NCBI RefSeq assembly: GCF_024138165.1 | Contig: NZ_CP100000.1 | Coordinates: 496,001 to 560,000, forward strand | DNA from: Halorussus vallis | GTDB taxonomy: Archaea; Halobacteriota; Halobacteria; Halobacteriales; Haladaptataceae | Direction: 5' to 3' | DNA length: 64,000 bases | Shown here: positions 1 through 64,000 of the stretch, piece by piece | Position numbering within the stretch: the stretch's first letter is position 1 | Layout: each line of letters begins with the position of its first letter | The notes under the pieces: generated by a model | The model's database searches: none | The model's input: the letters and a program-made list of their open reading frames with translations, nothing else | Told to the model about the DNA's origin: nothing | Program-made: the position numbers and the translations under genes

Positions 1-587
1 TCGGCCGCCGCGTCGGGGTCGTCGGCCGAGAACCCAACGTCCACGTGGAGTCCACCGCGGGCGTCGGCGATGCCGCGCTGGGGTTCCCAGAGTTCGAGGT
101 CGACCGGGCCGGCGAGTCGGACCCGACGTCGCTCGTCACCCCGGTCGACCGCCTCGAAGCCGAGCGCCCGATAGAACGACTCGGCGCGCGCGAGGTCCTC
201 GACCTCCAGGACGATCTCGAACACGCCGGAGATGGCGTCCTCGCCCGACCCGACGCTCCCGATTTCGACGCAGTTCCCGTCGGGGTCGTAGAAGTACAGC
301 GACCGCGACCCGCCGAAGTCGAACTCCGAGAGGTCGAACTCGGCGTCGAGGCGGTCGCGCCACGACTCGTAGCGGTCCGGCGGCGCGGCGAAGGCGTAGT
401 GGGTGTGGACGCCGCCTCGCGGCACCGGGCCCGGTTCGCGAAGCCGTAGCTCCGTCTCCCCCGCCGAGAGCGCCACTTCGCCGTCGGTTTCGTCGACGAC
501 CGGTAAGTCGAGGTGGTCCTCGTAGAACGCGCGGGCGCGGTCGAGATCCTTCGCTTCGAGCGCCAGCCAGCGCAACCCCGAGAGCAT
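1..587 (-). CDS. VOC (glyoxalase-like) family protein, 3'-truncated by window edge
   Basis: The reading frame is open from an ATG at 587 to the left edge, so the C-terminus is missing. Two tandem VOC modules are visible. The first starts near residue 3 and contains FYEDHLDLPVV, with YFYDPDGNCVEIG near residue 100. The second begins around residue 122 (EIVLEVEDLARAESFYRALGF). VOC folds bind a metal and act in glyoxalase, dioxygenase or resistance enzymes; the substrate cannot be told here. The start is supported by an AT-rich box (reading GTTTAAGC on the minus strand, near 612-619) about 27 nt upstream, consistent with a leaderless transcript. The next gene (665) is divergent. Confidence 0.85.
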   Translation of the reverse strand, partial: MLSGLRWLALEAKDLDRARAFYEDHLDLPVVDETDGEVALSAGETELRLREPGPVPRGGVHTHYAFAAPPDRYESWRDRLDAEFDLSEFDFGGSRSLYFYDPDGNCVEIGSVGSGEDAISGVFEIVLEVEDLARAESFYRALGFEAVDRGDERRRVRLAGPVDLELWEPQRGIADARGGLHVDVGFSADDPDAAA

Positions 588-664
588 CGCTCGGGAGGTA
601 CGCGAGCCGTGCGCTTAAACCGTCGGGAACGGGGTCTTTGTAGGTCGAGTCCGTAGCCGCCGAC

Positions 665-1342
665 ATGCCACTCAAACGGAGCAACCCGGCGACCGACTTC
701 GAGGAGATAGACCGCTGGGACGGCGGCGTCGGCTGGATCGCCCACCCCGACGAGTCGATGGAGCGCGCCAGCCACGCGCTCGCCGTCGACGGTGCGGTGT
801 GGGTGGTCGACCCGGTGGACGCGCCGGACGTGGACGACCTCGTCGGCGAGTTCGGCGAGGTCGAAGGCGTCGTCGTCCTGCTGAACCGCCACTACCGGGA
901 CGCCGACCGAATCGCGCGGCGTCACGACGTTCCCGTCTACGTCCCCTCGTGGTTCGACCGACCGGACGACGTGACCGCCCCGGTTCGGGGGTTCGAGAAC
1001 GGACTCCCCGAGTCGGACTACCGCCTGCTGAAGGTCGTCGACTCGTTCGGCTGGCAGGAGGCCGCCCTCTACGACGGCGAAACCGGGACGCTCGTCGTTC
1101 CGGAGGCGGTCGGGACCGCCCCGTTCTTCCGCGCGAAGGGCGAACGCCTCGGTGTCCACCCGATGCTCAGGCTGACCCCGCCGCGCGTGCTCCGCGGTTT
1201 CCGACCCGAGCGCGTGCTGGTCGGGCACGGCCGGGGCATCCTCGACGGCGCCGGCGACGCGCTGTCGACGGCGCTCGGCGGCGCGCGCCGCCGAGCGCCC
1301 GGCCTGTTCGTGCGGACGGTCCGGGCGCTCCTGACGAACTGA
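665..1342 (+). CDS. MBL-fold-like conserved haloarchaeal protein, metal site degenerate
   Basis: A 225-residue protein. The pattern resembles the metallo-beta-lactamase fold: a strand WVVDPVD, then VVVLLNRHYRDADRIARRHDVPVYVPSW where active enzymes have the HxHxDH helix, and VLVGHGRGI near residue 185 where the last metal His usually sits. The canonical HxHxDH is not present (RHYRDAD instead), so a two-zinc hydrolase site is doubtful. It may be a structural or regulatory relative. It lies 153 bp upstream of the CHAT-domain gene on the same strand. The family assignment rests on motif recognition only. Confidence 0.7.
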   Translation: MPLKRSNPATDFEEIDRWDGGVGWIAHPDESMERASHALAVDGAVWVVDPVDAPDVDDLVGEFGEVEGVVVLLNRHYRDADRIARRHDVPVYVPSWFDRPDDVTAPVRGFENGLPESDYRLLKVVDSFGWQEAALYDGETGTLVVPEAVGTAPFFRAKGERLGVHPMLRLTPPRVLRGFRPERVLVGHGRGILDGAGDALSTALGGARRRAPGLFVRTVRALLTN

Positions 1343-1481
1343 CTCGCGGGGTTCCGGTCGAACGATTCGACGGAAACCACTCTCCCGACGGAAACTACTC
1401 CTTGCGGGCGGTAAATTTTTGTCGCCATCGGCTCAAATCCCCACCGTGAGCATCGTCCGAGGGGTACGAGCGGGGAGTCTC

Positions 1482-1489
1482 GGAGGAGG
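1482..1489 (+). promoter_or_regulatory. Shine-Dalgarno sequence for the CHAT gene
   Basis: GGAGGAGG ends 6 nt before the GTG at 1496. It is one of the few strong ribosome-binding sites in a window where most genes look leaderless, and it decides the GTG start. Confidence 0.7.
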
Positions 1490-1495
1490 CGGCCG

Positions 1496-3556
1496 GTGAC
1501 CGTCTCGTTCGAATCGCTGGCCCGGCCGCCGGGCGTCGAGATACGCGACCGCATCGAGCGTCGGTCGTTCGCGCTCCACACCTCCGGGCGTCCGGACCCG
1601 CGACCGGTCGCGACCGACGACTTCGCGTTCCCCGTGGACGCCGCCGTCGCCGTGACCACCGACCGCGTCGTCCTGCCGCAGGTCGTCGTGGGCTACGTCC
1701 GGGACGACGAGGGGTCGATGGAACAGGAGATCGTCAACGGGACCAGCCGCGAGCTTCCGCCGGGGAGGTACGACGTGGAACTGTGCGCCCCGATGAAGGT
1801 CTACCTCCGGGTCGAGAGCGGAATCTCGGTCGCGGCCGACCGCGACCGCGTCCGACTCGACTTCGCCCCCGAAACCGAGGTGCGGGTCGGCGCTCGCTCC
1901 CACCACGAGCGCCCCGAAGCGACGGTGACGACCACCGCCGACCCGCGGGACGTGATGAAGGCCGTCTCGACGTTCGGGTCGGCGCTCAAGACCACCTCGC
2001 CCGAGCGGAGTTTCCCGACCCTGCGGGGACACCCGCCGCTGGTCGAACTCGGCGACGAACTCCGGATTCCGCCCGAACTCGACGTCCCGGAAACGGGCAT
2101 CAGGCTCGAACTGCCGCCCGAGCACCGGTACGTCTTCGTCGCGGCGCCGCTGGCGTTCTACCTCGGCGCCGAGGTGGTCCCCGGTTCGACGCCGCGACTG
2201 GTCACCGAAAGCGGATTCGCCTACGACCTCGACGGGCCGGAGGGCTACGAGCGGGCGGTCGAACGGACCCTGAAGCGGACGTTCCTCCTCGATTGCCTCG
2301 TCCGGACCGAGGGCTACTACGAGGTCGACCTCCACGAGCGAACCGAAATTGAACCGCTCGTCGACCTCGACTTCGCGGCGTTGTACGACGCGCCGCTGGC
2401 CGAGCGAATCGAAGCGTACCTCTCCGTTCCGTGGAGCGTCGTCGCCGACCACGTCCCGGCCTGGAAACTGACGACCCACGTGACGCCGACCGCGGAGAAC
2501 GTCGAGTCGCTCCCGTTCGTCGTGAACGACCTCGCGGTCGTGCGGACGCCCAGTCTCCGGACGCGCTCGCTACCGCGGCAGTCCGACGTCATCGGGGAGT
2601 TCGCCCGCGACTCCGAGTTCACCCGGAGCACGGCCGACTCGAGCGCGGAGATTCCCGTCGTCCGACCGGAGCGGTCGGACTCGGTCGAGGAGGCGTGGAT
2701 CGGCGACCACGCGCCGATGGACGCGAGCAAGGCGACGACCGCGGCGTTCAGGAATCGGCTCTCCCGCGACGTCTCGGCGGAGACGGTCGACATCACCGTC
2801 GTCTGCAACGACACGGAGATGGGCGACGAGCGCGACCTCGCGGCCGAGGTGTACGGTTCCCGCGAGAACCTCCCGTTCGACGTGACGGTCCGGCGCGACC
2901 TCACCACCGACGAACTGCGAGCGGTGCTCGAAACCGAGGCGGCGTTCCTCCACTACATCGGTCACATCGGCGAGGAAGGCTTCCGGTGCGCCGACGGCCA
3001 CCTCGACGCGACGACCCTGGAGTCGGTCGGCGTCGAGGCCTTCATCCTCAACGCGTGCAGGTCCTACGAACAGGGACTGGCGCTCGTCGAGGCGGGGAGC
3101 GTCGGCGGCGTCGTCACGTTGAGCGACGTCATCAACAGCGGCGCGGTCCGGGTCGGGAAGACGATGGTTCGACTGCTGAACCGCGGGTTCCCGCTGCGCG
3201 CGGCGCTGTCCATCGCGCGCGGCCGGAGCATCGTCGGCAACCGGTACATCGTCGTCGGCGACGGCAACGTCGACGTCGTTCAGACCGAAAGCGGACTCGC
3301 GGTGCTCCTCGACGTCGACACCGAGGGAACCGACTTCGAGGTAACTCCGAGGACACACGTCGCCAATCAGGGCGGGATGGGCGGGTTCTTCACGCCGCAC
3401 GTCGGCGGCGACGAGTACCACCTCGTGTCGGGCGAGCACGGACCCTTCTCGCTCACCCGGGAGGAACTGGCGCTGACGCTGAGCGCCGAGAACGTTCCGG
3501 TCAGAATAGACGGTGAGTTCGCGTGGAGTCGGTCTATCGACGTCGACTCGCTGTAG
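1496..3556 (+). CDS. CHAT-type caspase-like peptidase (C14/C25 clan), 686 aa
   Basis: A large protein whose C-terminal part carries the CHAT/caspase-like dyad. FLHYIGHIG provides His490 and FILNACRSYEQG provides Cys521, followed by GGVVTLSDVINSGAVRVGKT, as in CHAT domains where the post-Cys segment continues GA..V. The N-terminal ~400 residues are beta-rich and unrecognised; residues ~380-400 are a polar linker (RSDSVEEAWIG). About 85 residues follow the dyad domain. CHAT proteases are Cys peptidases used in separase-like, gasdermin-activating and CRISPR-linked (craspase) systems. No signal peptide or membrane segment is seen, so it is probably cytoplasmic. Translation starts at GTG behind a strong Shine-Dalgarno sequence. 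Upstream is an MBL-like gene on the same strand; downstream is a convergent membrane mini-protein. Confidence 0.75.
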   Translation: MTVSFESLARPPGVEIRDRIERRSFALHTSGRPDPRPVATDDFAFPVDAAVAVTTDRVVLPQVVVGYVRDDEGSMEQEIVNGTSRELPPGRYDVELCAPMKVYLRVESGISVAADRDRVRLDFAPETEVRVGARSHHERPEATVTTTADPRDVMKAVSTFGSALKTTSPERSFPTLRGHPPLVELGDELRIPPELDVPETGIRLELPPEHRYVFVAAPLAFYLGAEVVPGSTPRLVTESGFAYDLDGPEGYERAVERTLKRTFLLDCLVRTEGYYEVDLHERTEIEPLVDLDFAALYDAPLAERIEAYLSVPWSVVADHVPAWKLTTHVTPTAENVESLPFVVNDLAVVRTPSLRTRSLPRQSDVIGEFARDSEFTRSTADSSAEIPVVRPERSDSVEEAWIGDHAPMDASKATTAAFRNRLSRDVSAETVDITVVCNDTEMGDERDLAAEVYGSRENLPFDVTVRRDLTTDELRAVLETEAAFLHYIGHIGEEGFRCADGHLDATTLESVGVEAFILNACRSYEQGLALVEAGSVGGVVTLSDVINSGAVRVGKTMVRLLNRGFPLRAALSIARGRSIVGNRYIVVGDGNVDVVQTESGLAVLLDVDTEGTDFEVTPRTHVANQGGMGGFFTPHVGGDEYHLVSGEHGPFSLTREELALTLSAENVPVRIDGEFAWSRSIDVDSL

Positions 3557-3574
3557 CTCTCTTCCGTTTGCGGT

Positions 3575-3709
3575 TTACGGTCCGATACAGGTCCCCGCGT
3601 ACGCGCCGGCGGCGCTTCCCGCCTGGGTGAGTAGCAGCACCATCGTGAACAGGACGCCCATCATTCGCGGATTCTCTGCGAAGTACGTGCTCATGTCAGT
3701 CTCTGCCAT
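3575..3709 (-). CDS. 44-residue membrane mini-protein (DUF7503-like)
   Basis: I chose the internal ATG at 3709, giving 44 residues: a short polar N-terminus (MAETDMSTYFAENPRMMG), one hydrophobic segment (VLFTMVLLLTQAG) and a small Gly/Ala tail ending CIGP. The layout matches a family of tiny haloarchaeal membrane peptides that I know as DUF7503 (label from memory). A TATA-like AAATTTATATT lies about 27-35 nt upstream on the minus strand, which favours this start over the longer frame beginning at 3817. It is convergent with the CHAT gene, 18 bp between stops. Function unknown. Confidence 0.7.
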   Translation of the reverse strand: MAETDMSTYFAENPRMMGVLFTMVLLLTQAGSAAGAYAGTCIGP

Positions 3710-3874
3710 GACAGCCGCAACTCCACTCGCCACCAATATAAATTTTTTGACAATAGGTTCGACAGATAATCGTCTGACGAGAAGCGGACAGTTGGCAGAC
3801 GATCGGAACGCGCTCAACGTTCGTCGCGGTAGCGGCGAAGACAGGGCGCTCCGTCACGTTGGGTGGGCGATGGC

Positions 3875-3880
3875 GTTATA
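3875..3880 (+). promoter_or_regulatory. TATA box placing a leaderless GTG start at 3904
   Basis: GTTATA is centred 26 nt upstream of the GTG at 3904. This distance is the usual TATA-to-start spacing for leaderless haloarchaeal mRNAs and rejects the longer upstream ATG. Confidence 0.55.
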
Positions 3881-3903
3881 CCCGAACGCGACCAAGCGAT
3901 GGC

Positions 3904-4317
3904 GTGGTTTACGTCACTCGGGGCCTCGTCGACGCGCTGCTCGAACTCGCGGCGGGGGCCGAACCGGAGGCGCTGACGATCGCGCTCGCGGTGACGCCCG
4001 TCGAGCAGTTGGAGGGCGAGGCCGACGCACCCGCGGGAACGCCGGTGTTCACGCACTTCTACCCGCCCGAGACAGGCCGGTCGCTGACCGCCGTGTTCGG
4101 CGTCGACCTCTCGATTCCCGCCGGACAAACCCAGGGCCGGTTCATCTCCCACCCGAAGGGGAACCTCGGTGTCGACAGGACCGACGACTTCGCCGAGGCC
4201 ATGCTGGTCGCGGTACCGCCCTGGGACGACGCATCGCTTGCCGCCTTCGACCGCTCGGGCCGTCGCCAACCCCTGGAGATCCTCGACGCCGAACCGCCGA
4301 CCGAGTCGTTGGCCTGA
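3904..4317 (+). CDS. conserved haloarchaeal hypothetical protein, possibly JAB/MPN-like
   Basis: A 137-residue protein from a GTG start reading VVYVTRGLVDALLELA. The middle contains THFYPPETGRSLTAVFGVDLSIPAGQTQGRFISHPKG followed by RTDDF, then VAVPPWDDASLAAFDRSGR. The GRFISHP...D arrangement faintly recalls the HSHP-x-S-x-D site of JAB/JAMM (MPN) isopeptidases, but the first His of HxHP is absent, so at best a degenerate relative. No membrane segment. I would call the function unknown. Confidence 0.7.
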   Translation: MVYVTRGLVDALLELAAGAEPEALTIALAVTPVEQLEGEADAPAGTPVFTHFYPPETGRSLTAVFGVDLSIPAGQTQGRFISHPKGNLGVDRTDDFAEAMLVAVPPWDDASLAAFDRSGRRQPLEILDAEPPTESLA

Positions 4318-4399
4318 CCGTCGGCGGGACGGCGCCGGAAACGAGAGCGGTCGAACCCACGACGCCGCGGCGTCGTCGGTTCGACCGTTCGGGAAACGA

Positions 4400-4609
4400 C
4401 TATTCGAGGTACCCCAGTTCGCGGAGTTGGCCCGTTATCTCCTCGAACTGCGCCTCGGTGAGTCTGCCCTCCTTCTGGTGCTGGATGACGATGCTCCGGA
4501 GCAGAAACCGCACGAGGTCGCTCGTGCTGGAGAAACTCGTTCCTTCGATGGTTTCGTCGACCCGGTCGGCGAGGTCCTTCGGAATCGACACCGTGGTGTA
4601 CTCCGTCAT
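4400..4609 (-). CDS. ribbon-helix-helix DNA-binding regulator (CopG/MetJ type)
   Basis: A 69-residue protein with the RHH signature: N-terminal beta-strand EYTTVSIPKDLADRVD, then a helix ending in STSDLVRFLLRSIVIQHQ. RHH dimers insert paired strands into the DNA major groove. The C-terminal ~25 residues (LTEAQFEEITGQLRELGYLE) form an extra acidic helix. A TATA-like AAAATCTATC (minus strand, about 4634-4643) sits 27 nt upstream of the ATG. No toxin partner is adjacent, so a toxin-antitoxin role is not indicated; the target is unknown. Confidence 0.8.
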   Translation of the reverse strand: MTEYTTVSIPKDLADRVDETIEGTSFSSTSDLVRFLLRSIVIQHQKEGRLTEAQFEEITGQLRELGYLE

Positions 4610-5001
4610 ACCCGAAGGTGGGACGCCGCGCGGGATAGATTTTGTGTCCTCCCGCGGGTCGGAGTCGTTTCTAGGTCGGTCCTACGGTTACAAGTCGTCC
4701 TCTGCCGACCACGAACATCATCGACTGAGGCAGTGGCTGCAACGAGAGAATCTTCGAACGCGCGGCCCCTTTCAGTCCCACCCTGCCGGTTGATTCACCG
4801 GTCGTCTGCGAAAGTACGAATTTCTGTTCTTAGAACCCCGCGCACTGGCGCGGTCACGTGCCGCGCCAACCTCGCCCGAAAGATGAGCGAGTGACTACAA
4901 GGAACGAGCGAATCGGCCGGGGACGATCGACGTTTGGTCTGCGCTCCGCTGGGCAGTGAAGCGTTCGTCCCATAGCCCCAGTCGATCACCGAACTTCCCC
5001 T
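4610..5001. other. 392-bp intergenic region holding a copy of a conserved 21-nt element
   Basis: I see no convincing gene here. An open frame at 4795-4989 (minus) has no family features and no sensible promoter. The region holds the promoter of the RHH gene next to 4610 and, at 4763-4783 on the minus strand, the 21-nt core shared with the spacer at 44 kb. The rest shows only weak inverted repeats, such as CCGCGC...GCGCGG around 4839-4853. Confidence 0.5.
4763..4783 (-). repeat. conserved intergenic core motif, copy 1
   Basis: On the minus strand this reads GGTGGGACTGAAAGGGGCCG plus one further C, identical over 21 nt to 44046-44066 on the plus strand. Both copies are intergenic. Downstream sequence diverges, but each copy has a CTCAG a further 29-33 nt on. 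The tail of the motif (GGGACTGAAAG) superficially resembles the 3' end of archaeal CRISPR repeats, but there is no array. Confidence 0.6.
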
Positions 5002-5277
5002 TCACATCCCCATGTCGCTCGCGGCCTCCGGCACGGGGAGGTCGTTCGGGTCGACGCCCAGCAACTCCCCCGCGTGGTCGAGCGCCATGTCGAATCCGTA
5101 GTAGCGTTCGAGTTCATCGCCGTCGGCGGTCGGGCGAACCTTCAGCATCGCGTAGCCCTCGACGTTCTGGGCGATGGCGGCGGTGGCCCCGTCGCCGTCG
5201 AATTCGAGGACGCGCTCGTCGTCGGTCTCGTAGTAGCGAGCGGCGACGCCGCCGGCGCTCGCTTCGCGGTCGGTCAT
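5002..5277 (-). CDS. conserved haloarchaeal hypothetical protein (DUF7111-like)
   Basis: A 91-residue soluble acidic protein. It has a beta-rich core (ARYYETDDERVLEFDGDGATAAIAQNVEGYAMLKVRPT) and a helical C-terminus (ELERYYGFDMALDHAGELLGV) ending DLPVPEAASDMGM. I associate this with the haloarchaeal family DUF7111, from memory. It diverges from the PadR-like regulator at 5383, and a TATA-like GACTATCG lies ~27 nt upstream. Function unknown; its conservation in haloarchaea suggests a housekeeping role. Confidence 0.75.
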   Translation of the reverse strand: MTDREASAGGVAARYYETDDERVLEFDGDGATAAIAQNVEGYAMLKVRPTADGDELERYYGFDMALDHAGELLGVDPNDLPVPEAASDMGM

Positions 5278-5382
5278 GGCCGGGGCTTCGGAGTCCCGAT
5301 AGTCGAAGCTACCGATTCGCGGCGACCGGCGACCCGGCGCGCAAGCGAAACTGACGTACCGCCGGAGTTCAACCGGACGACC

Positions 5383-5667
5383 ATGACCAAGTGGCTCCAG
5401 AGCGGTCGTCGCCGGGACCTCTGCGCGTTACTGTACGAGGCCGACGAACTCCGCGGCCAGAAGCTCAAGACCACCCTCGAAGCCCACTACGAGGGCCACT
5501 TCGACTCGAAGTCGTTCTACGGCGCGCTCGACTCGCTGGTCGAGAAGGGGTTCGTCGAGCGCCGGACGGAGGGCATCTACGACACCTACGCGCTCACGGG
5601 GGCGGGCGAGCGCACGCTGGAAGCGCACTACGAGTGGCTGAAGGAGCGGGTTGAGCCGAGCGAGTAA
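5383..5667 (+). CDS. PadR-like winged-helix transcriptional regulator
   Basis: A 94-residue protein beginning MTKWLQSGRRRDLCALLYEA. The winged-helix core is helix-turn-helix DELRGQKLKTTLEAHY...DSKSFYGALDSLVEKGFVERRTEGIYDTYALTGAGERTLEAHYEWL, the KxFYxxLxxLxxxGxV and YxLTxxG pattern typical of PadR/MarR-like small regulators. The frame is open far upstream, but conservation begins only at the ATG at 5383. It is divergent from 5002-5277, with a 105-bp shared spacer, so it could regulate that gene. Ligand unknown. Confidence 0.75.
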   Translation: MTKWLQSGRRRDLCALLYEADELRGQKLKTTLEAHYEGHFDSKSFYGALDSLVEKGFVERRTEGIYDTYALTGAGERTLEAHYEWLKERVEPSE

Positions 5668-5707
5668 GCGAAAACGTTCGAAGAGAGAGGCCGAAGGCGG
5701 AGCCGCG

Positions 5708-6850
5708 TCAGTTCAGCAGTTCGTTCGCGATGGTGTTACGCAGGACCTCGCTGGTCCCCTCGTAGATCTCGTTGAGTTTGGCGTCGCGGTAGTACCGCTC
5801 GGCGGGGAAGTCCTTGGTGTAGCCGTAGCCGCCGTGGATCTGGATGCCCTCGTTGGCGACCTCCCGACTAATTTCGGAGGCGTAGAGCTTCGCCTGCGCG
5901 GCGTGCTTGATGTAGTCCTCGCCGCGTATCTTGCGGTCGGCCGCGCGGTGCATCAGCATCTTGGCAGCCTGGACCTTGGTGTCCATGTCGGCGAGTTTGT
6001 GCTGGATGGTCTGGAACTCCGAGATGGGCTGGTCGAACTGCTCGCGGTCCTGGGAGTACGCCAGGGCGTCTTCGAGCGCGCCGCGGGCGAGGCCGATGGA
6101 CCGCGCCGCGATGGTGATGCGCCCGCCGTTGAGCGTCTTGAGCGCGTGGACGAACCCGCGCCCCTCGTTGCCGAGCAGGCGGTCCTCGGGGATGCGCATG
6201 TCGTCGAAGCGCAGTTCTGCGGTCGGACAGCCCTTGTCGCCGAGTTTGTCTTCGGTGCCCTCGACGTAGAAGCCGTCGTCCTCCTCGGGACGGACGACGA
6301 ACGACGAGATGCCCTTGTTGCCCGCCTCGGGGTCGGTCTTGGCGAACAGCGTGACGGTGTCTGCGACCGAGCCGTTCGATATCCAGAGCTTTCCGCCGTT
6401 GACGACGTACTCGTCGCCGTCCTTCTCGGCGGTGGTGTCCATCGCGGGGACGTCCGAACCCGCGCCGGCCTCCGAGAGCGCGAACGCGCCGATGTCCTCG
6501 CCGCGGTTGAGCGGGGTGAGGTACTCCTGCTTCTGGTCCTCGTCGCCGAACTCGTAGAGCATGTTGCCCGCGAGGCTGGTGTGGGCCGCGACCACGGTGC
6601 CGAGGCCGCCCGACCCGCGCGAAATCTCTTCGAGGCCGATGGCGTAGGAGTGGTAGTCGAGGCCCGCACCGCCGTACTCCTCGGGGAACGGCATCCCCAT
6701 CAGGCCGAGTTCGGCCATCTCGGAGACGAGGTCGGCCGGGAACTCGTCCTCCTCGTCGATTTCGGCCGCCCGGGGCTTTATCTCCTCGTCGGTGAACTCC
6801 GCGACCATGTCGCGAATCTGCTTCTGCTCCGCGGAGAGGCTGAAGTCCAT
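5708..6850 (-). CDS. acyl-CoA dehydrogenase
   Basis: A 380-residue flavoenzyme of normal length that introduces the alpha-beta double bond into acyl-CoA in beta-oxidation or amino-acid breakdown. Visible are the N-terminal helical domain ([19 protein letters not shown]), the FAD/substrate signature [12 protein letters not shown] and WISNG, the catalytic Glu364 in [10 protein letters not shown], and the [21 protein letters not shown] block. Start taken at MDFSL (6850); an upstream ATG two codons earlier is possible. Chain-length specificity cannot be read. A paralogue lies at 26505-27647. The electron acceptor (ETF) is not in the window. Confidence 0.93.
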
Positions 6851-6894
6851 GCGCAAAACTTGCGTCCAATCGGTCCTTTAGTTTTCCCTTCGGG

Positions 6895-6992
6895 TGCGAG
6901 GGGCGACTCGCTCACGCTCGGCGCCCCTCGAAAATAGCGAGCGAGGAGCGAAGCGACGACTTACGAGACGCGAGGGCCGCCTCGCGTCTCGT
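6895..6992. repeat. hairpin-rich spacer between 5708-6850 and 6995-7234
   Basis: The 13-bp arms 6963-6975 and 6980-6992 (ACGAGACGCGAGG / CCTCGCGTCTCGT) with a 4-nt loop lie 2 nt past the stop of the gene ending at 6995, in terminator position. A second inverted pair (CGAGGGGCG ... CGCCCCTCG) lies at about 6898-6930. The 19-nt stretch 6943-6961 (GAGGAGCGAAGCGACGACT) recurs at 55968-55986. Confidence 0.6.
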
Positions 6993-6994
6993 CC

Positions 6995-7234
6995 TCAGAA
7001 CAGTTTCCGGCGAACGTCGTCGGCCGCGACCGCACCCTGCACCAGGAAGGACAGCCCCTTGTGGCGGTGGGCTACGCTCGCCATCCCGAGCAGGAGGAAC
7101 GCCTGCGCGGGCTTGCCGTTCCGGAGTTTCAGGGCCGCCTGCGCGACCAACGAGAGCGCGTTCAATTTCCCCTTGTTCAGTCCCAGCGGTGCGCCGACCA
7201 GCACCTTCGCGGCGTCCTTCGGACTCGGTGGCAT
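6995..7234 (-). CDS. small conserved haloarchaeal hypothetical protein, 79 aa
   Basis: Starts at ATG 7234 (MPPSPKDAAKVLVGAPLGLNK), giving a basic, helical 79-residue protein with KLNALSLVAQAALKLRNGKPAQAFLLLGMASVAHRHKG and a C-terminal VRRKLF. The frame extends upstream to 7486, but that extension looks non-coding, and a CCTTTTGC box ~27 nt before 7234 supports the short form. Its basic charge is unusual among acidic neighbours and could suit nucleic-acid or membrane-surface binding (inference). Function unknown. Confidence 0.6.
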   Translation of the reverse strand: MPPSPKDAAKVLVGAPLGLNKGKLNALSLVAQAALKLRNGKPAQAFLLLGMASVAHRHKGLSFLVQGAVAADDVRRKLF

Positions 7235-7522
7235 GACGCGAAAGACGACCGCGTCCGGCAAAAGGATTTGGACGAGTCCGGCCCGGTCGACCGGGAAATC
7301 CGAAGATAGCCCCGATTCCGTACTGGGAACCGCGGCGGTACTGGGGGACGGTTCTGTCCCCGACGCCGTCCGGACGACGAAACCCCGAATCGGGGGCGTC
7401 GGCCGACCGCAACCAAGTTCTCTCCGGGAGGTCAGAATCACGTAAACCTCAGTAATGTTGGAAGAAATCCCTGTCTCATTGCTCAAGCTTTTCAGGCTCG
7501 GGGTCCAAGGTGTCGAAAGTCA

Positions 7523-8593
7523 ATGGACACGGAGCCTCCCAGCGAGCGCCGTGCGGTCCCCGAAACGGAGTGGTGTTTCGAGGCCGTAGAGGGCGTCTCT
7601 CGGACGTTTGCCATCACTATCGACGTGCTAGAGGAGCCGATGGCCTCGGCCATCTGCATCGGGTACCTCCTCTGTCGAGTCCCCGATACGGTCGAGGACG
7701 CCGGACACATCCCCGCCGACGAGCAGGCCCGACTGCTCGACGCCTACGACCGGGCGCTCGACCCCGACGACTCGACCGGGGTCGAGACGTTCCAACGGAA
7801 GGTCGAATCGTGGCTGCCGCCCGAGGACGAGTGCGACGACGACTGGCGGGTCGTCGCCGAGGTCGACCGCGCCTTCCGGGCGTTCGAGGCCCAACCGCCC
7901 TCGATTCGCCGGGCGGTCCGCGAACCGGTCCGCGAACTCGTCTCCGGGATGGAGATGTTCGTCGACCGCTACGCCGACGACGGCGGCCTGCGCATCCAGA
8001 CCCCGGGCGAACTCGAGGAGTACTGCCACTACGTCGCGGGCACCGTCGGCGAACTCATCACCAACCTCGCCACCCGGGGCGACGTCGACCCCGAGCGCGA
8101 ACAGCAACTGTACGAGCGCGCCGAGTCGTTCGGCCGCCTGCTCCAACTGGTCAACATCTCGAAGGACGTCTACCTCGACTACCACGAGGAGAACAACGTC
8201 TACCTCCCCGAGACGTGGCTCCGCGACGAGGGCGTCTCGCCCGACGAGGTCTGCGACCCCGAGAACCGGGCCGGCGTCGCCGCTGTCGTCCGCCGGACCG
8301 CCGACCGGGCGCGAGGCTACCTCGACGAGGCCCAGGCGTACCTCGAATCGGTCCCGCTGGAGCGGGGCAACACGCTCGCGGCGTGGGCCATCCCGTACCT
8401 GCTGGCGGTCGGCACCCTCCGGGAGGTCCGCGACCGACCGGAGGACGCGCTCCGGGAGGCCGGCATCAAGATCGCTCGCAAGGAGGTCCACGCGGTCATC
8501 GCGGCGTTCGCGGCGGGGGCCGACCGGGAAGCCGTGGGCGAGATTCGGGAGGCCATTGCCCGGGGGCCGCTCCACCGCACCGACGCGACGTGA
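7523..8593 (+). CDS. squalene/phytoene synthase family prenyltransferase
   Basis: A 356-residue enzyme that condenses two prenyl diphosphates head to head. SRTFAITI and the first Asp-rich motif VPDTVEDA are near residues 26-61. YCHYVAGTVGEL and the second motif LVNISKDVYLDYHEENNVYLP are near 170-235. The spacing resembles squalene/dehydrosqualene synthase more than haloarchaeal CrtB phytoene synthase, so farnesyl diphosphate to squalene is the likelier reaction (inference). C-terminal residues 235-356 are helical and lack a clear membrane anchor. An AT-rich box AAGCTTTTC is ~32 nt upstream of the ATG. Confidence 0.85.
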   Translation: MDTEPPSERRAVPETEWCFEAVEGVSRTFAITIDVLEEPMASAICIGYLLCRVPDTVEDAGHIPADEQARLLDAYDRALDPDDSTGVETFQRKVESWLPPEDECDDDWRVVAEVDRAFRAFEAQPPSIRRAVREPVRELVSGMEMFVDRYADDGGLRIQTPGELEEYCHYVAGTVGELITNLATRGDVDPEREQQLYERAESFGRLLQLVNISKDVYLDYHEENNVYLPETWLRDEGVSPDEVCDPENRAGVAAVVRRTADRARGYLDEAQAYLESVPLERGNTLAAWAIPYLLAVGTLREVRDRPEDALREAGIKIARKEVHAVIAAFAAGADREAVGEIREAIARGPLHRTDAT

Positions 8594-8653
8594 CGCGAGA
8601 GAGAACGAATTACCGCACGTCGAACCGAGTCGACCGCCGGTCCGGGGGTCGAC

Positions 8654-9514
8654 TCAGTACTCGTAGAATCCTTTTCCGGTCTTCTTCCCGAGGTCTCCGG
8701 CGTCCACCTTTCGCTTGAGGAGGTAGGCGGGCTTGTAGCGGTCGCCGAGTTCCTCGAACAACGTCTCGCTCGCGTCGAGACAGATGTCCAGACCGATGTG
8801 GTCGGCGAGTTCGAGCGGCCCCATCGGGACGTTCGTGCCGAGTTTCATCCCCTTGTCGACGTCCTCCTTCGTGGCGACGCCCTCGTCGTAGGCCCGGATG
8901 CCCTCGTTTATCCACGGCATCAGGATGCGGTTGGTGACGAAGCCGGGCTTGTCGTCGGACTCCCAGGTTTCCTTGCCGAGCGCCTCGGCGAACTCGTGGG
9001 CGAACTCGGTCACCTCGTCGTAGGTCTTCTCGCCGACCACGACCTCGACGCCCGTCATGACCGGCACGGGGTTCATGAAGTGGAGGCCGACGACCTGGGA
9101 TTCGCGCTCGGTCGCGGCGGCGATGGTCGTGATCGAGAGCGTGGAGGTGTTCGTGGCGAGGATCACGTCCTCCGGCACCGCCTCGTCGAGGTCGGCAAAG
9201 ATGTCCTGCTTGACGTCCATGTTCTCGACGGCGGCCTCGACCACGACGTCGCACTCGGCGAGGTCCGACAGTTCCGTCGTCCCCTCGATGCGCTCTTTCG
9301 CCGCCTCGGCCTCCTCCTCGCTCAGTTTCTCCTTGGAGACGAAGCGTCCGAGGCTGTCCTCGATGGTGTCGAAGCCGTTCCGGACGAACTCCTCCTTGAT
9401 GTCGCGCATTACCACGTCGTAGCCGTTCTGGGCCGCGACCTGCGCGATGCCGCTTCCCATCGTTCCCGCGCCGACTACGCCGACCGTCTCGATGTCGTCG
9501 AGCGTTCGTACCAT
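8654..9514 (-). CDS. hbd: 3-hydroxyacyl-CoA (3-hydroxybutyryl-CoA) dehydrogenase
   Basis: A 286-residue NAD-dependent enzyme oxidising 3-hydroxyacyl-CoA in beta-oxidation. It has the Rossmann motif [15 protein letters not shown] at residues 11-25, [10 protein letters not shown], the catalytic-His block [29 protein letters not shown], and a C-terminal [12 protein letters not shown]. Length is normal for the monofunctional enzyme. Start ATG 9514 is chosen because the glycine-rich strand begins 10 residues later; an AT-rich GCTTACGG lies 27 nt upstream. With the two acyl-CoA dehydrogenases it supplies fatty-acid oxidation steps. Confidence 0.93.
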
Positions 9515-9880
9515 GCCCGGCAATACTTGCGGTCGGGCCGTAAGCCTACCGAAGGTGGCCGGGCGGACGAGCGACTCTGCCACGTTCGTTCCAGATAGAT
9601 ACACGTACCCCCGGGCTGATTCGTCTCCCCTCCGCACGTCGACATGGGTTGGAGGGCGCTCCGTTCGAGGGAGACGGCACATCTCCTGAAAGTTCGAACC
9701 GCTGCGAACCGGTCCCAGAACTCCGTCGACGCCGATTCCTGACGGGGCCTCGAAAATCGGCCGACAGTGAACTCGCGCGAGCGAACTTCGAACGGTCGGA
9801 TTTGCGTACACGACTCTTTCACCTTATACAAAACATTCAAGACAGATGAGTGTGAGTCCGAAATGAACTGGTGACGTCCC
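9515..9880. other. 366-bp divergent promoter region
   Basis: No gene seen. CTTATACA at 9823-9830 is the only good TATA box for the plus-strand gene. It would place a transcription start near 9846-9852, next to a six-codon ORF (ATG 9846, stop ending 9866). GGTGA at 9870-9874 is a plausible ribosome-binding site for the GTG at 9881. Confidence 0.5.
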
Positions 9881-10531
9881 GTGAGCGAACACGCCCCTGA
9901 CGACGAGAACACGAACGCCGCGGAGACGCCGTCGTCCGACGCGCAGGCGTCGGACGACCCCCGGAAATCGACCGACGACCTCCGGTCGGTCACCGACATC
10001 CGCTTCGTCGGCCCGGCGACCGCGGACGTCCTCGCCGAAGCCGACTTCGACGCGACCGGCATCGCCGAGAAGACGATTTCCTACGAGATGCTCGTCGACG
10101 CCGGCGTCAACCCCGGCGTCGCCACCCGCCTCCGGCGCGAACACTCCCTCCACTGGTCGTTCGGTGGCGACGAGGACTCCCTCGAACGCCGCTCGTCGAA
10201 GGTCCGCGGACTGCAGGACGAGGAGCGCGCCTGGGTCGCCGCGAGCAACGGCGACTGGGAGAACGCCGACCCCGAACCGACCGCCACCGCGACCGCCGAC
10301 GGGAGCGGGGCGGCCGAGGCCGCCGAGGCCGCCTGGCGCGAGCGGAGCAAGCCCGACCCGGTGACCGACGTGCCGGGCGTGGACGCCGAAGTGGCCGAGC
10401 GACTCGCGGAGGGCGGGGTCACCTCGGTTCGGAGTCTCGCCACCGCCGACCCCGAACACGTCGCCGACTCGCTGAGCCTCGACCACGACCGAGTCGTCGA
10501 GTGGTGGAAGGCGGCCCGCAGACTCGCCTGA
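9881..10531 (+). CDS. helix-hairpin-helix domain protein (DUF7409-like)
   Basis: A 216-residue acidic protein from a GTG start. Residues 1-34 are disordered. A first HhH-like module follows (VTDIRFVGPATADVLAEADFDATGIAEKTISYEMLVDAGV...TRLRREHSLHWSF). An acidic Ala-rich linker (about 120-150) leads to a second HhH (VTDVPGVDAEVAERLAEGGVTSVRSLATADPEHVADSL). Such repeats bind DNA or protein. The label DUF7409 for the first module is from memory. It appears monocistronic, with a leadered mRNA (see 9515-9880), unlike most neighbours. Confidence 0.75.
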   Translation: MSEHAPDDENTNAAETPSSDAQASDDPRKSTDDLRSVTDIRFVGPATADVLAEADFDATGIAEKTISYEMLVDAGVNPGVATRLRREHSLHWSFGGDEDSLERRSSKVRGLQDEERAWVAASNGDWENADPEPTATATADGSGAAEAAEAAWRERSKPDPVTDVPGVDAEVAERLAEGGVTSVRSLATADPEHVADSLSLDHDRVVEWWKAARRLA

Positions 10532-10690
10532 TCGGTCTAGCTCTATTTTTACTATCTGAGTAGTAATTTCGCCGGGCGCTCGAACTCGCTCACGTCGCCT
10601 CTTTCGGGCGAAAACGCCATCTGTGAACGTCTGTCTCACCGTCGAGCTGACCATTAGACTCTTATGTGAGGTTATCGGAGTTTGGAATGG

Positions 10691-11485
10691 ATGATTCCGC
10701 TGACCGACTCCCCAGTGACGCGCGACGGTAAATCTCTTATTCTCGCCATGGACCACGGTCTCGAACACGGTCCGTCGGCGGACTTCGATTCGGTGCCCGA
10801 ATCGCTGAACCCCGAGACGGTCTTCGAGACGGCCACCCACGACGCCGTCACCGCCCTCGCCGTCCAGAAGGGTGTCGCCGAGACCTACTATCCGTCGTAC
10901 GACGACGACGTGAACCTGCTGGCGAAGCTCAACGGCACGAGCAACCTCTGGATGGGCGAACCGTACTCGCCGACCAACTGGACGGTCGACTACGCCGCGG
11001 AACTCGGCGCCGACGCCGTGGGCTACACCGTCTACTCCGGGTCGAACCACGAACCGAGGATGTACGAGGAGTTCCGCGACGTCCAGGAGCGCGCCCACCG
11101 CGAGCACGACCTGCCGGTGGTCATGTGGTCGTACCCGCGCGGCCAGGGGCTGAAGAACGACACCAAGGAGAGCGTCATCGCCTACGCGACCCGCATCGCG
11201 CTCGAACTCGGCGCCGACATGGCGAAGGTCAAGTACCCCGGCACCCGCGAGTCGATGGAGTGGGCGGTCAAGTCGGCGGCCGACATGCCCGTCGTGATGT
11301 CGGGCGGGTCGAAGGTCAGCGACTACGAGTTCCTCTCCAGCGTCGAGGCTGTCATGGACGCCGGCGGGTCGGGCCTGGCGGTCGGACGTAACGTCTGGCA
11401 GCGCGAGGACCCCCAGCGAATCCTCGACGCGCTGGAGCAGGTCATCTTCGAGGGCGCCACCGCCGACGAAGCGCTCGACGAATGA
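10691..11485 (+). CDS. fba: class I fructose-bisphosphate aldolase (DhnA type)
   Basis: A 264-residue TIM-barrel aldolase: [27 protein letters not shown], the Schiff-base region [14 protein letters not shown] (K179 or K181), [14 protein letters not shown] and the phosphate-binding [15 protein letters not shown]. It cleaves or forms fructose 1,6-bisphosphate; some relatives make amino-deoxyheptulosonate for aromatic amino acids. Its stop overlaps the start of fructose-bisphosphatase by 4 nt, which argues for the gluconeogenic role. I chose ATG 10691 over TTG 10682; a CTTATG box lies 25-30 nt upstream. Confidence 0.92.
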
Positions 11486-12330
11486 ACGACCCCATCGCCG
11501 AAGCTATCGAGACGGTCGCAGCGACGGCCCCGGAGATCCGCGCCGGCCTCCCGGGACGACGCCGGAAGGCCGACGAGGAGAACCCCAGCGGCGAGACGCA
11601 GATGGCCGCCGACGTGTGGGCCGACGAACTGCTCGCCGAGCGACTCGCCGCCGTCGACGGCGTGGGCCAGTTCGCCAGCGAGGAGCGCGAGGAAGTCGTC
11701 GACGCCGGGAGCGGCGACTACGCGGTCGCCGTCGACCCGCTCGACGGGTCGTCGAACCTCAAGTCGAACAACTCGATGGGGACGATTCTGGCGGTCTACG
11801 AGGACGAACTCCCCGCGAAGGGGACGGACCTCGTGGCGTCGGCGTACGTCCTCTACGGCCCCATCACGACGATGGTGGTCGCCCGCGAGGGTGAGGTCAC
11901 CGAGTACGTGATAGAGGATGACGGAAGCAGACGGGCAGTCCGCGAGGATGTCTCGCTTCCCGACGACCCCACGGTGTACGGCTTCGGCGGCCGCGTCCCC
12001 GACTGGACCGACCGCTTCGCCGAGTACGCCCGGGAAGTCGAGGATGAACTCAAACTCCGGTACGGCGGTGCGATGATCGGCGACGTAAACCAGGTGCTGA
12101 CCTACGGCGGCGTGTTCGGCTACCCCGAACTCGACTCGCGACCCGAGGGGAAACTCCGCCTCCAGTTCGAGGCCAACCCCATCGCCTACATCGTGGAGTC
12201 GGCGGGCGGGCGCTCCTCGAACGGCGCGGAGTCGCTACTCGACGCCGACGTCGAGGACCTCCACCAGCGGACGCCGGTCTACGTCGGCAACGCCGACCTC
12301 ATCGAGCGACTGGAGTCGACGTTCACGTAA
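11482..12330 (+). CDS. fbp: class 1-type fructose-1,6-bisphosphatase
   Basis: A 282-residue enzyme hydrolysing fructose 1,6-bisphosphate, the committed gluconeogenic step. The metal/phosphate motif VDPLDGSSN is at residues 84-92, preceded by the acidic loop [31 protein letters not shown] and [20 protein letters not shown] mark the sugar-binding half. It is shorter than bacterial FBPases (~330 aa), as usual in haloarchaea. It overlaps the upstream aldolase (ATGA), so the two are co-translated as an operon. Confidence 0.93.
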
Positions 12331-12344
12331 CCCGTCTCGCTTCG

Positions 12345-12806
12345 CTACCGCTCCGTTTCGCTTTTCGCGCCCGACGCTCCGACGCCCCGGAAGTGTGCGA
12401 CCGACGCACCTGCGAGTCCGAGCAGTCCGATGGACACCGCCTTCGTCAGGGCGTTGTAACCGACCCCGAACACGATGGCGAGCGACGTATCCGCTGGCGA
12501 GAGCGGTGCGGCGAGCAGGACGGCCGCACCGCCGACCAGGAATCCCAGTCCGCCGACGACGCCCGCGGTCAGCGTGAACCCGGCGAACTCGCGGGAGAGG
12601 TCGACGCTACTTCCGGCCCAGTAGCCGATCGCCGCGACGACCACCGTCGAGAGGAAGAAGAGAACGAAGCCGAGCACCATCATCGGGAAACCGAGCGAGC
12701 GCGGCGTCGAGTCGGAGAAGAGCGCGGGGGCGAGATTCCGTATCTGTCCGACTGCTCCGAGGACGAAACCGAGGAGGGCGAACGCGAGAGAGGCCGAACG
12801 TTTCAT
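12345..12806 (-). CDS. four-helix integral membrane protein, unknown
   Basis: 153 residues from ATG 12806 (MKRSASLAFALLGFVLGAVGQ). Four hydrophobic segments are visible: residues ~6-24, 42-66, 78-102 and 111-135, with short loops and a polar tail (GASGAKSETER). No motif identifies the family. A GTTTATG box 27 nt upstream favours this start over the ATG three codons earlier. It is convergent with fbp, 14 bp apart, so it is not in that operon. Confidence 0.75.
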   Translation of the reverse strand: MKRSASLAFALLGFVLGAVGQIRNLAPALFSDSTPRSLGFPMMVLGFVLFFLSTVVVAAIGYWAGSSVDLSREFAGFTLTAGVVGGLGFLVGGAAVLLAAPLSPADTSLAIVFGVGYNALTKAVSIGLLGLAGASVAHFRGVGASGAKSETER

Positions 12807-12902
12807 GCGAATCACTGGTATCCCGATGAGACATAAACCCTGGCACGTCGCCGTCGAGGCTTTCCGACGTCTCCTCGCCGTCTCCCCGACGTCTCTGCCC
12901 GG

Positions 12903-13991
12903 CTACCTCCCGGCGTCCGACTCGCCGACCTCGACTTTCCGCCCGCTTTCGGCCGACTCGTAGATGGCCTCGACGGCTTCCATGTCGGCCAGACCGTCGT
13001 GGCCATCGGGTTCGGGGGTCGCGTCCGTGAGGACGCAGTGGGCGAAGTAGTCGAACTCCTCGGCCACCTCGTTGACGAACTCGCCGGTGTACTCGACGCG
13101 TTCGCCGTCGCGTTCGACGGTGAGTTTCGGGCTGATTTCGGAGTTGAACGCGGGGTTCAGACTCGCCTGACCCTCCGTACCGATGACCCTGAGCCTGTCG
13201 TCGGCCTGAGCTTCGTAACTGGCGGTGCAGGCGGCCGTGGCGGCCCCGGGGAACTCCAACTGGAAGGTGACATGTTCGTCGACGCCGGCGAACGTCTCGT
13301 CGGGCGTACGGGTCGTCGCCGTCGCGGCGGTCGGGTCGGCGTCGAACAGGAACCGCGCGGCGTTCAGCGGGTAGACGCCCACGTCCATCATCGCGCCGCC
13401 GCCCGCGAGGTCCGGGTCGAGGCGCCACTGGTCGGGGCCGCCGCCGTTCTCCAGGATGTGGCCCGTGAACCAGCCGTGGAACGCGACCGGGTCGCCCAGC
13501 GCGCCGTCCCGGATTAGCTCGCGTAGGCGGCGCATCGAGGGGTCGGTCTGCATCCGGTAGGCGACCATCAGCGTCACGCCCGCCTCCTCGCAGACCCGGA
13601 CCATCTCGCGGGCGCGCTCGGCGGTCGCCTCGATGGGCTTCTCGCAGAGGACGTGCTTGCCGTGGTCGGCGGCGGTCCGGGCGTGGTCGAGGTGGAGCGC
13701 GTTCGGCCCCGCGACGTACACCGCGTCGTACGCCTTGCTCGACTCGCCGGCCCCGAACTCCTCGTAGTCGATGGTCGTCGACACGTCGTACTCGTCGGCG
13801 ACTTCGCGGGCCTTCTCGGGCGACCCGCTGACCAGCGCCGTCACCTCGCAGAAGTCGGTGTCCTCCATCACGGGCAGGACGTGCTCGCGGGAGAACTCCC
13901 CGAGGCCGACCAGCGCGAACCGGACCGTCCCCTCGTCGGTCGTCTGCCAGTCGCGCGCCGCGAAGTCCCCGAAGTAGGTGTCGAAGTTCAC
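12903..13991 (-). CDS. gfo6: Gfo/Idh/MocA oxidoreductase, D-xylose 1-dehydrogenase (Gfo6)-like
   Basis: A 362-residue NAD(P)-dependent sugar dehydrogenase. It has an N-terminal Rossmann domain (VRFALVGLGEFSREHVLPV), the family signature HVLCEKPIEAT with catalytic Lys-Pro, then the C-terminal alpha/beta domain with RMQTDPSMRRLRELI and GGGAMMDVGVYPLNAARFL (the DxG...H/Y block). The N-terminus (NFDTYFGDFAARDWQ) matches my recollection of haloarchaeal D-xylose/L-arabinose dehydrogenases (Gfo6, XacA), so pentose oxidation is likely, though substrate is inferred. Start taken at GTG 13991; the longer frame upstream is Ala/Arg-rich and overlaps the divergent promoter. Confidence 0.8.
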   Translation of the reverse strand: MNFDTYFGDFAARDWQTTDEGTVRFALVGLGEFSREHVLPVMEDTDFCEVTALVSGSPEKAREVADEYDVSTTIDYEEFGAGESSKAYDAVYVAGPNALHLDHARTAADHGKHVLCEKPIEATAERAREMVRVCEEAGVTLMVAYRMQTDPSMRRLRELIRDGALGDPVAFHGWFTGHILENGGGPDQWRLDPDLAGGGAMMDVGVYPLNAARFLFDADPTAATATTRTPDETFAGVDEHVTFQLEFPGAATAACTASYEAQADDRLRVIGTEGQASLNPAFNSEISPKLTVERDGERVEYTGEFVNEVAEEFDYFAHCVLTDATPEPDGHDGLADMEAVEAIYESAESGRKVEVGESDAGR

Positions 13992-14120
13992 GCCTCGGTC
14001 GTCGGCGCGCAGGCCGGAAAGCGTGTCGGTGGCGCGGGCCGGAGCGGGCGTGTCGGTAGCGCGAGCCAGCGAAGGCGTTCTCGCGAACGCGGCCGGGCCA
14101 TTCATCTCGCCGGGCCGAGA

Positions 14121-15005
14121 ATGGCCGTCGTGGTCGGGACTGGCATCTGGTACGCGACGCTCGCGGCGCTCGTCTGGGGCGGCTACCTCTTCGAACTGAA
14201 ACGATACTTCTCGGAGTACCCGCCGGCGGTGGTCATCGTGACGGCGAACGCGGCCGCCGTCGCGTGGTATCTCCCGTACGTCCTGCTCCGCCCCGCCGAC
14301 GGCCCGGTGACCGGCGAGCTAACGCTTCCGGCGCTGGGACTCGTCGGCTTCGTCCTCGTCGCCAGCGCCGTCGCCTACCTCGCGCTGTTGTACGCGCTGT
14401 CGGCCGGCGACGTCTCCTACGTCGCGCCACTCGGGAAACTGGTCCCGGCGTTCACGCTCCCTCTCGAAGTGCTCCTGGTCGGCGAGCACCTCGCGCCCGA
14501 ACAGGTGGTCGGCGTCGGCTTCGCCACGCTGGCGGTCTACCTCGCCAACTACCAGCACACCGGCCCTCTCGCGCCGATTCGGCGGGCCGCGACCCACCGA
14601 CCCGCCCAACTGGCGCTCGCGAGCGCCGCGCTCTACGCCGGAGTGGACGTGGGGACCCGGGTGCTGTTGCAGGGCGTGGGCATCCGGTCGGACGTCTGGG
14701 CGCTGGTCTACACCGGCGGGGTAGCGGCGGTGTTGCTCCCGATCGCCGTCCGCCAGTGGCCCTCGGGGTTCGCCGCCGCACTACCGAAGTTCCTCGCGGC
14801 GGGCGCGGCCGTCGCCGTCGCGACCCACCTCATGATGCAGTCGTTCGCCGTCCTCCCCGCGAGCGTCGTCTCGCCGATTCTCAACACCCAGGCGGTCGTC
14901 GCCGTCGTCCTCGGCGGCGTGCTACTCGGCGAGGACCGGTTCGCGCTCCGTCTGGTGGCGGGTGCGGTCGCCGTCGTCGGCATCGCGCTCATCGCGCTCG
15001 GCTGA
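14121..15005 (+). CDS. EamA/DMT-superfamily transporter
   Basis: A 294-residue protein with ten predicted transmembrane helices in two EamA repeats. The first begins IWYATLAALVWGGYLFELKRYF and ends LPLEVLLVGEHLAPEQVVGVGFATLAVYLANY. The second ends LNTQAVVAVVLGGVLLGEDRFALRLVAGAVAVVGIALIALG. The GE.L...Q..G and GEDRF..R..AG motifs at each repeat end are typical of DMT exporters of metabolites or amino acids. Substrate unknown. The gene is divergent from the sugar dehydrogenase, sharing a 129-bp spacer. Confidence 0.85.
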   Translation: MAVVVGTGIWYATLAALVWGGYLFELKRYFSEYPPAVVIVTANAAAVAWYLPYVLLRPADGPVTGELTLPALGLVGFVLVASAVAYLALLYALSAGDVSYVAPLGKLVPAFTLPLEVLLVGEHLAPEQVVGVGFATLAVYLANYQHTGPLAPIRRAATHRPAQLALASAALYAGVDVGTRVLLQGVGIRSDVWALVYTGGVAAVLLPIAVRQWPSGFAAALPKFLAAGAAVAVATHLMMQSFAVLPASVVSPILNTQAVVAVVLGGVLLGEDRFALRLVAGAVAVVGIALIALG

Positions 15006-15077
15006 GAATCGGGTCGCGGCAAATTCCACCGAACCCAAAGGGAAAACTGTTTGAAATCGCTCGCCGCATTCGTGGAC

Positions 15078-16883
15078 ATGAAAGTCCGCGTCAGCGACGG
15101 TGCGACCGACGAGGAGGCCTCGGCCATCGCGGAGGCGCTCGCACAGCACGTCCGCGACGAGGTAGAGGTGTACGTGGGTGACGCCGACACGCCGACGGCG
15201 GTCCGCGGGGGACCCGCCGAACCGGCGGGGTCGGCGCCTTCGGCATCGACGTCGGCCTCGGCGTCGTCGGTCGCCGCTTCGGCCGAAGCGGCGACCGACG
15301 ACTACGGTCCCACCGAGCGCGAGCAGGCGCTGTGGGACGAGATAGAGGACATCGAACTCGGCGGTCCCGAGAAGTACAAGGAACGACTCTCCGAGCAGGG
15401 GAAACTGTTCGTCCGCGACCGACTCGACCTCTGGTTCGGCGAGGACGGGATGCTGTTCGAGGACGGGAAGTTCGCCAACTTCGACGCCTGGCACGAGGAT
15501 AGCCCCGAAGTCGAGGAGGGCAACGACGACAGACTGCCCGGCGACGGCCTGCTGACCGGCGCCGCGGAGTTCGAGGGCCGGGAGGTCCACTTCATGGCCA
15601 ACGACTTCACCGTCAAGGCCGGGTCGATGGCCGAGAAGGGCGTCGAGAAGTTCCTCCGGATGCAACAGCGCGCGCTCAAGTCGGGCAAACCGGTGCTCTA
15701 CCTGATGGACTCGTCGGGCGGACGCATCGACCAGCAGACCGGCTTCTTCGCCAACCGCGAGGGCATCGGGAAGTACTACTACAACCACTCGATGCTGTCG
15801 GGACGGGTCCCCCAGATCTGCGTCCTCTACGGTCCCTGCATCGCGGGCGCGGCCTACACGCCCGTCTTCGCCGACTTCACCGTGATGGTCCGGGGGATGT
15901 CGGCGATGGCCATCGCCAGCCCCCGAATGGTCCAGATGGTCACCGGCGAGGATATCGAGATGCAGGACCTCGGCGGCCCGGACGTCCACGCCAAGTACTC
16001 CGGGAGCGCCGACCTGGTCGCCGACGACGAGGAACACGCCCGCGAACTGGTCGCGAATCTCATCTCGTACCTCCCGGACAACGCCGACGAGAAGCCCCCG
16101 AAGACCGAGGGCCGAGCGCCCGCGAAGTCGCCGGAGGGCATCGACGGCGTGGTTCCCAGAGAGCCGAACAAGGGCTACGACATGACCGAGGTCATCGACC
16201 GCGTGGTCGACGAGGGGTCGTTCTTCGAACTCAAGCCCGAGTACGGCAAGGAGATCGTCACCGCGTTCGCCCGCATCGACGGCCGACCCGTCGGCATCGT
16301 CGCCAACCAACCGGCCCAGCGCGCGGGCGCCATCTTCCCGGACGCCGCCGAGAAGGCCGCGGAGTTCATCTGGACCTGCGACGCCTACGACGTGCCCCTG
16401 CTGTACCTCTGTGACACGCCGGGGTTCATGGCCGGTTCGCAGGTCGAGAAGGACGCCATCCTGGAGAAGGGCAAGAAGTTCATCTACGCCACCTCGTCGG
16501 CGACGGTGCCCAAGCAGACCGTCGTCGTCCGGAAGGCCTACGGCGCGGGCATCTACGCGATGGGCGGCCCGGCCTACGACCCCGAGAGCATCGTCGGACT
16601 TCCCTCGGGCGAGATCGCCATCATGGGCCCCGAGGCGGCCATCAACGCGGTGTACGCCCGCAAGCTCTCGGAGATCGACGACGAGGACGAGCGCGCGGAG
16701 ATGGAGCGGGAACTCCGCGAGGAGTACCGCGAGGACATCGACATCCACCGGATGGCCAGCGAGGTGGTCGTCGACGAGATCGTGCCGCCGAGCACGCTCC
16801 GGACCGAACTCGAGAACCGCTTCGCGTTCTACGAGGACGTCGAGAAGGAGCTTCCGGACAAGAAGCACGGCACGATACTGTAG
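15078..16883 (+). CDS. pccB: acyl-CoA (propionyl-CoA) carboxylase carboxyltransferase with epsilon-like N-terminus
   Basis: A 601-residue carboxyltransferase that moves CO2 from biotin to propionyl- or acetyl-CoA. Two crotonase-fold halves are seen: SSGGRIDQQTGFF with oxyanion-forming GPCIAGAAYTPVFAD, then CDTPGFMAGSQVEKD and YGAGIYAMGGPAYDPE. Unusually, residues 1-35 (MKVRVSDGATDEEASAIAEAL onward) look like the small epsilon/PccX subunit of actinobacterial and haloarchaeal carboxylases. They are joined by a Ser/Ala linker (about 45-75) to the catalytic part, so this is probably a fusion. Biotin carboxylase and carrier genes are not nearby. Start ATG 15078 keeps the whole epsilon-like module. 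Confidence 0.88.
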   Translation: MKVRVSDGATDEEASAIAEALAQHVRDEVEVYVGDADTPTAVRGGPAEPAGSAPSASTSASASSVAASAEAATDDYGPTEREQALWDEIEDIELGGPEKYKERLSEQGKLFVRDRLDLWFGEDGMLFEDGKFANFDAWHEDSPEVEEGNDDRLPGDGLLTGAAEFEGREVHFMANDFTVKAGSMAEKGVEKFLRMQQRALKSGKPVLYLMDSSGGRIDQQTGFFANREGIGKYYYNHSMLSGRVPQICVLYGPCIAGAAYTPVFADFTVMVRGMSAMAIASPRMVQMVTGEDIEMQDLGGPDVHAKYSGSADLVADDEEHARELVANLISYLPDNADEKPPKTEGRAPAKSPEGIDGVVPREPNKGYDMTEVIDRVVDEGSFFELKPEYGKEIVTAFARIDGRPVGIVANQPAQRAGAIFPDAAEKAAEFIWTCDAYDVPLLYLCDTPGFMAGSQVEKDAILEKGKKFIYATSSATVPKQTVVVRKAYGAGIYAMGGPAYDPESIVGLPSGEIAIMGPEAAINAVYARKLSEIDDEDERAEMERELREEYREDIDIHRMASEVVVDEIVPPSTLRTELENRFAFYEDVEKELPDKKHGTIL

Positions 16884-17172
16884 ATTCGACGAACACTCCT
16901 GTAGTTTCGGCGTCGAACTTTGCCTCCGAGGCTTCTGCGGCTCACAAGCCACGCCTGCCGGCTCTTATCGCCCGAATAACACCTCGAACGACCGTCTCGA
17001 ACCGCCAGCGGCCGCTTCTCTCCTCGCGCGCCCCCGACCGGCGACGAACCTTCCCGACCGATTAATCGGCCGCGTCGGCGGCTAAGGAGCTGTATAACAA
17101 TGGTCCGAGCCCCCGTTCGTCGAATCGTGAGGAGGTCCGGTCGGTCTCGACCGCGCCGCCACGAACACCATC
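16884..17172. other. 289-bp intergenic region, promoter of 17173 gene
   Basis: No gene supported. A GTATAAC box at 17091-17097 is the likely TATA element, giving a start site near 17120 and a ~50-nt leader. GAGGAGGTCC at 17129-17138 looks like a Shine-Dalgarno sequence but is 35 nt from the ATG, too far unless an upstream start is used. Confidence 0.4.
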
Positions 17173-17544
17173 ATGAGCTCGGACGCACCGCCGTTGCTGA
17201 CTCGAACCGGCGCAAAGCGCGTCGTCCCCGCCGCGTTCGGGGACGTCGAGGGGATAGAGCGGGCGCTGTGGGTGCTGGTCGCCGCGGCGCTCGTCGGCGA
17301 CCTGTTGACGACCTACTACGGTCTCCAGATCGGACTCACTGAATCTAACCCGGTCGCCCGCGCCGCCCTGGAGCAGTTCGGCTTCGCCGCGATGTTCGCG
17401 ATGAAGCTGTTCGCGGTCGGCGTCGGCGTCTTCTGCCGGCAGTTCCTCGCAGGCCGGCACGTCCTCCTCGTGCCGGTGGGGCTGGCGGTGCCGTGGACGG
17501 CGGCGGTGGTGGTGAACCTATCGCTGTACGCGACCGTGCTCTGA
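17173..17544 (+). CDS. DUF5658-like membrane protein
   Basis: A 123-residue protein. After a polar N-terminus the first helix carries ALWVLVAAALVGDLLTTYYGLQIGLTESNPVARAAL. The GDxLTTYYGL and ESNPVAR motifs are characteristic of DUF5658. Two more hydrophobic segments follow (about 70-92 and 96-118). Function unknown. The 65-bp gap to the next gene contains that gene's own TATA box, so they are probably separate transcripts. Confidence 0.8.
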   Translation: MSSDAPPLLTRTGAKRVVPAAFGDVEGIERALWVLVAAALVGDLLTTYYGLQIGLTESNPVARAALEQFGFAAMFAMKLFAVGVGVFCRQFLAGRHVLLVPVGLAVPWTAAVVVNLSLYATVL

Positions 17545-17609
17545 GGCGGGTCCGGTCCCCGATTTCCCTTTTCGCAATCCATTTACACCCGGTCCGTAAG
17601 TGACCGGAC

Positions 17610-18656
17610 GTGCCACCCACGTCCCGACGGCGACTCCTCCGACGCTCATCGGTACTCGCGGCGACGGCGCTCGCGGGCTGTACCGGCGGACTGTTCGGCG
17701 ACTCCGCCGAGGAAACCCGACTCCGCGAGCGCGTCCGGAAACTCGAACGGAAGAACGCCAACCTCAGCGCTCGACTCCGGAGCGAGCGGAACGAGAGTCG
17801 GCGCCTGGAAGCGAACCGGACCCGCCTCGCCGACCGGTTGGCCGCCGAGCGAAACGAGACGCGCAGACTCCGTCGGCGACTCGAAAACCGGACCGCGGAA
17901 CTGGAGACTCTCAGGGGCGAAATTCGGGCCCACGAACGGCGAATCACCGAGCTACAGGCGGAGATCTCGGTCCTCAAGGAGGGAAACTCGGGGAGTCGCT
18001 TCGCCGAGTCGGTCCGGTCGAAGGCGCTCACCGTCGGCGAGCGCGTCCGGAAATCGGTCGTGTTCGTCCAGACCGAGGGTGCCGACAGCGTCGGCCACGG
18101 CACCGGGCTCTTCCTCGAAGACGACCTGGTCGTGACCAACAGCCACGTCATCGCCGGCGCCGACGAAATCGACTGCTGGACCCTCGACGGCGACCGCCTC
18201 GACGCGACCGTCGTCGGTCGCGTCGAGGACCGGGACCCGGACGTCGCGGCGCTCCGGACCGACGCTGACGGTCGTCCGCTGGATACCGGCGACTCGTCGG
18301 GACTCTCGTCCGATCAACCGCTGTTGCAGGTCGGCCACCCCGCGGCGTTCGGCAACTGGGTCATCGCGCTCGGTCGGTTTCACGGGCGCGTCCGCTACCG
18401 GAGCGCCGACGGCGGCACCCACCCGGAGCTACGAACCTCCGTGCCCACCTTCCAGGGGAGTAGCGGGTCGCCGCTCGTCACGCTCGACGGTCGAGTCGTC
18501 GGGCTGACGTACGCGTGGACGCCCAAGAAGTACAAGCAGGCCGACGAGGCCCCCGAACCCGCCCCGGCGAAGGTCTACGAGGCGGTGTCCCCGAACACGT
18601 ACTCGCTCCACGAGACGGTCGAACGCGTGCTGGCGCGGGTCGAAGACTGGGAGTGA
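17610..18656 (+). CDS. Tat-exported lipoprotein, trypsin-like (S1C/DegP-type) serine protease
   Basis: A 348-residue protein from GTG 17610; CATTTACAC 27 nt upstream implies a leaderless mRNA. The twin-Arg region RRRLLRRSS and lipobox LAGC (Cys24) predict a membrane-anchored extracellular lipoprotein. Residues ~35-125 form a long coiled coil rich in Arg/Glu. The protease domain shows His179 in VTNSHVI, Asp211 in RDPDVAAL and Ser285 in FQGSSGSPLV, in HtrA/DegP order, but no PDZ domain follows. It may act in surface protein quality control. The serine context GSSGSP differs slightly from the common GNSGGP. Confidence 0.85.
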   Translation: MPPTSRRRLLRRSSVLAATALAGCTGGLFGDSAEETRLRERVRKLERKNANLSARLRSERNESRRLEANRTRLADRLAAERNETRRLRRRLENRTAELETLRGEIRAHERRITELQAEISVLKEGNSGSRFAESVRSKALTVGERVRKSVVFVQTEGADSVGHGTGLFLEDDLVVTNSHVIAGADEIDCWTLDGDRLDATVVGRVEDRDPDVAALRTDADGRPLDTGDSSGLSSDQPLLQVGHPAAFGNWVIALGRFHGRVRYRSADGGTHPELRTSVPTFQGSSGSPLVTLDGRVVGLTYAWTPKKYKQADEAPEPAPAKVYEAVSPNTYSLHETVERVLARVEDWE

Positions 18657-18677
18657 GCCTCGCCGGTTCGCCCGGCG

Positions 18678-19178
18678 TTACCGGTTCTCCTTCTTCAGCG
18701 AGAGCACCGTCCGGTCGAACTCGCAGACCAGCGTCTCGTCGTCCTCATCGTCACCGTCTCCGCCGTCGCCCGCGCCGTCCCCGTCGTTCACTTTGAACGC
18801 CTCGACGTGCATCGTCACGACGCCGCGCTCGCCGTCGCTCGTCTCGCGCTTGTCGGTGACAGTCGACTGGGCGCGGATGGTGTCGCCGTGGAACACGGGA
18901 TTCGGATGCTCGACGTTGTCGTAACTGAGGTTGGCGACGATGGTGCCGTCGGTGGTGTCTGGAATCGAGACGCCGACCGCGAGGCTCATCGTGTAGAGGC
19001 CGTTGACCAGTCGCTCGCCGAACTGGGTTTCCTCGGCGAAGGCGGCGTCGAGGTGGAGCGGTTGCTGGTTCATCGTCATGTCGCAGAACTGCTGATTGTC
19101 CGACTCGCTGATCGTCCGTCGCTTGTCGTGTTCGTAGGTCGCACCGACCTCGAACTCCTCGTAGTAGAGTCCAGTCAT
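18678..19178 (-). CDS. MaoC-family hot-dog hydratase
   Basis: 166 residues starting MTGLYYEEFEVGATYEH. The MaoC signature is present: TISESDNQQFCDMTMNQQPLHLDAAFAEET, with the catalytic Asp/His pair in D...PLHLD, followed by GERLVNGLYTMSLAVGVS and PVFHGDTIRAQSTVTDKRET. It hydrates enoyl-CoA or similar thioesters. An acidic Asp/Gly insert (DGDGAGDGGDGDDEDDE) interrupts the last strand. Nearby carboxylase, lyase and glutamate dehydrogenase genes make a mesaconyl-CoA hydratase role conceivable, but that is inference. A TTTTTGC box lies 27 nt upstream. Confidence 0.85.
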   Translation of the reverse strand: MTGLYYEEFEVGATYEHDKRRTISESDNQQFCDMTMNQQPLHLDAAFAEETQFGERLVNGLYTMSLAVGVSIPDTTDGTIVANLSYDNVEHPNPVFHGDTIRAQSTVTDKRETSDGERGVVTMHVEAFKVNDGDGAGDGGDGDDEDDETLVCEFDRTVLSLKKENR

Positions 19179-19340
19179 GCCACCAGAGTCGCCCGCGGGG
19201 AGCAAAAATCCCGACGGTTCACGGCGATACGACGAAATTACCCGGGATGAAACGAATCGCAACGGTCGTTAATCGGGTCATAACGAAGGGTACTGTCTGA
19301 ATACGTACCTTCGCAGTCTGACACAGCCGACACCTAATCC

Positions 19341-20558
19341 ATGTCCAAGGACGCATCTCGATTCGAGTGGGCCACGCCGCGAACAGGGGAATGTGAGCGC
19401 GCCGACTCCGCCTCCGGACGCGAAGCGGCGAGTACGCCGCGGGGCCGAGCGCCCTCGGCCGGAGGTCCGGCGGGTGCGCGCGGCGACGGGGACCCCTTCC
19501 CGTCGCCGCGCGCACGCACGCTGGGAGTCGGACAGGCCCGCACTGAGCGTGTGACCGAGGACGAACCACGGGTCCGCTGGCGTTTCGGGACCGACGGCCG
19601 GTTCGACGCCGAACCGTCGGTCGATTCGGGAACGGTGTACCTCGGCTGTACGGACGGCTGCGCGTACGCGCTCGACGCCGAAACCGGCGCCGAGCGCTGG
19701 CGATTCGACACCGGCGGCCGACCGACAGCCCCGACCGTCGCCGACGCGGCGGCCGCAGACGGTGCGACCACTAAGAGGTCGGCGTACGTCGGAACGGACG
19801 CGGGCGAACTGCTCGCGCTCGACGCCGAAACCGGCGCCGAGCGCTGGCGGTACGCGACGGCCGGCGGCCTGGAAGCCGCGCCGGTCGTCGCCGAAGCGGC
19901 GGTGTACGCGGCCGACGACGGCGGCCGCGTCGCGGCGGTCCACGCGGTCGACGGATCGCGACTTCGCACGTTCCAGAACGCCGCGAGAGCCGTCTGCTCG
20001 CTCGCCGTCGACGACGGTCGACTGCTACTGGCGAGCCTCGACGGCGGCGCGTACGCCCGCGACCGGACCGACGGCCGCGAGCGCTGGCGATTCGAACCCG
20101 GCGCGGCGGTCCACGGTGCGCCGACGGTCGACGACGGCCTCGCGTACCTCGGGACGGTCGACGGCGGACGGGTCCACGCCGTCTCGGCCGTCACCGGCCG
20201 CGAACAGTGGCGCTTCGAAACCGGCGCGGGCGTGTGGGCCGCGCCGGTCGTCGCCGACGGAGCCGTCTTCGTCGGCGGCGGCGACGGGCGCGTCTACGCG
20301 CTCGACGCCGCCGACGGGACGGAGCGCTGGCGGTTCGACACCGGCGCGCGAATCTGGGCGTCGCCGACGCTCGACGACGGAACCGTCGTCGCGGGCAACG
20401 ACCGCGGCGAAGTGGTCGCACTCGACGCCGAAACCGGCGCCGAGCGCTGGCGCTTCCGCGCCGACGACGCGGTGGTGTCGTCGCCGGTCGTCGCCGACGG
20501 GTCGGTCTACGTCGGCGACTGCGGCGGAACGGTGTACGCGCTCGACCCGCCGGCGTAA
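19341..20558 (+). CDS. cytoplasmic eight-bladed PQQ-type beta-propeller protein
   Basis: 405 residues if the ATG at 19341 is used. From residue ~77 there are eight WD/PQQ-like blades, each of the form RWRFxTxG...APxVxDGxVYxGxxDGxxYALDAxTGxE. They resemble BamB or PQQ dehydrogenase propellers but lack enzyme motifs. No signal peptide is seen, so it is probably cytosolic and scaffold-like. Residues 1-75 are low complexity and their DNA contains a 17-bp-arm hairpin (19474-19515). A GTG at 19551 (VTEDEPRVRWRF) just before the first blade could be the true start. Confidence 0.75.
   Translation: MSKDASRFEWATPRTGECERADSASGREAASTPRGRAPSAGGPAGARGDGDPFPSPRARTLGVGQARTERVTEDEPRVRWRFGTDGRFDAEPSVDSGTVYLGCTDGCAYALDAETGAERWRFDTGGRPTAPTVADAAAADGATTKRSAYVGTDAGELLALDAETGAERWRYATAGGLEAAPVVAEAAVYAADDGGRVAAVHAVDGSRLRTFQNAARAVCSLAVDDGRLLLASLDGGAYARDRTDGRERWRFEPGAAVHGAPTVDDGLAYLGTVDGGRVHAVSAVTGREQWRFETGAGVWAAPVVADGAVFVGGGDGRVYALDAADGTERWRFDTGARIWASPTLDDGTVVAGNDRGEVVALDAETGAERWRFRADDAVVSSPVVADGSVYVGDCGGTVYALDPPA
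19443..19515. repeat. strong hairpins in the 5' part of the beta-propeller frame
   Basis: Arms 19474-19490 and 19499-19515 (GTGCGCGCGGCGACGGG / CCCGTCGCCGCGCGCAC) pair perfectly around an 8-nt loop. A smaller stem GGCCGAG/CTCGGCC occupies 19443-19460. Such structure is more typical of a spacer than of coding DNA, and it bears on the choice of start. Confidence 0.65.
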
Positions 20559-20641
20559 CCCCTTTCGCCGACGGGTCGGCGTCGCCGAGCGTTCTCGGCC
20601 GGTGTGCCGGGCGATGGGAGAGAGAACTGTCGTGCCATTCG

Positions 20642-20681
20642 GCGCGCCGGACCTCGTCGTGAGGAGCGAGGTCCGGCGCGC
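20642..20681. terminator. hairpin with 15-bp arms after the beta-propeller gene
   Basis: GCGCGCCGGACCTCG (20642-20656) pairs with 20667-20681 around a 10-nt loop, followed by a modest T-rich stretch (TTCGTGTTTTCG). It lies 84 bp after the stop at 20558 and 100 bp before the next gene, in terminator position; archaeal termination does not strictly need a hairpin. Confidence 0.5.
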
Positions 20682-20781
20682 GTTCGTGTTTTCGTCGCGG
20701 TTCGTCTCGATTTCGACCTTCTGCATCGACCCCGAGCGCGTTTCGACCACCGTTAAACCGCCGGCGCGCGTCGTGCCGAAC

Positions 20782-21633
20782 ATGCCACGACGAAGCGTAC
20801 TGTTCACCCCGGGCGACCGCCCGGAGATGCTCCGCAAGGCCCCCGGCGCGGGCGCCGACGTCATCGTCTTCGACCTGGAAGACGCGGTGGCCCCCGGTCG
20901 GAAGGACGAGGCCCGCGAGGCGGTGCGAGAGGTGCTGGCCGACCCCGAGTTCTCGCCCGACTGCGAGGTGTGCGTCCGGGTGAACCCGACCGGCATCGCG
21001 GCCGACGACGACGTCCGGGCCGTGGTCGGCGGCGGGACGGACCTCGACGCCGTGATGCTCCCCAAGACCGAGTCGGCCGACGACGCCGAGACGCTCTCGC
21101 GACTGCTGGACGAGCGCGACTGCTCGGTGCCGATCCTCGCGCTGGTCGAGACGGCCGCGGGCGTGCTCGCCGCCGAGGAGATAGCCGAGTTGCCGGACGT
21201 CGACGCGCTGGTGTTCGGCGCCGAGGACCTCACGGCCGACATCGGCGCGACCCGGACCGCCGAGGGGACCGAGGTGCTCCACGCCCGCGAGCACGTCGTG
21301 CTCGCGGCGAGCGCCGCCGACGTCGACGCCATCGACACCGTCTACACCGACATCGAGGACGCCGAGGGGCTCCGCGAGGAGACCGAGTTCGCGGTCGAAC
21401 TCGGCTACGACGGCAAGATGGCCATCCACCCCGCGCAGGTGTCGGTCGTCAACGAGGCGTTCACCCCGGCGCCCGAGCGCGTCGAGTGGGCCGAGCGCGT
21501 ACTCGCGGCCCGAGAGGAGGCCGACGCCGAGGACCGGGGCGTCTTCCGCGTCGACGGCGAGATGATAGACGCGCCGCTGATCGCGCAGGCCGAGCGAATC
21601 ATGGCGTACGCGCGCGCCGCCGAAGAGGAGTAG
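20782..21633 (+). CDS. HpcH/HpaI-type (CitE-like) CoA-thioester lyase
   Basis: A 283-residue TIM-barrel protein of the CitE/malyl-CoA lyase family. RRSVLFTPGDRPEMLRKAPG, the metal ligand VFDLEDAVAPGRK, VRVNPTG, MLPKTES and ILALVETAAGVL, FGAEDLTADIGATR, and the C-terminal YDGKMAIHPAQVSVVNEAF are all present. The family cleaves malyl-, citramalyl- or beta-methylmalyl-CoA. In haloarchaea a member releases glyoxylate and propionyl-CoA in the methylaspartate cycle, which would suit the nearby carboxylase and MaoC genes (inference). Start ATG 20782; a GTG three codons upstream is an alternative. Confidence 0.87.
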   Translation: MPRRSVLFTPGDRPEMLRKAPGAGADVIVFDLEDAVAPGRKDEAREAVREVLADPEFSPDCEVCVRVNPTGIAADDDVRAVVGGGTDLDAVMLPKTESADDAETLSRLLDERDCSVPILALVETAAGVLAAEEIAELPDVDALVFGAEDLTADIGATRTAEGTEVLHAREHVVLAASAADVDAIDTVYTDIEDAEGLREETEFAVELGYDGKMAIHPAQVSVVNEAFTPAPERVEWAERVLAAREEADAEDRGVFRVDGEMIDAPLIAQAERIMAYARAAEEE

Positions 21634-21653
21634 CGTAGCGGTTTATCCGTCTC

Positions 21654-22601
21654 TCAGTGCTCTTCGACCAGGCCGAGGTTCTCGTCGAAGACGAACCGGC
21701 GCGTCTCGCCGTCGAGCGCGACGGGGACCTCGACGCGGAGCGGTCGGACGCCGACCACCACCGCGAGTCCGGGTCGGAGCCAGTCGAGGTCCCACGGCGG
21801 CGTCCGCCGAACATCGACGCCGTGCTCGTAGTGGAACGCGACGAGCGCGGGGTGCGTGAGGACAGCTATCGGGACCACGGTGGTCCAGCCGTCGCCGCAC
21901 CGGTCGCACTCGTAGGCGACGACGGCCTCGAAGTCGCTGTCGCGGACCCACACCGGCACGCCGTCGTCTGCCGACGCGTGGACCGTCCGGTCGATGCGGC
22001 CGTCGCAGGTCGGGCAGAATCCCGTCTCGGCGGTCCAGTGCATCCTGTCGAGCCACCGGGCGACGACCGACGGCAACTCCGCTCGCGGCCACCCCTCGAA
22101 GACTCCGGGCGGCATGTCGAAGTCCGTGTAGTCCCCGCAGTCCGGACAGGTGACTTTGACGCCGCCCTCGCGGAAGCGCAGTTCCATCGGGTCGCCGCAC
22201 TCCAGGCACGGCGCGTCGGTCGTCAGCGCGTCGGCGTCGAATCGCTTGGAGTAGCTTCCGGAGAGGACGGCCCCGACGACTCGCCGACCCGCGGCGGTGA
22301 GTTCGTAGCCCCCGTCGGTCGCGTCACCGTCGGCGTCGGTCCCGCCATCTTCCGAGTCCGACGCATTGCCCCCTCCGGAATCGGCGCGACGGACGAACCG
22401 CCCGACGAGTTTCCCGAGGTGGTAGTTGAACCGCCCGGCGTCGCGGACGCCAACCCGCTTGCGGAGGTCGCTGAACGCGAGCGGCCCGCCCCCGGCGTCG
22501 TTCAGGGTTTCGAGGATGGCGAACCGCGTCTCGTGAGCCAGTAGTTCGAACGCTTCGTCCGGGGGAAGGCGCTCGACCGCGACGTCGGCGTCGTCGGACA
22601 T
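21654..22601 (-). CDS. winged-helix (ArsR-like) regulator with two zinc-ribbon-type modules
   Basis: 315 residues. The N-terminal wHTH reads FELLAHETRFAILETLNDAGGGPLAFSDLRKRVGVRDAGRFNYHLGKLVGRFV, followed by an acidic insert and YELTAAGRRVVGAVLSGSY. Two CxxC pairs form a first zinc site (CLECGDP...CPDCGDY), and another two form a second (CPTCDG...CDRCGDG). The C-terminal ~120 residues form a beta-rich putative effector domain. This layout is common among haloarchaeal ArsR-like regulators (DUF7351/DUF7347, from memory). Ligand and targets unknown. It is convergent with the lyase gene. A TTATTTTAACG box is 27 nt upstream. Confidence 0.85.
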   Translation of the reverse strand: MSDDADVAVERLPPDEAFELLAHETRFAILETLNDAGGGPLAFSDLRKRVGVRDAGRFNYHLGKLVGRFVRRADSGGGNASDSEDGGTDADGDATDGGYELTAAGRRVVGAVLSGSYSKRFDADALTTDAPCLECGDPMELRFREGGVKVTCPDCGDYTDFDMPPGVFEGWPRAELPSVVARWLDRMHWTAETGFCPTCDGRIDRTVHASADDGVPVWVRDSDFEAVVAYECDRCGDGWTTVVPIAVLTHPALVAFHYEHGVDVRRTPPWDLDWLRPGLAVVVGVRPLRVEVPVALDGETRRFVFDENLGLVEEH

Positions 22602-22679
22602 GCGAGGGCGTTCGCTCGTGACGTTAAAATAACGTCCGACGAAGAGAGTTCGCGATTCGCGGTGGGAGTTCGACCGCTC

Positions 22680-23978
22680 TCAGGGCCAGAGGCCGCGGAC
22701 GCTCTTGGCCTCGGCGATGCGCGAGAGCGCGACGACGTACGCGGCGTCGCGCCAGCTAACGTTGCGCTCTTCGACCTCCTCGCGGACGGCGTTCCAGGCC
22801 TTGAGCATCTCCTCTTCGAGTTCAGTGTTGACGCGTTCGAGCGACCACGACCGCCGGTTGATGTCCTGGAGCCACTCGAAGTACGACACCGTCACCCCGC
22901 CCGCGTTCGCCAGGATGTCCGGGATGACCTGCACGCCGTTCTCTTCGAGGATGGCGTCGGCGGCGAACGTCGTCGGGCCGTTCGCGCCCTCGACCAGGAT
23001 GTCGGCCTGGACGTCGCCGGCGTTGTCGGCGGTGATGACGTTGCCGATGGCGGCCGGAATCAAGACGTCGACGTCGAGTTCGAGAATCTCCTCGTTCGAG
23101 AGCTTCTCGGGCGCGTCGTAGGTCATGACGGCTTCGGGCTCCTCCTCGTGGGTCGGCACGTCGCGGGTGTCCAGACCCGAGGGGTCGTAGATGGCGCCGT
23201 TGACGTCCGAAACCGCCACCACGGTCGCGCCCCAGTCGTCGAGAAGTCGGGCGGCGTTCGCGCCCACGCTCCCGTAGCCCTGCACCGCGACGGTGGTGTC
23301 TTCGAGGTCGTAGTCGTAGTAGTCGACTGCCTCACGAGTGATGATGGCCACCGAGCGACCCGGCGCCTCCTCGCGGCCCTCGCTCCCGCCGACGGAGGTC
23401 GGCTTGCCGGTGACGACGCCGGGGATGGTTTCGCCCTCCTGCATCGAGTAGGCGTCCATGAACCACGCCATCGTCTGGGAGTCGGTTCCCATGTCCGGCG
23501 CGGGGATATCCTTCTTCGGGCCGATGAACTTCCGCAGTTCCTCGGCGAACCGGCGGGTGAGTCGCTCCTTCTCGTCGTCGCTGAGTTCCTTGGGATTGAC
23601 GACGATGCCGCCCTTGCCGCCGCCGAACGGGAGGTCCATCACCGCGCACTTCCAGGTCATCCACATCGACAGCCCTACGCACTCCTCCTCGCTCACGTGG
23701 GGGTGGAAGCGCAGGCCGCCCTTGTAGGGACCGCGGACGTCGTCGTGCTGAGCGCGGTACCCCGTGAACACCTCGACCTCGCCGCTGTCGCGTTTCAGCG
23801 GTACGGCGACGCGGTGGACCGTCGTCGGGTGCTTCAGTCGCTCGATGACGCCGGGGTCCACGTCGAGGTGGGCCGCGGCGTGTTCGAGCTGCCGCCGCGC
23901 CGTCTCGAGCGCCGATTCGGGCTCTTCGCTCTCTTCGCTCCCCTTCGTGTCCGTCTGCTCGACAGTTCCTGAAGACAT
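22680..23978 (-). CDS. gdh: NAD(P)-dependent glutamate dehydrogenase, paralogue 1
   Basis: A 432-residue Glu/Leu/Phe/Val dehydrogenase interconverting glutamate and 2-oxoglutarate plus ammonia. The substrate domain has [14 protein letters not shown] and the catalytic-Lys block [36 protein letters not shown] and [13 protein letters not shown] follow, and the Rossmann part has [37 protein letters not shown] is typical of the hexameric enzymes. A ~25-residue acidic N-terminal extension distinguishes it from the divergent copy at 24261. Coenzyme preference cannot be read with confidence. Confidence 0.94.
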
Positions 23979-24260
23979 GTTAGCTCCTGTGCTCGTCCGA
24001 CGCGCCGCGTCGCGGACCGACCACGCTCCGACGGAACTCCGCGACGTTGCATCGTAGCCGGTAGGAATCCGTACTCGCTTAAAATATTAATGATATAGTT
24101 GTGAATTAGGGCCTTATACGCACGGATACGTTTGGGCGGTGTAGGTGTGACAACTAGTCTACCGGGTCGGCGCGAGAATGGCTGATAACGGCGTTTACGC
24201 CGATTCGCCGTATTAGACGTTACCAGTACACTTACCAGCGTAGCCGGAATTTACCGAATC
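23979..24260. promoter_or_regulatory. 282-bp divergent promoter region between two glutamate dehydrogenases
   Basis: No gene seen. The spacer is locally AT-rich (AAAATATTAATGATATAG, 24081-24098), the likely minus-strand promoter zone about 100-120 nt from the ATG at 23978. TACACTTACC (about 24226-24235) is a candidate TATA for the plus-strand gene. Divergent control of two paralogous enzymes from one spacer is plausible. Confidence 0.4.
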
Positions 24261-25517
24261 ATGGCCGAGCAAGCCAATCCCTTCGAGAGTTTGCAGGAGC
24301 AGGTGGACGACGCGGCCACGCACGTCGACGTGGCCGACGACGTGCTGAATCGACTCAAACACCCCGAGCGCGTGCTCGAGACGAACCTCTCGGTCGAGAT
24401 GGACGACGGTGCCATCGAGGTGTTCAAGGCGTTCCGCTCGGAGTTCAACGGCGACCGCGGCCCGTACAAGGGCGGTATTCGGTACCATCCGAACGTCTCG
24501 CGCGACGAGGTGAAAGCCCTCTCTGGGTGGATGGTCTACAAGTGCGCCATCGTCGGCATCCCGTTCGGCGGCGGCAAGGGCGGCATCGTCATCGACCCCG
24601 ACGAGTACAGCGAGGAGGAACTCGAACGGATCACGCGGGCGTTCGCGACCGAACTTCGCCCGCTCATCGGCGTGGACAAGGACATCCCCGCGCCCGACGT
24701 CAACACCGGCCAGCGCGAGATGAACTGGATCAAGGACACCTACGAGACGCTGGAGAACACCACCGCTCCGGGCGTCATCACCGGCAAATCCATCGAGAGC
24801 GGCGGGAGCGAGGGCCGCGTCGAGGCGACCGGCCGGTCGACGATGCTCACCGCGCGCGAGGCGTTCGACTACCTCGACCGCGAGATGGCGGGCGCGTCGG
24901 TCGCGGTCCAGGGCTACGGCAACGCCGGGTGGATCACCGCGAAACTCGTCGACGAACTCGGCGCGGACGTCGTGGCGGTCAGCGACTCCTCGGGTGGCAT
25001 CTACCGTGAGGACGGCCTGGACCCGGTCGCGGTCAAGAACCACAAGAACGAAACCGGCAGCGTGGTCGGCTACCACAACGCCGCCGAGGAACTCACCAAC
25101 GAGGAACTGCTGACCCTCGACGTGGACCTGCTGGTGCCGGCCGCGCTCGAGAACGCCATCGACGGCGACCTCGCCCGCGAGGTGCGGGCCGACGTCATCG
25201 TCGAGGCCGCCAACGGCCCGCTGACGCCCGAGGCCGACGAAGTGCTGGCCGAAACCGACACCTACGTCTTCCCGGACATCCTGGCGAACGCGGGCGGGGT
25301 GACGGTGTCGTACTTCGAGTGGGTCCAGAACCGCCAGCGGTTCCACTGGTCCGAAGAACGCGTGAACGACGAACTCGAGGACATCATCGTCGCGGCGTTC
25401 GACGACCTCATCGAGAAGTACGAGGAGACGGGCGCGTCCAACATGCGGACGGCCGCGTACGCCGTCGCCGTCCAGCGGGTCGCCGACGCCTACGCCGAGA
25501 GCGGCAACTGGCCCTGA
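24261..25517 (+). CDS. gdh: NAD(P)-dependent glutamate dehydrogenase, paralogue 2
   Basis: A 418-residue paralogue of 22680-23978, divergently transcribed. It keeps [14 protein letters not shown], the catalytic block [70 protein letters not shown] and [20 protein letters not shown]. The Rossmann GxGxxG-equivalent reads GYGNAGW rather than GYGSVGA, and the following acidic residue pattern also differs. The two copies may therefore differ in coenzyme or direction (anabolic versus catabolic), which is inference. Confidence 0.94.
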
Positions 25518-25753
25518 ACCCGCCGCGCTTTTGCGGCGCGTTCGGATTCGACACGGACGCCGCGCGTCTCGCGTTGAATTCTTCGCACTTCGTGTTAGTT
25601 TCTATACTTTGGAGAAGTACTAATTGGGTGTGCTAGGGGAATTAAGCCCTTAAGAGCCTTCAGGACGCAGAATTGCTCGAAACCTGTTCGGTTCTCATAC
25701 GTGATAACGGCGTTAGGGATTTAAGGTGGTACTCTGAGAAGAAGCCCTCAGAC

Positions 25754-25758
25754 GAGGG
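25754..25758 (+). promoter_or_regulatory. ribosome-binding site of the archaellin gene
   Basis: GAGGG ends 6 nt before the ATG at 25765. A TTTAAGG box near 25718-25724 would give a leader of ~20 nt, so this highly expressed class of gene appears leadered here. Confidence 0.45.
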
Positions 25759-25764
25759 ACAAAT

Positions 25765-26376
25765 ATGACGGATACACTGAAAGAGAGAGCCGCTGACCGC
25801 GGTCAGGTAGGTATCGGCACGCTGATCGTGTTCATCGCGATGGTGCTGGTCGCGGCAATCGCCGCGGGCGTGCTCATCAACACCGCCGGCTTCCTCCAGA
25901 CCAAGAGCGAACAGACCGGCCAGGAGAGCACCGCGGGCGTGACGAACCGCGTGAACGTCGTGAGTAGCGTCGGCATCGTCGCCAACGACGAGACGATCAG
26001 TCTGGTCAACCTCACCGTGATGAAGAACTCCGGGTCCGGCGACATCGACCTCTCGACCGCCACCATCGAATGGCTCGGCCCGAACGACGGCCGAATCCTG
26101 GACGCCGCGCCCAAAGGCGTGAAGGCCAGTGCGACGCAGTTCAACGTCACCACCATCAAGGACATAGAAGACACCTATCCCGTCCTTCACAGCCAGGAAG
26201 ACCGATTCCGCATCACGATTAGCACGAAGGCGATAGGTCAGGACGCCGGCGACACCGACGGCGGTCTCGAGGGTGGCGAGGAGTTCACCGTAAAGATCGT
26301 CACCTCCGCCGGTGCGATGACGTATCACCACAGCGTCCCACCGTCGCTCTCGCAGAAAGACGCGGTACAGCTCTAA
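25765..26376 (+). CDS. archaellin (archaeal flagellin)
   Basis: A 203-residue structural subunit of the archaellum filament. The class III signal peptide ends at DRGQ, followed by [31 protein letters not shown], the near-invariant hydrophobic N-terminal helix that forms the filament core. It is cleaved by the pre-archaellin peptidase (ArlK/FlaK). The rest is a beta-rich acidic outer domain with several N-x-S/T sequons (NLT, NVT) suitable for N-glycosylation. No other archaellum genes (arlCDEFGHIJ) are within the window, so it stands alone. It may be an accessory or switched filament subunit. Confidence 0.93.
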
Positions 26377-26504
26377 TCGGTTTCTCCTTTTCGTCGACCG
26401 CGTTTCCACGTTTCCACAGTCCCGACGCCGTAGCGACTGCCGCGTGAAATAGCGTCGTCGCTCACCGTCGGTGCGCCTCCGCCCGCCGAAAAGGAGTCGC
26501 CGGT

Positions 26505-27647
26505 CTACAGTCCGAGTTCGCGACCGATGACGAGGTGCTGAATCTCGCTGGTCCCTTCCCCGATCTCCATCAGTTTCGCGTCGCGGAAGAACCGCTGGGG
26601 GGCGAAGTCCTCGGTGTACCCGTAGCCGCCGAGGGTCTGGACCGCGTCCTCGGCGACTTCGCGGGCGGCCTCGCTGGCGTCGAGTTTGGCGAGGGCGCTC
26701 TCGTGGGACACCGAGTGGCCCTCGTCGTACCTGCAGGCCGCCTTGTGGGTCAGTAGACGCGCGCGTTCGACCTTGCGGTCCATCGAGACGACCTTGTTCC
26801 GGATGGCGTCGAACTTCGAGATGGGTTGGCCGAACTGCTCGCGTTCCTTACTGTACTCCTTGGCGGCTTCGAACGCTCCCTGCGCGAGGCCGGTCGAGAG
26901 CGCCGCGATGGAGATGCGGCCGCCGTCGAGGGTCTTCTTCGTCTGGTCCCAGCCGTCACCCTCCTCTCCGAGGAGGCGGTCCTCGGGCAGGCGGACGTCG
27001 GTGAGTTGAATCTCGCAGGTCGGCGAGGCGTTCAGCCCCATCTTGTCCCAGAGGGTCGTGACCTCGAAGCCGTCGTCCTCCTCGGGGTCGACGATGAACG
27101 TCGAGATGCCGTCGTAGCCCGCGCCGGGGTCGGTGACCGCCTTCACGAGGACCGACCCCGCCTCGCTCGCGTTGGTGATGAACTGCTTGGTGCCGTTGAT
27201 CACCCACTCGTCGCCGTCCTTCTCGGCGGTGGTGTCCATGTCGCTCGCGTCCGACCCGCTGCCGGGTTCGGTCAGCGCCCACGACCCGAGGTACTCGCCC
27301 TCCGCCAGCGGGCGGAGCCAGCGCTCTTTCTGCTCGTCGGTGCCGAACAGTTCGATCGGCTTGCTGGCCAGCGAGACGTGGGCGGCGTACGAGAGCCCGA
27401 TGGACCCCGAAACCCGGCCGAGTTCTTCGGTTACCAGCGCGTACATCAACTGGTCGCCGCCGAGGCCGCCGTACTCCTCGGAGACGGGGACGCCCATCAT
27501 GTCGAGGTCGGCGAGTTGGTCGAATATCTCCTCGGGGAACCGATGCTCGGTTTCGATGTCCTGGGCGATGGGTTCGATCTCCTCGTCGCAGAACTCCCGG
27601 ACGGTGTCCCGAATCATCCGATGCTCGTCGGGAAGGCTGAAGTCCAT
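26505..27647 (-). CDS. acyl-CoA dehydrogenase, paralogue 2
   Basis: A 380-residue acyl-CoA dehydrogenase starting MDFSLPDEHRMIRDTVREF. It has ALTEPGSGSDASDM, the FAD-binding KQFITNAS block, catalytic Glu364 in IGEGTSEIQHLVIG, and LGGYGYTEDFAPQRFFRDAK. It shares its length and start context with 5708-6850 but is clearly diverged. Substrates could be short or branched acyl-CoA (unknown). ATG 27647 was chosen because the frame upstream is a shadow of the sulfotransferase promoter; TTTTTATGG lies 27 nt upstream of it. Confidence 0.93.
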   Translation of the reverse strand: MDFSLPDEHRMIRDTVREFCDEEIEPIAQDIETEHRFPEEIFDQLADLDMMGVPVSEEYGGLGGDQLMYALVTEELGRVSGSIGLSYAAHVSLASKPIELFGTDEQKERWLRPLAEGEYLGSWALTEPGSGSDASDMDTTAEKDGDEWVINGTKQFITNASEAGSVLVKAVTDPGAGYDGISTFIVDPEEDDGFEVTTLWDKMGLNASPTCEIQLTDVRLPEDRLLGEEGDGWDQTKKTLDGGRISIAALSTGLAQGAFEAAKEYSKEREQFGQPISKFDAIRNKVVSMDRKVERARLLTHKAACRYDEGHSVSHESALAKLDASEAAREVAEDAVQTLGGYGYTEDFAPQRFFRDAKLMEIGEGTSEIQHLVIGRELGL

Positions 27648-27818
27648 GGGCAAAAATTGCGCGAGCGGTACCATAAAAACAGCGAACGGCCGCGCATCGG
27701 CGGTCCGAAAGACGGTGGCCCCGGAAGCGGCGGTTTCCGGGACTACCGTGTACCCGAATCGCGCGTCCCACTTCTCCGCCACAATCCAGTTACTGGAGAA
27801 TCCCGTAACTCGCTCCAG

Positions 27819-29276
27819 ATGCAGTCACAGCCACCACTTCGGGTCCTCTTCGCCACCGTCTCGCTGGTCGTGGCGGGGTCGCTCGTCGCCGGGTTCGTGA
27901 CCGCCGGACAGTCACCAAACGCGGCTTACGAGCACGCCGCGTCGGGGGCGACCGCACGTGGCGACCGAGTCGTCGAACCCAGACGCGGCGTCACGGTCGT
28001 GACGGTACAGAAGGGAGACATGCGCGGCCTCTCGGGGGAAATCGTCGCGTTCGCACCGAACGGGTCGGTCCTCTACCACTCCGACCGCCACAGTTCCTAC
28101 TGGGACGTCGACCCGAGTCCGCGCGGGCGACGGACGGTCACCTACGTGGCGACCAAGTGGCTCAACGAGTCGGTCTGCGGGTCCGGACCCCTGCTCGCCG
28201 ACCGCGGCGACTGCCGGCGCAACGTGGTCGAGCGCCTCAACCTGACCACGGGCGAGCGGACCGTCCTCTACGCACACCGGATGGAGGGCGGGCGCTGGCA
28301 CGACGTCGACGTCGTCAACGACACCCACGTTCTGGTCGGCGACATCGGAAACGAGGCGGTGTTCCTCGTGAACACCTCCTCCGGTATCCGGGAGTGGACG
28401 TGGACCGCCGAGAGCGAACTCCCGATAACCGGCGGTGGGAGCTACGACAAGGACTGGGTCCACATCAACGACGTGGAACTGCTCGAAGACGGCCGCATCA
28501 TGGTCGACCTCCGCAACCAGGACTCGGTCGCTTTCCTGAACCGAAGCCGGGGAATCGTCGACGGCTGGACGCTCGGAAGCGACGGTAACTACGAGGTCCT
28601 CCGCGAACAGCACAACCCCGACTACATCCCGAAGTCGGAGGGCGGTCCCGCGGTGGTGATCGCCGACAGCGAGAACGACCGCATCGTCGAGTACCAGCGC
28701 CGGAACGGGTCGTGGGAGCGGACCTGGACGTGGGCCGACGAGCGCATGCAGTGGCCCCGCGACGCCGACCGCCTGCCGAACGGCCACACGCTCATCACCG
28801 ACACCGTCGGCGACCGGGTGTTCGAGGTGAACGAGCAAGGTCGAATCGTCTGGCGCGCGCCCGTCGACCGGGCCTACGAGGCCGAGCGACTCGGGACGGG
28901 CCCCGAGAGCGCGGGCGGACCGTCGGCGACGAAAGCGAACCTCGAATCCCGATACGCGACACCGCGGGACGGCGGTCCGGCCGACCGATTCGAAGCGTTC
29001 GTCAGAAGCAAGGTGCCCGTCGAGACCCAGAACGCCCTGCTCGGCTACTTCTTCCCCTGGTGGATGGGGTTCTACGACGTGCTCGCCGTCTTTGCGCTCG
29101 CGCTGGTCCTGCCGGTCTGGGGCGCGGTCGAACTCCGGCGGTCGTCGCGGTCTGTTGCGGAGCGCCTCGCTGGGGTCGGGGCGGTCGTCCAGCGGGCCTC
29201 GACGCAGTCGCTCCTGCTACTCGCGGCGCTAGTCGTGGGAGGGTCGGTCGCGGTGGTGGTCGCCTCGCTCGTCTGA
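27819..29276 (+). CDS. arylsulfotransferase (ASST)-like membrane-anchored protein
   Basis: 485 residues. An N-terminal signal/anchor (LRVLFATVSLVVAGSLVAGFVTAG) precedes a beta-propeller domain of the arylsulfotransferase family: RRGVTVVTVQKGDMRGLSGEIVAFAPNGSVLY, WHDVDVVNDTHVLVGDIGNEAVFLVN, VHINDVELLEDGRIMVDLRN and LPNGHTLITDTVGDRVFEVNEQGRIVW. Two hydrophobic helices at the C-terminus (about 410-435 and 460-482) anchor it. Whether haloarchaeal members transfer sulfate is unproven, so I treat the name as a fold label. A complex hairpin follows the stop. Confidence 0.78.
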   Translation: MQSQPPLRVLFATVSLVVAGSLVAGFVTAGQSPNAAYEHAASGATARGDRVVEPRRGVTVVTVQKGDMRGLSGEIVAFAPNGSVLYHSDRHSSYWDVDPSPRGRRTVTYVATKWLNESVCGSGPLLADRGDCRRNVVERLNLTTGERTVLYAHRMEGGRWHDVDVVNDTHVLVGDIGNEAVFLVNTSSGIREWTWTAESELPITGGGSYDKDWVHINDVELLEDGRIMVDLRNQDSVAFLNRSRGIVDGWTLGSDGNYEVLREQHNPDYIPKSEGGPAVVIADSENDRIVEYQRRNGSWERTWTWADERMQWPRDADRLPNGHTLITDTVGDRVFEVNEQGRIVWRAPVDRAYEAERLGTGPESAGGPSATKANLESRYATPRDGGPADRFEAFVRSKVPVETQNALLGYFFPWWMGFYDVLAVFALALVLPVWGAVELRRSSRSVAERLAGVGAVVQRASTQSLLLLAALVVGGSVAVVVASLV

Positions 29277-29291
29277 GGGCGGTTGCGGCCG

Positions 29292-29385
29292 CTCGCTGTG
29301 GTGGTGGCCTCCCCTGGTGGCGCAATAACCACCAGGGGGAGGCCACTCGCTATGGGGGCGCGCCGGCGCGCCCCCACAGCGAGAG
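29292..29385. repeat. compound hairpin element between ASST-like gene and RIO-like kinase
   Basis: Three nested or tandem inverted repeats: 29304-29320 with 29329-29346 (17 bp, one bulged G, 8-nt loop); the perfect 22-nt palindrome 29354-29375 (GGGGGCGCGCC and its complement); and an outer pair CTCGCTGTGG / CCACAGCGAG (29292-29301 with 29374-29383). It probably acts as terminator for the upstream gene, ending immediately before the next TATA box. Confidence 0.65.
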
Positions 29386-29386
29386 A

Positions 29387-29393
29387 CTTTATC
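29387..29393 (+). promoter_or_regulatory. TATA box of the RIO-like kinase gene
   Basis: CTTTATC is centred ~29 nt before the ATG at 29419 and favours that start over the GTG at 29413. Confidence 0.5.
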
Positions 29394-29418
29394 ACCCGGG
29401 GCGGCTAATCGAGTGACG

Positions 29419-30228
29419 ATGAGCATCCGGCGGTTCGTCCGCGGCACCATCGAGTGGGACCGCCTCGAAGTCGTCTTCGAGGAGATGGCCGACCGGTACG
29501 ACCAGCCGGAGCTCCGCGTCGAGTTCCTGGACGCCGACAACTGGCTGTCGACGCCCGCGGTGGTCAACGACGAGTGGTTCGTGAAGATAATCACCGGCCA
29601 GAACTCGCTGGTCCACGCGCTGTTCACGGGCGCGCGCAACCTGGGAGCGTTCACCTCCGGCACCGAGGGCTTCTTCGAGCACTTCGCCGACCCGATGCAG
29701 ATGGCCGAACACGAACTGGAAGCGACCGAGCGGATGCGCGAAATCGGCCTGAACGTCCCCGCGCCCGTCGAGTGGTTCGAGGTCGACGGCATGGGCGTGC
29801 TGGTGATGGAGTACCTCCCGGACTTCCGGACGCTCGACGACCTCCCGCCCGAGGGCATCGAGCGCTACGCGCCCGCCGTCTTCGAGGCGCTGTCGGTGAT
29901 GCACGACCACCGATTGGCCCACGGCGACCTCCGCGGGGAGAACGTCCTTATCCACGACGACGAGATATTCTTCATCGACGCGACGAGCGTGCGCGAGGAC
30001 GGCATCGAGGAGGCGCGGTCGTACGACCTCGCGTGCGCGCTCGCGGCGCTCGAACCGCTCGTGGGGGCCAGGGAGGCGGTGGCCGCGGCCGCCGTCCACT
30101 ACTCGCCGGAGGCGCTGCTCGCGGCCCGGGAGTTCCTCGACTTCGTGAACATGCGCCCGGACCACGACTTCGACGCGGTAAGCGTCAAGGGTGAGATCGA
30201 GAAATTGGCCGACGCGAAGTCGGCGTAG
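29419..30228 (+). CDS. RIO/Bud32-like atypical serine kinase or ATPase
   Basis: A 269-residue protein with a minimal protein-kinase fold: beta-3 lysine in WFVKII (Lys56), MEYLPDFRTLDD in hinge position, catalytic loop LAHGDLRGENVLI (His168, Asp170, Asn175) and metal-binding FFIDATS (Asp187, replacing DFG). No activation segment or substrate lobe is evident, as in RIO and Bud32 kinases. The N-terminal ~50 residues are helical and may be a small wing. Its biological target is unknown; RIO proteins act in ribosome assembly. It is probably monocistronic. Confidence 0.82.
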   Translation: MSIRRFVRGTIEWDRLEVVFEEMADRYDQPELRVEFLDADNWLSTPAVVNDEWFVKIITGQNSLVHALFTGARNLGAFTSGTEGFFEHFADPMQMAEHELEATERMREIGLNVPAPVEWFEVDGMGVLVMEYLPDFRTLDDLPPEGIERYAPAVFEALSVMHDHRLAHGDLRGENVLIHDDEIFFIDATSVREDGIEEARSYDLACALAALEPLVGAREAVAAAAVHYSPEALLAAREFLDFVNMRPDHDFDAVSVKGEIEKLADAKSA

Positions 30229-30416
30229 TTGGGCGCTACCCACCCCAGAGGAGCGCCGCCGCGACGATCGCTACCGCGAGAATCGGCCATCGCGAGTACC
30301 GTCGGCGCGCTCCGTGCCGGCGGTCCTCGGTGGCCGAGGACGGTACTCCGGGTGGTCGATTTTGGTCCGTAATGAGAGTCTTTTTTACTGCGCCCGTCCC
30401 AATTTTTGCCTATAGT

Positions 30417-31955
30417 ATGAGCCAACAGGCCAGTCAGGAAACGTACGAGCACTACATCGGCGGCGAGTGGGTAGAGGGACACGGCGACGAGACGTTCGAG
30501 AGCGTCAACCCCGCGAACCAGGAGACGCTGGGCACGTTCCACAGGGGGACGCCCGAGGACGTCTCGGACGCGCTCGCGGCCGCGGAGGAGGCCGAGGACG
30601 AGTGGGCCGCCCTCTCGTACATCGACCGCGCGGAGTACCTCTGGGACGTCTACCACGAACTCAAAGAGCGCACCGACGAACTCGGCGAGATCATCACCAA
30701 GGAGTGCGGCAAGGAGATTTCGGAGGGCAAAGCCGACGTGGTCGAGGCCGCCCACATGGTCGAGTGGGCCGCGGGCAACGCCCGCCACCCCCACGGCGAC
30801 GTGGTGCCGAGTGAAATCGGGAGCAAGGACGCCTACATGCGGCGCAAGCCCCGCGGCATCGTCGGCTGTATCACGCCGTGGAACTTCCCGGTCGCCATCC
30901 CGTTCTGGCACATGGCGCTCGCGCTGGTCGAGGGCAACACCGTCGTCTGGAAGCCCGCCGAGCAGACTCCCTGGTGCGGCCAGATCGTCGCCGAGATGAT
31001 GGTCGACGCCGGCATCCCCGAGGGCGTGTTCAACATGATCCAGGGCTTCGGCGACGCCGGCAACGCAATCGTCGAGGACGACCGCGTCGACACCGTCCTC
31101 TTCACGGGCAGCAGCGAGGTCGGCCACAAGATCGCGGGCAAGGTCGGCGGCGAACCCGGCAAGCTCGCGGCCTGCGAGATGGGCGGCAAGAACGGCATCG
31201 TCGTCACCGAGAAGGCGGACCTCGACGTCGCGGTCCACTCGGCCATCATGTCGTCGTTCAAGACGACGGGCCAGCGCTGCGTCTCCTCCGAGCGCCTCAT
31301 CGTCCACGAGGACGTCTACGACGAGTTCAAGGAGCGCTACGTCGAACTCGCCGAGAACGTCTCGGTCGGCGACCCGCTGGAAGAGGACACGTTCATGGGC
31401 CCGCTGGTCAACGAAGAGCAGGTCGAGAAGTTCGGCAAGTACAACGACCTCGCCCGTAAGGAGGGCGCGAACGTGCTGGTCGACCGCGAGGAACTCGACG
31501 AGAGCGAGATTCCCGAGGGTCACGAGGACGGCTACTGGGTCGGCCCGTTCGTCTACGAGGTCGACTACGACCCGGACCTCCGGTGCATCAAGGAGGAGGT
31601 CTTCGGCCCGCACGTCGCGCTGATGTCGTACTCGGGCGACGTCGAGCGCGCCATCGAAATCCACAACGACACCCCGTACGGACTGGCCGGCGCGGTCATC
31701 TCCGAGGACTACCGTCAGATCAACGCGTTCCGCGACCAGGCCGAACTCGGTCTGGCCTACGCGAACCTGCCGTGCATCGGCGCGGAAGTCCAGCTCCCGT
31801 TCGGCGGCGTCAAGAAGTCCGGCAACGGCTACCCGAGCGCCCGCGAGGCCATCGAGGCCGTCACCGAGCGCACGGCCTGGACGATGAACAACAGCAAGGA
31901 CATCCAGATGGCCCAGGGGCTGTCGGCCGACATCAAGACTTCGAAGGACGACTAG
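30417..31955 (+). CDS. NAD(P)-dependent aldehyde dehydrogenase
   Basis: A 512-residue ALDH-superfamily enzyme oxidising aldehydes to acids. It has ITPWNFPVAIPFWHMALALVEGNTVVWKP, FTGSSEVGHKIAG, general-base Glu254 in ACEMGGKNG, nucleophile Cys288 in TTGQRCVSSERLIV, and EEVFGPHVALM. The N-terminus reads MSQQASQETYEHYIGGEWVEG. A semialdehyde or pyrroline/piperideine-carboxylate dehydrogenase role is possible given nearby glutamate enzymes, but the substrate is not readable. The ATG at 30417 is preceded by TTTTTTAC (about 30381-30388) as TATA; the in-frame region upstream is promoter. Confidence 0.9.
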   Translation: MSQQASQETYEHYIGGEWVEGHGDETFESVNPANQETLGTFHRGTPEDVSDALAAAEEAEDEWAALSYIDRAEYLWDVYHELKERTDELGEIITKECGKEISEGKADVVEAAHMVEWAAGNARHPHGDVVPSEIGSKDAYMRRKPRGIVGCITPWNFPVAIPFWHMALALVEGNTVVWKPAEQTPWCGQIVAEMMVDAGIPEGVFNMIQGFGDAGNAIVEDDRVDTVLFTGSSEVGHKIAGKVGGEPGKLAACEMGGKNGIVVTEKADLDVAVHSAIMSSFKTTGQRCVSSERLIVHEDVYDEFKERYVELAENVSVGDPLEEDTFMGPLVNEEQVEKFGKYNDLARKEGANVLVDREELDESEIPEGHEDGYWVGPFVYEVDYDPDLRCIKEEVFGPHVALMSYSGDVERAIEIHNDTPYGLAGAVISEDYRQINAFRDQAELGLAYANLPCIGAEVQLPFGGVKKSGNGYPSAREAIEAVTERTAWTMNNSKDIQMAQGLSADIKTSKDD

Positions 31956-32308
31956 GCTGCGAGGCCCGCCGTAGCGTGGCCAAGCACACGTAGTGGTCCT
32001 TCGAATAAGACGACGATTGAGCTGCGAGACTCCGTGAGGAGTCGAGCTCACTGAATCTCGTCTGAGCAGAAGGACGACGACTGAGCTGCGAAGCCTCGAA
32101 GCGAATTGGACGTCCTCACTTTCTCTGCCCGAACTGAACCGAGGGAGCCTCGCCGTCGGCCGGCCCGACGGTCGGGCCGGCCGACGATTCTCATCGCGGA
32201 AGAATCGCCGCCGTAGGTTGGGCTACCCGTCGGCTGTCCGGTAACGAGCCGATGAATCGAGTTACCCGGCGCGAAACAAAGTGGTGGACCCCCGTCGTTC
32301 GGGTAATC
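31956..32308. repeat. 353-bp spacer with direct repeats and a 33-nt palindrome
   Basis: No gene seen. A 19-nt direct repeat (18 of 19 identical; GACGACGAyTGAGCTGCGA) is at 32009-32027 and 32073-32091. A small hairpin GACTCC/GGAGTC lies between them. At 32154-32186 there is a near-perfect palindrome with 16-bp arms (CGTCGGCCGGCCCGAC and complement) around one G. The first set probably terminates the aldehyde dehydrogenase transcript; the palindrome sits before the ATP-grasp gene. Confidence 0.6.
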
Positions 32309-33643
32309 GTGAGAAACGAATCGAGAGCCGACGGCGTCCTCGTCCTCGACGGCAACGGCCAGTCGGCGCTCGCCGTGACGCGGTCGCTCGGTCGGCGCGG
32401 GGTCCCCGTGACCGTCGCCAGCGAGGTCGAGCGGTCGCTCGGGTCGCTGTCGAAGTACGCCGACGACCGGTTCGTCACGCCGCCGATGGACGACGCCGAG
32501 GCGTACCTCGCGGCGCTCCGCGACCACCTCGCAGACGCCGACTACTTCGCGGTCTTCCCGGTGCGAGACGAGACGACCGCCCTCTGCTCGAAGCACAAGG
32601 CCGACCTCGAATCGACCGGCACCCTCGTGGCCGCCGAGGACTGGGAGACGTTCGAACGAGCCTACGACAAGGCCCGACTGTTCGACCTCGCGGACGACCT
32701 CTCGGTCCCGACGCCCGAGACGCGCGCGCCCGAGTCGGTCGCGGCCTGCGAGGAGATCGCCGACGACATGCCGTATCCGGCCGTGGTCAAACCCCGCGGG
32801 AAGACGGCGTGGGACGACGACGGGCGACTCCACCACTACCGGGTTTCGGGCGGGAACTACGTCGACTCGCCGGCCGAACTGGTCGAGACGTTCGCGTCGA
32901 TGGTCGAGTCGGACCCCGTCCTCGCGTCACGGCCGCCCATCGTCCAGGAGTACGTCGAGGGGACGACCGTGACGACCGTCGGCGTCGCCGACGGCGGCGA
33001 CCTCCGGGCGCACTTCCAGGAGGAGCGGATTCGAACAACACCGCCCGGCGGCGGTAACTCGACGCTCCTCGGTGCGCTCTCGGACCCGCGACTGACCGGC
33101 TACGCACGGGAGGTGCTGGGCGCGCTCGACTGGACCGGTCCGGCGATGGTCGAGTACATGCGGACGCCCGACGACGAGGTGTACCTCATCGAGGTCAACG
33201 GCCGCTACTGGGGGTCGCTACCGTTCGCCGTCGCGAGCGGCGTCGACGTTCCGTGGCTCCACTACTCGCTGTTGCGGGGACAGCCGATTTCGCAACCGGA
33301 GGTGTACCGAACCGACGTGCGCCAGCACCGACTCCTCTACGAGGACCTGGAGTGGCTCCGGGCGAAGCTCGACGCCGGGGAGCTGTCGGCGATTCCCGAG
33401 TTCGTCCGGACGTGCGCGACGGCCAAGCAGACTTTCGTCTCCTACGAGGACCCGCTACCCACGCTCGGTGCGCTCTGGCAGGCCGCAACCACCGGAACGC
33501 GCGTGCTCGCCGACCGCGTCGGCGTGGGGTCGAACCGCGGAGAAATCGGGCAGGAACGGTCCGAAGTCCTCGAGAAGGGAGCGGAGCGCGAGCGACCGGA
33601 GCGCCGGGCGGAGTCGGAACGTCCCACGGAGTTGGAACACTGA
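32309..33643 (+). CDS. ATP-grasp family ligase
   Basis: A 444-residue protein from GTG 32309 (RNESRADGVLVLDGNGQSALAV). The pre-ATP-grasp Rossmann part is SLGRRGVPVTVASEVERSLGSLSKYADDRFVTPP. The ATP-grasp core shows YPAVVKPRGKTAW (phosphate-binding Lys), VQEYVEGTTVTTVGVADGG, and metal-ligand EVNGRYWGSLPFAVASGVD. Family members ligate carboxylates to amines or thiols (carbamoyl-phosphate synthase-like, peptide ligases). The substrate is unknown. The last ~45 residues are a highly charged Glu/Arg tail. The ATG at 32252 is an alternative start, but its extra residues look non-conserved. Confidence 0.82.
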   Translation: MRNESRADGVLVLDGNGQSALAVTRSLGRRGVPVTVASEVERSLGSLSKYADDRFVTPPMDDAEAYLAALRDHLADADYFAVFPVRDETTALCSKHKADLESTGTLVAAEDWETFERAYDKARLFDLADDLSVPTPETRAPESVAACEEIADDMPYPAVVKPRGKTAWDDDGRLHHYRVSGGNYVDSPAELVETFASMVESDPVLASRPPIVQEYVEGTTVTTVGVADGGDLRAHFQEERIRTTPPGGGNSTLLGALSDPRLTGYAREVLGALDWTGPAMVEYMRTPDDEVYLIEVNGRYWGSLPFAVASGVDVPWLHYSLLRGQPISQPEVYRTDVRQHRLLYEDLEWLRAKLDAGELSAIPEFVRTCATAKQTFVSYEDPLPTLGALWQAATTGTRVLADRVGVGSNRGEIGQERSEVLEKGAERERPERRAESERPTELEH

Positions 33644-33697
33644 GCGACGTCGCGGCCACGATGGCGAGGTCGAGACGCTCCCCGGCGCCTCGACCGC

Positions 33698-34279
33698 TCA
33701 AGTCCGGTGTCGAAGAAGCTTCGGCCCCTCCACGGCCATCACGAACGAGACGCTGAGCATCATGAACGTGACCGTGAGCAGTCCGTAGAGGTTCTCGGTC
33801 GTGACGTGGGTGGCCGGCGCGGTGCCGAGCCAGTTGCCCGCGATGACCGCGCTACCTATCACCGCGGTCCAGAGGAAGTACCGACTCCACTGGTGGGAGA
33901 AGCCGGTCGGGCGCTGTTCGTCGGTTCCGAGCAGTTCCCGGATTCGGTTCTCGTCGCCGGTGAACGTGACGATTCGGGCGTTGGCGTCGTACTCGACCAG
34001 TCCGTGTTCGGAGAGTCGCGGGATGTGGGTCTGGTAGAGCGAGGAGTAGACCTGCTTCTTCTGGCGGGACGTCAACTCGGAGACGGGCCTGCCGTTCTCG
34101 ACGGCCGCCAGGCGGGCGCTCAGGTCCGTGAGCGTGATCGTAGGCTCTTCTAGGAGGTGACGGAGGACGCGGCGACGCCGCGCGTTGCCCAGCAGGTCGA
34201 AGAGGTCGTCCCGCGAGGGAGTCGGCGTCCCCGCACCGCCCGTCCCGGTCGTCGCAGGACGGTCTGTCGTCTCGGCCAT
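33698..34279 (-). CDS. membrane-bound winged-helix regulator (DUF7344-like)
   Basis: 193 residues. The N-terminal wHTH reads SRDDLFDLLGNARRRRVLRHLLEEPTITLTDLSARLAAVENG...QVYSSLYQTHIPRLSEHGLVEYDANARIVTFT, matching the haloarchaeal DUF7344 pattern (from memory). Two transmembrane helices follow (about 134-154 and 163-184). DNA-binding proteins of this layout are thought to sense at the membrane. It is convergent with the ATP-grasp gene. An AT-rich ATAATTACTC block lies just upstream. Confidence 0.82.
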   Translation of the reverse strand: MAETTDRPATTGTGGAGTPTPSRDDLFDLLGNARRRRVLRHLLEEPTITLTDLSARLAAVENGRPVSELTSRQKKQVYSSLYQTHIPRLSEHGLVEYDANARIVTFTGDENRIRELLGTDEQRPTGFSHQWSRYFLWTAVIGSAVIAGNWLGTAPATHVTTENLYGLLTVTFMMLSVSFVMAVEGPKLLRHRT

Positions 34280-34422
34280 CTGTCGTTTAATGAGTAATTA
34301 TCTTGTACCGTAATTAATGTTAGGGTTCCAGCGTCTCAGCGGGCAAGACGCGTGTCAGACGCCGAATCGCGTCCGGTGGGCACGCACACTTAAAATATTT
34401 CTTACATAGCGGTTCAGCGACT

Positions 34423-35226
34423 TCACCGCCGCCGGTCGCGCCACGCCGGAAACTCCTCGCGGACGCGCTCGACCTTCCCGACGTCCACGTCGGCGACGAC
34501 CAGGTCCGGTTCGTCGTCGGTGCTGGCGAGCGTGGTTCCCCACGGCCCGTAGACGCTCGACCGCCCGAGGAGCGTGGCCTCCTCGAACGACCCGGACCCG
34601 TTGACCGGCGCGACGAACACCTGGTTCTCGACGGCGCGCGCACGCGGGAGGAGTTTCCAGTGCTCGATTCGGGGGTAGGGCCACGCGCTCGGGACCAGAA
34701 TCAGGTTCGCGCCAGCCCCGGCGATGTCGCGGTAGAGCTCCGGGAACCGGAGGTCGTAGCAGGTCGTCATCCCGACCGTCGCCTCGCCGAAGTCGGCGAC
34801 GCCGAGTCGCTCGCCGGGGACCAGCAGTCGGGCCTCGGCCGACTCGTAGCCGAACAGGTGGTGCTTGCGGTAGACCGCGAGGCGCTTGCCCTCGCGGTCG
34901 AACAGCACCGAAGTGTTGGCCAGGCCCTCGTCGGCCGGCGTCTCGACCGACTCCGTCGCGGCGAGGTCCTCGACGATGCTCCCCGCGAGGACGCCGATGC
35001 CGTGCTCGCGGGCGGCGTCGGCGATGGCCGTCAGCGTCGGCCCTTCGACCGGTTCGGCCGCGCGCTGGTACGCGTCGAACGCGAAGTACCCCACGTTGAA
35101 GATCTCGGGCAGGGCCACGAGGTCGGCCCCGCGGTCGGCCGCGGCCGCGACGGCGTCGAGGGCGCGGTCGCGGTTCGCCGCGACCGCGCCCGACTCGATT
35201 TCGAGTTGGGCGAGCGCGAGTCTCAC
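34423..35226 (-). CDS. carbon-nitrogen hydrolase (nitrilase superfamily, omega-amidase-like)
   Basis: A 267-residue hydrolase with the complete Glu-Lys-Cys triad: Glu41 in LVALPEIFNVGYF, Lys121 in YRKHHLFGYE and Cys156 in VGMTTCYDLRFPELYRD. The family hydrolyses amides or deaminated glutathione-like compounds, and the ~265-residue length fits omega-amidase/Nit-type enzymes. It overlaps the upstream SRPBCC gene by 4 nt (stop/start), so the two form an operon, with the nitrilase second. Substrate unknown. Confidence 0.9.
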   Translation of the reverse strand: MRLALAQLEIESGAVAANRDRALDAVAAAADRGADLVALPEIFNVGYFAFDAYQRAAEPVEGPTLTAIADAAREHGIGVLAGSIVEDLAATESVETPADEGLANTSVLFDREGKRLAVYRKHHLFGYESAEARLLVPGERLGVADFGEATVGMTTCYDLRFPELYRDIAGAGANLILVPSAWPYPRIEHWKLLPRARAVENQVFVAPVNGSGSFEEATLLGRSSVYGPWGTTLASTDDEPDLVVADVDVGKVERVREEFPAWRDRRR

Positions 35227-35645
35227 GCCGCCGCCTCCTCCCGAAGCGCGGCTTCGAGGTTGTCGAGTTCCTCGTCGAGGTGTTTCCGGAAGTAGCGTTC
35301 GATGCCAGGCACCCGACCCTCGACCACGAACCGGTTGATCAGTCGGCTACCGCCGGCGGTTTCCTCGATGCGGTGTTCGCCGGTGACTTGCATCGCGGAC
35401 GACCGACCGACGAACTTCACGAACCGCGGCGGGTCGCGCTCGACGTCCTCGGTCCTGACCGGCACCGTGGTGTCGAGGAAGGGAATCGGGAGTTTGACGT
35501 GCCAGACCGAGGTGGTCTCGCCCGTCTGTTCGTAGTGGTCAACGACGCTGATGGCGTTCGCGCGTCGCTCCGGGTCTGCGATGAACTCCCAGACCTCTTC
35601 CGGCGGAACCCCGAGGTCGAACGTCCGCTCCACCCGGACAGTCAT
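35223..35645 (-). CDS. SRPBCC (START-like) family protein
   Basis: 140 residues from ATG 35645 (MTVRVERTFDLGVPPEEVWEFIADPERRANAI). The helix-grip pattern is clear: PxEEVWxFIxDPE, VDHYEQTGET, DVERDPPRFVKFVGRS, TGEHRIEETAGGSRLINRFVVEGRVPGIERYF and an amphipathic C-terminal helix. These proteins bind hydrophobic ligands or act as cyclases or carbon-monoxide-dehydrogenase-subunit-like proteins. The frame upstream to 35750 is not conserved-looking, and a TTTTTTGAG box 27 nt before 35645 supports the short start. Translationally coupled to the nitrilase. Confidence 0.85.
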   Translation of the reverse strand: MTVRVERTFDLGVPPEEVWEFIADPERRANAISVVDHYEQTGETTSVWHVKLPIPFLDTTVPVRTEDVERDPPRFVKFVGRSSAMQVTGEHRIEETAGGSRLINRFVVEGRVPGIERYFRKHLDEELDNLEAALREEAAA

Positions 35646-35759
35646 ACCGGCAGTTAGGCGCGTAGTCTCAAAAAACCGCCGAACCGCGGCGAGTCCCGCC
35701 GCGTCGGCGCCGTCCGTCGTTGCGCCGGCGCGGGCGCACCACGGTCCCACCGCGGTCGG

Positions 35760-35984
35760 CTATCCGGGCGTGACTTTCCACGTCGTCGAGCGCGCCCGGC
35801 CCCATTTCTCGATATCTACTTCCTCGGTCTTCTCGGCCAGTTTCGGGAGTCTGACGCCGACCTGTTTGGAGGAGAGACCGAGTTGTTCGGCGATGTTCTT
35901 CGCGCGGAAGTACCGCTCACCCCGGGAAACGCTCTCGTGGAGGTACGCGAGGATGCGCCGTTCCTCGTCGCTGTAGTCAGTCAT
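35760..35984 (-). CDS. small winged-helix protein (DUF7123-like)
   Basis: A 74-residue protein starting MTDYSDEERRILAYLHESVSRGERYFRAKNIAEQLGLSSKQVGVRLPKLAEKTEEVDIEKWGRA. It is a compact winged helix-turn-helix with the recognition helix at SSKQVGVRLPKL, ending RSTTWKVTPG. I recall this as haloarchaeal DUF7123. Likely a DNA-binding protein; targets unknown. Start ATG 35984 is preferred; the upstream in-frame ATG at 36041 lies before the promoter-like GTTAAGAGTAC. Confidence 0.8.
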   Translation of the reverse strand: MTDYSDEERRILAYLHESVSRGERYFRAKNIAEQLGLSSKQVGVRLPKLAEKTEEVDIEKWGRARSTTWKVTPG

Positions 35985-36077
35985 CCTCACCGGGGATAAG
36001 GCGCTCGTACTCTTAACGATTTCCCGTGGGTAACTGTCCAATTACCGGATAAATCGCGTCGGTCGAGGAGTCCGGGG

Positions 36078-36263
36078 TCACCAGTAGAGGTGGACCGCCG
36101 CGACCGCGAACACGCCCGCGGTCATCGCGGCGGCGAATCCCCACGCCGCGATTTCGGTGCCCGGCGTCACGACCATCGCCACGGTCGCCGCGGTCGCCAG
36201 CAGCGTGAACAGCGTGGCGAGTCCGATTCCCATGTCGCTCGAAACCGTCTCGTGTTCGGCCAT
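36078..36263 (-). CDS. small two-helix membrane protein (DUF7525-like)
   Basis: 61 residues: a polar N-terminus (MAEHETVSSDMG) and two hydrophobic helices (GLATLFTLLATAATVAMVV and AAWGFAAAMTAGVFAVAAVHLYW). The hairpin topology and size match a haloarchaeal family I recall as DUF7525. Function unknown. An AACTAAGTTG box lies ~27 nt upstream on the minus strand. Confidence 0.75.
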   Translation of the reverse strand: MAEHETVSSDMGIGLATLFTLLATAATVAMVVTPGTEIAAWGFAAAMTAGVFAVAAVHLYW

Positions 36264-36321
36264 AGGCGAACTTCCGGCGGCCGCAACTTAGTTCATTCTA
36301 CTCCGAACGGGAGTCAACACC

Positions 36322-36327
36322 TTTTAG
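36322..36327 (+). promoter_or_regulatory. TATA box of the LEA-2 gene
   Basis: TTTTAG is centred 28 nt before ATG 36353, indicating a leaderless transcript and fixing that start. Confidence 0.5.
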
Positions 36328-36352
36328 CCGGTCGCGTGCCCCTCCTCGGGCA

Positions 36353-37561
36353 ATGTTTGGGCTATTCAAGTCATTGTTACTCGGGAGTAAGATTCGTGTA
36401 CTTCTGGCGGTCGTGGCGGCGCTCGCCATCGTCGCCGCCGGTGGCGTCTCGATAGGCGTCCTCGGCGCGCCGAGCGTCGCGGGCGTGGAGAATCGATTCG
36501 GTAACGTCACCGACGAAACCACCGAGATTCACACCGACCTCGCGGTCCACAACCCCAATCCGTTCGGCGTGAAATTCGGCGACGTCACCGTCTCCTACGA
36601 CGTCCGGATGAACGGCATCCGGTTGGCCAACGGCACGAAGCAAGGCGTCGCGGTCGGGGCGGGTAACAGCACCGTCCCGTTCCGCTCGACCGTCCACAAC
36701 GAGAAGATGCCGGCATGGTGGGTGAGCCACGTCCGGAACGGCGAGCAGACGACTGTCCGCGTCGACGCGAGCGTCACCTCGGGGACGCTCGGCCGGACGT
36801 TCTCGGCCCCGCCGGTGAAGCGCGAGGTTTCGACCGACATCATCTCGCAGTTCAACTCCACCGAACCCCGTCCGGTGAACGCCAGCCAACCGTTCGTCTC
36901 GGACCCGGTAGCCTACGTCAACGAAACATCGGCCCGCTGGGGGCAGGTGACGAGCGCCGAAACCCCCATCGACATGCGATTCGTGGTGTACAACCCCAAG
37001 GCGACCCCGCTGGTGGTCACCCAGATCGGCTACAACGTCACGATGAACGACGTCGCGGTCGGCAACGGGACGACCGACCGCGAACATCTCATCGAGGGCG
37101 GCACCCAGGAAACCATCGACGCTCGGTCGGTCATCCGGAACGAGAAACTCGACGAGTGGTGGGTGACCCACCTCCGGAACGACCAGGTGACCAACCTCAC
37201 CATCGACTTCTACGCGAAGGTCGAACTCGGCGGGCAGACCTACCGCGTCCCGCTCTCGGAGTTGACCTACACCAAGACCATCGAGACGGACATCTTCGGC
37301 ACCAAGAACGAGACGGCCGCGGGGTCGAGCGAGGCGACGAGTACGACCGCGGCTGACGAGAGCGGGTCGGAGACGACCGCGGACGAAGGTCGGTCCACCT
37401 CGTCGGAACCGACTGCGACCACGACCGACCAGACGAGCACGACCGACGAAACGAGCACGACCGAGGAGAACGGTACCACGTCCGAGCGTGGGACCGACGG
37501 CGAAAGCGGGACGACCACCGACGGCGGACTTCTCGCGCTCGGAAGTTCGGCTCTCCGGTAA
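36353..37561 (+). CDS. membrane-anchored LEA-2 (WHy) domain surface protein
   Basis: 402 residues. A signal anchor (IRVLLAVVAALAIVAAGGVSI) precedes two tandem LEA type-2/WHy domains. The first is about 45-170: TEIHTDLAVHNPNPFGVKFGDVTVSYDVRMNG. The second is about 185-320: DMRFVVYNPKATPLVVTQIGYNVTMND. Each has the NPN/NPxxxPL signature and ends with a parallel WWVxHxRNxxxT segment. A Ser/Thr/Glu-rich tail (330-402) looks like a glycosylated stalk. WHy proteins protect against desiccation and osmotic stress in plants and bacteria. The protein is probably external with many N-x-S/T sites. Confidence 0.87.
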   Translation: MFGLFKSLLLGSKIRVLLAVVAALAIVAAGGVSIGVLGAPSVAGVENRFGNVTDETTEIHTDLAVHNPNPFGVKFGDVTVSYDVRMNGIRLANGTKQGVAVGAGNSTVPFRSTVHNEKMPAWWVSHVRNGEQTTVRVDASVTSGTLGRTFSAPPVKREVSTDIISQFNSTEPRPVNASQPFVSDPVAYVNETSARWGQVTSAETPIDMRFVVYNPKATPLVVTQIGYNVTMNDVAVGNGTTDREHLIEGGTQETIDARSVIRNEKLDEWWVTHLRNDQVTNLTIDFYAKVELGGQTYRVPLSELTYTKTIETDIFGTKNETAAGSSEATSTTAADESGSETTADEGRSTSSEPTATTTDQTSTTDETSTTEENGTTSERGTDGESGTTTDGGLLALGSSALR

Positions 37562-37577
37562 CTCAGGTGACCGAACT

Positions 37578-37614
37578 CGCGCGATTCGGTCGGCGTCGCC
37601 GACCGAATCGCGCG
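37578..37614. terminator. hairpin with 17-bp arms after the LEA-2 gene
   Basis: CGCGCGATTCGGTCGGC (37578-37594) pairs perfectly with 37598-37614 around a 3-nt loop, 17 bp after the stop at 37561. Terminator position; no long T-run follows. Confidence 0.55.
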
Positions 37615-37696
37615 ACCGCGGCGGCGTCCGGCCACAATTGCGGTCGCCGGTAGAGTTTTTAACTCCGCCCTACGAGATAGGATTGCATGACACGGA

Positions 37697-38206
37697 GTGT
37701 TCAGGCTCCTGATCGAGTTCTTCTCGGGCGATGAGAACGCGGTTTCGGTGAGGAGAGAAGGTGAATCGATAGTTCTGGCAGTGGACGGTGCCGACTACCA
37801 GTTGAACAGGGACGAGGCCGCCGAGCTCCAGGAGGCGGTCGGCGACGCGCTGACCGAGCGCCGGGAGTTCTTCCGCACGGCGGGGACCCACCGCGAAGAC
37901 GGCACCTACGAGGTGGCCCGGCGCGGCGCCGACTCGTCGGGCAACTCGAAGGTGTTCGAGAGCTTCGAGGCGCTGCGGCGGATGTTCGACCGCCTGCCGG
38001 CGGAGTTCTCGGCCGACGACGTGGGCCGAACCGGCATCACGGGTTCGCGGCGGCACATGCTCGTGCGCCACTTCGCCGAGCATCCCGAGTTCGACTGCAA
38101 AATCGGTCGGCGCAACCCGCTGACTGCCGAGAAGACCCGCTCCGACCCCGCGGTCGAGGGCGGCGAGACGAGCGCCGATGGCGGCGAGGTGGCCAACGCG
38201 GACTAG
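37697..38206 (+). CDS. conserved haloarchaeal hypothetical protein, 169 aa
   Basis: From GTG 37697: FRLLIEFFSGDENAVSVRREGESIVLAVDGADYQLNRDEAAELQEAVGDALTERREFF, a compact beta-rich then helical N-domain. A second helical part follows (SFEALRRMFDRLPAEFSADDVGRTGITGSRRHMLVRHFAEH), which could be a small DNA- or RNA-binding module (GSRRHMLVRHF), then a disordered acidic tail. I do not recognise the family. A TTTTTAAC box is ~35 nt upstream. An ATG at 37687 in another frame gives only 15 codons. Confidence 0.65.
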   Translation: MFRLLIEFFSGDENAVSVRREGESIVLAVDGADYQLNRDEAAELQEAVGDALTERREFFRTAGTHREDGTYEVARRGADSSGNSKVFESFEALRRMFDRLPAEFSADDVGRTGITGSRRHMLVRHFAEHPEFDCKIGRRNPLTAEKTRSDPAVEGGETSADGGEVANAD

Positions 38207-38373
38207 GCCGCCGGTGCGCGGGTCGTCTTCTGATTTTCAGGACCGGCACGGAATACGAGGAGTTGCGTCACCGGTACGCGACTAGCCGACTTTCGTACGA
38301 GCGAGTGCGGAAGGCGCTCTGGCGTCCGTCCCGTGGAACTATGTATTCCTACGAAATTTCTAAGATGGAAATC

Positions 38374-39213
38374 ATGAGCGGAGAATCCGATGCGGTCGCC
38401 GACGTGCGGCCGGACCACGAGGTCGAGGAGGTGCAGGTGATGCTCCTCGGGACGTACCACATGGCGAACCCCGGCAACGACGAGGTGAACGTCGACGCCG
38501 ACGACGTGCTGGCCGCGGAACGACAGGCCGAGCTCGAAGAACTCGCAGGCCGACTCGTGGCGTTCAACCCCGACCGAATCGCCGTGGAGTGGCCCTACGA
38601 CTGGCAGGAGGGTGTAACCGAACTCTACGAGGAGTATCGGTCGGGTTCGCGAGCCTACGCCGACGAGGAATCCATAGACGCCGAGCGATTGTTCGGCGCG
38701 GACGCCGACCTCGACTGTCGAAACGAAGTCGTGCAGGTTGGTTTCCGACTGGCGGACCGTCTGGACCACGACCGACCCATCGCGGTAGACGAACATCCCG
38801 AAGAACCGGACGCCGACCCCTTCGAAGACCGGGAGGTCGATTCGACCCGGAAAACGTCGGTCGAGTTGCCGGACCCCGAGTCGATGCAACGCGAAACCGA
38901 GGAACGACTCGCGTCCTCGACCATGCCCGAGTATCTGGCGTGGGTGAACGGCGAGGCCAACCTCCGCGAGAATCACGACCTGATGTTCGACAGGGCCATC
39001 CGAGCGACGGACGACCAATTCGGGAGTCCGATCGCGCTGGCGCACTGGTACGACCGGAACCTCCGGATGGTCCACCACCTGTGGCGTGCGATCGAACCCG
39101 GCGACGAACGCGCCCTGCTCCTCGTCGGGTCGGGCCACGTCCGCGCGCTCCGACACCTGCTCACCGAGGCACCGATGTTCTGCCCCGTCAGCCCTCTACC
39201 GCATCTCGAATAA
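38374..39213 (+). CDS. DUF5694 protein (TraB/TIKI-like fold)
   Basis: 279 residues from ATG 38374. VQVMLLGTYHMANPGNDEVN, RQAELEELAGRLVAFNPDRIAVEWP and the C-terminal ALLLVGSGHVRALRHLLTEAP are the DUF5694 landmarks. The GTYH ... AVE ... GxGH arrangement is the same as in TraB/GumN/TIKI proteins, a putative metallopeptidase-like clan. No signal peptide, so cytoplasmic. Two other in-frame ATGs (38341, 38365) exist, but CTATGTATT at 38340-38348 looks like a TATA box ~28 nt before 38374. Confidence 0.8.
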   Translation: MSGESDAVADVRPDHEVEEVQVMLLGTYHMANPGNDEVNVDADDVLAAERQAELEELAGRLVAFNPDRIAVEWPYDWQEGVTELYEEYRSGSRAYADEESIDAERLFGADADLDCRNEVVQVGFRLADRLDHDRPIAVDEHPEEPDADPFEDREVDSTRKTSVELPDPESMQRETEERLASSTMPEYLAWVNGEANLRENHDLMFDRAIRATDDQFGSPIALAHWYDRNLRMVHHLWRAIEPGDERALLLVGSGHVRALRHLLTEAPMFCPVSPLPHLE

Positions 39214-39223
39214 CGGCCACCGG

Positions 39224-39397
39224 CTACGCGTCCGGCCGCATGTCGAAGCCCCCGACCTCCTTGACGTCGTCCGACCCGCAGTTTGGACAGCTGTCGAGGG
39301 GTTCGTCGAACGTCTCGCCGCACTCGGTACACTTCAGCGCGACGCCCGGTTCGTTATCCGACACGAGTACGTCTTTGATGGTGTCGACTATCCCCAT
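39224..39397 (-). CDS. 57-residue zinc-ribbon protein
   Basis: A short gene from ATG 39397 to TAG at 39224. It starts MGIVDTIKDVLVSDNEPGVA and has a rubredoxin-like zinc knuckle: LKCTECGETF (CxxC) then DSCPNCGSDDV (CxxC), ending FDMRPDA. Four Cys in two CxxC pairs 13 residues apart would bind one zinc. Such mini zinc-finger proteins are abundant and conserved in haloarchaea, where some affect swarming and biofilm formation. It is convergent with DUF5694, 10 bp from its stop. Confidence 0.82.
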   Translation of the reverse strand: MGIVDTIKDVLVSDNEPGVALKCTECGETFDEPLDSCPNCGSDDVKEVGGFDMRPDA

Positions 39398-39506
39398 ACT
39401 CGAACTGCCGGTCCCGAAATCAATAGTGGTTGTTGCCGCGCGAGCCGTCGACGAACACGGCCGACGCCGGTCGAAGAAATCGGGTTCCGACTCCGTCGAC
39501 GGCCGG

Positions 39507-40535
39507 TCAGTTGATGGTCGTGTGCTCGCTCTCCTCGTTGAGCGCGAGGTTCGCCGCGATTTCGGCGTTCCGCATGGCGTACTGGGCGGTCTGCTGGAGG
39601 CTCACCAGCACCTCCCGGACCGCGAGCAGGTCGTCGTTGTCCATCTCCGGCAGGTCCGAGAGAATCTCGCTTTCGCGGTCGCCGATCTCCTGGAACAGCG
39701 CCCGGACCTCGAGTGTCTTGTCGTAGTCGCGCTCGACCGCCGACTCGACCGCGAGTGCGGTGATCTCGTCGACCTGGTCGGTGAACTCCCGGATGCGGCG
39801 CATCGTCTTCTGGTCGACATCGAGGGTGTGGCCCTCGGCTTCGAGGACGATCTCCGCGATGTCCTCGGCGTTGTCGGCGGTGAGTTCGAGGTTCTTGGCG
39901 ATGGAGCGGTAGCCGATGAGCGGGAACCCGCTGTCGAGGTCGACCGCACGGGCGAGCGTGGGGTTCTGGTAGGCGGTGAAGATGAGTCTGAGCAGGAGGA
40001 CGAATATCTTGTTCGCCTGTCGCTCGCGGTTGAGCGCGCGCTGGGCGAGGTCGGGGTTGCCGTGGGCCAGCGCCTTGACCGCCTCGCCGCGCATGGTCGA
40101 ACCGGTGTTCTCGAGTCGTTCGAGCAGGTTGTCGAGGTTGAAGTCCTCCGGGTCGACCGAACACCGGATGGCGATGCTCTCGGGGGTTTCCTCGACCACG
40201 CCCAGCCCCATCAACTGAGTCTCGGCCTTGTAGACCGCGTTGATGTGGGCGCTGTCGAGGGCGTCCTCGCTCTGGACGTGGATGACCCGCCGCCCGAGCA
40301 CGTACTGGGCGACGATGGCCCGCTCGACGGCGTCGGCGTCGAGGTTCTCGGCGTGGATGATGGCCTCGGCCTCCTCGGTGTGGACCGATTCGGGGAGGAC
40401 GGTCAGCGTTCCTTTTCCACCCATCCGGAGCGACACCTCGTCGCCCTTCTCGACGTTGTTCTCCTTGGCCCACTCGGCGGGAAGTGTCATCGCCAGCGTC
40501 GAGGGACCCAGTCGCTGGACTTTCCGCGTATCCAT
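39507..40535 (-). CDS. AbrB-PhoU fusion, phosphate-uptake-type regulator
   Basis: A 342-residue protein. Residues 1-47 (MDTRKVQRLGPSTLAMTLPAEWAKENNVEKGDEVSLRMG) form an AbrB/SpoVT swapped-hairpin DNA-binding domain. Residues ~110-325 contain two PhoU-like three-helix bundles (E..LM.LG, RIREFTDQVDEITALAVESAVERD). In archaea this AbrB-PhoU layout is linked to phosphate signalling. No pst transporter genes are adjacent, so its targets are elsewhere. CTTAAGG ~27 nt upstream marks a leaderless promoter. Confidence 0.88.
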   Translation of the reverse strand: MDTRKVQRLGPSTLAMTLPAEWAKENNVEKGDEVSLRMGGKGTLTVLPESVHTEEAEAIIHAENLDADAVERAIVAQYVLGRRVIHVQSEDALDSAHINAVYKAETQLMGLGVVEETPESIAIRCSVDPEDFNLDNLLERLENTGSTMRGEAVKALAHGNPDLAQRALNRERQANKIFVLLLRLIFTAYQNPTLARAVDLDSGFPLIGYRSIAKNLELTADNAEDIAEIVLEAEGHTLDVDQKTMRRIREFTDQVDEITALAVESAVERDYDKTLEVRALFQEIGDRESEILSDLPEMDNDDLLAVREVLVSLQQTAQYAMRNAEIAANLALNEESEHTTIN

Positions 40536-40594
40536 GTACTATCCCCTATAGTCGGGAGGGGCCTTAAGCTTCTCTAGGTGCCAATAATTGTTCT

Positions 40595-41800
40595 TTAAAC
40601 TACCTTCATCATCCTGCGTTCGAATCGCCCGACTCTGACCTTCCGCCAGCCCCGTAGCGACTCGTCGACCGCCTCGTCACCAGTGTCGACTCGAAGCGCG
40701 CCCACGTCGTCCAGTTTTCGCTTCGAGGCGACCACCTCGACCTCCGAGCGCCGGAGCACCTCGGGAGAGAGCTGGTCGTTGCCCCGCCCGAAGACGAACC
40801 CCTGACCGCCGATGGGCGAGACGACGACGACGTTGTGCTCGCCCAGGTGGTCCAGAATCCCGACCTCGCTCGCGTCGCGGACAAGCACTTCACCATCCCG
40901 CCACACGTCGACGCCGAGCGGCGACCCCTCGAAGCCGAGCGCTTCCTTCACCGCGCCGACGGTGCCCCCTGGTCCGAGGACGTAGGTCGTGCCCGGATTT
41001 CCGCGGGCGTCGTCTGCGACGCCCGCCGCGAGGCTCTCGACGGTGCCGCCGCCGAGTTGCTTGCTCGACTGGAGGTCCTCGGCGACCGGGACCTCGGCCA
41101 GCGCCTTCAGTTCGGCCCGAACCTCGCCCTCGCGGTAGGCCGCCTCGTCGATGTCGTTGACCTCGCGGGTTTCCGTCCGGTCGAAGTCGGCCGCCACCCG
41201 GCCCGCGGCCTCCGGCGTCACCCCGAAGACCGCGGAGTAGACCTTCACGCCCGCCGGCACGCCCAGCATCGGAATCTCGGCGTCGAGTTCGTCCAGCGTC
41301 TCGGCGACGTCCACGGCGGTCCCGTCGCCGCCGACGAACAGTATCAGGTCGACGCCTTCCTCGGCGAACCGCCGGACCGCTTCCCGGGTATCCTCGGCAC
41401 TCGTCTCGGAGTCGCCGACAGTCGTCTCCGCGTCTCCGGCGGTCATCTCCGCACCTCCGACGGTCGTCTGCTCGCCCGCGGGCGAGCAGACGACCGTCGG
41501 GTCGAAGCCCGCTTCCCGCGCTTCGTCCTCGCCCATCTCGCCGGCGCAGGTCAGGATCTCCGCGCCCTGCTCCGTACCGTCGGGACTCGTCGCCGCACCG
41601 TCCTTCGCTTCCTCGCTCGCGGGTGCGCGGGTCCCGCGCACCCGCGAGCGAAGCGCCGCGAGCGCGTCGACGGCCCGCTCGGGCGCGCGGGGTTCGGCGC
41701 CGCGCTCGCGGGCCTCCGCCACCTTCCCGTCGGTGCCCTTTAGGCCCACGCGACCGCCCATCCCCGCGATGGGGTTGACGACTACGCCGATGCGTCGCAT
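40595..41800 (-). CDS. ATP-NAD kinase family protein (AcoX-like) with a repeat-rich insert
   Basis: A 401-residue protein. The N-terminal RRIGVVVNPIAGMGGRVGLKGTDG and VDLILFVGGDGTAVDVAETL (GGDGT, residues 157-161) identify the NAD-kinase/AcoX superfamily. GVPAGVKVYSAVFGVTPEAAG and the C-terminal RGNDQLSPEVLRR region are typical of the archaeal AcoX-like branch. Residues ~60-138 are an unusual low-complexity insert that includes Cys85/Cys105 and GGAEMTA/GDAETTV/GDSETSA heptads. Its DNA holds two long palindromes (41457-41500, 41613-41651). Whether it phosphorylates NAD or another substrate is uncertain. Confidence 0.82.
   Translation of the reverse strand: MRRIGVVVNPIAGMGGRVGLKGTDGKVAEARERGAEPRAPERAVDALAALRSRVRGTRAPASEEAKDGAATSPDGTEQGAEILTCAGEMGEDEAREAGFDPTVVCSPAGEQTTVGGAEMTAGDAETTVGDSETSAEDTREAVRRFAEEGVDLILFVGGDGTAVDVAETLDELDAEIPMLGVPAGVKVYSAVFGVTPEAAGRVAADFDRTETREVNDIDEAAYREGEVRAELKALAEVPVAEDLQSSKQLGGGTVESLAAGVADDARGNPGTTYVLGPGGTVGAVKEALGFEGSPLGVDVWRDGEVLVRDASEVGILDHLGEHNVVVVSPIGGQGFVFGRGNDQLSPEVLRRSEVEVVASKRKLDDVGALRVDTGDEAVDESLRGWRKVRVGRFERRMMKVV
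41415..41477. repeat. three tandem 21-nt units within the ATP-NAD kinase gene
   Basis: Units 41415-41435, 41436-41456 and 41457-41477 begin CCGAC/CCGGC and share the pattern CCGrCrGTCrTCTsCkC. They encode 7-residue units (GGAEMTA, GDAETTV, GDSETSA). The third unit is also the left arm of the palindrome 41457-41500. Confidence 0.6.
41457..41500. repeat. 44-nt perfect palindrome inside a coding region
   Basis: The left arm 41457-41478 (begins CCGACGGTCGTCTGCTCG) is exactly reverse-complementary to the right arm 41479-41500, with no loop. It encodes residues about 101-115 of the ATP-NAD kinase family protein, in the non-conserved insert. Confidence 0.85.
41613..41651. repeat. 39-nt palindrome inside a coding region
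   Basis: Nineteen-bp arms (TCGCTCGCGGGTGCGCGGG and complement) surround a single T. It encodes residues about 50-63 (LRSRVRGTRAPASEE), just before the low-complexity insert of the same gene. Confidence 0.8.
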
Positions 41801-41953
41801 GGACGAGGGTACGCGATTGCGGCGCAAAAGCAGTCCGGTCGCTCCGGGCGTCGAGACGTCGTCAGGAAAAGAAACGTGGTACCGGTGCAGCGACGGTTTC
41901 GCGCAATTCGGCCTTCGGCTAGCGGCGATTCTCAGCGTCCTTCTGCGACGGGG

Positions 41954-42664
41954 TCAGTACGTCTGGCCGCCCGAGAACTGCTGACCCTGCGGCTGCTGGT
42001 ACGACTGACTCTGCGGCTGCTGAAAGGACTGCTGACCCGTGGTGCCGGACTGCTGGCCGCCCATCGACTGCTCGCCCATCTGGCCGCCCTGCTGCTGAAC
42101 CTGCTCGCGGATGCCGGTCGTCGGACTCTGCTGGCCGCCGCTGATGGAGTCGAGCAGCTTGTTGATGGCGTCCGTCGACTGCTGGACTGCCTGGAGCGTC
42201 TCCTGAACGTGGGGCGACTGCTGGTGCTGCTGGAGGATCGGCATGCCGTGCTGAGCCACCTTCAGGAACGCCTCGGCGAGTTCGGGTCCGTTGATGGAGT
42301 CGCGAGCGATCATCTTCTCGTTCAGCGACGCGAGGTCGGCGAGGTCCTCACAGAGCCGCGCGCAGTCGGCCATCTGCGGGCCGCTCTCGATGCACTTGTC
42401 TGCGCACCACTCTGCGATCTCGACCACGCGGTCGAGCGATTCGAGCGCCTCGTTCAGTTCGGGGGTCAGGGACTGCTCGAACTGCTGACCCACACGCTGG
42501 TGGGTCTGCTGGTGGGTCGAACCGGACTGCTGGCCGAACTGCTGAGTGCCCATCTGGCCGCCGGTCTGCTGGCTCTGCATCGGCGGCTGTTGCTGGCTCA
42601 TCTGACCGCCGTACTGGCTCTGCTGACCGATGCTTCCCGTGGGCTGCTGGTACTGTTGTGTCAT
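41954..42664 (-). CDS. Gln-rich protein with central Cys-containing helical bundle (DUF326-like)
   Basis: 236 residues. Residues 1-65 and 175-236 are dominated by Gln, Gly and Ser (QQYQQPTGSIGQQSQYGGQM and similar). The centre (ELNEALESLDRVVEIAEWCADKCIESGPQMADCARLCEDLADLASLNEKMIARDS) is a four-helix bundle with CxxxC and CxxxC pairs. It resembles the copper-storage Csp/DUF326 fold but with far fewer Cys. The Gln-rich flanks look disordered and prion-like. Cytosolic. A TTTTTAATCG box lies about 160 nt upstream, implying a long leader or a nearer unseen promoter. Confidence 0.75.
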   Translation of the reverse strand: MTQQYQQPTGSIGQQSQYGGQMSQQQPPMQSQQTGGQMGTQQFGQQSGSTHQQTHQRVGQQFEQSLTPELNEALESLDRVVEIAEWCADKCIESGPQMADCARLCEDLADLASLNEKMIARDSINGPELAEAFLKVAQHGMPILQQHQQSPHVQETLQAVQQSTDAINKLLDSISGGQQSPTTGIREQVQQQGGQMGEQSMGGQQSGTTGQQSFQQPQSQSYQQPQGQQFSGGQTY

Positions 42665-43060
42665 CGTTGTATTCCTCCCCGCCCACCCGGACGACCGCGC
42701 TCGACGACGCCGTCCGAGGGTCGGCGGTTACCCGGTCGTTCGCCCGATTCGCAGATAAACGGCCGCGACCGTTGGCAATCGTTCAGTCCGACCAACGGTG
42801 TATTTCCGGCTCGTACGCCGATTAAAAACCCCCTTCCGAGCGACGTAGAGAACGCGCAGTTACGCCGACGGTTCGGGACCGTTCCGACGTTCAACGGTCA
42901 GTTTCGGCGTCGACCGTCCGACCGGCGTGTGACACTCTCACTTCCCTTCGCCGGCGTCCTCGGTCCTAACGACTCGTTTCCCTGCGCGGTCGAGCGGCGG
43001 CGGCGTCGGTAGGCGGGGCGCTTGGCAACCGTTAAGACGCCGGCCCCACAACCCCCGGAC
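42665..43060. other. 396-bp divergent intergenic region
   Basis: No gene seen. It holds GGGTTTTTAATCGG (minus strand, around 42820-42833), a candidate TATA for the Gln-rich protein gene, and GTTAAGA at 43031-43037, the TATA for the 36-residue gene at 43061. CCGTTGGCAATCG and CGATT/AACGG pieces show no extended hairpin. Confidence 0.45.
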
Positions 43061-43171
43061 ATGTTCGTACTCGCAGAATCCACGTCCGTTCCCGCGAACG
43101 CCTCGGGGATCGTCGTCACCGCCGTCGGCATCCTGCTCACCGCCGCGTGGCTCGTGTACCTGTACCGATAG
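43061..43171 (+). CDS. 36-residue single-span membrane peptide
   Basis: ATG 43061 to TAG at 43171. MFVLAESTSVPANAS is followed by one transmembrane helix GIVVTAVGILLTAAWLVYLYR ending in a positively charged Arg. GTTAAGA at 43031-43037 lies 27 nt upstream, a good leaderless promoter. The reading and promoter match what is seen for real small membrane proteins, but there is no recognised family. Confidence 0.6.
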   Translation: MFVLAESTSVPANASGIVVTAVGILLTAAWLVYLYR

Positions 43172-43200
43172 TCGACCCAGATTCGGCTCTCGTCTTCTCG

Positions 43201-43899
43201 CTACCGCCGTTCGTCGACCGGAGCGACGCGTTCGCGGAGCCACGTCGCCGCCCGGTCGAGTTCCTCCGGGTCGGTGCTCGACAGTTTGAGCCGGACGTGG
43301 TCGCCCGGGTAGCTCCCGACCGTCACGTCGAAGCGCTCGCGAAGTTCGGCAAGTCGCTCGATCAACGCGCTCTCGGGTTCGTCGGCCCTGACCGTCTCGA
43401 CGTGCCGGCGCTCGCCGGAGAACTCCCCGGCGACGCGCTCGAACATCGACTTCATCTCCTCGGGGACGCCCGGCAGGACGTAGATGCCCTCGACGACGCA
43501 TCCCGGCGCGACCCCGACCTCGTTTTCGAGGAGTCGACTCCCTCGCGGGAGGTGGGTCGTTCCCTCGGTGAGGTCCGAGCGCTGATAGTCGTCGTGCTCG
43601 GCTATCCACGCGACCGCGTCGGGGTGCTCTTCGACCGGGACGCCGACCGCGGCGGCGACCCCTTCCATCGTCAGGTCGTCGTGGGTCGGGCCGAGACCGC
43701 CCGTCACGACCACGGCGTCGTACTCCGCGCGGAGTTCGTTGACCACCCGGGCGATGTCGGCCACCCGGTCGGGGACCACGACGACCCGTTCGACGCTCGC
43801 GCCGCGTTCCGTGAGGCGCTCGCCGAGCCACGCGGCGTTCGTGTTCACGGTATCGCCCGCCAGCAGTTCGTCGCCGACGGTGACGAGGGCTACCTGCAT
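43201..43899 (-). CDS. molybdopterin-binding (MoCF/CinA N-domain) protein
   Basis: A 232-residue protein from ATG 43899 (MQVALVTVGDELLAGDTVNTNAAWLGERLTERG). VVVTGGLGPTHDDLTMEGVAAAVG and APGCVVEG...PGVPEEMKSMFERV are signatures of the MoaB/MogA-like fold found in CinA/competence-damage proteins. There is no C-terminal nicotinamide-mononucleotide deamidase domain, so it is the short archaeal form. It may bind a nucleotide or pterin; exact role unknown. CTTTTTGG 27 nt upstream on the minus strand fits this start. Confidence 0.87.
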   Translation of the reverse strand: MQVALVTVGDELLAGDTVNTNAAWLGERLTERGASVERVVVVPDRVADIARVVNELRAEYDAVVVTGGLGPTHDDLTMEGVAAAVGVPVEEHPDAVAWIAEHDDYQRSDLTEGTTHLPRGSRLLENEVGVAPGCVVEGIYVLPGVPEEMKSMFERVAGEFSGERRHVETVRADEPESALIERLAELRERFDVTVGSYPGDHVRLKLSSTDPEELDRAATWLRERVAPVDERR

Positions 43900-44282
43900 G
43901 GGAAGCGGTAGTGGTCGCGCGACCAAAAAGAGGGCGTTCCCGAGGAAAGGCGGTGGCCGGCGGCCGGAGCGCACTCGGTGACGCAGGCCTCGTGCAGACA
44001 CTCGGTGACACGAACGACCGCAAACGCTCGGCGAACTGTCCCACAGGTGGGACTGAAAGGGGCCGCCCGCTCGCGTCCGAAGGACGTGGTCGTCTCAGCG
44101 ACCCCTATCGGGCGAGCGGCGGAGCCGCGAGCCAGATATGTCGGTGAGCGACCGCGAGCGGGCGGGGGCTTTCGAGTTGGGTACGTTCACAGTCCTACCT
44201 ACGGTTTCGTAGCGAGCAGAGAAGGCAGAAAGCGAACGGACTCGAAAATCGTCCGTTTCGAGAACGAACGACAGGCTCCGCC
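43900..44282. other. 383-bp spacer carrying a structured element
   Basis: No gene supported. It contains the element at 44038-44172 described separately. Flanking bits include a small GAAAATCGTCCGTTTCGAGAACGAACGA inverted segment near 44243-44271, possibly the terminator of 44283-45056. Confidence 0.5.
44038..44172 (+). ncRNA. candidate structured RNA or DNA element with conserved 21-nt core, copy 2
   Basis: It opens with a perfect 7-bp hairpin GTCCCAC-AG-GTGGGAC (44038-44053). The 21-nt core 44046-44066, identical to the 4763-4783 copy, overlaps it. The arm CGCCCGCTCGCG (44064-44075) pairs exactly with CGCGAGCGGGCG (44153-44164), enclosing a 77-nt loop with a smaller GCGGC-GGA-GCCGC stem (44116-44128). 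GGGGGCTTTCGAG follows. Orientation is assumed from the core. No open frame or protein similarity explains it. It could equally be a DNA element. Confidence 0.4.
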
Positions 44283-45056
44283 CTACCCCATCCCCGGCGG
44301 CGGCCCCTGATCGAACTCGTCGCCGGTATCGACGTTCAGCCCCAGTTCCTCGCGCTCGCGTTCGAGTCGGCGAATCTGGAGCCGATAGTACGCCAGTCCG
44401 GCCAGCGCCACCAGCACGCCGACCGCGATGAGTCCCGCGAAGATGACGAGGTCGCGGGCCAGGTAGTACCGGACGACGACGCTGTCGGCGGTCACGTCCT
44501 CCGTCCAGCGGATGTGCACGCGGTTCGTTTCGGCGTCGAGTTCGGTCTGATACCCGTCGGGGCGGACCTGGCTCAACAGGAAGTTGCCGACCCGCATCCC
44601 CTTCGGGAGAATGACCTCGTAGGAACCCTCGACGTAGGCGGGCGTGCTGAACGACTTTCCGCGGTGGGGTGCGGTGTAGGCGAGCGTTCCGTAGTCGCTG
44701 GGCGGCGTGATGACGGTCCGGGACTGCTTCTTTTGGACGTGCTTCTGTTCGAGTTTCACGACCGTCCCGTTCGGATACCGGAACTGGACCGCCGACACCT
44801 CGACGGGTTGTTTGTCGCCGAGCGACGCGTACTGATAGACGCTCAGCTTCGAGCGGTTCGAGAACTCGTACACCGCGTGGTACTCCCCGCTCGTGACGTT
44901 GAGCGTCACGTCGGCGGTCGTGTTCCAGTCGTAGTCCGCGTCCTGCGCGAGGCGCTTGTCGCTGATCTCCCCCGGCCCGAAGATGCCCGAGGTACAGCCG
45001 GCCGTGACCGCCAGCAGCGCGAGCGCGCCGAATCCGAGGAGGAGTCGCCGATTCAT
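44283..45056 (-). CDS. DUF5803-like lipoprotein with C-terminal membrane helix
   Basis: 257 residues from ATG 45056. Signal LLLGFGALALLAVTAGC with a lipobox (TAGC) predicts lipid anchoring. The external domain is beta-rich (VTLNVTSGEYHAVYEFSNRSKLSVYQYASL, VHIRWTEDVTADSVVVRYYL). A second membrane helix (DLVIFAGLIAVGVLVALAGLAYY) is followed by a cytoplasmic charged tail ending GPPPGMG. I recall this as haloarchaeal DUF5803. It overlaps the DUF2110 gene by 4 nt and is the third gene of the tfe operon. Confidence 0.85.
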   Translation of the reverse strand: MNRRLLLGFGALALLAVTAGCTSGIFGPGEISDKRLAQDADYDWNTTADVTLNVTSGEYHAVYEFSNRSKLSVYQYASLGDKQPVEVSAVQFRYPNGTVVKLEQKHVQKKQSRTVITPPSDYGTLAYTAPHRGKSFSTPAYVEGSYEVILPKGMRVGNFLLSQVRPDGYQTELDAETNRVHIRWTEDVTADSVVVRYYLARDLVIFAGLIAVGVLVALAGLAYYRLQIRRLEREREELGLNVDTGDEFDQGPPPGMG

Positions 45057-45745
45057 GGAATGACGCAACGAAGCTCCGCCGGGAGGTAGTTCCCGATGGC
45101 CGCGAGCAGTCCCGGCGGGTCAGTTTCGTCGCGGCAGACGATGCTCTGTTCGAGCAGTCCGAGGCGTTCGACCGTCACGATGTCGCGGGCGTGGCCCGCG
45201 CGGTTGACCGTCGCCCGGACCTCGCCGCGCGTCGCGCTGTTGACGTTGACGCGGCCCGCGCCGCGGGTCCAGTCGTAGAGGCGGTCGCGCTCCGCGTCGG
45301 CGAGGCGGTGGGGGAGGTCTTCGCCCGTGTCCTCGTCTTCCCCTCCGTAGACGAACTTCATCGGCATGTGCTGGACGAGGCCGAACCGCTCGACGATCTG
45401 TATCGGGGTGCCCTGCCCGAGGCCGAGTTCGCTCGCGGGAATTCGGACTTCCTCGCCGGCGTCGAGGGTGATTCCCTCCTCGTCCCACGATTCGAGCGTG
45501 CCGACGTAGGTTTCGCCCGGTTGGAACTGGTCGGTCACCTCGCCGAACTCCTCGCGGAGGACGTTCCGGGCGACCACTTCGTCCTCGCCCTCGACGGTGA
45601 CGACCGCGAAGTCGTCGTGGCGCGACCCGACCGTGTACTCCACGTCGAGCCCTTCGAGTTCGTTGGCGACGAGCGAGTCGAGCGCGTCGAGCGCCCGGTC
45701 TTCGGCCTCGCCGCTGACGTACACTTTCGTCGCGAGTACGACCAT
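45053..45745 (-). CDS. DUF2110 family protein
   Basis: A 230-residue soluble protein conserved next to tfe in archaea. MVVLATKVYVSGEAEDRALDALDSLVANELEGLDVEYTV, ETYVGTLESWDEEGITLDAGEEVRIPASELGLGQGTPIQIVERFGLVQHMPMKFV, and VERLGLLEQSIVCRDETDPPGLLAAIGNYLPAEL are the family landmarks. The middle segment has an S1/OB-like ring. Its start codon follows the TFE stop with no gap and its end overlaps DUF5803, so the three genes are co-translated. A role in transcription or RNA metabolism is inferred from linkage only. Confidence 0.9.
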   Translation of the reverse strand: MVVLATKVYVSGEAEDRALDALDSLVANELEGLDVEYTVGSRHDDFAVVTVEGEDEVVARNVLREEFGEVTDQFQPGETYVGTLESWDEEGITLDAGEEVRIPASELGLGQGTPIQIVERFGLVQHMPMKFVYGGEDEDTGEDLPHRLADAERDRLYDWTRGAGRVNVNSATRGEVRATVNRAGHARDIVTVERLGLLEQSIVCRDETDPPGLLAAIGNYLPAELRCVIP

Positions 45746-46282
45746 CTATGCTTCTGCCTCTTCGAGGTGTTCGACGTTGAGTTCGTCTCGCAGTTCCGCG
45801 ATTCGTCGCTCCATCGCCTCCACGAGTCGGGAGTTCTCCATCGATTCGAGCGGCGACCCGCACTCGGGGCACTCGAAGCCGAAGTCCATCGCCTCGCCGA
45901 ACTCGAAGCGGATCGAACACACCTCACAGAGGTAGAACTCGTGCTGGCGTTCGTAGTCCTCGCGCTGTTCGAGCGCGTCGAGCAGGCGGTGCATCTCCTC
46001 TTCGAGGTTGCCCGGGATGTTGTCGTACTCGAACGTCCAGAGGTACGTCAGCCACCCCGAGTCCTCGTCGCGCAGGCGGCGGTACGTCGCCAGGTCGTTC
46101 TCGTAGAGGATGAACAGCGCCCGGCGCACGTCGTTGAGTTCGAGGTCGAGTTCCTCGGCGAGTTCCTCGTCGGTGACCTCGCCGTCCGGCGGGGCCGCCG
46201 CGACGGGCATTCCCTTCGGACCGACCAATTCGTGAAGATACTTCTGAATTACCGGGTCCTCCAGTAAGTCCTCAAAAGCCAT
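45746..46282 (-). CDS. tfe: archaeal transcription initiation factor TFE (TFIIE alpha)
   Basis: 178 residues. The N-terminal winged helix reads MAFEDLLEDPVIQKYLHELVG, DEELAEELDLELNDVRRALFILYENDLATYRRLRDEDSGWLTYLWTF, followed by a helical linker and a zinc ribbon (YLCEVCSIRF ... GFECPECGSPLE, two CxxC). TFE helps open promoter DNA and loads onto RNA polymerase with TBP/TFB. Length and layout are standard. A TTTTAAACGG box is 27 nt before the ATG. It leads the tfe-DUF2110-DUF5803 operon. Confidence 0.97.
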   Translation of the reverse strand: MAFEDLLEDPVIQKYLHELVGPKGMPVAAAPPDGEVTDEELAEELDLELNDVRRALFILYENDLATYRRLRDEDSGWLTYLWTFEYDNIPGNLEEEMHRLLDALEQREDYERQHEFYLCEVCSIRFEFGEAMDFGFECPECGSPLESMENSRLVEAMERRIAELRDELNVEHLEEAEA

Positions 46283-46392
46283 TGTTGTACAAGGGGTGGT
46301 TCAGCCGTTTAAAACCATCGGGAAACAGTCATTCACCTCGGCGGTCCCGAGTGGCGACTCGCGGGCGAGTCCGTGCCGGGACCTCCGAGTCG

Positions 46393-46791
46393 CTAATCGT
46401 CGAGCGAAACCGCCGGGGTCTTGGACGAACGCGGCGAGGGAACGGTACGCTCGGGGGTGTCGGCCGCCGGCCCGCCCTCGTCCTGACTCTCGGGTTCGAC
46501 GTCGGTCGCGTTCCGGAGTTCGTCGTCCGTGTCGGTCCCTTCGTCGTCGGCGAGCGGATTCGGCGAGCGCAGGTACGCGATGAGGCTCCACATGAGTCCG
46601 GTGAGCAGGGCGCCGAACGCCGAGAGGGTCATTCCCATCGTGAGGAAGGCCGTCCCGTAGATGCCGCCGATGAGCGCGGAGGGGAGGGCGGTTCCGAGCG
46701 GGACGTTCGCCATCTCGTCGCGGAGGGTCGGGACCAGGACGAGGAGCGAGAAGACGTTTCCCGCGAGGAACACCACGTCCTGCCAGATCAT
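46393..46791 (-). CDS. integral membrane protein, three helices, unknown
   Basis: 132 residues from ATG 46791 (MIWQDVVFLAGNVFSLLVLVPTLRDEMANVPLGTALPSALIGGIYGTAFLTMGMTLSAFGALLTGLMWSLIAYLRSP). Three hydrophobic helices are followed by a ~50-residue acidic disordered tail. The hairpin layout is common in haloarchaeal membrane proteins of unknown function. A TTGAATATAG box lies ~65-75 nt upstream. The gene is between trm56 and tfe on the same strand, possibly its own unit. Confidence 0.8.
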   Translation of the reverse strand: MIWQDVVFLAGNVFSLLVLVPTLRDEMANVPLGTALPSALIGGIYGTAFLTMGMTLSAFGALLTGLMWSLIAYLRSPNPLADDEGTDTDDELRNATDVEPESQDEGGPAADTPERTVPSPRSSKTPAVSLDD

Positions 46792-47015
46792 GGTTTCACC
46801 TCCGACTCCGTAAGCGTGAAGGACAGAAGTCCCACCATCGAACCGCGTTACCGGCGCTATATTCAAAAGTATTGTCGCCGTTCGTGTAACCGACTCCCGG
46901 GGGCGAATCAACGACCGCGGCGCGGAATCCATCGAGCGCCGCGCGCGAATCTACCGACCGCCGCCGGCGAGTGGCCGTGAGTCGGGCGAACCGTCAGTTC
47001 CTGCTTACTGCGGGG

Positions 47016-47037
47016 GTCGCTCGCGACCGCGAGCGAC
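47016..47037. terminator. hairpin after trm56
   Basis: GTCGCTCGCG (47016-47025) pairs with CGCGAGCGAC (47028-47037) around a 2-nt loop, 16 bp beyond the stop of trm56 at 47053. Confidence 0.5.
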
Positions 47038-47052
47038 TCCCGCGGGCAATCG

Positions 47053-47649
47053 TCACTCGTCGTCGGTCGGTTCGTCGGTTGGCTCGTTGGCCGACTCGTC
47101 GGTCGGCACGACGGTCTTGCCGGTCGCCTCCGGGACCACACGCCGGTCGGCGTCCTCCCATCCGCGGTCGAGTTCCCGGCCCTCGAAGAGGCGGTCCAGG
47201 AACACCGCCAGTCCCGCGACCTCCGAGTGTGGCTGGTTGGTGACGCCCACGTTCCAGTCGGCGCGCTCGTACACGTCGAACGAGACCTTCTGGGAGCCGA
47301 CGACCGCGAGAATCGGCTCACCGTCGTCGCCTGTCGCGCCGCCGTGGGCGGCGCGAATGTCGTCCTCGACGTCCTGGATTCGCTCGCCGTACATCGTGAG
47401 GTGGACGACCGGTCCGTTCCAGTCCCGGATGACGGCCTTCGGCGAGTCGGTCAGTTCGACGTCGAAGGGACCGCCGAACCGGTCGGTAATGTCGGCGACG
47501 GTGTCGACCGACTTGCTCGCGTCGCCCGCCAGGATGGCGCGGTCGGCGCCCAGCGCCCGGGCGGTCAGGCCGACGTGGGTGGTCATCCGCTCGTCGCGGC
47601 CGGGCCGGTGGCCGAGGCGGAGGACCGCGACCTCGGGTTCGCCTTGCAT
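47053..47649 (-). CDS. trm56: tRNA (cytidine(56)-2'-O)-methyltransferase aTrm56
   Basis: A 198-residue SPOUT-class enzyme that methylates the ribose of C56 in the T-loop of archaeal tRNAs, using S-adenosylmethionine. EVAVLRLGHRPGRDERMTTHVGLTARALGA is the family N-terminus. AVVGSQKVSFDVYERADWNVGVTNQPHSEVAGLAVFLDRL contains the knot region and SAM site. An acidic TDESANEPTDEPTDDE tail is a haloarchaeal extension. It is upstream of the tfe locus, a neighbourhood often conserved in haloarchaea. Confidence 0.96.
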   Translation of the reverse strand: MQGEPEVAVLRLGHRPGRDERMTTHVGLTARALGADRAILAGDASKSVDTVADITDRFGGPFDVELTDSPKAVIRDWNGPVVHLTMYGERIQDVEDDIRAAHGGATGDDGEPILAVVGSQKVSFDVYERADWNVGVTNQPHSEVAGLAVFLDRLFEGRELDRGWEDADRRVVPEATGKTVVPTDESANEPTDEPTDDE

Positions 47650-47760
47650 GTTCGGAGGTGGGCGACCCGGCGGTTAGGGGGTTTCGAAACGCGGCGGGCG
47701 GCCCGATAGCCCGGTTTGAAGACCGGAAAGCACTTCCCGGCCTCCGTCGCAATCCACGAC

Positions 47761-48708
47761 ATGAACCTCTCCGACAAGCGGGTGCTGATCACCGGCGGTG
47801 CCGGATTGGTCGGCTCGCACCTCGCCGAGCGACTCGCCGCCGACAACGACGTGGTCGTCGCCGACGACCTCTCGAAGGGCGAATCCGAGCGGGTCACCGA
47901 CGAGGCCGAACTGGTCGTGGCCGACATGACCGACCCCGACGACGTCGCCGAGGTCGTCACCGAGGACCTCGACGTCGTCTTTCACTTCGCGGCCTACACC
48001 GACACCAACTACGACGACGACCGGAAACTGTTCGAGGAGAACGGCGCGATGACCTACAACGTCCTCGAACGCATGGACGAGGTCGGCGTCGACAACATCG
48101 CGTTCACCTCCTCCTCGACCGTCTACGGCGAAGCGCCGATGCCCACCCCCGAGGACTACGCGCCGCTGGAGCCCATCAGCATCTACGGTGCGAGCAAACT
48201 CGCCGACGAGGGCCTCGTCTCGACGTACGCACACTCCTACGGGATGCAGGCGTGGGTCTACCGCTTCGCGAACATCGTCGGCCCGAACCAGCGCGGCAAC
48301 GTCGTCCCCGACTTCATCGAGAAACTGCTCGACGACCCCGAGGAGCTGACCATCCTGGGCAACGGCCGCCAGGAGAAGTCCTACCTCCACGTCGAGGACT
48401 GCATCGACGCGATGTGCCACGTCGTCGAGAACGCCGACGACGACCTGAACATCTACAACCTCGGCACCCGGACGACCACTTCGGTCAACGCCATCGCCGA
48501 CATCGTGGCCGACGAGATGGACCTCGACCCCGACTACGCCTACACCGGCGGCGACCGGGGCTGGACCGGCGACGTGCCGAAGATGCGGCTGTCCATCGAG
48601 AAGCTCTCGGCGCTCGGCTGGGAGCCGCCGACGTCCAGCGACCGTGCGGTCCGCCGGGCCGCACGGCAGTTACTCGAAGAACTTCGGGCCGAGCGCGCCG
48701 AGCAGTAG
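47761..48708 (+). CDS. NAD-dependent sugar epimerase/dehydratase (SDR)
   Basis: A 315-residue extended SDR of the GalE/RmlB type. Rossmann motif VLITGGAGLVGSHLAERL, AAYTDTNYDDDRKLFEENG, FTSSSTVYGEAPM with catalytic Ser/Thr, the YGASK motif (Tyr, Lys), YRFANIVGPNQRG and EKSYLHVEDCIDAM. It interconverts nucleotide sugars, probably UDP-hexoses for glycan synthesis. The start at 47761 (MNLSDKRVLITGG) is chosen over the upstream ATG because the strand begins at residue 7. It diverges from trm56. Confidence 0.9.
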   Translation: MNLSDKRVLITGGAGLVGSHLAERLAADNDVVVADDLSKGESERVTDEAELVVADMTDPDDVAEVVTEDLDVVFHFAAYTDTNYDDDRKLFEENGAMTYNVLERMDEVGVDNIAFTSSSTVYGEAPMPTPEDYAPLEPISIYGASKLADEGLVSTYAHSYGMQAWVYRFANIVGPNQRGNVVPDFIEKLLDDPEELTILGNGRQEKSYLHVEDCIDAMCHVVENADDDLNIYNLGTRTTTSVNAIADIVADEMDLDPDYAYTGGDRGWTGDVPKMRLSIEKLSALGWEPPTSSDRAVRRAARQLLEELRAERAEQ

Positions 48709-48730
48709 CGGCCCCGTCGAGCGCCGGAAG

Positions 48731-49066
48731 CTACGACACCGTAAACTCGGTTTGGGCCTCCAAGTCCTCCTCGGTGACGTCCAGCGTCGCGACGACGGTG
48801 TACTCGCCCGGGTCAGGGTCCTCCCACGCGCCGGGGAACGTCTCGGTCGCGCCGGCGTCGAACGTGTGGGGCCGGAGCGCCTGGGTGAACATCCGGCCGT
48901 CGCTGGCCCGCCAGACCTCCTCGCCGTCATCGAAGACCACGAAGTCGGCCGACAGGCCGCTCCGGAACGTGATCTCCTCGGGGTCGTCGCCGGGATTCTC
49001 GACCGCGAACTCGAAGACGACCGCGTCAGCCTCGACCGTCGCCGTGACCGAACTCCGTAGCGTCAT
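48731..49066 (-). CDS. BsuPI-type (intracellular proteinase inhibitor) domain protein
   Basis: A 111-residue all-beta protein: MTLRSSVTATVEADAVVFEFAVENPGDDPEEITFRSGLSADFVVFDDGEEVWRASDGRMFTQALRPHTFDAGATETFPGAWEDPDPGEYTVVATL. The pattern (VENxGxxPxxxxFxSGxxxDFVVxDxxGxxVWRxSxGxxFTQAL) matches the BsuPI family named after the Bacillus subtilis intracellular proteinase inhibitor. No signal peptide. It is the next gene on the same strand after three subtilisin-like proteases, so an inhibitor of these enzymes or their cytosolic forms is plausible (inference). Confidence 0.85.
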   Translation of the reverse strand: MTLRSSVTATVEADAVVFEFAVENPGDDPEEITFRSGLSADFVVFDDGEEVWRASDGRMFTQALRPHTFDAGATETFPGAWEDPDPGEYTVVATLDVTEEDLEAQTEFTVS

Positions 49067-49156
49067 GGGTCGTAGTCGGGACGCCGGGACCGAAAACTTT
49101 TCTCCGAAACCGCCGACAAAAAGGAAAACTCCGGTTCGCGCCGGTCGCTTCGAGCG

Positions 49157-50304
49157 CTAGTCGTCCGAGGAGTCGAGGCCGACGGCCGCGGCGGCGTCGA
49201 CCAGTCCGTATCCCTGCTCGTCGGCCGGGAGTCCGAGGTCCTCGGCGGTGTCCCGCATCCGGGCCCGCGCGTCTGCACCGGCGTATCCCCGGCTAACGAC
49301 GAGCGCGGCGACGCCCGAGACGTACGCGGTCGCCATCGAAGTCCCCGAGAGGGTGACACAGCCACCGCCGGCGTCGGTCGTCCGGAGGTCGACGCCGGGC
49401 GCGGCGAGTTCTACCTCCGGGCCGCGACTGGAGAACGACGCGAGTTCGTCGTTCCGATTCGTCGCGCTCACCGCGACGACTTCGGGGTAGGCCGCCAGGT
49501 AGCCGACGCACCCGTCCGAACAGGGGCCGCTTCCGCCCGCCGCTCCCGCGAGCACCACGCCCCGGTCGGCGGCGTACGCGACCGCGTCCTTCAGCGCCTG
49601 AGAACTCGAACTGCCGCCGAGACTCAGGTTCGCCACGTCCCAGCCACGGTCGGCGACGTATTCGACGCCGGCCGCGATGTCCGAGAACGACCCCAAACCC
49701 CGGTCGTCCAGCACCTTCACGGCGTGGAGCGTCGCCCCGGGGGCGAGCCGGTCGTGCAGTCGCAGGAATCGCCGGCGCCGACGAGTCCCGCGACGTTGGT
49801 CCCGTGGTCGTTGTCGTCGTCCCAGGCTTCTCCGCAGGACGACCCCGAACAGGAGACGAACGCCTCGCCCGACCCGACGTTCGGCAGGCAGGCGTTGTCG
49901 CCGTCGATGCCGGTGTCCAGAATCGCCACGTCGACCCCATCGCCGGTCACGCCGCCGGCGTGGGCCACGTCGGCGTCGATTCGGTCGTACCCCCACGGGA
50001 GCGCCTGCGCTCGCATCGTCCCGTTAGCCTCGATGTACCGGACGTTGGGGTTCCTCGCCAGGGCCGTCGCCGCCCGCTTGGGCGTCCGGAGTGTCAGCAC
50101 GTCGATGGAGTCGAACTCCCGGACGACGTCTGCGGCGGCGTCGAGCGCGGCCGCCCGGCCGCGCTCGGACGCGAAGCCGACGTTGACCTCGACGGTGTCG
50201 TCGGGTTTCGCGGCCGCCAGTCCCGTGGTGGCAACCGCCGCGAGCGAACCGCCTGCCGTTCGGAGTACGCTGCGCCTCGAAACGCTATCGTTTCTGTCGT
50301 GCAT
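49157..50304 (-). pseudogene. subtilisin-like protease gene with a 1-nt frameshift and altered oxyanion residue
   Basis: It starts ATG 50304 with a Tat signal (SRRSVLRTAGGSLAAVATTGLA), propeptide, Asp130 (VAILDTGID) and His167 (NDHGTNVAG), then the frame breaks at a C/G run near 49735-49743. The downstream part continues in another frame (LAPGATLHAVKVLDDRG) to GTSMATAYVSG (Ser) and stop at 49157. One missing base explains the shift. The usual oxyanion Asn (AAGNSG in the paralogues) is Gly here (AAGGSG), and HPDL after the Asp motif is lost. Both suggest decay rather than sequencing error alone, although an error in the homopolymer run cannot be excluded. Confidence 0.8.
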
Positions 50305-50575
50305 CGCATGAAATAAATTTCACTGGCAAATATTAATATTTTATCCTAGTAAACTATGTATGTAACTATACCTCTTGTCGGGGTGGCCTCCCAACTATCC
50401 TCACTCCGAGATGTTCCGCGGGAGATTACAGACGGCTGGACCGGTTGTCGGTGGCGGGGTGACCGCTTCAGGTGACGGGTTCGTCGGGTGCGGCACCGAC
50501 GCGGAAACCGAGGCCGCGGCTGTCGGCGATTCAGTCCGTCGAAAAAGTGCGGAAGCGCTTGCGGAGTCGAACGGC
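50305..50575. promoter_or_regulatory. 271-bp spacer between subtilase copies
   Basis: No gene. It is AT-rich near 50321-50350 (AAATATTAATATTTTATCC), giving a TATA element about 27 nt before the ATG at 50304. Copies 1 and 3 share a different motif (see 51797-51812). Confidence 0.4.
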
Positions 50576-51769
50576 TCAGTTGTCCGAGGAGTCCAGACCG
50601 AGCGCGGCGGCGACGTCGAGCAGGCCCGCGCCCGACTCGTTGCTCGACAGGCCGATGTTCTCGGCGGAGTCCTTGAGCGTCTGGCGGACCTGCGAGTTCG
50701 ACTGGCCGTTGGCCATCAACTGGCCGGCCGCGCCCGCGACGTGGGGAGTCGCCATCGACGTGCCGGAGAACGTGTCGTAGCCGCCGTTCGAAGCGACGGT
50801 CGAGTAGATGTCGGTGCCGGGGGCTGCGATCTCGACTTCGGGACCGGTCGAGGAGAAACTCGACAGTCCGTCCGAGCTGTTGGTCGAACTCACGGCCATG
50901 AACTCGGGATACGCGGCGGGGTAGCCGACGCAGTCCGAGCACGGCCCGCTGTTGCCGGCCGCGGCGACGAGGAACACGCCCTTACTCTGGGCGTACTCGC
51001 CGGCGTCCTTGACGGCCTGGCTCCCGCTGCTGGCGCCGAGGCTGAGCGAACCGACGTCCCAGCCCTGGTCGGCCACGTACTCGATGCCGGCGGCCACGTC
51101 GGAGAACGACCCGCTACCGCACTTGTCGAGCACCTTGACGGCGTGGAGGGTCGCCTGCGTCGAGACGCCCACGACGCCCTGGGCGTTGTCGACCGCGTCG
51201 GCGATGCCCGCGCAGTGGGTGCCGTGGTCGTTGTCGTCGGTCCACGAGTAGTTACAGGTGTTGTCGGCCGGCTTCGCGCCGTACCGACAGCCGCCTTTCG
51301 TCGAACACGCCACGAACGACTTGCCCTCGCCGAGGTTAGCTTGCAGGTCGGGATGGTCGTCGTCGATGCCGGTGTCGATGATGGCGATGTGAGCGCCGTC
51401 GCCCGTCTCGCCGTTCCGGTGGGCCACGTCGGCGTCGACGCGCTCGATGCCCCAGGGTTCGGTTTCGGCGAGCGCGTGCATCGTGCCGTTCTCCTCGACG
51501 TACCGGATATTCGGGTTCTTCGCCAGTGCGGTTGCCGCCTTCTTCGGCAGGCGGAGCGTCAGCACGTCGATGGAGTTGAACTCTCGAACCGTCGCCGTAG
51601 CCTTGCTCTTGGCGAGGGACCGGCCGCGGCTGGATTTGAAGCCGACGTTGACCTCGACGGTGTCGTCGGGTTTCGCGGCCGCCAGACCGCCGGCCGCGGC
51701 GGTCGCGACGGATGCGCCGGCCAGTTTGAGTACGTTACGCCTCGAAACACCATTGTCATTATCTAACAT
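50576..51769 (-). CDS. Tat-exported subtilisin-like serine protease (halolysin-like), copy 2
   Basis: A 397-residue S8 protease. Tat signal (VSRRNVLKLAGASVATAAAG) and an inhibitor-I9-like propeptide (about 35-105) precede the catalytic domain with Asp132 (IAIIDTGID), His182 (DNDHGTHCAG), oxyanion Asn273 (VAAAGNSGP) and Ser338 (SGTSMATPHVAG). There is no C-terminal domain, unlike typical halolysins. Five Cys (CSTKGGC, TCNYS, CSDC) may form disulfides. A TATA-like AAATATTT lies 27 nt before the ATG. It is the middle of three tandem paralogues, all minus strand. Confidence 0.93.
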   Translation of the reverse strand: MLDNDNGVSRRNVLKLAGASVATAAAGGLAAAKPDDTVEVNVGFKSSRGRSLAKSKATATVREFNSIDVLTLRLPKKAATALAKNPNIRYVEENGTMHALAETEPWGIERVDADVAHRNGETGDGAHIAIIDTGIDDDHPDLQANLGEGKSFVACSTKGGCRYGAKPADNTCNYSWTDDNDHGTHCAGIADAVDNAQGVVGVSTQATLHAVKVLDKCGSGSFSDVAAGIEYVADQGWDVGSLSLGASSGSQAVKDAGEYAQSKGVFLVAAAGNSGPCSDCVGYPAAYPEFMAVSSTNSSDGLSSFSSTGPEVEIAAPGTDIYSTVASNGGYDTFSGTSMATPHVAGAAGQLMANGQSNSQVRQTLKDSAENIGLSSNESGAGLLDVAAALGLDSSDN

Positions 51770-51796
51770 CGCACTCTGAGATTAGACCACATCGAT

Positions 51797-51812
51797 AAAT
51801 ATTTTTCTTCTG
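51797..51812 (-). promoter_or_regulatory. shared subtilase promoter motif, copy 2
   Basis: On the minus strand CAGAAGAAAAATATTT sits 28-43 nt before the start at 51769. The related CAGAAGAAAATATT precedes copy 1 at the same distance (53231-53244). It covers a B-recognition-like purine stretch plus TATA box. Confidence 0.55.
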
Positions 51813-51986
51813 TGAAATGAAGTTAGAAACTATCTAACTTTTTTCGTACTACTTGAGATGTTAAAAGTAGCCATGACTACGACGGTCGAGGGTTCGAAAT
51901 CGTCGACGCTCGACGGCCGTCCGTCTCTGTTCGGGAGTCCGTTCGCGCGAGGAGAGCGTCGGGGCGGGAACCGAAGCCGCGACCGT

Positions 51987-53201
51987 TCAGTCGTCGCTGG
52001 AGCTGAATCCGAGCGCGGCCGCCACGTCGAGCAGGCCGTTGCCCTGCTCGTTGCTCGACAGGCCGATGTCCTCGGCGGTGCTCTCGAGCGTGCTCCGTGC
52101 CTCGTCGTTGGTCTGTCCGTTGGCCATCAACTGGCCGGCCGCGCCCGCGACGTGCGGGCAGGCCATCGACGTGCCGTTGAAGTAGGCGTAGCCGCTCGGG
52201 ACCGACGAGTAGATGCTGGTGCTGTCGTTGTTGTCGCTCGCGCCGCCGGGCGCGGCGATATCGACCTCCGGGCCCTGCGCGGAGTAGCTCGCGAGGCTGT
52301 CGCTGGGCGTCGTCGCGCTGACGGCGACCGTCTCGGGGTACTTCGCGGGGTACTTCACGCAGTCCGTGCACGGACCGGGGTTGCCGGCCGCCGCGACCAC
52401 CAGGACGCCGTTGTTGTCGGCGTACTTGATCGCGTCGTGGAGCGCCTGGGACCCCGAGTCGCCGCCGAGGCTGAGGCTGGCGACGTCCCAGCCCTGGTTG
52501 GCGACGTACTCGACGCCGGCCGCGATGTCCGAGAACGACCCGCTCCCGGCGCAGTCCAGCACCTTGACGGCGTGGAGGGTCGCCTGGGTCGAGACGCCGA
52601 CGACGCCCTCGCCGTTGTTGACCGCGTTGGCGATGCCCGCACAGTGGGTACCGTGGTCGTTGTCGTCGGACCAGTCGTTGTTACAGGCATTACTGTTGCC
52701 CGAGAACGCGCAGTTGCCGAAGTAGCCGCCGGAGCCGCAGGCGACGAACGCCCTCCCCTCGCCGAGGTTGGCCTGCAGGTCGGGATGGTCGTCGTCGATG
52801 CCGGTGTCGACGATGGCGATGTCGGCGCCGGACCCCGTCTCGCCGTTCTGATGGGCGATCTCCGCGTCGACCCGGTCGATACCCCACGGGAGGGTCTGGG
52901 CCAGCGCTTCCATCGTGCCGTTTTCCTCGACGTACCGGATGTTCGGATTCCTCGCCAGTGCAGTCGCCGCCTTCTTCGGCAGCCGAATCGTCAGCACGTC
53001 GATGGAGTCGAACTCTCGAACCGTCGCGGTGGCCTGGCTCTTTGCCATCGAGCGACCCCGACTGGACTTGAACCCGACGTTCACCTCGACGGTGTCGTCG
53101 GGCTTGGCGGCCGCCAGGCCGCTCCCCGCGGCGGTCGCCACGGACGCGCCGGCCAGTTTGAGTACGTTACGCCTTGAAGTGCCATTGTCATTACCAAGCA
53201 T
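51987..53201 (-). CDS. Tat-exported subtilisin-like serine protease (halolysin-like), copy 1
   Basis: A 404-residue paralogue of 50576-51769. Tat signal TSRRNVLKLAGASVATAAGSG, propeptide with NPNIRYVEENGTMEAL, then Asp132 (IAIVDTGID), His183 (DNDHGTHCAG), oxyanion Asn274 (VAAAGNPGP) and Ser345 (NGTSMACPHVAG). Extra Cys residues (FGNCAFSG, NACNND, LDCAGSG) could make disulfides absent from copy 2. It ends after the catalytic domain. ATG 53201 (MLGNDNGTSRRN) is chosen; an in-frame ATG seven codons upstream overlaps the promoter. TATA AATATT lies 30 nt upstream. Confidence 0.93.
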   Translation of the reverse strand: MLGNDNGTSRRNVLKLAGASVATAAGSGLAAAKPDDTVEVNVGFKSSRGRSMAKSQATATVREFDSIDVLTIRLPKKAATALARNPNIRYVEENGTMEALAQTLPWGIDRVDAEIAHQNGETGSGADIAIVDTGIDDDHPDLQANLGEGRAFVACGSGGYFGNCAFSGNSNACNNDWSDDNDHGTHCAGIANAVNNGEGVVGVSTQATLHAVKVLDCAGSGSFSDIAAGVEYVANQGWDVASLSLGGDSGSQALHDAIKYADNNGVLVVAAAGNPGPCTDCVKYPAKYPETVAVSATTPSDSLASYSAQGPEVDIAAPGGASDNNDSTSIYSSVPSGYAYFNGTSMACPHVAGAAGQLMANGQTNDEARSTLESTAEDIGLSSNEQGNGLLDVAAALGFSSSDD

Positions 53202-53230
53202 GACGACCGTAACTAATCGCAAAATAGTAT

Positions 53231-53244
53231 AATATTTTCTTCTG
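53231..53244 (-). promoter_or_regulatory. shared subtilase promoter motif, copy 1
   Basis: Minus-strand CAGAAGAAAATATT, the counterpart of 51797-51812, at about the same distance (30-43 nt) from the start at 53201. Confidence 0.55.
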
Positions 53245-53381
53245 TTAAAAATAGTTAATATGTGTAGATATTCAATGGTCGAAGGAAATTAAATAATACC
53301 TCATGCGACCGAGTTCCGCGTCCGGCTGGACGCGGAACCCGACGTGAAGCCGTAACCGGGGGCCACCCCGAACGGCACGCC

Positions 53382-53387
53382 TTTAAC
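53382..53387 (+). promoter_or_regulatory. TATA box giving a leaderless GTG start at 53410
   Basis: TTTAAC is centred 25 nt before GTG 53410 and supports that start. Confidence 0.5.
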
Positions 53388-53409
53388 CCGAAGACCCGTA
53401 GCCAGCGGC

Positions 53410-54168
53410 GTGCAAGTCGTTGGCTACGAGACGGGCGCAGGCGGGGCGGAGCCTCCGAGCCTGCTGGTCGCCGACGCCGAAGCGGTGCGACGGGAGGAAC
53501 TATCGCCGGGAGCGCAACTGTCGTACTCGCTGGGCGAGCGTCGCTGCGCGGGGGCCTTCGACGGAACGACCCACTACGACTGTGAGAACGCCGCCGCGCC
53601 GTACTGCGAGGAGCACTCGGGCACGTGGATTTGTGCGCGCTGCACCGGCACCTGCCTCAAGGACGAGATGGACTGTTACGAGGAGCACGCCATCTACCTC
53701 GCCGCCTTCGCGCCGGACACGTTCAAAGTCGGAGTCACCCGCGAGTGGCGCCTCGACACCCGCCTGCGCGAGCAGGGTGCCGACCGGGCGGCCCACCTCC
53801 GGACGGTTTCGAACGGCCGAATCGCGCGCGAAATCGAATCGCAGATAGCACGGGAGTACACCGACCGCGTCCGGGTCCCGAGCAAAATCGAGAGTCTCCA
53901 CCGCGAGGTCGACGAGTCGGCGTGGGACGCGGCGCTCGCGGAGTTCGACCCCGAGGAGACGTTCGAGTTCGACTACGGCTTCGAGTTGGACGTCGCGCCG
54001 GTGGCCGAGACGATGGCGACCGGCGAAGTGGTCGGCACTCAGGGCCGCGTGCTGGTGCTCGAACGCGCCGGGACGAACTACGCCGTGGACATGCGCGACC
54101 TGGTCGGGTACGAACTTCGAGACGGCGAGAGCGGCCGGGAACTGCAGTCCAGTCTCGGTGCTTTCTAG
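53410..54168 (+). CDS. DUF2797 (GIY-YIG-like) family protein
   Basis: 252 residues from GTG 53410. A first part (LSYSLGERRCAGAFDGTTHYDCENAAAPYCEEHSGTWICARCTGTCLKDEMDCYEEHAIY) has several Cys/His suited to zinc. It is followed by the nuclease-like segment YLAAFAPDTFKVGVTREWRLDTRLREQGAD, the DUF2797 signature related to GIY-YIG folds (usual Tyr...Lys.Gly.T order). The C-terminus is beta-rich. Whether it cuts nucleic acid is untested. It follows the subtilase locus but on the opposite strand. Confidence 0.85.
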   Translation: MQVVGYETGAGGAEPPSLLVADAEAVRREELSPGAQLSYSLGERRCAGAFDGTTHYDCENAAAPYCEEHSGTWICARCTGTCLKDEMDCYEEHAIYLAAFAPDTFKVGVTREWRLDTRLREQGADRAAHLRTVSNGRIAREIESQIAREYTDRVRVPSKIESLHREVDESAWDAALAEFDPEETFEFDYGFELDVAPVAETMATGEVVGTQGRVLVLERAGTNYAVDMRDLVGYELRDGESGRELQSSLGAF

Positions 54169-54558
54169 GCTAGAGGATCGAGTGCTGTCGCTTTGCTGTA
54201 GTTGGGGTCTTCGAAATCAGTGACCGCCCTGTTCAACTTCACAGCGCCTCGCACCTTCCGATCGAAACTCACCGCGACTGCAACCGCTACTTACACGATG
54301 ACTATGAGTACCCGCACCGCCACCGCGACCGCAACCCACATGCCTCCCCAGCCGATTCGCTCACTCCCTACGGTCGTTCGCTCATCCCTCGCACGGAGAT
54401 GGCGCGGCACGAGGCCGCGCCAGCGCGCGCCAGTGCCATAGCGAAGACGCGAAGCGCCTCCAATTGGTCGCACTCGCCGCCAAACCTTCAAATACGAAGA
54501 CGGGGTCAACTCCCGTCGTGTCGACGCACCCCCGAACGTCGCCGAAAGACCGGCGCTC
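54169..54558. other. 390-bp spacer with an intergenic repeat-like segment
   Basis: No gene seen. A segment 54343-54440 starting CCTCCCCAGCCGATTCGCTC resembles a sequence I recall recurring in haloarchaeal intergenic DNA (unverified). It includes the hairpin TGGCGCGGC-acgag-GCCGCGCCA at 54400-54422. The rest is unremarkable. It separates the convergent DUF2797 and purM genes, so it may hold both terminators. Confidence 0.45.
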
Positions 54559-55551
54559 TCAGGCCAGTTCCAGCCCTCGAATCGCCACTTCGTCGCCCTC
54601 CTCGACCTCGCCGATGACGCGACCGTCGGTTTCGGCGGCCAGCGACTCGGCCTCGTCTTCGGGGAGCGCGACCACGAACCCGGTACCCATGTTTAACGTC
54701 CGGTGCATCTCCTCGTCGTCGACGTTCCCTTCGGACTGGACGAACTCGAACACCGGTTGGGGGTCGAACGGGTCGGTGACCTTGTACCGGTACGCGCCCA
54801 TCCGCGAGAGGTTCGTCCATCCGCCGCCGGTGACGTGGGCCGCGGCGCGGACCTCGCGCTCCCGGAGGTGGTCGAGCAGGTAGGTGTAGAGCCGGGTCGG
54901 TTCGAGCAGGACCTCGCCGACGGTTCGCGCCTCGGCGTCCCCCGCGTCGAGCGGGAACGGGTCGTCGTAGTCGTGGTTGCGCGTCGCGGCTTCCCGGGCC
55001 AGCGTCAGACCGTTCGAGTGGATGCCGCTGGAGGGGAAGCCGACGAGCGCGTCGCCGACCTCGGCCTCGCCGGGGAAGATGGCGTCCTTCGGGGCGAGTC
55101 CGGCGCACGCGCCCGCAAGGTCGAGGCCCCTGATGACGTCGGGCATCACGGCCGTCTCGCCGCCGACCAGCGCGACGCCCGCCTCCTCCGCCCCCGCCGC
55201 GAGGCCGTCGCCGACCTGCTGGGAGAACTCCTCGGAGGGTTCGTCGACCGCAAGGTAGTCGACGAACGCGACCGGTTCGACCCCGCTGGCCACGAGGTCG
55301 TTGGCGTTCATGGCAATGCAGTCGATGCCGACCGTCGAGTAATCGCCCAGCGCCTCGGCCACGAGGAGCTTCGTACCGACGCCGTCGGTCGCCAGCGCCA
55401 AGTAGCGGTCGCCGATGTCGAGCAGGCCCGCGTACTCGCTCTCGTCGATGTCGCCGACCGCGCCGACCAGCGCCGCGGTCGCCGCCTCGCTGGCCTTGAT
55501 GTCCACGCCCGCGTCAGCGTAGGTGAGTTCCTCGTCGTCTCCGTCGCTCAT
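54559..55551 (-). CDS. purM: phosphoribosylformylglycinamidine cyclo-ligase (AIR synthetase)
   Basis: A 330-residue enzyme closing the imidazole ring in purine synthesis (FGAM to AIR, ATP-dependent). LTYADAGVDIKASEAAT is the family start. LALATDGVGTKLLVAEALGDYSTVGIDCIAMNANDLVASGVEPVAFVDYL includes the ATP and substrate motifs. GGETAVMPDVI and SSGIHSNGLTLARE, then HVTGGGWTNLSRM, are typical PurM C-terminal blocks. CTTTACC 27 nt upstream marks its promoter, divergent from the PRC-barrel-like gene at 55679. Confidence 0.96.
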   Translation of the reverse strand: MSDGDDEELTYADAGVDIKASEAATAALVGAVGDIDESEYAGLLDIGDRYLALATDGVGTKLLVAEALGDYSTVGIDCIAMNANDLVASGVEPVAFVDYLAVDEPSEEFSQQVGDGLAAGAEEAGVALVGGETAVMPDVIRGLDLAGACAGLAPKDAIFPGEAEVGDALVGFPSSGIHSNGLTLAREAATRNHDYDDPFPLDAGDAEARTVGEVLLEPTRLYTYLLDHLREREVRAAAHVTGGGWTNLSRMGAYRYKVTDPFDPQPVFEFVQSEGNVDDEEMHRTLNMGTGFVVALPEDEAESLAAETDGRVIGEVEEGDEVAIRGLELA

Positions 55552-55678
55552 GCGTGAACAGGTGCGAGCGGTCGGTAAAGTCCCACCGCTTTCCCGCGTC
55601 GGCGCTCGCGACCGCCCGGCGACGTCGTATCAGCGCACGCCCATAGCACTCTTGGCTCGCGGGGTCGCCGAACGTCGC

Positions 55679-55915
55679 ATGGACCAGCCACTGACCGAGG
55701 ACGACGAGGGCAAACAGGTAGTCACCCGGGACGGCGAGACGGTCGGCACGGTGCGGAAGGTCGACCAGGGCGTGCTCCACGTCGAACCGAACGCCGACCT
55801 CTCCGAGCGGGTCCGCGAGCGCCTCGACTGGGGCGACCGGCAGAGCGACGACTACACGCTCCAGGAGACCGAGGTCGAGGAGACGACCGACAGGGAAGTT
55901 CGACTGGCGGAGTAG
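55679..55915 (+). CDS. PRC-barrel-like small protein
   Basis: 78 residues from ATG 55679. LTEDDEGKQVVTRDGETVGTVRKVDQGVLHVEPNADLSERVRERLDWGDRQSDDYTLQETEVEETTDREVRLAE has the PRC-barrel pattern (GxxVVxxDGExVGxVxxVxxGxxHVxPxxxL). PRC barrels bind RNA or act in photosystem and ribosome-maturation (RimM) proteins; haloarchaeal small ones are of unknown function. Its stop codon lies inside a 46-nt repeat unit (55910-55955). Confidence 0.8.
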   Translation: MDQPLTEDDEGKQVVTRDGETVGTVRKVDQGVLHVEPNADLSERVRERLDWGDRQSDDYTLQETEVEETTDREVRLAE

Positions 55916-56035
55916 CGAGATTCGGAGCGAGCGCCAGCGAGCGAGAATCTCGGAGAGGACGAGCGGGGAGGAGCGAAGCGACGACTCGCGAGTAGCGAGA
56001 TTCAGAACGAGCATCGGCGACCGAGAATCTCGAAG
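55910..56035. repeat. two 46-nt direct repeats with internal inverted arms, overlapping a stop codon
   Basis: Units 55910-55955 and 55990-56035 begin GAGTAGCGAGATTCrGArCG and end CGAGAATCTCGrAG, 80 bp apart. Each contains the inverted pair CGAGATTC/GAATCTCG that forms an 8-bp stem. The first unit includes the TAG stop of the PRC-barrel gene (55913-55915). The intervening 19 nt 55968-55986 also occurs at 6943-6961. Confidence 0.7.
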
Positions 56036-56088
56036 AAAGCGCGAGCCTCGAAAACGAGCAAATTTCCGAAAAGGAGAACCGAGGCGGC

Positions 56089-56706
56089 TCAGAGAACCGA
56101 GAGGCCGCCGCCGAACACCATCCACGCCGCCAGCCCGAAACAGGGGACGCCCGCGGCGACGAACGCCGTCAGGCTCCAGTCCTTGACGGTGTTGCCGTCG
56201 AGCGGGCCGAACGGAATCATGTTGAATCCCGCCAGTAGGAAGTTGATGTAGACGCCGAAGTCGCCGGCGGTTCCGAGCAGGCCCCCGAACAGGACCGCGA
56301 CCGGGAGGAAGAGGATTCCGAGCGCGACGTTCGTGAGCGGGCCGGCCAGCGCGATGAGGCCGTTCTCTCTGGGGGTGGCGCGACCCCGGTGGTAGACCGC
56401 GCCGGGCGCCGCGAACAGGAAGCCCGCCATCGCGCCCACGACCGCGAGGAACAGCATCCCGTAGTCGGCGCGGAACTCCGCGACCTGACCGAACTTTATC
56501 GCGGTGACCTTGTGGGCGAGTTCGTGGAGCAGGAAGCCGAGTCCGGCGGTGACCATGCTCATCGGGAGGACGGTGACGAGACTCGACGGCCGGTAGAGGA
56601 GCCGCTGGCCGCCGCCGAGCAGGATGCCGAAGGCGAGTCCGAGTGCGCCCCACGCGACCGCGAGGTCCCGAATCTCTCGGCCGCTGAATCGGATGTTCGC
56701 ACTCAT
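56089..56706 (-). CDS. M50 site-2-protease-like membrane metallopeptidase
   Basis: 205 residues from ATG 56706 (MSANIRFSGREIRDLAVAWG). Zinc motif HELAHK (His61, Glu62, His65) lies in the second or third of about six membrane helices. A second metal ligand is GPLDG (Asp170) in FNMIPFGPLDG. Site-2 proteases cut substrates within the membrane. The gene overlaps the upstream TraB-like gene by 4 nt (ATGA), so they form an operon with the peptidase second. Confidence 0.85.
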   Translation of the reverse strand: MSANIRFSGREIRDLAVAWGALGLAFGILLGGGQRLLYRPSSLVTVLPMSMVTAGLGFLLHELAHKVTAIKFGQVAEFRADYGMLFLAVVGAMAGFLFAAPGAVYHRGRATPRENGLIALAGPLTNVALGILFLPVAVLFGGLLGTAGDFGVYINFLLAGFNMIPFGPLDGNTVKDWSLTAFVAAGVPCFGLAAWMVFGGGLSVL

Positions 56707-58001
56707 GTGAGCGAACTCACGATGAGGTCGACGCTGTTTCGCGCGCCCTCTATCATCAGTCGGGTTATCTCGTCGACGCCGCCGATTTGGGGACCGAGTA
56801 GCGGGAGCACCACGAACGGAAAGAGCAGGCTGGCTATCATGCTCCCGACGTTGGTCATCGCCACGATGGCGATGAGCCTGAAGAGGGGGACGTCGAGCAT
56901 CCGGGAGAGGAGGTCCTGAATCGGGCTCTCCTCGTCGCTGAGTATCTCGTTCAGTTTGGCGATGTCGCCGACGTTGACCGTCGTGTGCTTGAGTTCGACG
57001 TAGCCGGCAAACCAGCCGGGCGCCAAGAGCGGATTGACGCTGGTCAGCCACGCGACCAGGCCGCCGACGCTCGCGCTACTCCAGCGCGCGCCGGCGAGTT
57101 TCGCCAGGCCGAACGCGAAGATACCGTTGAACAGGAACCACGCGGCGAACACCTGGAAGAGGAACTGCTGGCGAACGCCGGCCATGAACAGTAGGACGAA
57201 GAACGCGAGGAAGCCGAGCGTGATGGTGTAGCCGAACAGTTTGAACAGCGAGAACCGACTCCCCGACTCCGTGCCCACGAGGTCCTCCATCGGCGGGAGC
57301 GTCTGGGGGTTCCGGAGGTACTCCTCGATACCGGCCCGGTGGCCCGCGCCGACGACCGCGACCACGTCGTGGCCGGCGTCGCGCAGGGCGACCAGGCGGT
57401 GGGCGATGAACGCGTCTCGCTCGTCGATGAGCGCCTCCGCGCCGCCGGGCGAGAACTGCCGGAACTCCTCCATCATCGCGGTCACCACGTCGCCGTCGGT
57501 GAGTTCCTCGATGTCGAACTCCTCGTCCTCGCCGCCCCCGCCGATGCCCACCATGGCGAGACAGAGCTCCCAGACCATCCGGAGCTTCTCGAAGAAGCTC
57601 ATCCGGGCCCAGAAGCGCTGGATGGTCGTCTGGATGTCGCGGTCGACCAGCGCCACGTCGCTCCCGACGCGCTGGGCGACGTCGATGGCGGCCTTCATGT
57701 CGGCGCCGGGTTGGATGTCGAAGCGGTCGCCCATCCGGGTCTGCACGTACGATAACATCCAGTAGGCGAGAAACTGGAAGACGGTGTTACCGTCGAGCAG
57801 GTCCGAGGGTTCGAGGTCCTCGGCCACCTCGCCCTGCATCTGCCGGTAGCGGCCCTCGTCGAGTTCGACGGCGACGACGTCCGGCCGCTCTTCGTCAATC
57901 GCTTCCTCGACGCGCTCAACGCTCTCCGCGGAGACGTGCGCAGTGCCGACGACACGGACGCTCCCTCGCCCCCCAGCGTCCAAGTCGGCTGTGTCGGTCA
58001 T
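56703..58001 (-). CDS. TraB/GumN-family membrane protein
   Basis: 432 residues from ATG 58001 (MTDTADLDAGG). The TraB domain (1-~225) shows VRVVGTAHVSAESVERVEEAIDEERPDVVAVELDEGRY (GTAH, E), ALVDRDIQTTIQRF and VVAVVGAGHRAGIEEYL (GAGH). The C-terminal ~180 residues have about five membrane helices ending ARNSVDLIVSSLT. TraB proteins are putative metallopeptidases; bacterial relatives repress pheromone signalling. A haloarchaeal member is reported to influence carotenoid production (memory, unverified). It is the first gene of an operon with the M50 peptidase. Confidence 0.87.
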   Translation of the reverse strand: MTDTADLDAGGRGSVRVVGTAHVSAESVERVEEAIDEERPDVVAVELDEGRYRQMQGEVAEDLEPSDLLDGNTVFQFLAYWMLSYVQTRMGDRFDIQPGADMKAAIDVAQRVGSDVALVDRDIQTTIQRFWARMSFFEKLRMVWELCLAMVGIGGGGEDEEFDIEELTDGDVVTAMMEEFRQFSPGGAEALIDERDAFIAHRLVALRDAGHDVVAVVGAGHRAGIEEYLRNPQTLPPMEDLVGTESGSRFSLFKLFGYTITLGFLAFFVLLFMAGVRQQFLFQVFAAWFLFNGIFAFGLAKLAGARWSSASVGGLVAWLTSVNPLLAPGWFAGYVELKHTTVNVGDIAKLNEILSDEESPIQDLLSRMLDVPLFRLIAIVAMTNVGSMIASLLFPFVVLPLLGPQIGGVDEITRLMIEGARNSVDLIVSSLT

Positions 58002-58168
58002 CACTCGGGTTACACGCCGTCCCTTTTTACCGTTGTCGGTACTCGGAGATTTATCGGCCGGCCGGAGCCCTGTACGAAAACTGTCGGGAACCGAGCGATT
58101 ACGAGGGGTAAGGCCCGCAATAACAAACTGCTCGTGGTCCTTCGTTCCCTTCGACGCGTCGAGTCATC

Positions 58169-59497
58169 ATGAACCGCCGACGATTCCTCCAAGCAGTAGG
58201 GGTCGGTGCAGTAACCGCGCTCGCCGGGTGTCCGAACAACGGGATGGACGACCCGCCGGCGTCGGACCGCGCCGACCCGCCGATAGCCAGAGCGGACTTC
58301 GACCGCGTGGTGAACGTCGTCCAAGCGGGCGCCGACGCCACCGGGAAGAAGCCCATCGACAGCGTGCTGAACCGGGAACTACGGGACGGTACGCTGTTCG
58401 TCTTTCCCGACGGCCGCTACGCGATAGACGGCTTCGACGTCTCGGGGTCGCCGCGCGTCGGGATGGTCGCCGCGGAGGGCGCGACGCCGATGCTGGTCCC
58501 GACCACGTCCGCACCCAACACAGAGCACACGCTCCTGGAGGCCACGTCGGTGAAGGCGTTCCTGTTCGACGGGTTCGTGCTCGATTTCCGGCGGAAGGGG
58601 TACGGCGGTCGCGTGTTCGCGATGACCGACGGGCCGCTGACGGTCAGGAACGTCCGGACGCTCGGGAAGTACCCGCGCAAGTCCATCGGCTTCCACTTCG
58701 CGGTCCGGGACCGGGGGAGCGACGGACTGATCCAGAACGTCGTCGCGCCCCAGGGCGGCCGACCGGGCGGCGAGTCGGTCGGGATGTTCGTCGACCGCCG
58801 CCACGCCGGCGACCTGCTGGTCCGGAACTGCCACCTGGAGCGGTTCCCCAACAACGGCCTGTACGCCTCCGCACCCGGCGGCGACGGCGGCCTGCCCATC
58901 GGGCGCGGCCGGGTCCGGGTTCACGGCGGCTACTACCGGAACAACAACATCTCGAACGTGAGACTCGGCGGCGAGGGCTCGGAGGCCCGCGGCGTGACGG
59001 TCGCCGTCGACGAGGTGCCCCCGCACAACGAACTCAACGCGCGCGGCGTCCTGCTCCAGAACGGTCGGAACCTCCTGGTCGAGGACTGCAAGATCGTCAT
59101 CGGCAAGAAGGCCGGCTACAGCCTCGGAGCGGTCGTCTTCCACGAAGACGCCGCGACGGCAACGATACGAAACACCCAGATCGTGATGGACCGCGACGAC
59201 CTGCCGGCCATCAACGCGCGCAAACCCGCCCGGAACCTCTCGGGGGCGACCGGTGCGAACTTCCAGAACGTCTCGATAACCGGAACGGCCAGCGGCGGCC
59301 GGACCGTCGTGGTCGAGAACCGCGACGGCACCCGGGTTCGGGACTGCAAGTTCGTCCAGTCGGGGGACGACCGGTCGGGCATCGTCTTCAGTCGCTCGGA
59401 CGACTGCGTCGTCGCCCGCTCGACCATCGACGTGACCGGCGACGCCATCGCGACGCCGAACTCGACCATCCGCCGCCGGAAGCTCATCATCAGATAA
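58169..59497 (+). CDS. Tat-exported lipoprotein with parallel beta-helix
   Basis: 442 residues. Twin-Arg signal (NRRRFLQAVGVGAVTALAGC) ends with lipobox Cys21, so the protein is surface-anchored. Residues ~45-440 form a right-handed parallel beta-helix with repeated short strand-turn units (LVRNCHLERFPNNGLYAS, LVEDCKIVIGKKAG, TIRNTQIVMDRDDLPAI). Such helices bind or cleave polysaccharide, but no pectate-lyase-type catalytic set is obvious. It is followed 21 bp later by a GT2 gene, suggesting a surface-polysaccharide function. Confidence 0.83.
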   Translation: MNRRRFLQAVGVGAVTALAGCPNNGMDDPPASDRADPPIARADFDRVVNVVQAGADATGKKPIDSVLNRELRDGTLFVFPDGRYAIDGFDVSGSPRVGMVAAEGATPMLVPTTSAPNTEHTLLEATSVKAFLFDGFVLDFRRKGYGGRVFAMTDGPLTVRNVRTLGKYPRKSIGFHFAVRDRGSDGLIQNVVAPQGGRPGGESVGMFVDRRHAGDLLVRNCHLERFPNNGLYASAPGGDGGLPIGRGRVRVHGGYYRNNNISNVRLGGEGSEARGVTVAVDEVPPHNELNARGVLLQNGRNLLVEDCKIVIGKKAGYSLGAVVFHEDAATATIRNTQIVMDRDDLPAINARKPARNLSGATGANFQNVSITGTASGGRTVVVENRDGTRVRDCKFVQSGDDRSGIVFSRSDDCVVARSTIDVTGDAIATPNSTIRRRKLIIR

Positions 59498-59518
59498 CGA
59501 CGCGAGGAGTCACGAACT

Positions 59519-60844
59519 ATGTCAGACACCGAGATTCGAACGCGAGAGACGGACGCCGAGACGACGGGGAGCGACGGGAGACGGAACGACGAGCGGCGAC
59601 GCGACGGCGGGCGGAGCGACGAGCGACCCGCCGACCGCGAGCGACCGACGCTCTCGGTCGTCGTCATCACCCGCAACGAGGAGGCGCAGGTCGGCCGGTG
59701 CCTGTCGTCGGTCCTCGACGCGACCGCCGACTTCGAGCGCGAGGTCATCCTGGTCGACTCCAACTCCGAGGACCGGACCGTCGACCGCGCGACCGACTTC
59801 CCCGTCTCGGTCCTCCGAATCCCGACCGACGACCTCTCGACGCCCTCGGCCGGCCGGTACGTCGGCGGGACGTTCGCGACCGGCGACCAGGTGTTGTTCG
59901 TCGACGGCGACGTGGTCGTCGAAGACGACTGGCTCGACGTCGCCTCGCACCTCCTCGTCGGCGAGGACGACGTGGCGGGCGTCGGCGGCTACCTCGGCGA
60001 AACCGACGCGACCGAGGTCACCGAGTCGGAGTGGCTGGCCGGCGTCGCGCTCTACGACGCCGCCGCGCTCGCGCAGGTCGGCGGCTTCGACCCCTACCTC
60101 CGGGCGCTCGAAGACCTCCATCTGAGCTTCGAGTTGCGCGAATCGGGGTACCGACTCGTGCGACTCCCCACCGTCGTCGGCGAGCAGGTGCGGGAGTCGG
60201 CGGGCTACCTCGAACCGTTCCGACGCTGGCGGCGCGGCTACCACCACGGCGTCTACGACGCGCTCTTCCGGTCGGCGACCTCGCCTGGTGTCCTGTACAA
60301 GCACGCCCACTCGCTCCGTTACTCGCTCGCGGGCACCGCGTGGCTGGCGCTCGGCGCGGCGACCGTCGTCGCCCCGCCGGTGTTCGCGCTCTGGCTGGGC
60401 GCGTCGCTCGCTGGCGTGGCGTGGATCGTGCGGACCCAGGGCCGCGACCGCGCCTACAGTCTGGTCGCGATGTGGACGCTGACGAGCGTCGCGCTCCTCG
60501 ACCACGAGTGGTGCCGACCGCCCGACCCCGAGGAGTACCCCCTCGACCGAATCGAGCGGGTGCAGGTCGAGGGGCGGTTGACCGACGGCGGAGGCGGTGA
60601 GGGAACGGGAAACAATCCGGAGGACCGGGAACCGGACGTGAGTGAGTCTGGGCAGCGCGCTGGCGAAACGGGCCGCGTCGCGGCCGACGCCGGACGGGCC
60701 GGCGACGGAGCGGGCGATGGTCCCGGCGAGCGAGAGCGAAGCGCGGCCGACGGCGGTCGAACCACCCACGACCAGACCACCGCCGAGCGGGCGACCGACG
60801 ACCGACAGACCGACGACCGGACGACCGAATCGGAGGCGGAGTGA
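59519..60844 (+). CDS. membrane-associated GT2 glycosyltransferase
   Basis: 441 residues. The GT-A core shows LSVVVITRNEEAQVGRCLSSVL, VILVDSNSEDRTVD, the DxD motif VLFVDGDVVVEDDW and EDLHLSFELRESGYRLVRLP. A polar N-terminus (1-42) precedes it. Two or three membrane helices at about 275-340 (SLAGTAWLALGAATVVAPPVFALWLGASLAGVAWIV) anchor it. Residues ~360-441 are a hydrophilic, Asp/Thr-rich disordered tail. It probably transfers a sugar to a lipid or protein in exopolysaccharide or S-layer glycosylation. It is 7 bp upstream of the flippase. Confidence 0.88.
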   Translation: MSDTEIRTRETDAETTGSDGRRNDERRRDGGRSDERPADRERPTLSVVVITRNEEAQVGRCLSSVLDATADFEREVILVDSNSEDRTVDRATDFPVSVLRIPTDDLSTPSAGRYVGGTFATGDQVLFVDGDVVVEDDWLDVASHLLVGEDDVAGVGGYLGETDATEVTESEWLAGVALYDAAALAQVGGFDPYLRALEDLHLSFELRESGYRLVRLPTVVGEQVRESAGYLEPFRRWRRGYHHGVYDALFRSATSPGVLYKHAHSLRYSLAGTAWLALGAATVVAPPVFALWLGASLAGVAWIVRTQGRDRAYSLVAMWTLTSVALLDHEWCRPPDPEEYPLDRIERVQVEGRLTDGGGGEGTGNNPEDREPDVSESGQRAGETGRVAADAGRAGDGAGDGPGERERSAADGGRTTHDQTTAERATDDRQTDDRTTESEAE

Positions 60845-60851
60845 CGACGTC

Positions 60852-62384
60852 GTGGGCCGGAGCCTCTCCAAGGCGTTTCTCTCGATATTCAGCGCGCGGA
60901 TGGTGACGTCGGTCGTCGCCATCGTCACGCTCCCGATAATCGTCCGAATCCTGGGTCCGGGCGGTTACGGCGACTACGCCTTCCTCATCTCGACGTTCGA
61001 CCTGCTGATGATCTTCGTCAGTTCGGGGGTGACCGAGGGCGCCCAGAAGTTCGTCGGCGAGGACCGCGACGGCCTGTGGCGCGAGCGCGTCGTCGGCTTC
61101 TACGGGCGACTCGCGGTTTCCCTGGCGGTCCTCGGTGCCCTGGGCGTCGCGGCGTTCGCGCGCTTCGGCCCGGTCGAGAAGTGGCTCGGCCCGGAGTTCC
61201 GCGCCTACTTCTACCTCCTCGCGGCGTTCGTCGTCGCCGCCCAGTTCCGCGCCTACGTGCGGCGCGTCCTGCTTGGCCTGAACCTCGAACGCTACTCCGA
61301 ACCCCTGCGCGTGGTCAACTCCGTGGGGTGGGTCGCGGTCGGCCTCGCGCTGGCGCAGTTCGGCTGGGGCGTCGAGGGGTTCGTCCTCGGCCACGTGCTC
61401 GCCGCCGGGACCGCCGCCGTCGTCGGGGGCTTCTTCGTCGCGCGAGAGCTATCGCTGTCGGACGTGTTCTCGCCGCTCCCCTCGGAGTTCCCGCGCCGGA
61501 AACTGCTCTCGTTCAACGTCATGAACATCCTGCTCGTGTTGCTGGTGATGTCGCTATACCACGTCGACGTGGTCATGCTCCGGACCTTGGTCGGCGACGA
61601 GGCGACGGGGTACTACAAGTCGGCGCTCGCGGTGGCGGAGTACCTCTGGTTCGTCCCGCTGTCGCTGCAGTCGGTGCTGTTGCACTCGACGTCGGACCTC
61701 TGGGCCGACGGTCGACACGAGCGAATCGAGGAGATTTCCGCCCGGACGACGCGCTACTCGCTGCTGTTGACGGTGCTGCTGGCACTTGGCATCGGCACGC
61801 TTGCCGCGCGGTTCGTTCCGCTGTACTACGGCCAGGACTTCCGGGGCGCGATAACCCCGCTGCGCGTGCTGTTGCCCGGCGCGGTGGCGTTCGCGGTCGT
61901 CAGGCCGGTGTACGCCATCGCGCAAGCCAACGGGAACCTGAAACCGCTCGTGGCGGCGACCGGCATGTCGGCACTGCTGAACCTCGTCCTGAACGCCCTG
62001 CTCATCCCGCGCTTCCAGATGGTCGGGGCCGCCGTCGCCACCGGCGTCGGCTACGGGTCGATGCTGGCCTTCCACGTCGCGAGCGCCCGGCGGCTCGGTT
62101 TCGACCCGCTGGTCGACCTCCGAATCGGTCGCGTCGCGCTGACCGCGGCGGTGGCCGCCGTCCCCATCTTCGGGGCGAACGCGCTGATAGACCGGCCCCT
62201 GGTGGCGCTGGCGGTCGTGCCGCCGCTCGGCTTCCTGGTCTACGTCGCGGCCGCGGTTCGGACCAGCGCAATCGACGCCGCCGAACTGTCGGAACTGGGG
62301 ACCGCGCTCCCGATTCCGGTCCCCGCCGCGGTGACCTCGTTCGCCGCCGACGTCTCGCCCGGCGAGGAGCGTGGTGGCGAGTGA
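60852..62384 (+). CDS. polysaccharide flippase (Wzx/PST/MATE-like)
   Basis: 510 residues from GTG 60852, 7 bp after the GT2 stop. About 14 membrane helices and the family start SKAFLSIFSARMVTSVVAIVTLPIIVRILGPGGYGDYAFLIS are visible. The second half has YHVDVVMLRTLVGDEATGYYKSALAVAEYLWFVPLSLQSVLL and YGQDFRGAITPLRVLLPGAVAF, typical of oligosaccharide flippases that move lipid-linked glycans across the membrane. The in-frame region upstream of 60852 overlaps the GT2 tail and is not likely coding. Presumed co-transcribed with the GT2. Confidence 0.88.
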   Translation: MGRSLSKAFLSIFSARMVTSVVAIVTLPIIVRILGPGGYGDYAFLISTFDLLMIFVSSGVTEGAQKFVGEDRDGLWRERVVGFYGRLAVSLAVLGALGVAAFARFGPVEKWLGPEFRAYFYLLAAFVVAAQFRAYVRRVLLGLNLERYSEPLRVVNSVGWVAVGLALAQFGWGVEGFVLGHVLAAGTAAVVGGFFVARELSLSDVFSPLPSEFPRRKLLSFNVMNILLVLLVMSLYHVDVVMLRTLVGDEATGYYKSALAVAEYLWFVPLSLQSVLLHSTSDLWADGRHERIEEISARTTRYSLLLTVLLALGIGTLAARFVPLYYGQDFRGAITPLRVLLPGAVAFAVVRPVYAIAQANGNLKPLVAATGMSALLNLVLNALLIPRFQMVGAAVATGVGYGSMLAFHVASARRLGFDPLVDLRIGRVALTAAVAAVPIFGANALIDRPLVALAVVPPLGFLVYVAAAVRTSAIDAAELSELGTALPIPVPAAVTSFAADVSPGEERGGE

Positions 62385-62563
62385 CCCGGACCGAGTTCGA
62401 CGACGAGCGGGGCCGTAATTCGACGTTGGTGTCGCTCCGGCGAGGACTATCCCGAGGTAACGGGCGGATAACAAAAACCCCTCTCGGCGTATTCGGGCGT
62501 GAGAGAGACGTACGCCGTAATTGTACGGCGGACTTTCGCGACGGGGGACTCACAATGACACAC

Positions 62564-62569
62564 GGAGGG
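62564..62569 (+). promoter_or_regulatory. Shine-Dalgarno sequence for the 62574 gene
   Basis: GGAGGG ends 4 nt before the ATG at 62574 and selects it over the out-of-frame ATG at 62555. Confidence 0.6.
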
Positions 62570-62573
62570 ATTC

Positions 62574-64000
62574 ATGGGCAGTAGTAGCGAGAGCGGAGCG
62601 TTGCGCAACCGACTGACCGACACACGCCTCGACGTGCTGGCGGCTGTCGCCGGACTGCTGGTGGCGGCGCTGCTGTTTCCGATGCGGTTCCTGGCGTCCC
62701 AGATATACGTCGAGACGATTCCGCTGGTGGTCGGCGGAGCCTGCGTGCTCTACCTCGCCACCACCCGGACCGTCAACGCGCTGGGCGACGAAACCGAGAC
62801 GACGGCGAGCGCACCGGGTGAGTTGGGCCTGCCGACGCTCTCGGCGAACTTCGCGCGGGTCGCGCCCGGCATCGTCTTCGCCGGCGTCGGCGTGCTGGCC
62901 GCGCTCGCCGCCCAGCAGGGCGGCCGGACGCCGGCGTTCCTGGTCGGGTCGGGCGTCGTCGGCACCGTCCTGTTGCTCGAAATCGCGCTCGCGCCGGAGG
63001 AGGACCTCGACGCGCACATCGTGTTCGCCCAGATACTCGCGCTGGCGTTCGTCGTCCGGTTCACGGCGTTGTACCTGACCCCGGGACTCGTCGGCATCGA
63101 CAGTTGGTCGCACCTCTACCAGTACGTCGACGCCATCCTCGACCAGCGGTCGCTTGCGGCCATCTCCGAGTACAAGTACTACGCCGCACCGCTGTACCAC
63201 CTCCTGGTCGCGACCACCGTCGCGGTGCTCGACGTGTCGCTCCGTCAGGGGCTGTTCCTCTCGCTCGGCGTGCTGGTCCCGCTGTCGACGCTGTTCGTCT
63301 ACGCGACCGCCCGGTTCCTCGTGCCGGTCCGGTGGGCGCTGTTCGGTGCGGCGTTCTTCGCCATCTCCGACCAGTTCGTGCGCTGGAGCATCCACATCAT
63401 CCCGACGAGCATGGGGCTGTTCTTCTTCGCCGCCATCGTCTACTGCGTGACCCGGATGTTCTACACCGACTCGCGCCGGGCCAACCTCGCCCTGCTCCTG
63501 GCGTTCAGCGCCGCGTCCATCCTCACCCACCAGGTGTCGTCGTTCATCATGCTGGTGTTCATCGGCGCGGGCGTGCTCGCCCAATTTTTCGTCCGACTGT
63601 CGGCCGCCACCGAACGGGACCTGTTCAGGGCGCGGGACGCCGAGCGGGTCGACCTGCTCGGAGTGCTCGCGTTCGACCTGGGCTTCCTCGTGATCATGTG
63701 GTCGGTAACGCCCTACGGCAACACCTCGTTCCTCCGGACCATCCTCGCGTGGCTCTGGGAGAACCTGCAGAGTTCGGCGGGCTTCATGAACCTCGCCGGG
63801 CCGTCCTCCGGCGGCGGTGGCGGGGGCGGCGCCGCCGCGGCCGGCGCGACGTTCCTCGGCCAGGTCGCGAACTACCTCGACGCGGGGGGTATCCTCCTGC
63901 TGATGTTCGTCACGGTCGTCGGGAGCCTCGTCGCGCTCCGTCAGAGCGAGGCCCGCCAGCGCGCCTACACCTTCGTCGGCGCCATCGTGTTCATGCTGTT
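62574..64000 (+). CDS. large polytopic membrane protein, probable GT-C-type glycosyltransferase, 3'-truncated
   Basis: The reading frame runs from ATG 62574 to the right edge with no stop (475 codons visible). About ten hydrophobic segments are separated by short loops. GIDSWSHLYQYVDAILDQRSLAAISEYKYYAAPLYHLLVATTV contains an Asp-x-Trp-x-His and a YxxxPxYH stretch, resembling the first external loop of GT-C enzymes such as oligosaccharyltransferases and Ala/Lys-lipid modifiers. A Gly-rich loop (GPSSGGGGGGAAAAGATF) interrupts near residue 415. Likely part of the glycan locus; precise reaction unknown. Confidence 0.75.
   Translation, partial: MGSSSESGALRNRLTDTRLDVLAAVAGLLVAALLFPMRFLASQIYVETIPLVVGGACVLYLATTRTVNALGDETETTASAPGELGLPTLSANFARVAPGIVFAGVGVLAALAAQQGGRTPAFLVGSGVVGTVLLLEIALAPEEDLDAHIVFAQILALAFVVRFTALYLTPGLVGIDSWSHLYQYVDAILDQRSLAAISEYKYYAAPLYHLLVATTVAVLDVSLRQGLFLSLGVLVPLSTLFVYATARFLVPVRWALFGAAFFAISDQFVRWSIHIIPTSMGLFFFAAIVYCVTRMFYTDSRRANLALLLAFSAASILTHQVSSFIMLVFIGAGVLAQFFVRLSAATERDLFRARDAERVDLLGVLAFDLGFLVIMWSVTPYGNTSFLRTILAWLWENLQSSAGFMNLAGPSSGGGGGGGAAAAGATFLGQVANYLDAGGILLLMFVTVVGSLVALRQSEARQRAYTFVGAIVFML

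Follow-up and report, generated by a model that had tools for sequence, protein, structure and literature searches.

A near-universal haloarchaeal family of caspase-like CHAT proteases with DUF7504 as a recurrent operon partner

The window analyzed here, 64,000 nucleotides of Halorussus vallis (contig NZ_CP100000.1, positions 496,001 to 560,000), encodes near its start a member of a near-universal, usually multi-copy and overlooked haloarchaeal family of caspase-like proteases, a finding that is well supported, as is the recurrence of DUF7504 as an operon partner of this family. The fold predicted for the protein and its His/Cys dyad provide good support for a CHAT-like clan CD protease. We put at about an even chance a more specific reading of the sequences, in which the protein would be a latent, Arg-specific protease of the CHAT/separase type that serves as a signalling output and processes both itself and DUF7504. 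The gene, its parts and its syntenic neighbors are the following.

1496..3556, + strand: CHAT/caspase-fold protease gene, 686 aa, GTG start
1496..2545, + strand: N-terminal domain (residues 1-350), beta-sandwich plus alpha/beta, the best-conserved part of the family
2546..2680, + strand: variable linker (residues 351-395), in which residues 368-382 are the sole segment with pLDDT < 50
2606..2629, + strand: candidate self-cleavage motifs EFAR371↓D372 and EFTR377↓S378 (residues 371-378), with cleavage inferred from motif conservation
2687..3295, + strand: CHAT/caspase-fold catalytic domain (residues 398-600), from profile matches, model and Foldseek
2810..2812, + strand: D439, predicted S1 anchor for P1 Arg, D/E in 115/118, between strand 1 and helix 1
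2963..2965, + strand: catalytic His490, from conservation in family alignments
3056..3058, + strand: catalytic Cys521, from conservation in family alignments
3296..3553, + strand: C-terminal beta subdomain (residues 601-686), G629 and W677 conserved
665..1342, + strand: upstream syntenic gene, 225 aa, without Pfam family, the -1 neighbor in the orthologous group of the window protease
3859..4317, + strand: downstream syntenic gene, 152 aa, without Pfam family, the +1 neighbor in the same orthologous group (21 loci)

Translation of 1496-3556 confirms the 686-residue ORF of the original prediction, with His490 in HYIGH490IG and Cys521 in LNAC521RSYEQG. An AlphaFold2 model built with 70 family members (pLDDT 88.6, pTM 0.89) contains the caspase fold on which that prediction had depended, placed around H490/C521, and is laid out as an N-terminal domain to ~350, a linker (~351-395), a catalytic domain to ~600 and a C-terminal beta subdomain. 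The top Foldseek matches in the PDB are separase, gingipain R, SAVED-CHAT and Csx29 (E 1.8e-7 to 1.4e-4), with caspase-11 also matched at E 3e-3; TM-scores of the full model are low because the catalytic domain alone can match. A viral structure library gave two matches below 1e-3, neither informative for the window protease.

The N-terminal part, earlier described as about 400 beta-rich residues, is shorter and more mixed in the model: it comprises ~350 residues that combine a beta-sandwich with alpha/beta structure and lead into a disordered linker. Residues 1-352 modeled separately (pLDDT 95.7) found no PDB chain with a global match by Foldseek, and the predicted domain is possibly a new fold combination. 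GH31 alpha-glucosidases were considered as a clue to its function and set aside, as the beta-sandwich likeness is local only (TM about 0.2). Mean column identity is 44% in the N-terminal domain vs. 38% over the whole protein, with R171, RGHPP 177-181, L219, Y222, A225, L259 and D266 conserved in the family alignment.

Profile evidence for CHAT membership comes from the family more than from the window protease, whose match to Pfam CHAT (PF12770, residues 450-577) scores 14.8 bits and is below the curated cut-off of 24, while a paralogue in the same genome exceeds it (24.1 bits). Among 70 family members, 24 match CHAT at E≤1 (best 6.9e-5) and three match Peptidase_C25. The other model proposed for the profile check, Peptidase_C14, had no match to the window protease at E≤10, nor was it among the families matched by the 70 members. 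NCBIfam, PADLOC and single-sequence PDB searches with the window protease were also without a match. The dyad is kept across 123 aligned homologues (His490 in 119, Cys521 in 118), and H490, C498, D500, N519, C521 and S523 are invariant in the 70-member alignment. Fold, dyad and conservation together uphold the CHAT/caspase-like reading, and the dyad is invariant in the family apart from one degenerate clade. Members of this clade (L163, L164, L165, L166, L266-L271), found mainly in one many-species genus (g7), have lost both the His/Cys dyad and the linker Arg motif, and judging from their sequences they are likely pseudoproteases. They keep the N-terminal motifs, which points to a separate role for the N-terminal domain.

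All 28 of 28 genomes of the taxonomic family have full-length homologues (4-20 matches each, some of them pieces of one gene), and in the order as a whole such homologues occur in 268 of 293 genomes, representing 78 of 87 genera. Beyond the order but within the phylum, homologues were found in one family only, at 23-29% identity (L300, L168 and L169; handles G300, G309, G318 and G327). The window genome has 8 matches, corresponding to 7 family genes, and the earlier picture of a lone gene was incomplete in this respect. Copies are mostly annotated as ‘hypothetical’, with a few in plasmid records named CHAT or caspase family. Three family genes lie in tandem at L141:5000-12251 (L141 genes 4, 5 and 6), which suggests recent local duplication. 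At the other extreme, genus g51 has exactly one copy in 15/15 species; we infer this genus to be Haloferax, several of its members being 90-96% identical over kilobases to a Haloferax alexandrinus plasmid.

The trigger and substrate of the protease had been left open. A survey of neighborhoods revealed a recurrent partner, DUF7504, and often HalX/receiver neighbors, at loci other than that of the window protease. When neighbors were clustered (100 fetched neighborhoods and further loci), DUF7504 was by far the commonest neighbor cluster of family genes (Pfam E 1e-25 to 1e-54). Some of these proteins carry an N-terminal HalOD1 domain (Pfam), and the aligned neighboring sequences have no Walker A motif; DUF7504 appears to be a degenerate KaiC-like protein, consistent with the account by Galperin and co-workers (PMC5847659) of inactivated KaiC-like proteins, HalOD1-iKaiC. 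Counted by six-frame HMM search, DUF7504 lies within 1.5 kb of 43 of 121 family genes, 35 times upstream on the same strand and in 34 of those within 170 bp. Five of the seven copies in the window genome have DUF7504 beside them; this genome has 16 DUF7504 loci in 5.05 Mb, and chance adjacency is therefore expected at about 1%. Another 37 sequences fetched with their upstream flank yielded 26 DUF7504 matches, and the association is distributed over several clades of the family tree. HalX or other receiver proteins are near 22 family members, and at L006 and L127 the protease, DUF7504 and a HalX-type or RR-like gene are consecutive on one strand (same order at L134). In a separate clade (L143-L162) the protease gene immediately precedes that of the transcription regulator TbsP (PF19138/PF23336), with glyA on the other side and often divergent. 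This clade has no DUF7504 neighbor and mostly lacks the strict linker motif described below; a functional link to TbsP is possible.

At sister loci (L083, L085) the gene order is ferritin-like gene, DUF7504, second protease, DUF5779, 225-aa gene, window-type protease and 152-aa gene. The window genome and several relatives lack the DUF7504-protease pair at this place, with no such pair separating the ferritin-like gene from DUF5779. L080 has kept DUF7504 and not the second protease; loss of the pair at the window locus is the simpler reading. This absence explains why no partner was visible when the window was read by itself, and any DUF7504 on which the window copy acts would have to come from another locus of the genome.

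Arg64 of caspase-3 and Asp163 of gingipain R hold the P1 residue from a common position that follows strand 1 and opens helix 1; separases have Asp or Glu at this S1 position, a P1 consensus of Arg, and cleave themselves (PMC4626109). In our model D439 sits between strand 1 (431-437) and helix 1 (440-454), a placement made by secondary structure, with 115 of 118 members having an acidic residue (D or E) there. With an acidic residue at the predicted S1-anchor place, the window protease would, by analogy, cut after Arg and not Asp.

Candidate sites of this kind are present in the linker, which varies strongly in sequence and length yet keeps an Arg motif. The pattern [FILVM][TVMLAH]R[SAG][ASTV] was set on discovery sequences (69/100) and then scored on 37 fresh ones, of which 21 contain it vs. 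1.2 expected from shuffled linkers; it occurs 10.2 times per 1000 linker residues and 0.30 times per 1000 in the rest of the proteins (34 times denser), all of these counts being drawn from related sequences and hence from non-independent events. A broader F-x-R element, defined after both sets were seen, occurs in 35 of the 37 fresh linkers. The window protease carries these motifs as EFAR371 and EFTR377-S378. Neither the strict motif nor F-x-R is found in the dyad-less clade, which is one clade and probably represents one event. In a variable loop of DUF7504, an Arg with two small residues directly after it is present in 34/35 discovery and 26/26 fresh sequences adjoining a family gene, in 15/31 non-adjacent copies and in 3/17 from genomes without the protease family. 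This Arg is 98% conserved and its left flank is variable, with an A/S/T-rich stretch of varying length following. A search for the same motif in a variable loop of TbsP, the 152-aa gene, the 225-aa gene and response regulators gave nothing convincing.

Cleavage after Arg, maturation by self-processing and cutting of the DUF7504 partner would form a coherent whole. The protease is envisaged as cytoplasmic and probably latent, an output of haloarchaeal signalling with an acidic S1 pocket (D439) suited to cutting after Arg. A signal passing through the N-terminal domain and DUF7504, a chain guessed from gene context, would switch the protease on; it would mature by cutting its own disordered linker at EFTR377↓S378 and/or EFAR371↓D372, and would then cut DUF7504 at the conserved Arg↓Ser/small site. 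Lysates of Haloferax did not measurably cleave trypsin, cathepsin and papain substrates (PMC3615174), a result compatible with latency of the enzyme and also with the absence of any such enzyme. The broadest form of the proposal is tentative and falls somewhat short of an even chance: that receiver/HalX and HalOD1-KaiC-like proteins control an Arg-specific CHAT family, present in up to ~20 copies per genome, that is matured in its linker and cuts DUF7504 at Arg↓Ser.

The strongest competing explanation, unlikely but deserving weight, keeps the signalling context and an active caspase-fold protease but gives the protease another substrate, with DUF7504 as its regulator or adaptor and the Arg-Ser motifs as docking or phosphorylation sites. 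TPR-CHAT reportedly binds Cas7-11, a model for DUF7504 in such an adaptor role. Operon pairing would fit any physical complex, as would the co-divergence of protease-DUF7504 pairs (Mantel r 0.85 vs. at most 0.39 in permutations), although linked inheritance would by itself produce such co-divergence. The constant neighbor of the TbsP-linked clade is a transcription regulator and not DUF7504, and the Arg is kept in 21 of 31 non-adjacent DUF7504 proteins; it could owe its conservation to a structural or phosphorylation context instead of cleavage. An adaptor role leaves unexplained, however, why the same motif of Arg and small residues appears in both linker and partner alongside a predicted Arg-type S1 pocket.

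A role in defence and a link to the caspase-like activity of Haloferax are both possible but less likely. Haloferax volcanii has a caspase-4-like, LEVD-cleaving activity without an assigned gene (PMC3615174), and the genus taken as Haloferax has its single copy in every one of the 15 species, so that the family might be the source of this activity, with a role in stress or cell death. We regard this as improbable: the position of the P1-binding Arg of caspases is Asp/Glu here, and it is the acidic D439, which predicts Arg and not Asp at P1, that disfavors the assignment. The named genomes searched with the window protease did not include H. volcanii.

There is a similarly small chance that the family acts as an anti-virus or abortive-infection effector, comparable to Craspase, SAVED-CHAT or gasdermin-linked CHAT proteases. 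The fold matches to SAVED-CHAT and Csx29, the lineage-specific expansion to many copies and the location of some copies on plasmids would be consistent with such a role. The gene had been described as lying outside any recognized defence locus, and this holds: PADLOC gave no match for the protease and nothing credible among its neighbors, and no gasdermin, STAND, SAVED or CRISPR gene was found among the neighbors of the window protease or of family loci. A PADLOC match to GajB (2.5e-4; window 7523-8593) is spurious, the gene being a squalene/phytoene synthase by Pfam. Phage records searched for the family protein were without a match, and near-universality, with part of the family in fixed housekeeping synteny (TbsP, glyA), also argues against defence. 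Least probable of all is that the protein serves as a scaffold without catalysis, its fold and dyad being retained for other reasons: in the dyad-less clade the N-terminal motifs persist while the catalytic half degenerates, but outside it neither H490 and C521 nor the residues around them vary.

If the Arg-specific signalling protease is confirmed, a protease output would be added to the archaeal KaiC/two-component network, with candidate substrates and cleavage sites supplied together, and a proteolytic switch would be a standard signalling output of haloarchaea. Haloferax is genetically tractable and has one copy per species, making both the mechanism and the question of caspase-like activity directly testable there.

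By the features examined, the window protease is not a separase, caspase or metacaspase. Separase (C50; Chaetomium, 5fby) is the top PDB fold match of the model, with about 16% identity over the match, and its S1 residue, which follows strand 1, is acidic, with Arg at P1 and self-cleavage (PMC4626109), a place that D439 of the window protease is predicted to take from secondary structure; the separase N-terminus, however, consists of helical repeats, whereas that of the window protease is beta-sandwich plus alpha/beta without a separase match. Gingipain R (C25) also matches in fold and takes P1 Arg via an Asp after strand 1 (PMC4626109), but it is secreted and bacterial, and the window gene has neither such a context nor the gingipain N-terminal region. 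SAVED-CHAT (8tl0) and TPR-CHAT/Csx29 (Craspase) share with the window protease a CHAT domain with LHxxGH and LNAC-type motifs, and 8tl0 is the best PDB sequence-profile match, a weak one (E 0.55) with the dyad aligned. Unlike these systems, the haloarchaeal family has no SAVED, TPR or CRISPR part and is partnered by DUF7504/HalOD1/HalX, and the window protease scores below the Pfam CHAT cut-off. Caspases and metacaspases (C14) likewise have the caspase fold with His before Cys, but caspases (C14A) have an S1 Arg and a Gln two before the Cys where the window protease has D439 and N519, and this Asn differs from the Gln or Asp of caspases/metacaspases. Archaea have been said to have no clear caspase homologues (PMC3615174), and a census with a metacaspase profile (HMM) found 5 of 114 archaeal genomes positive (PMC3501461); a caspase-fold family is now found in about nine tenths of the haloarchaeal genomes sampled.
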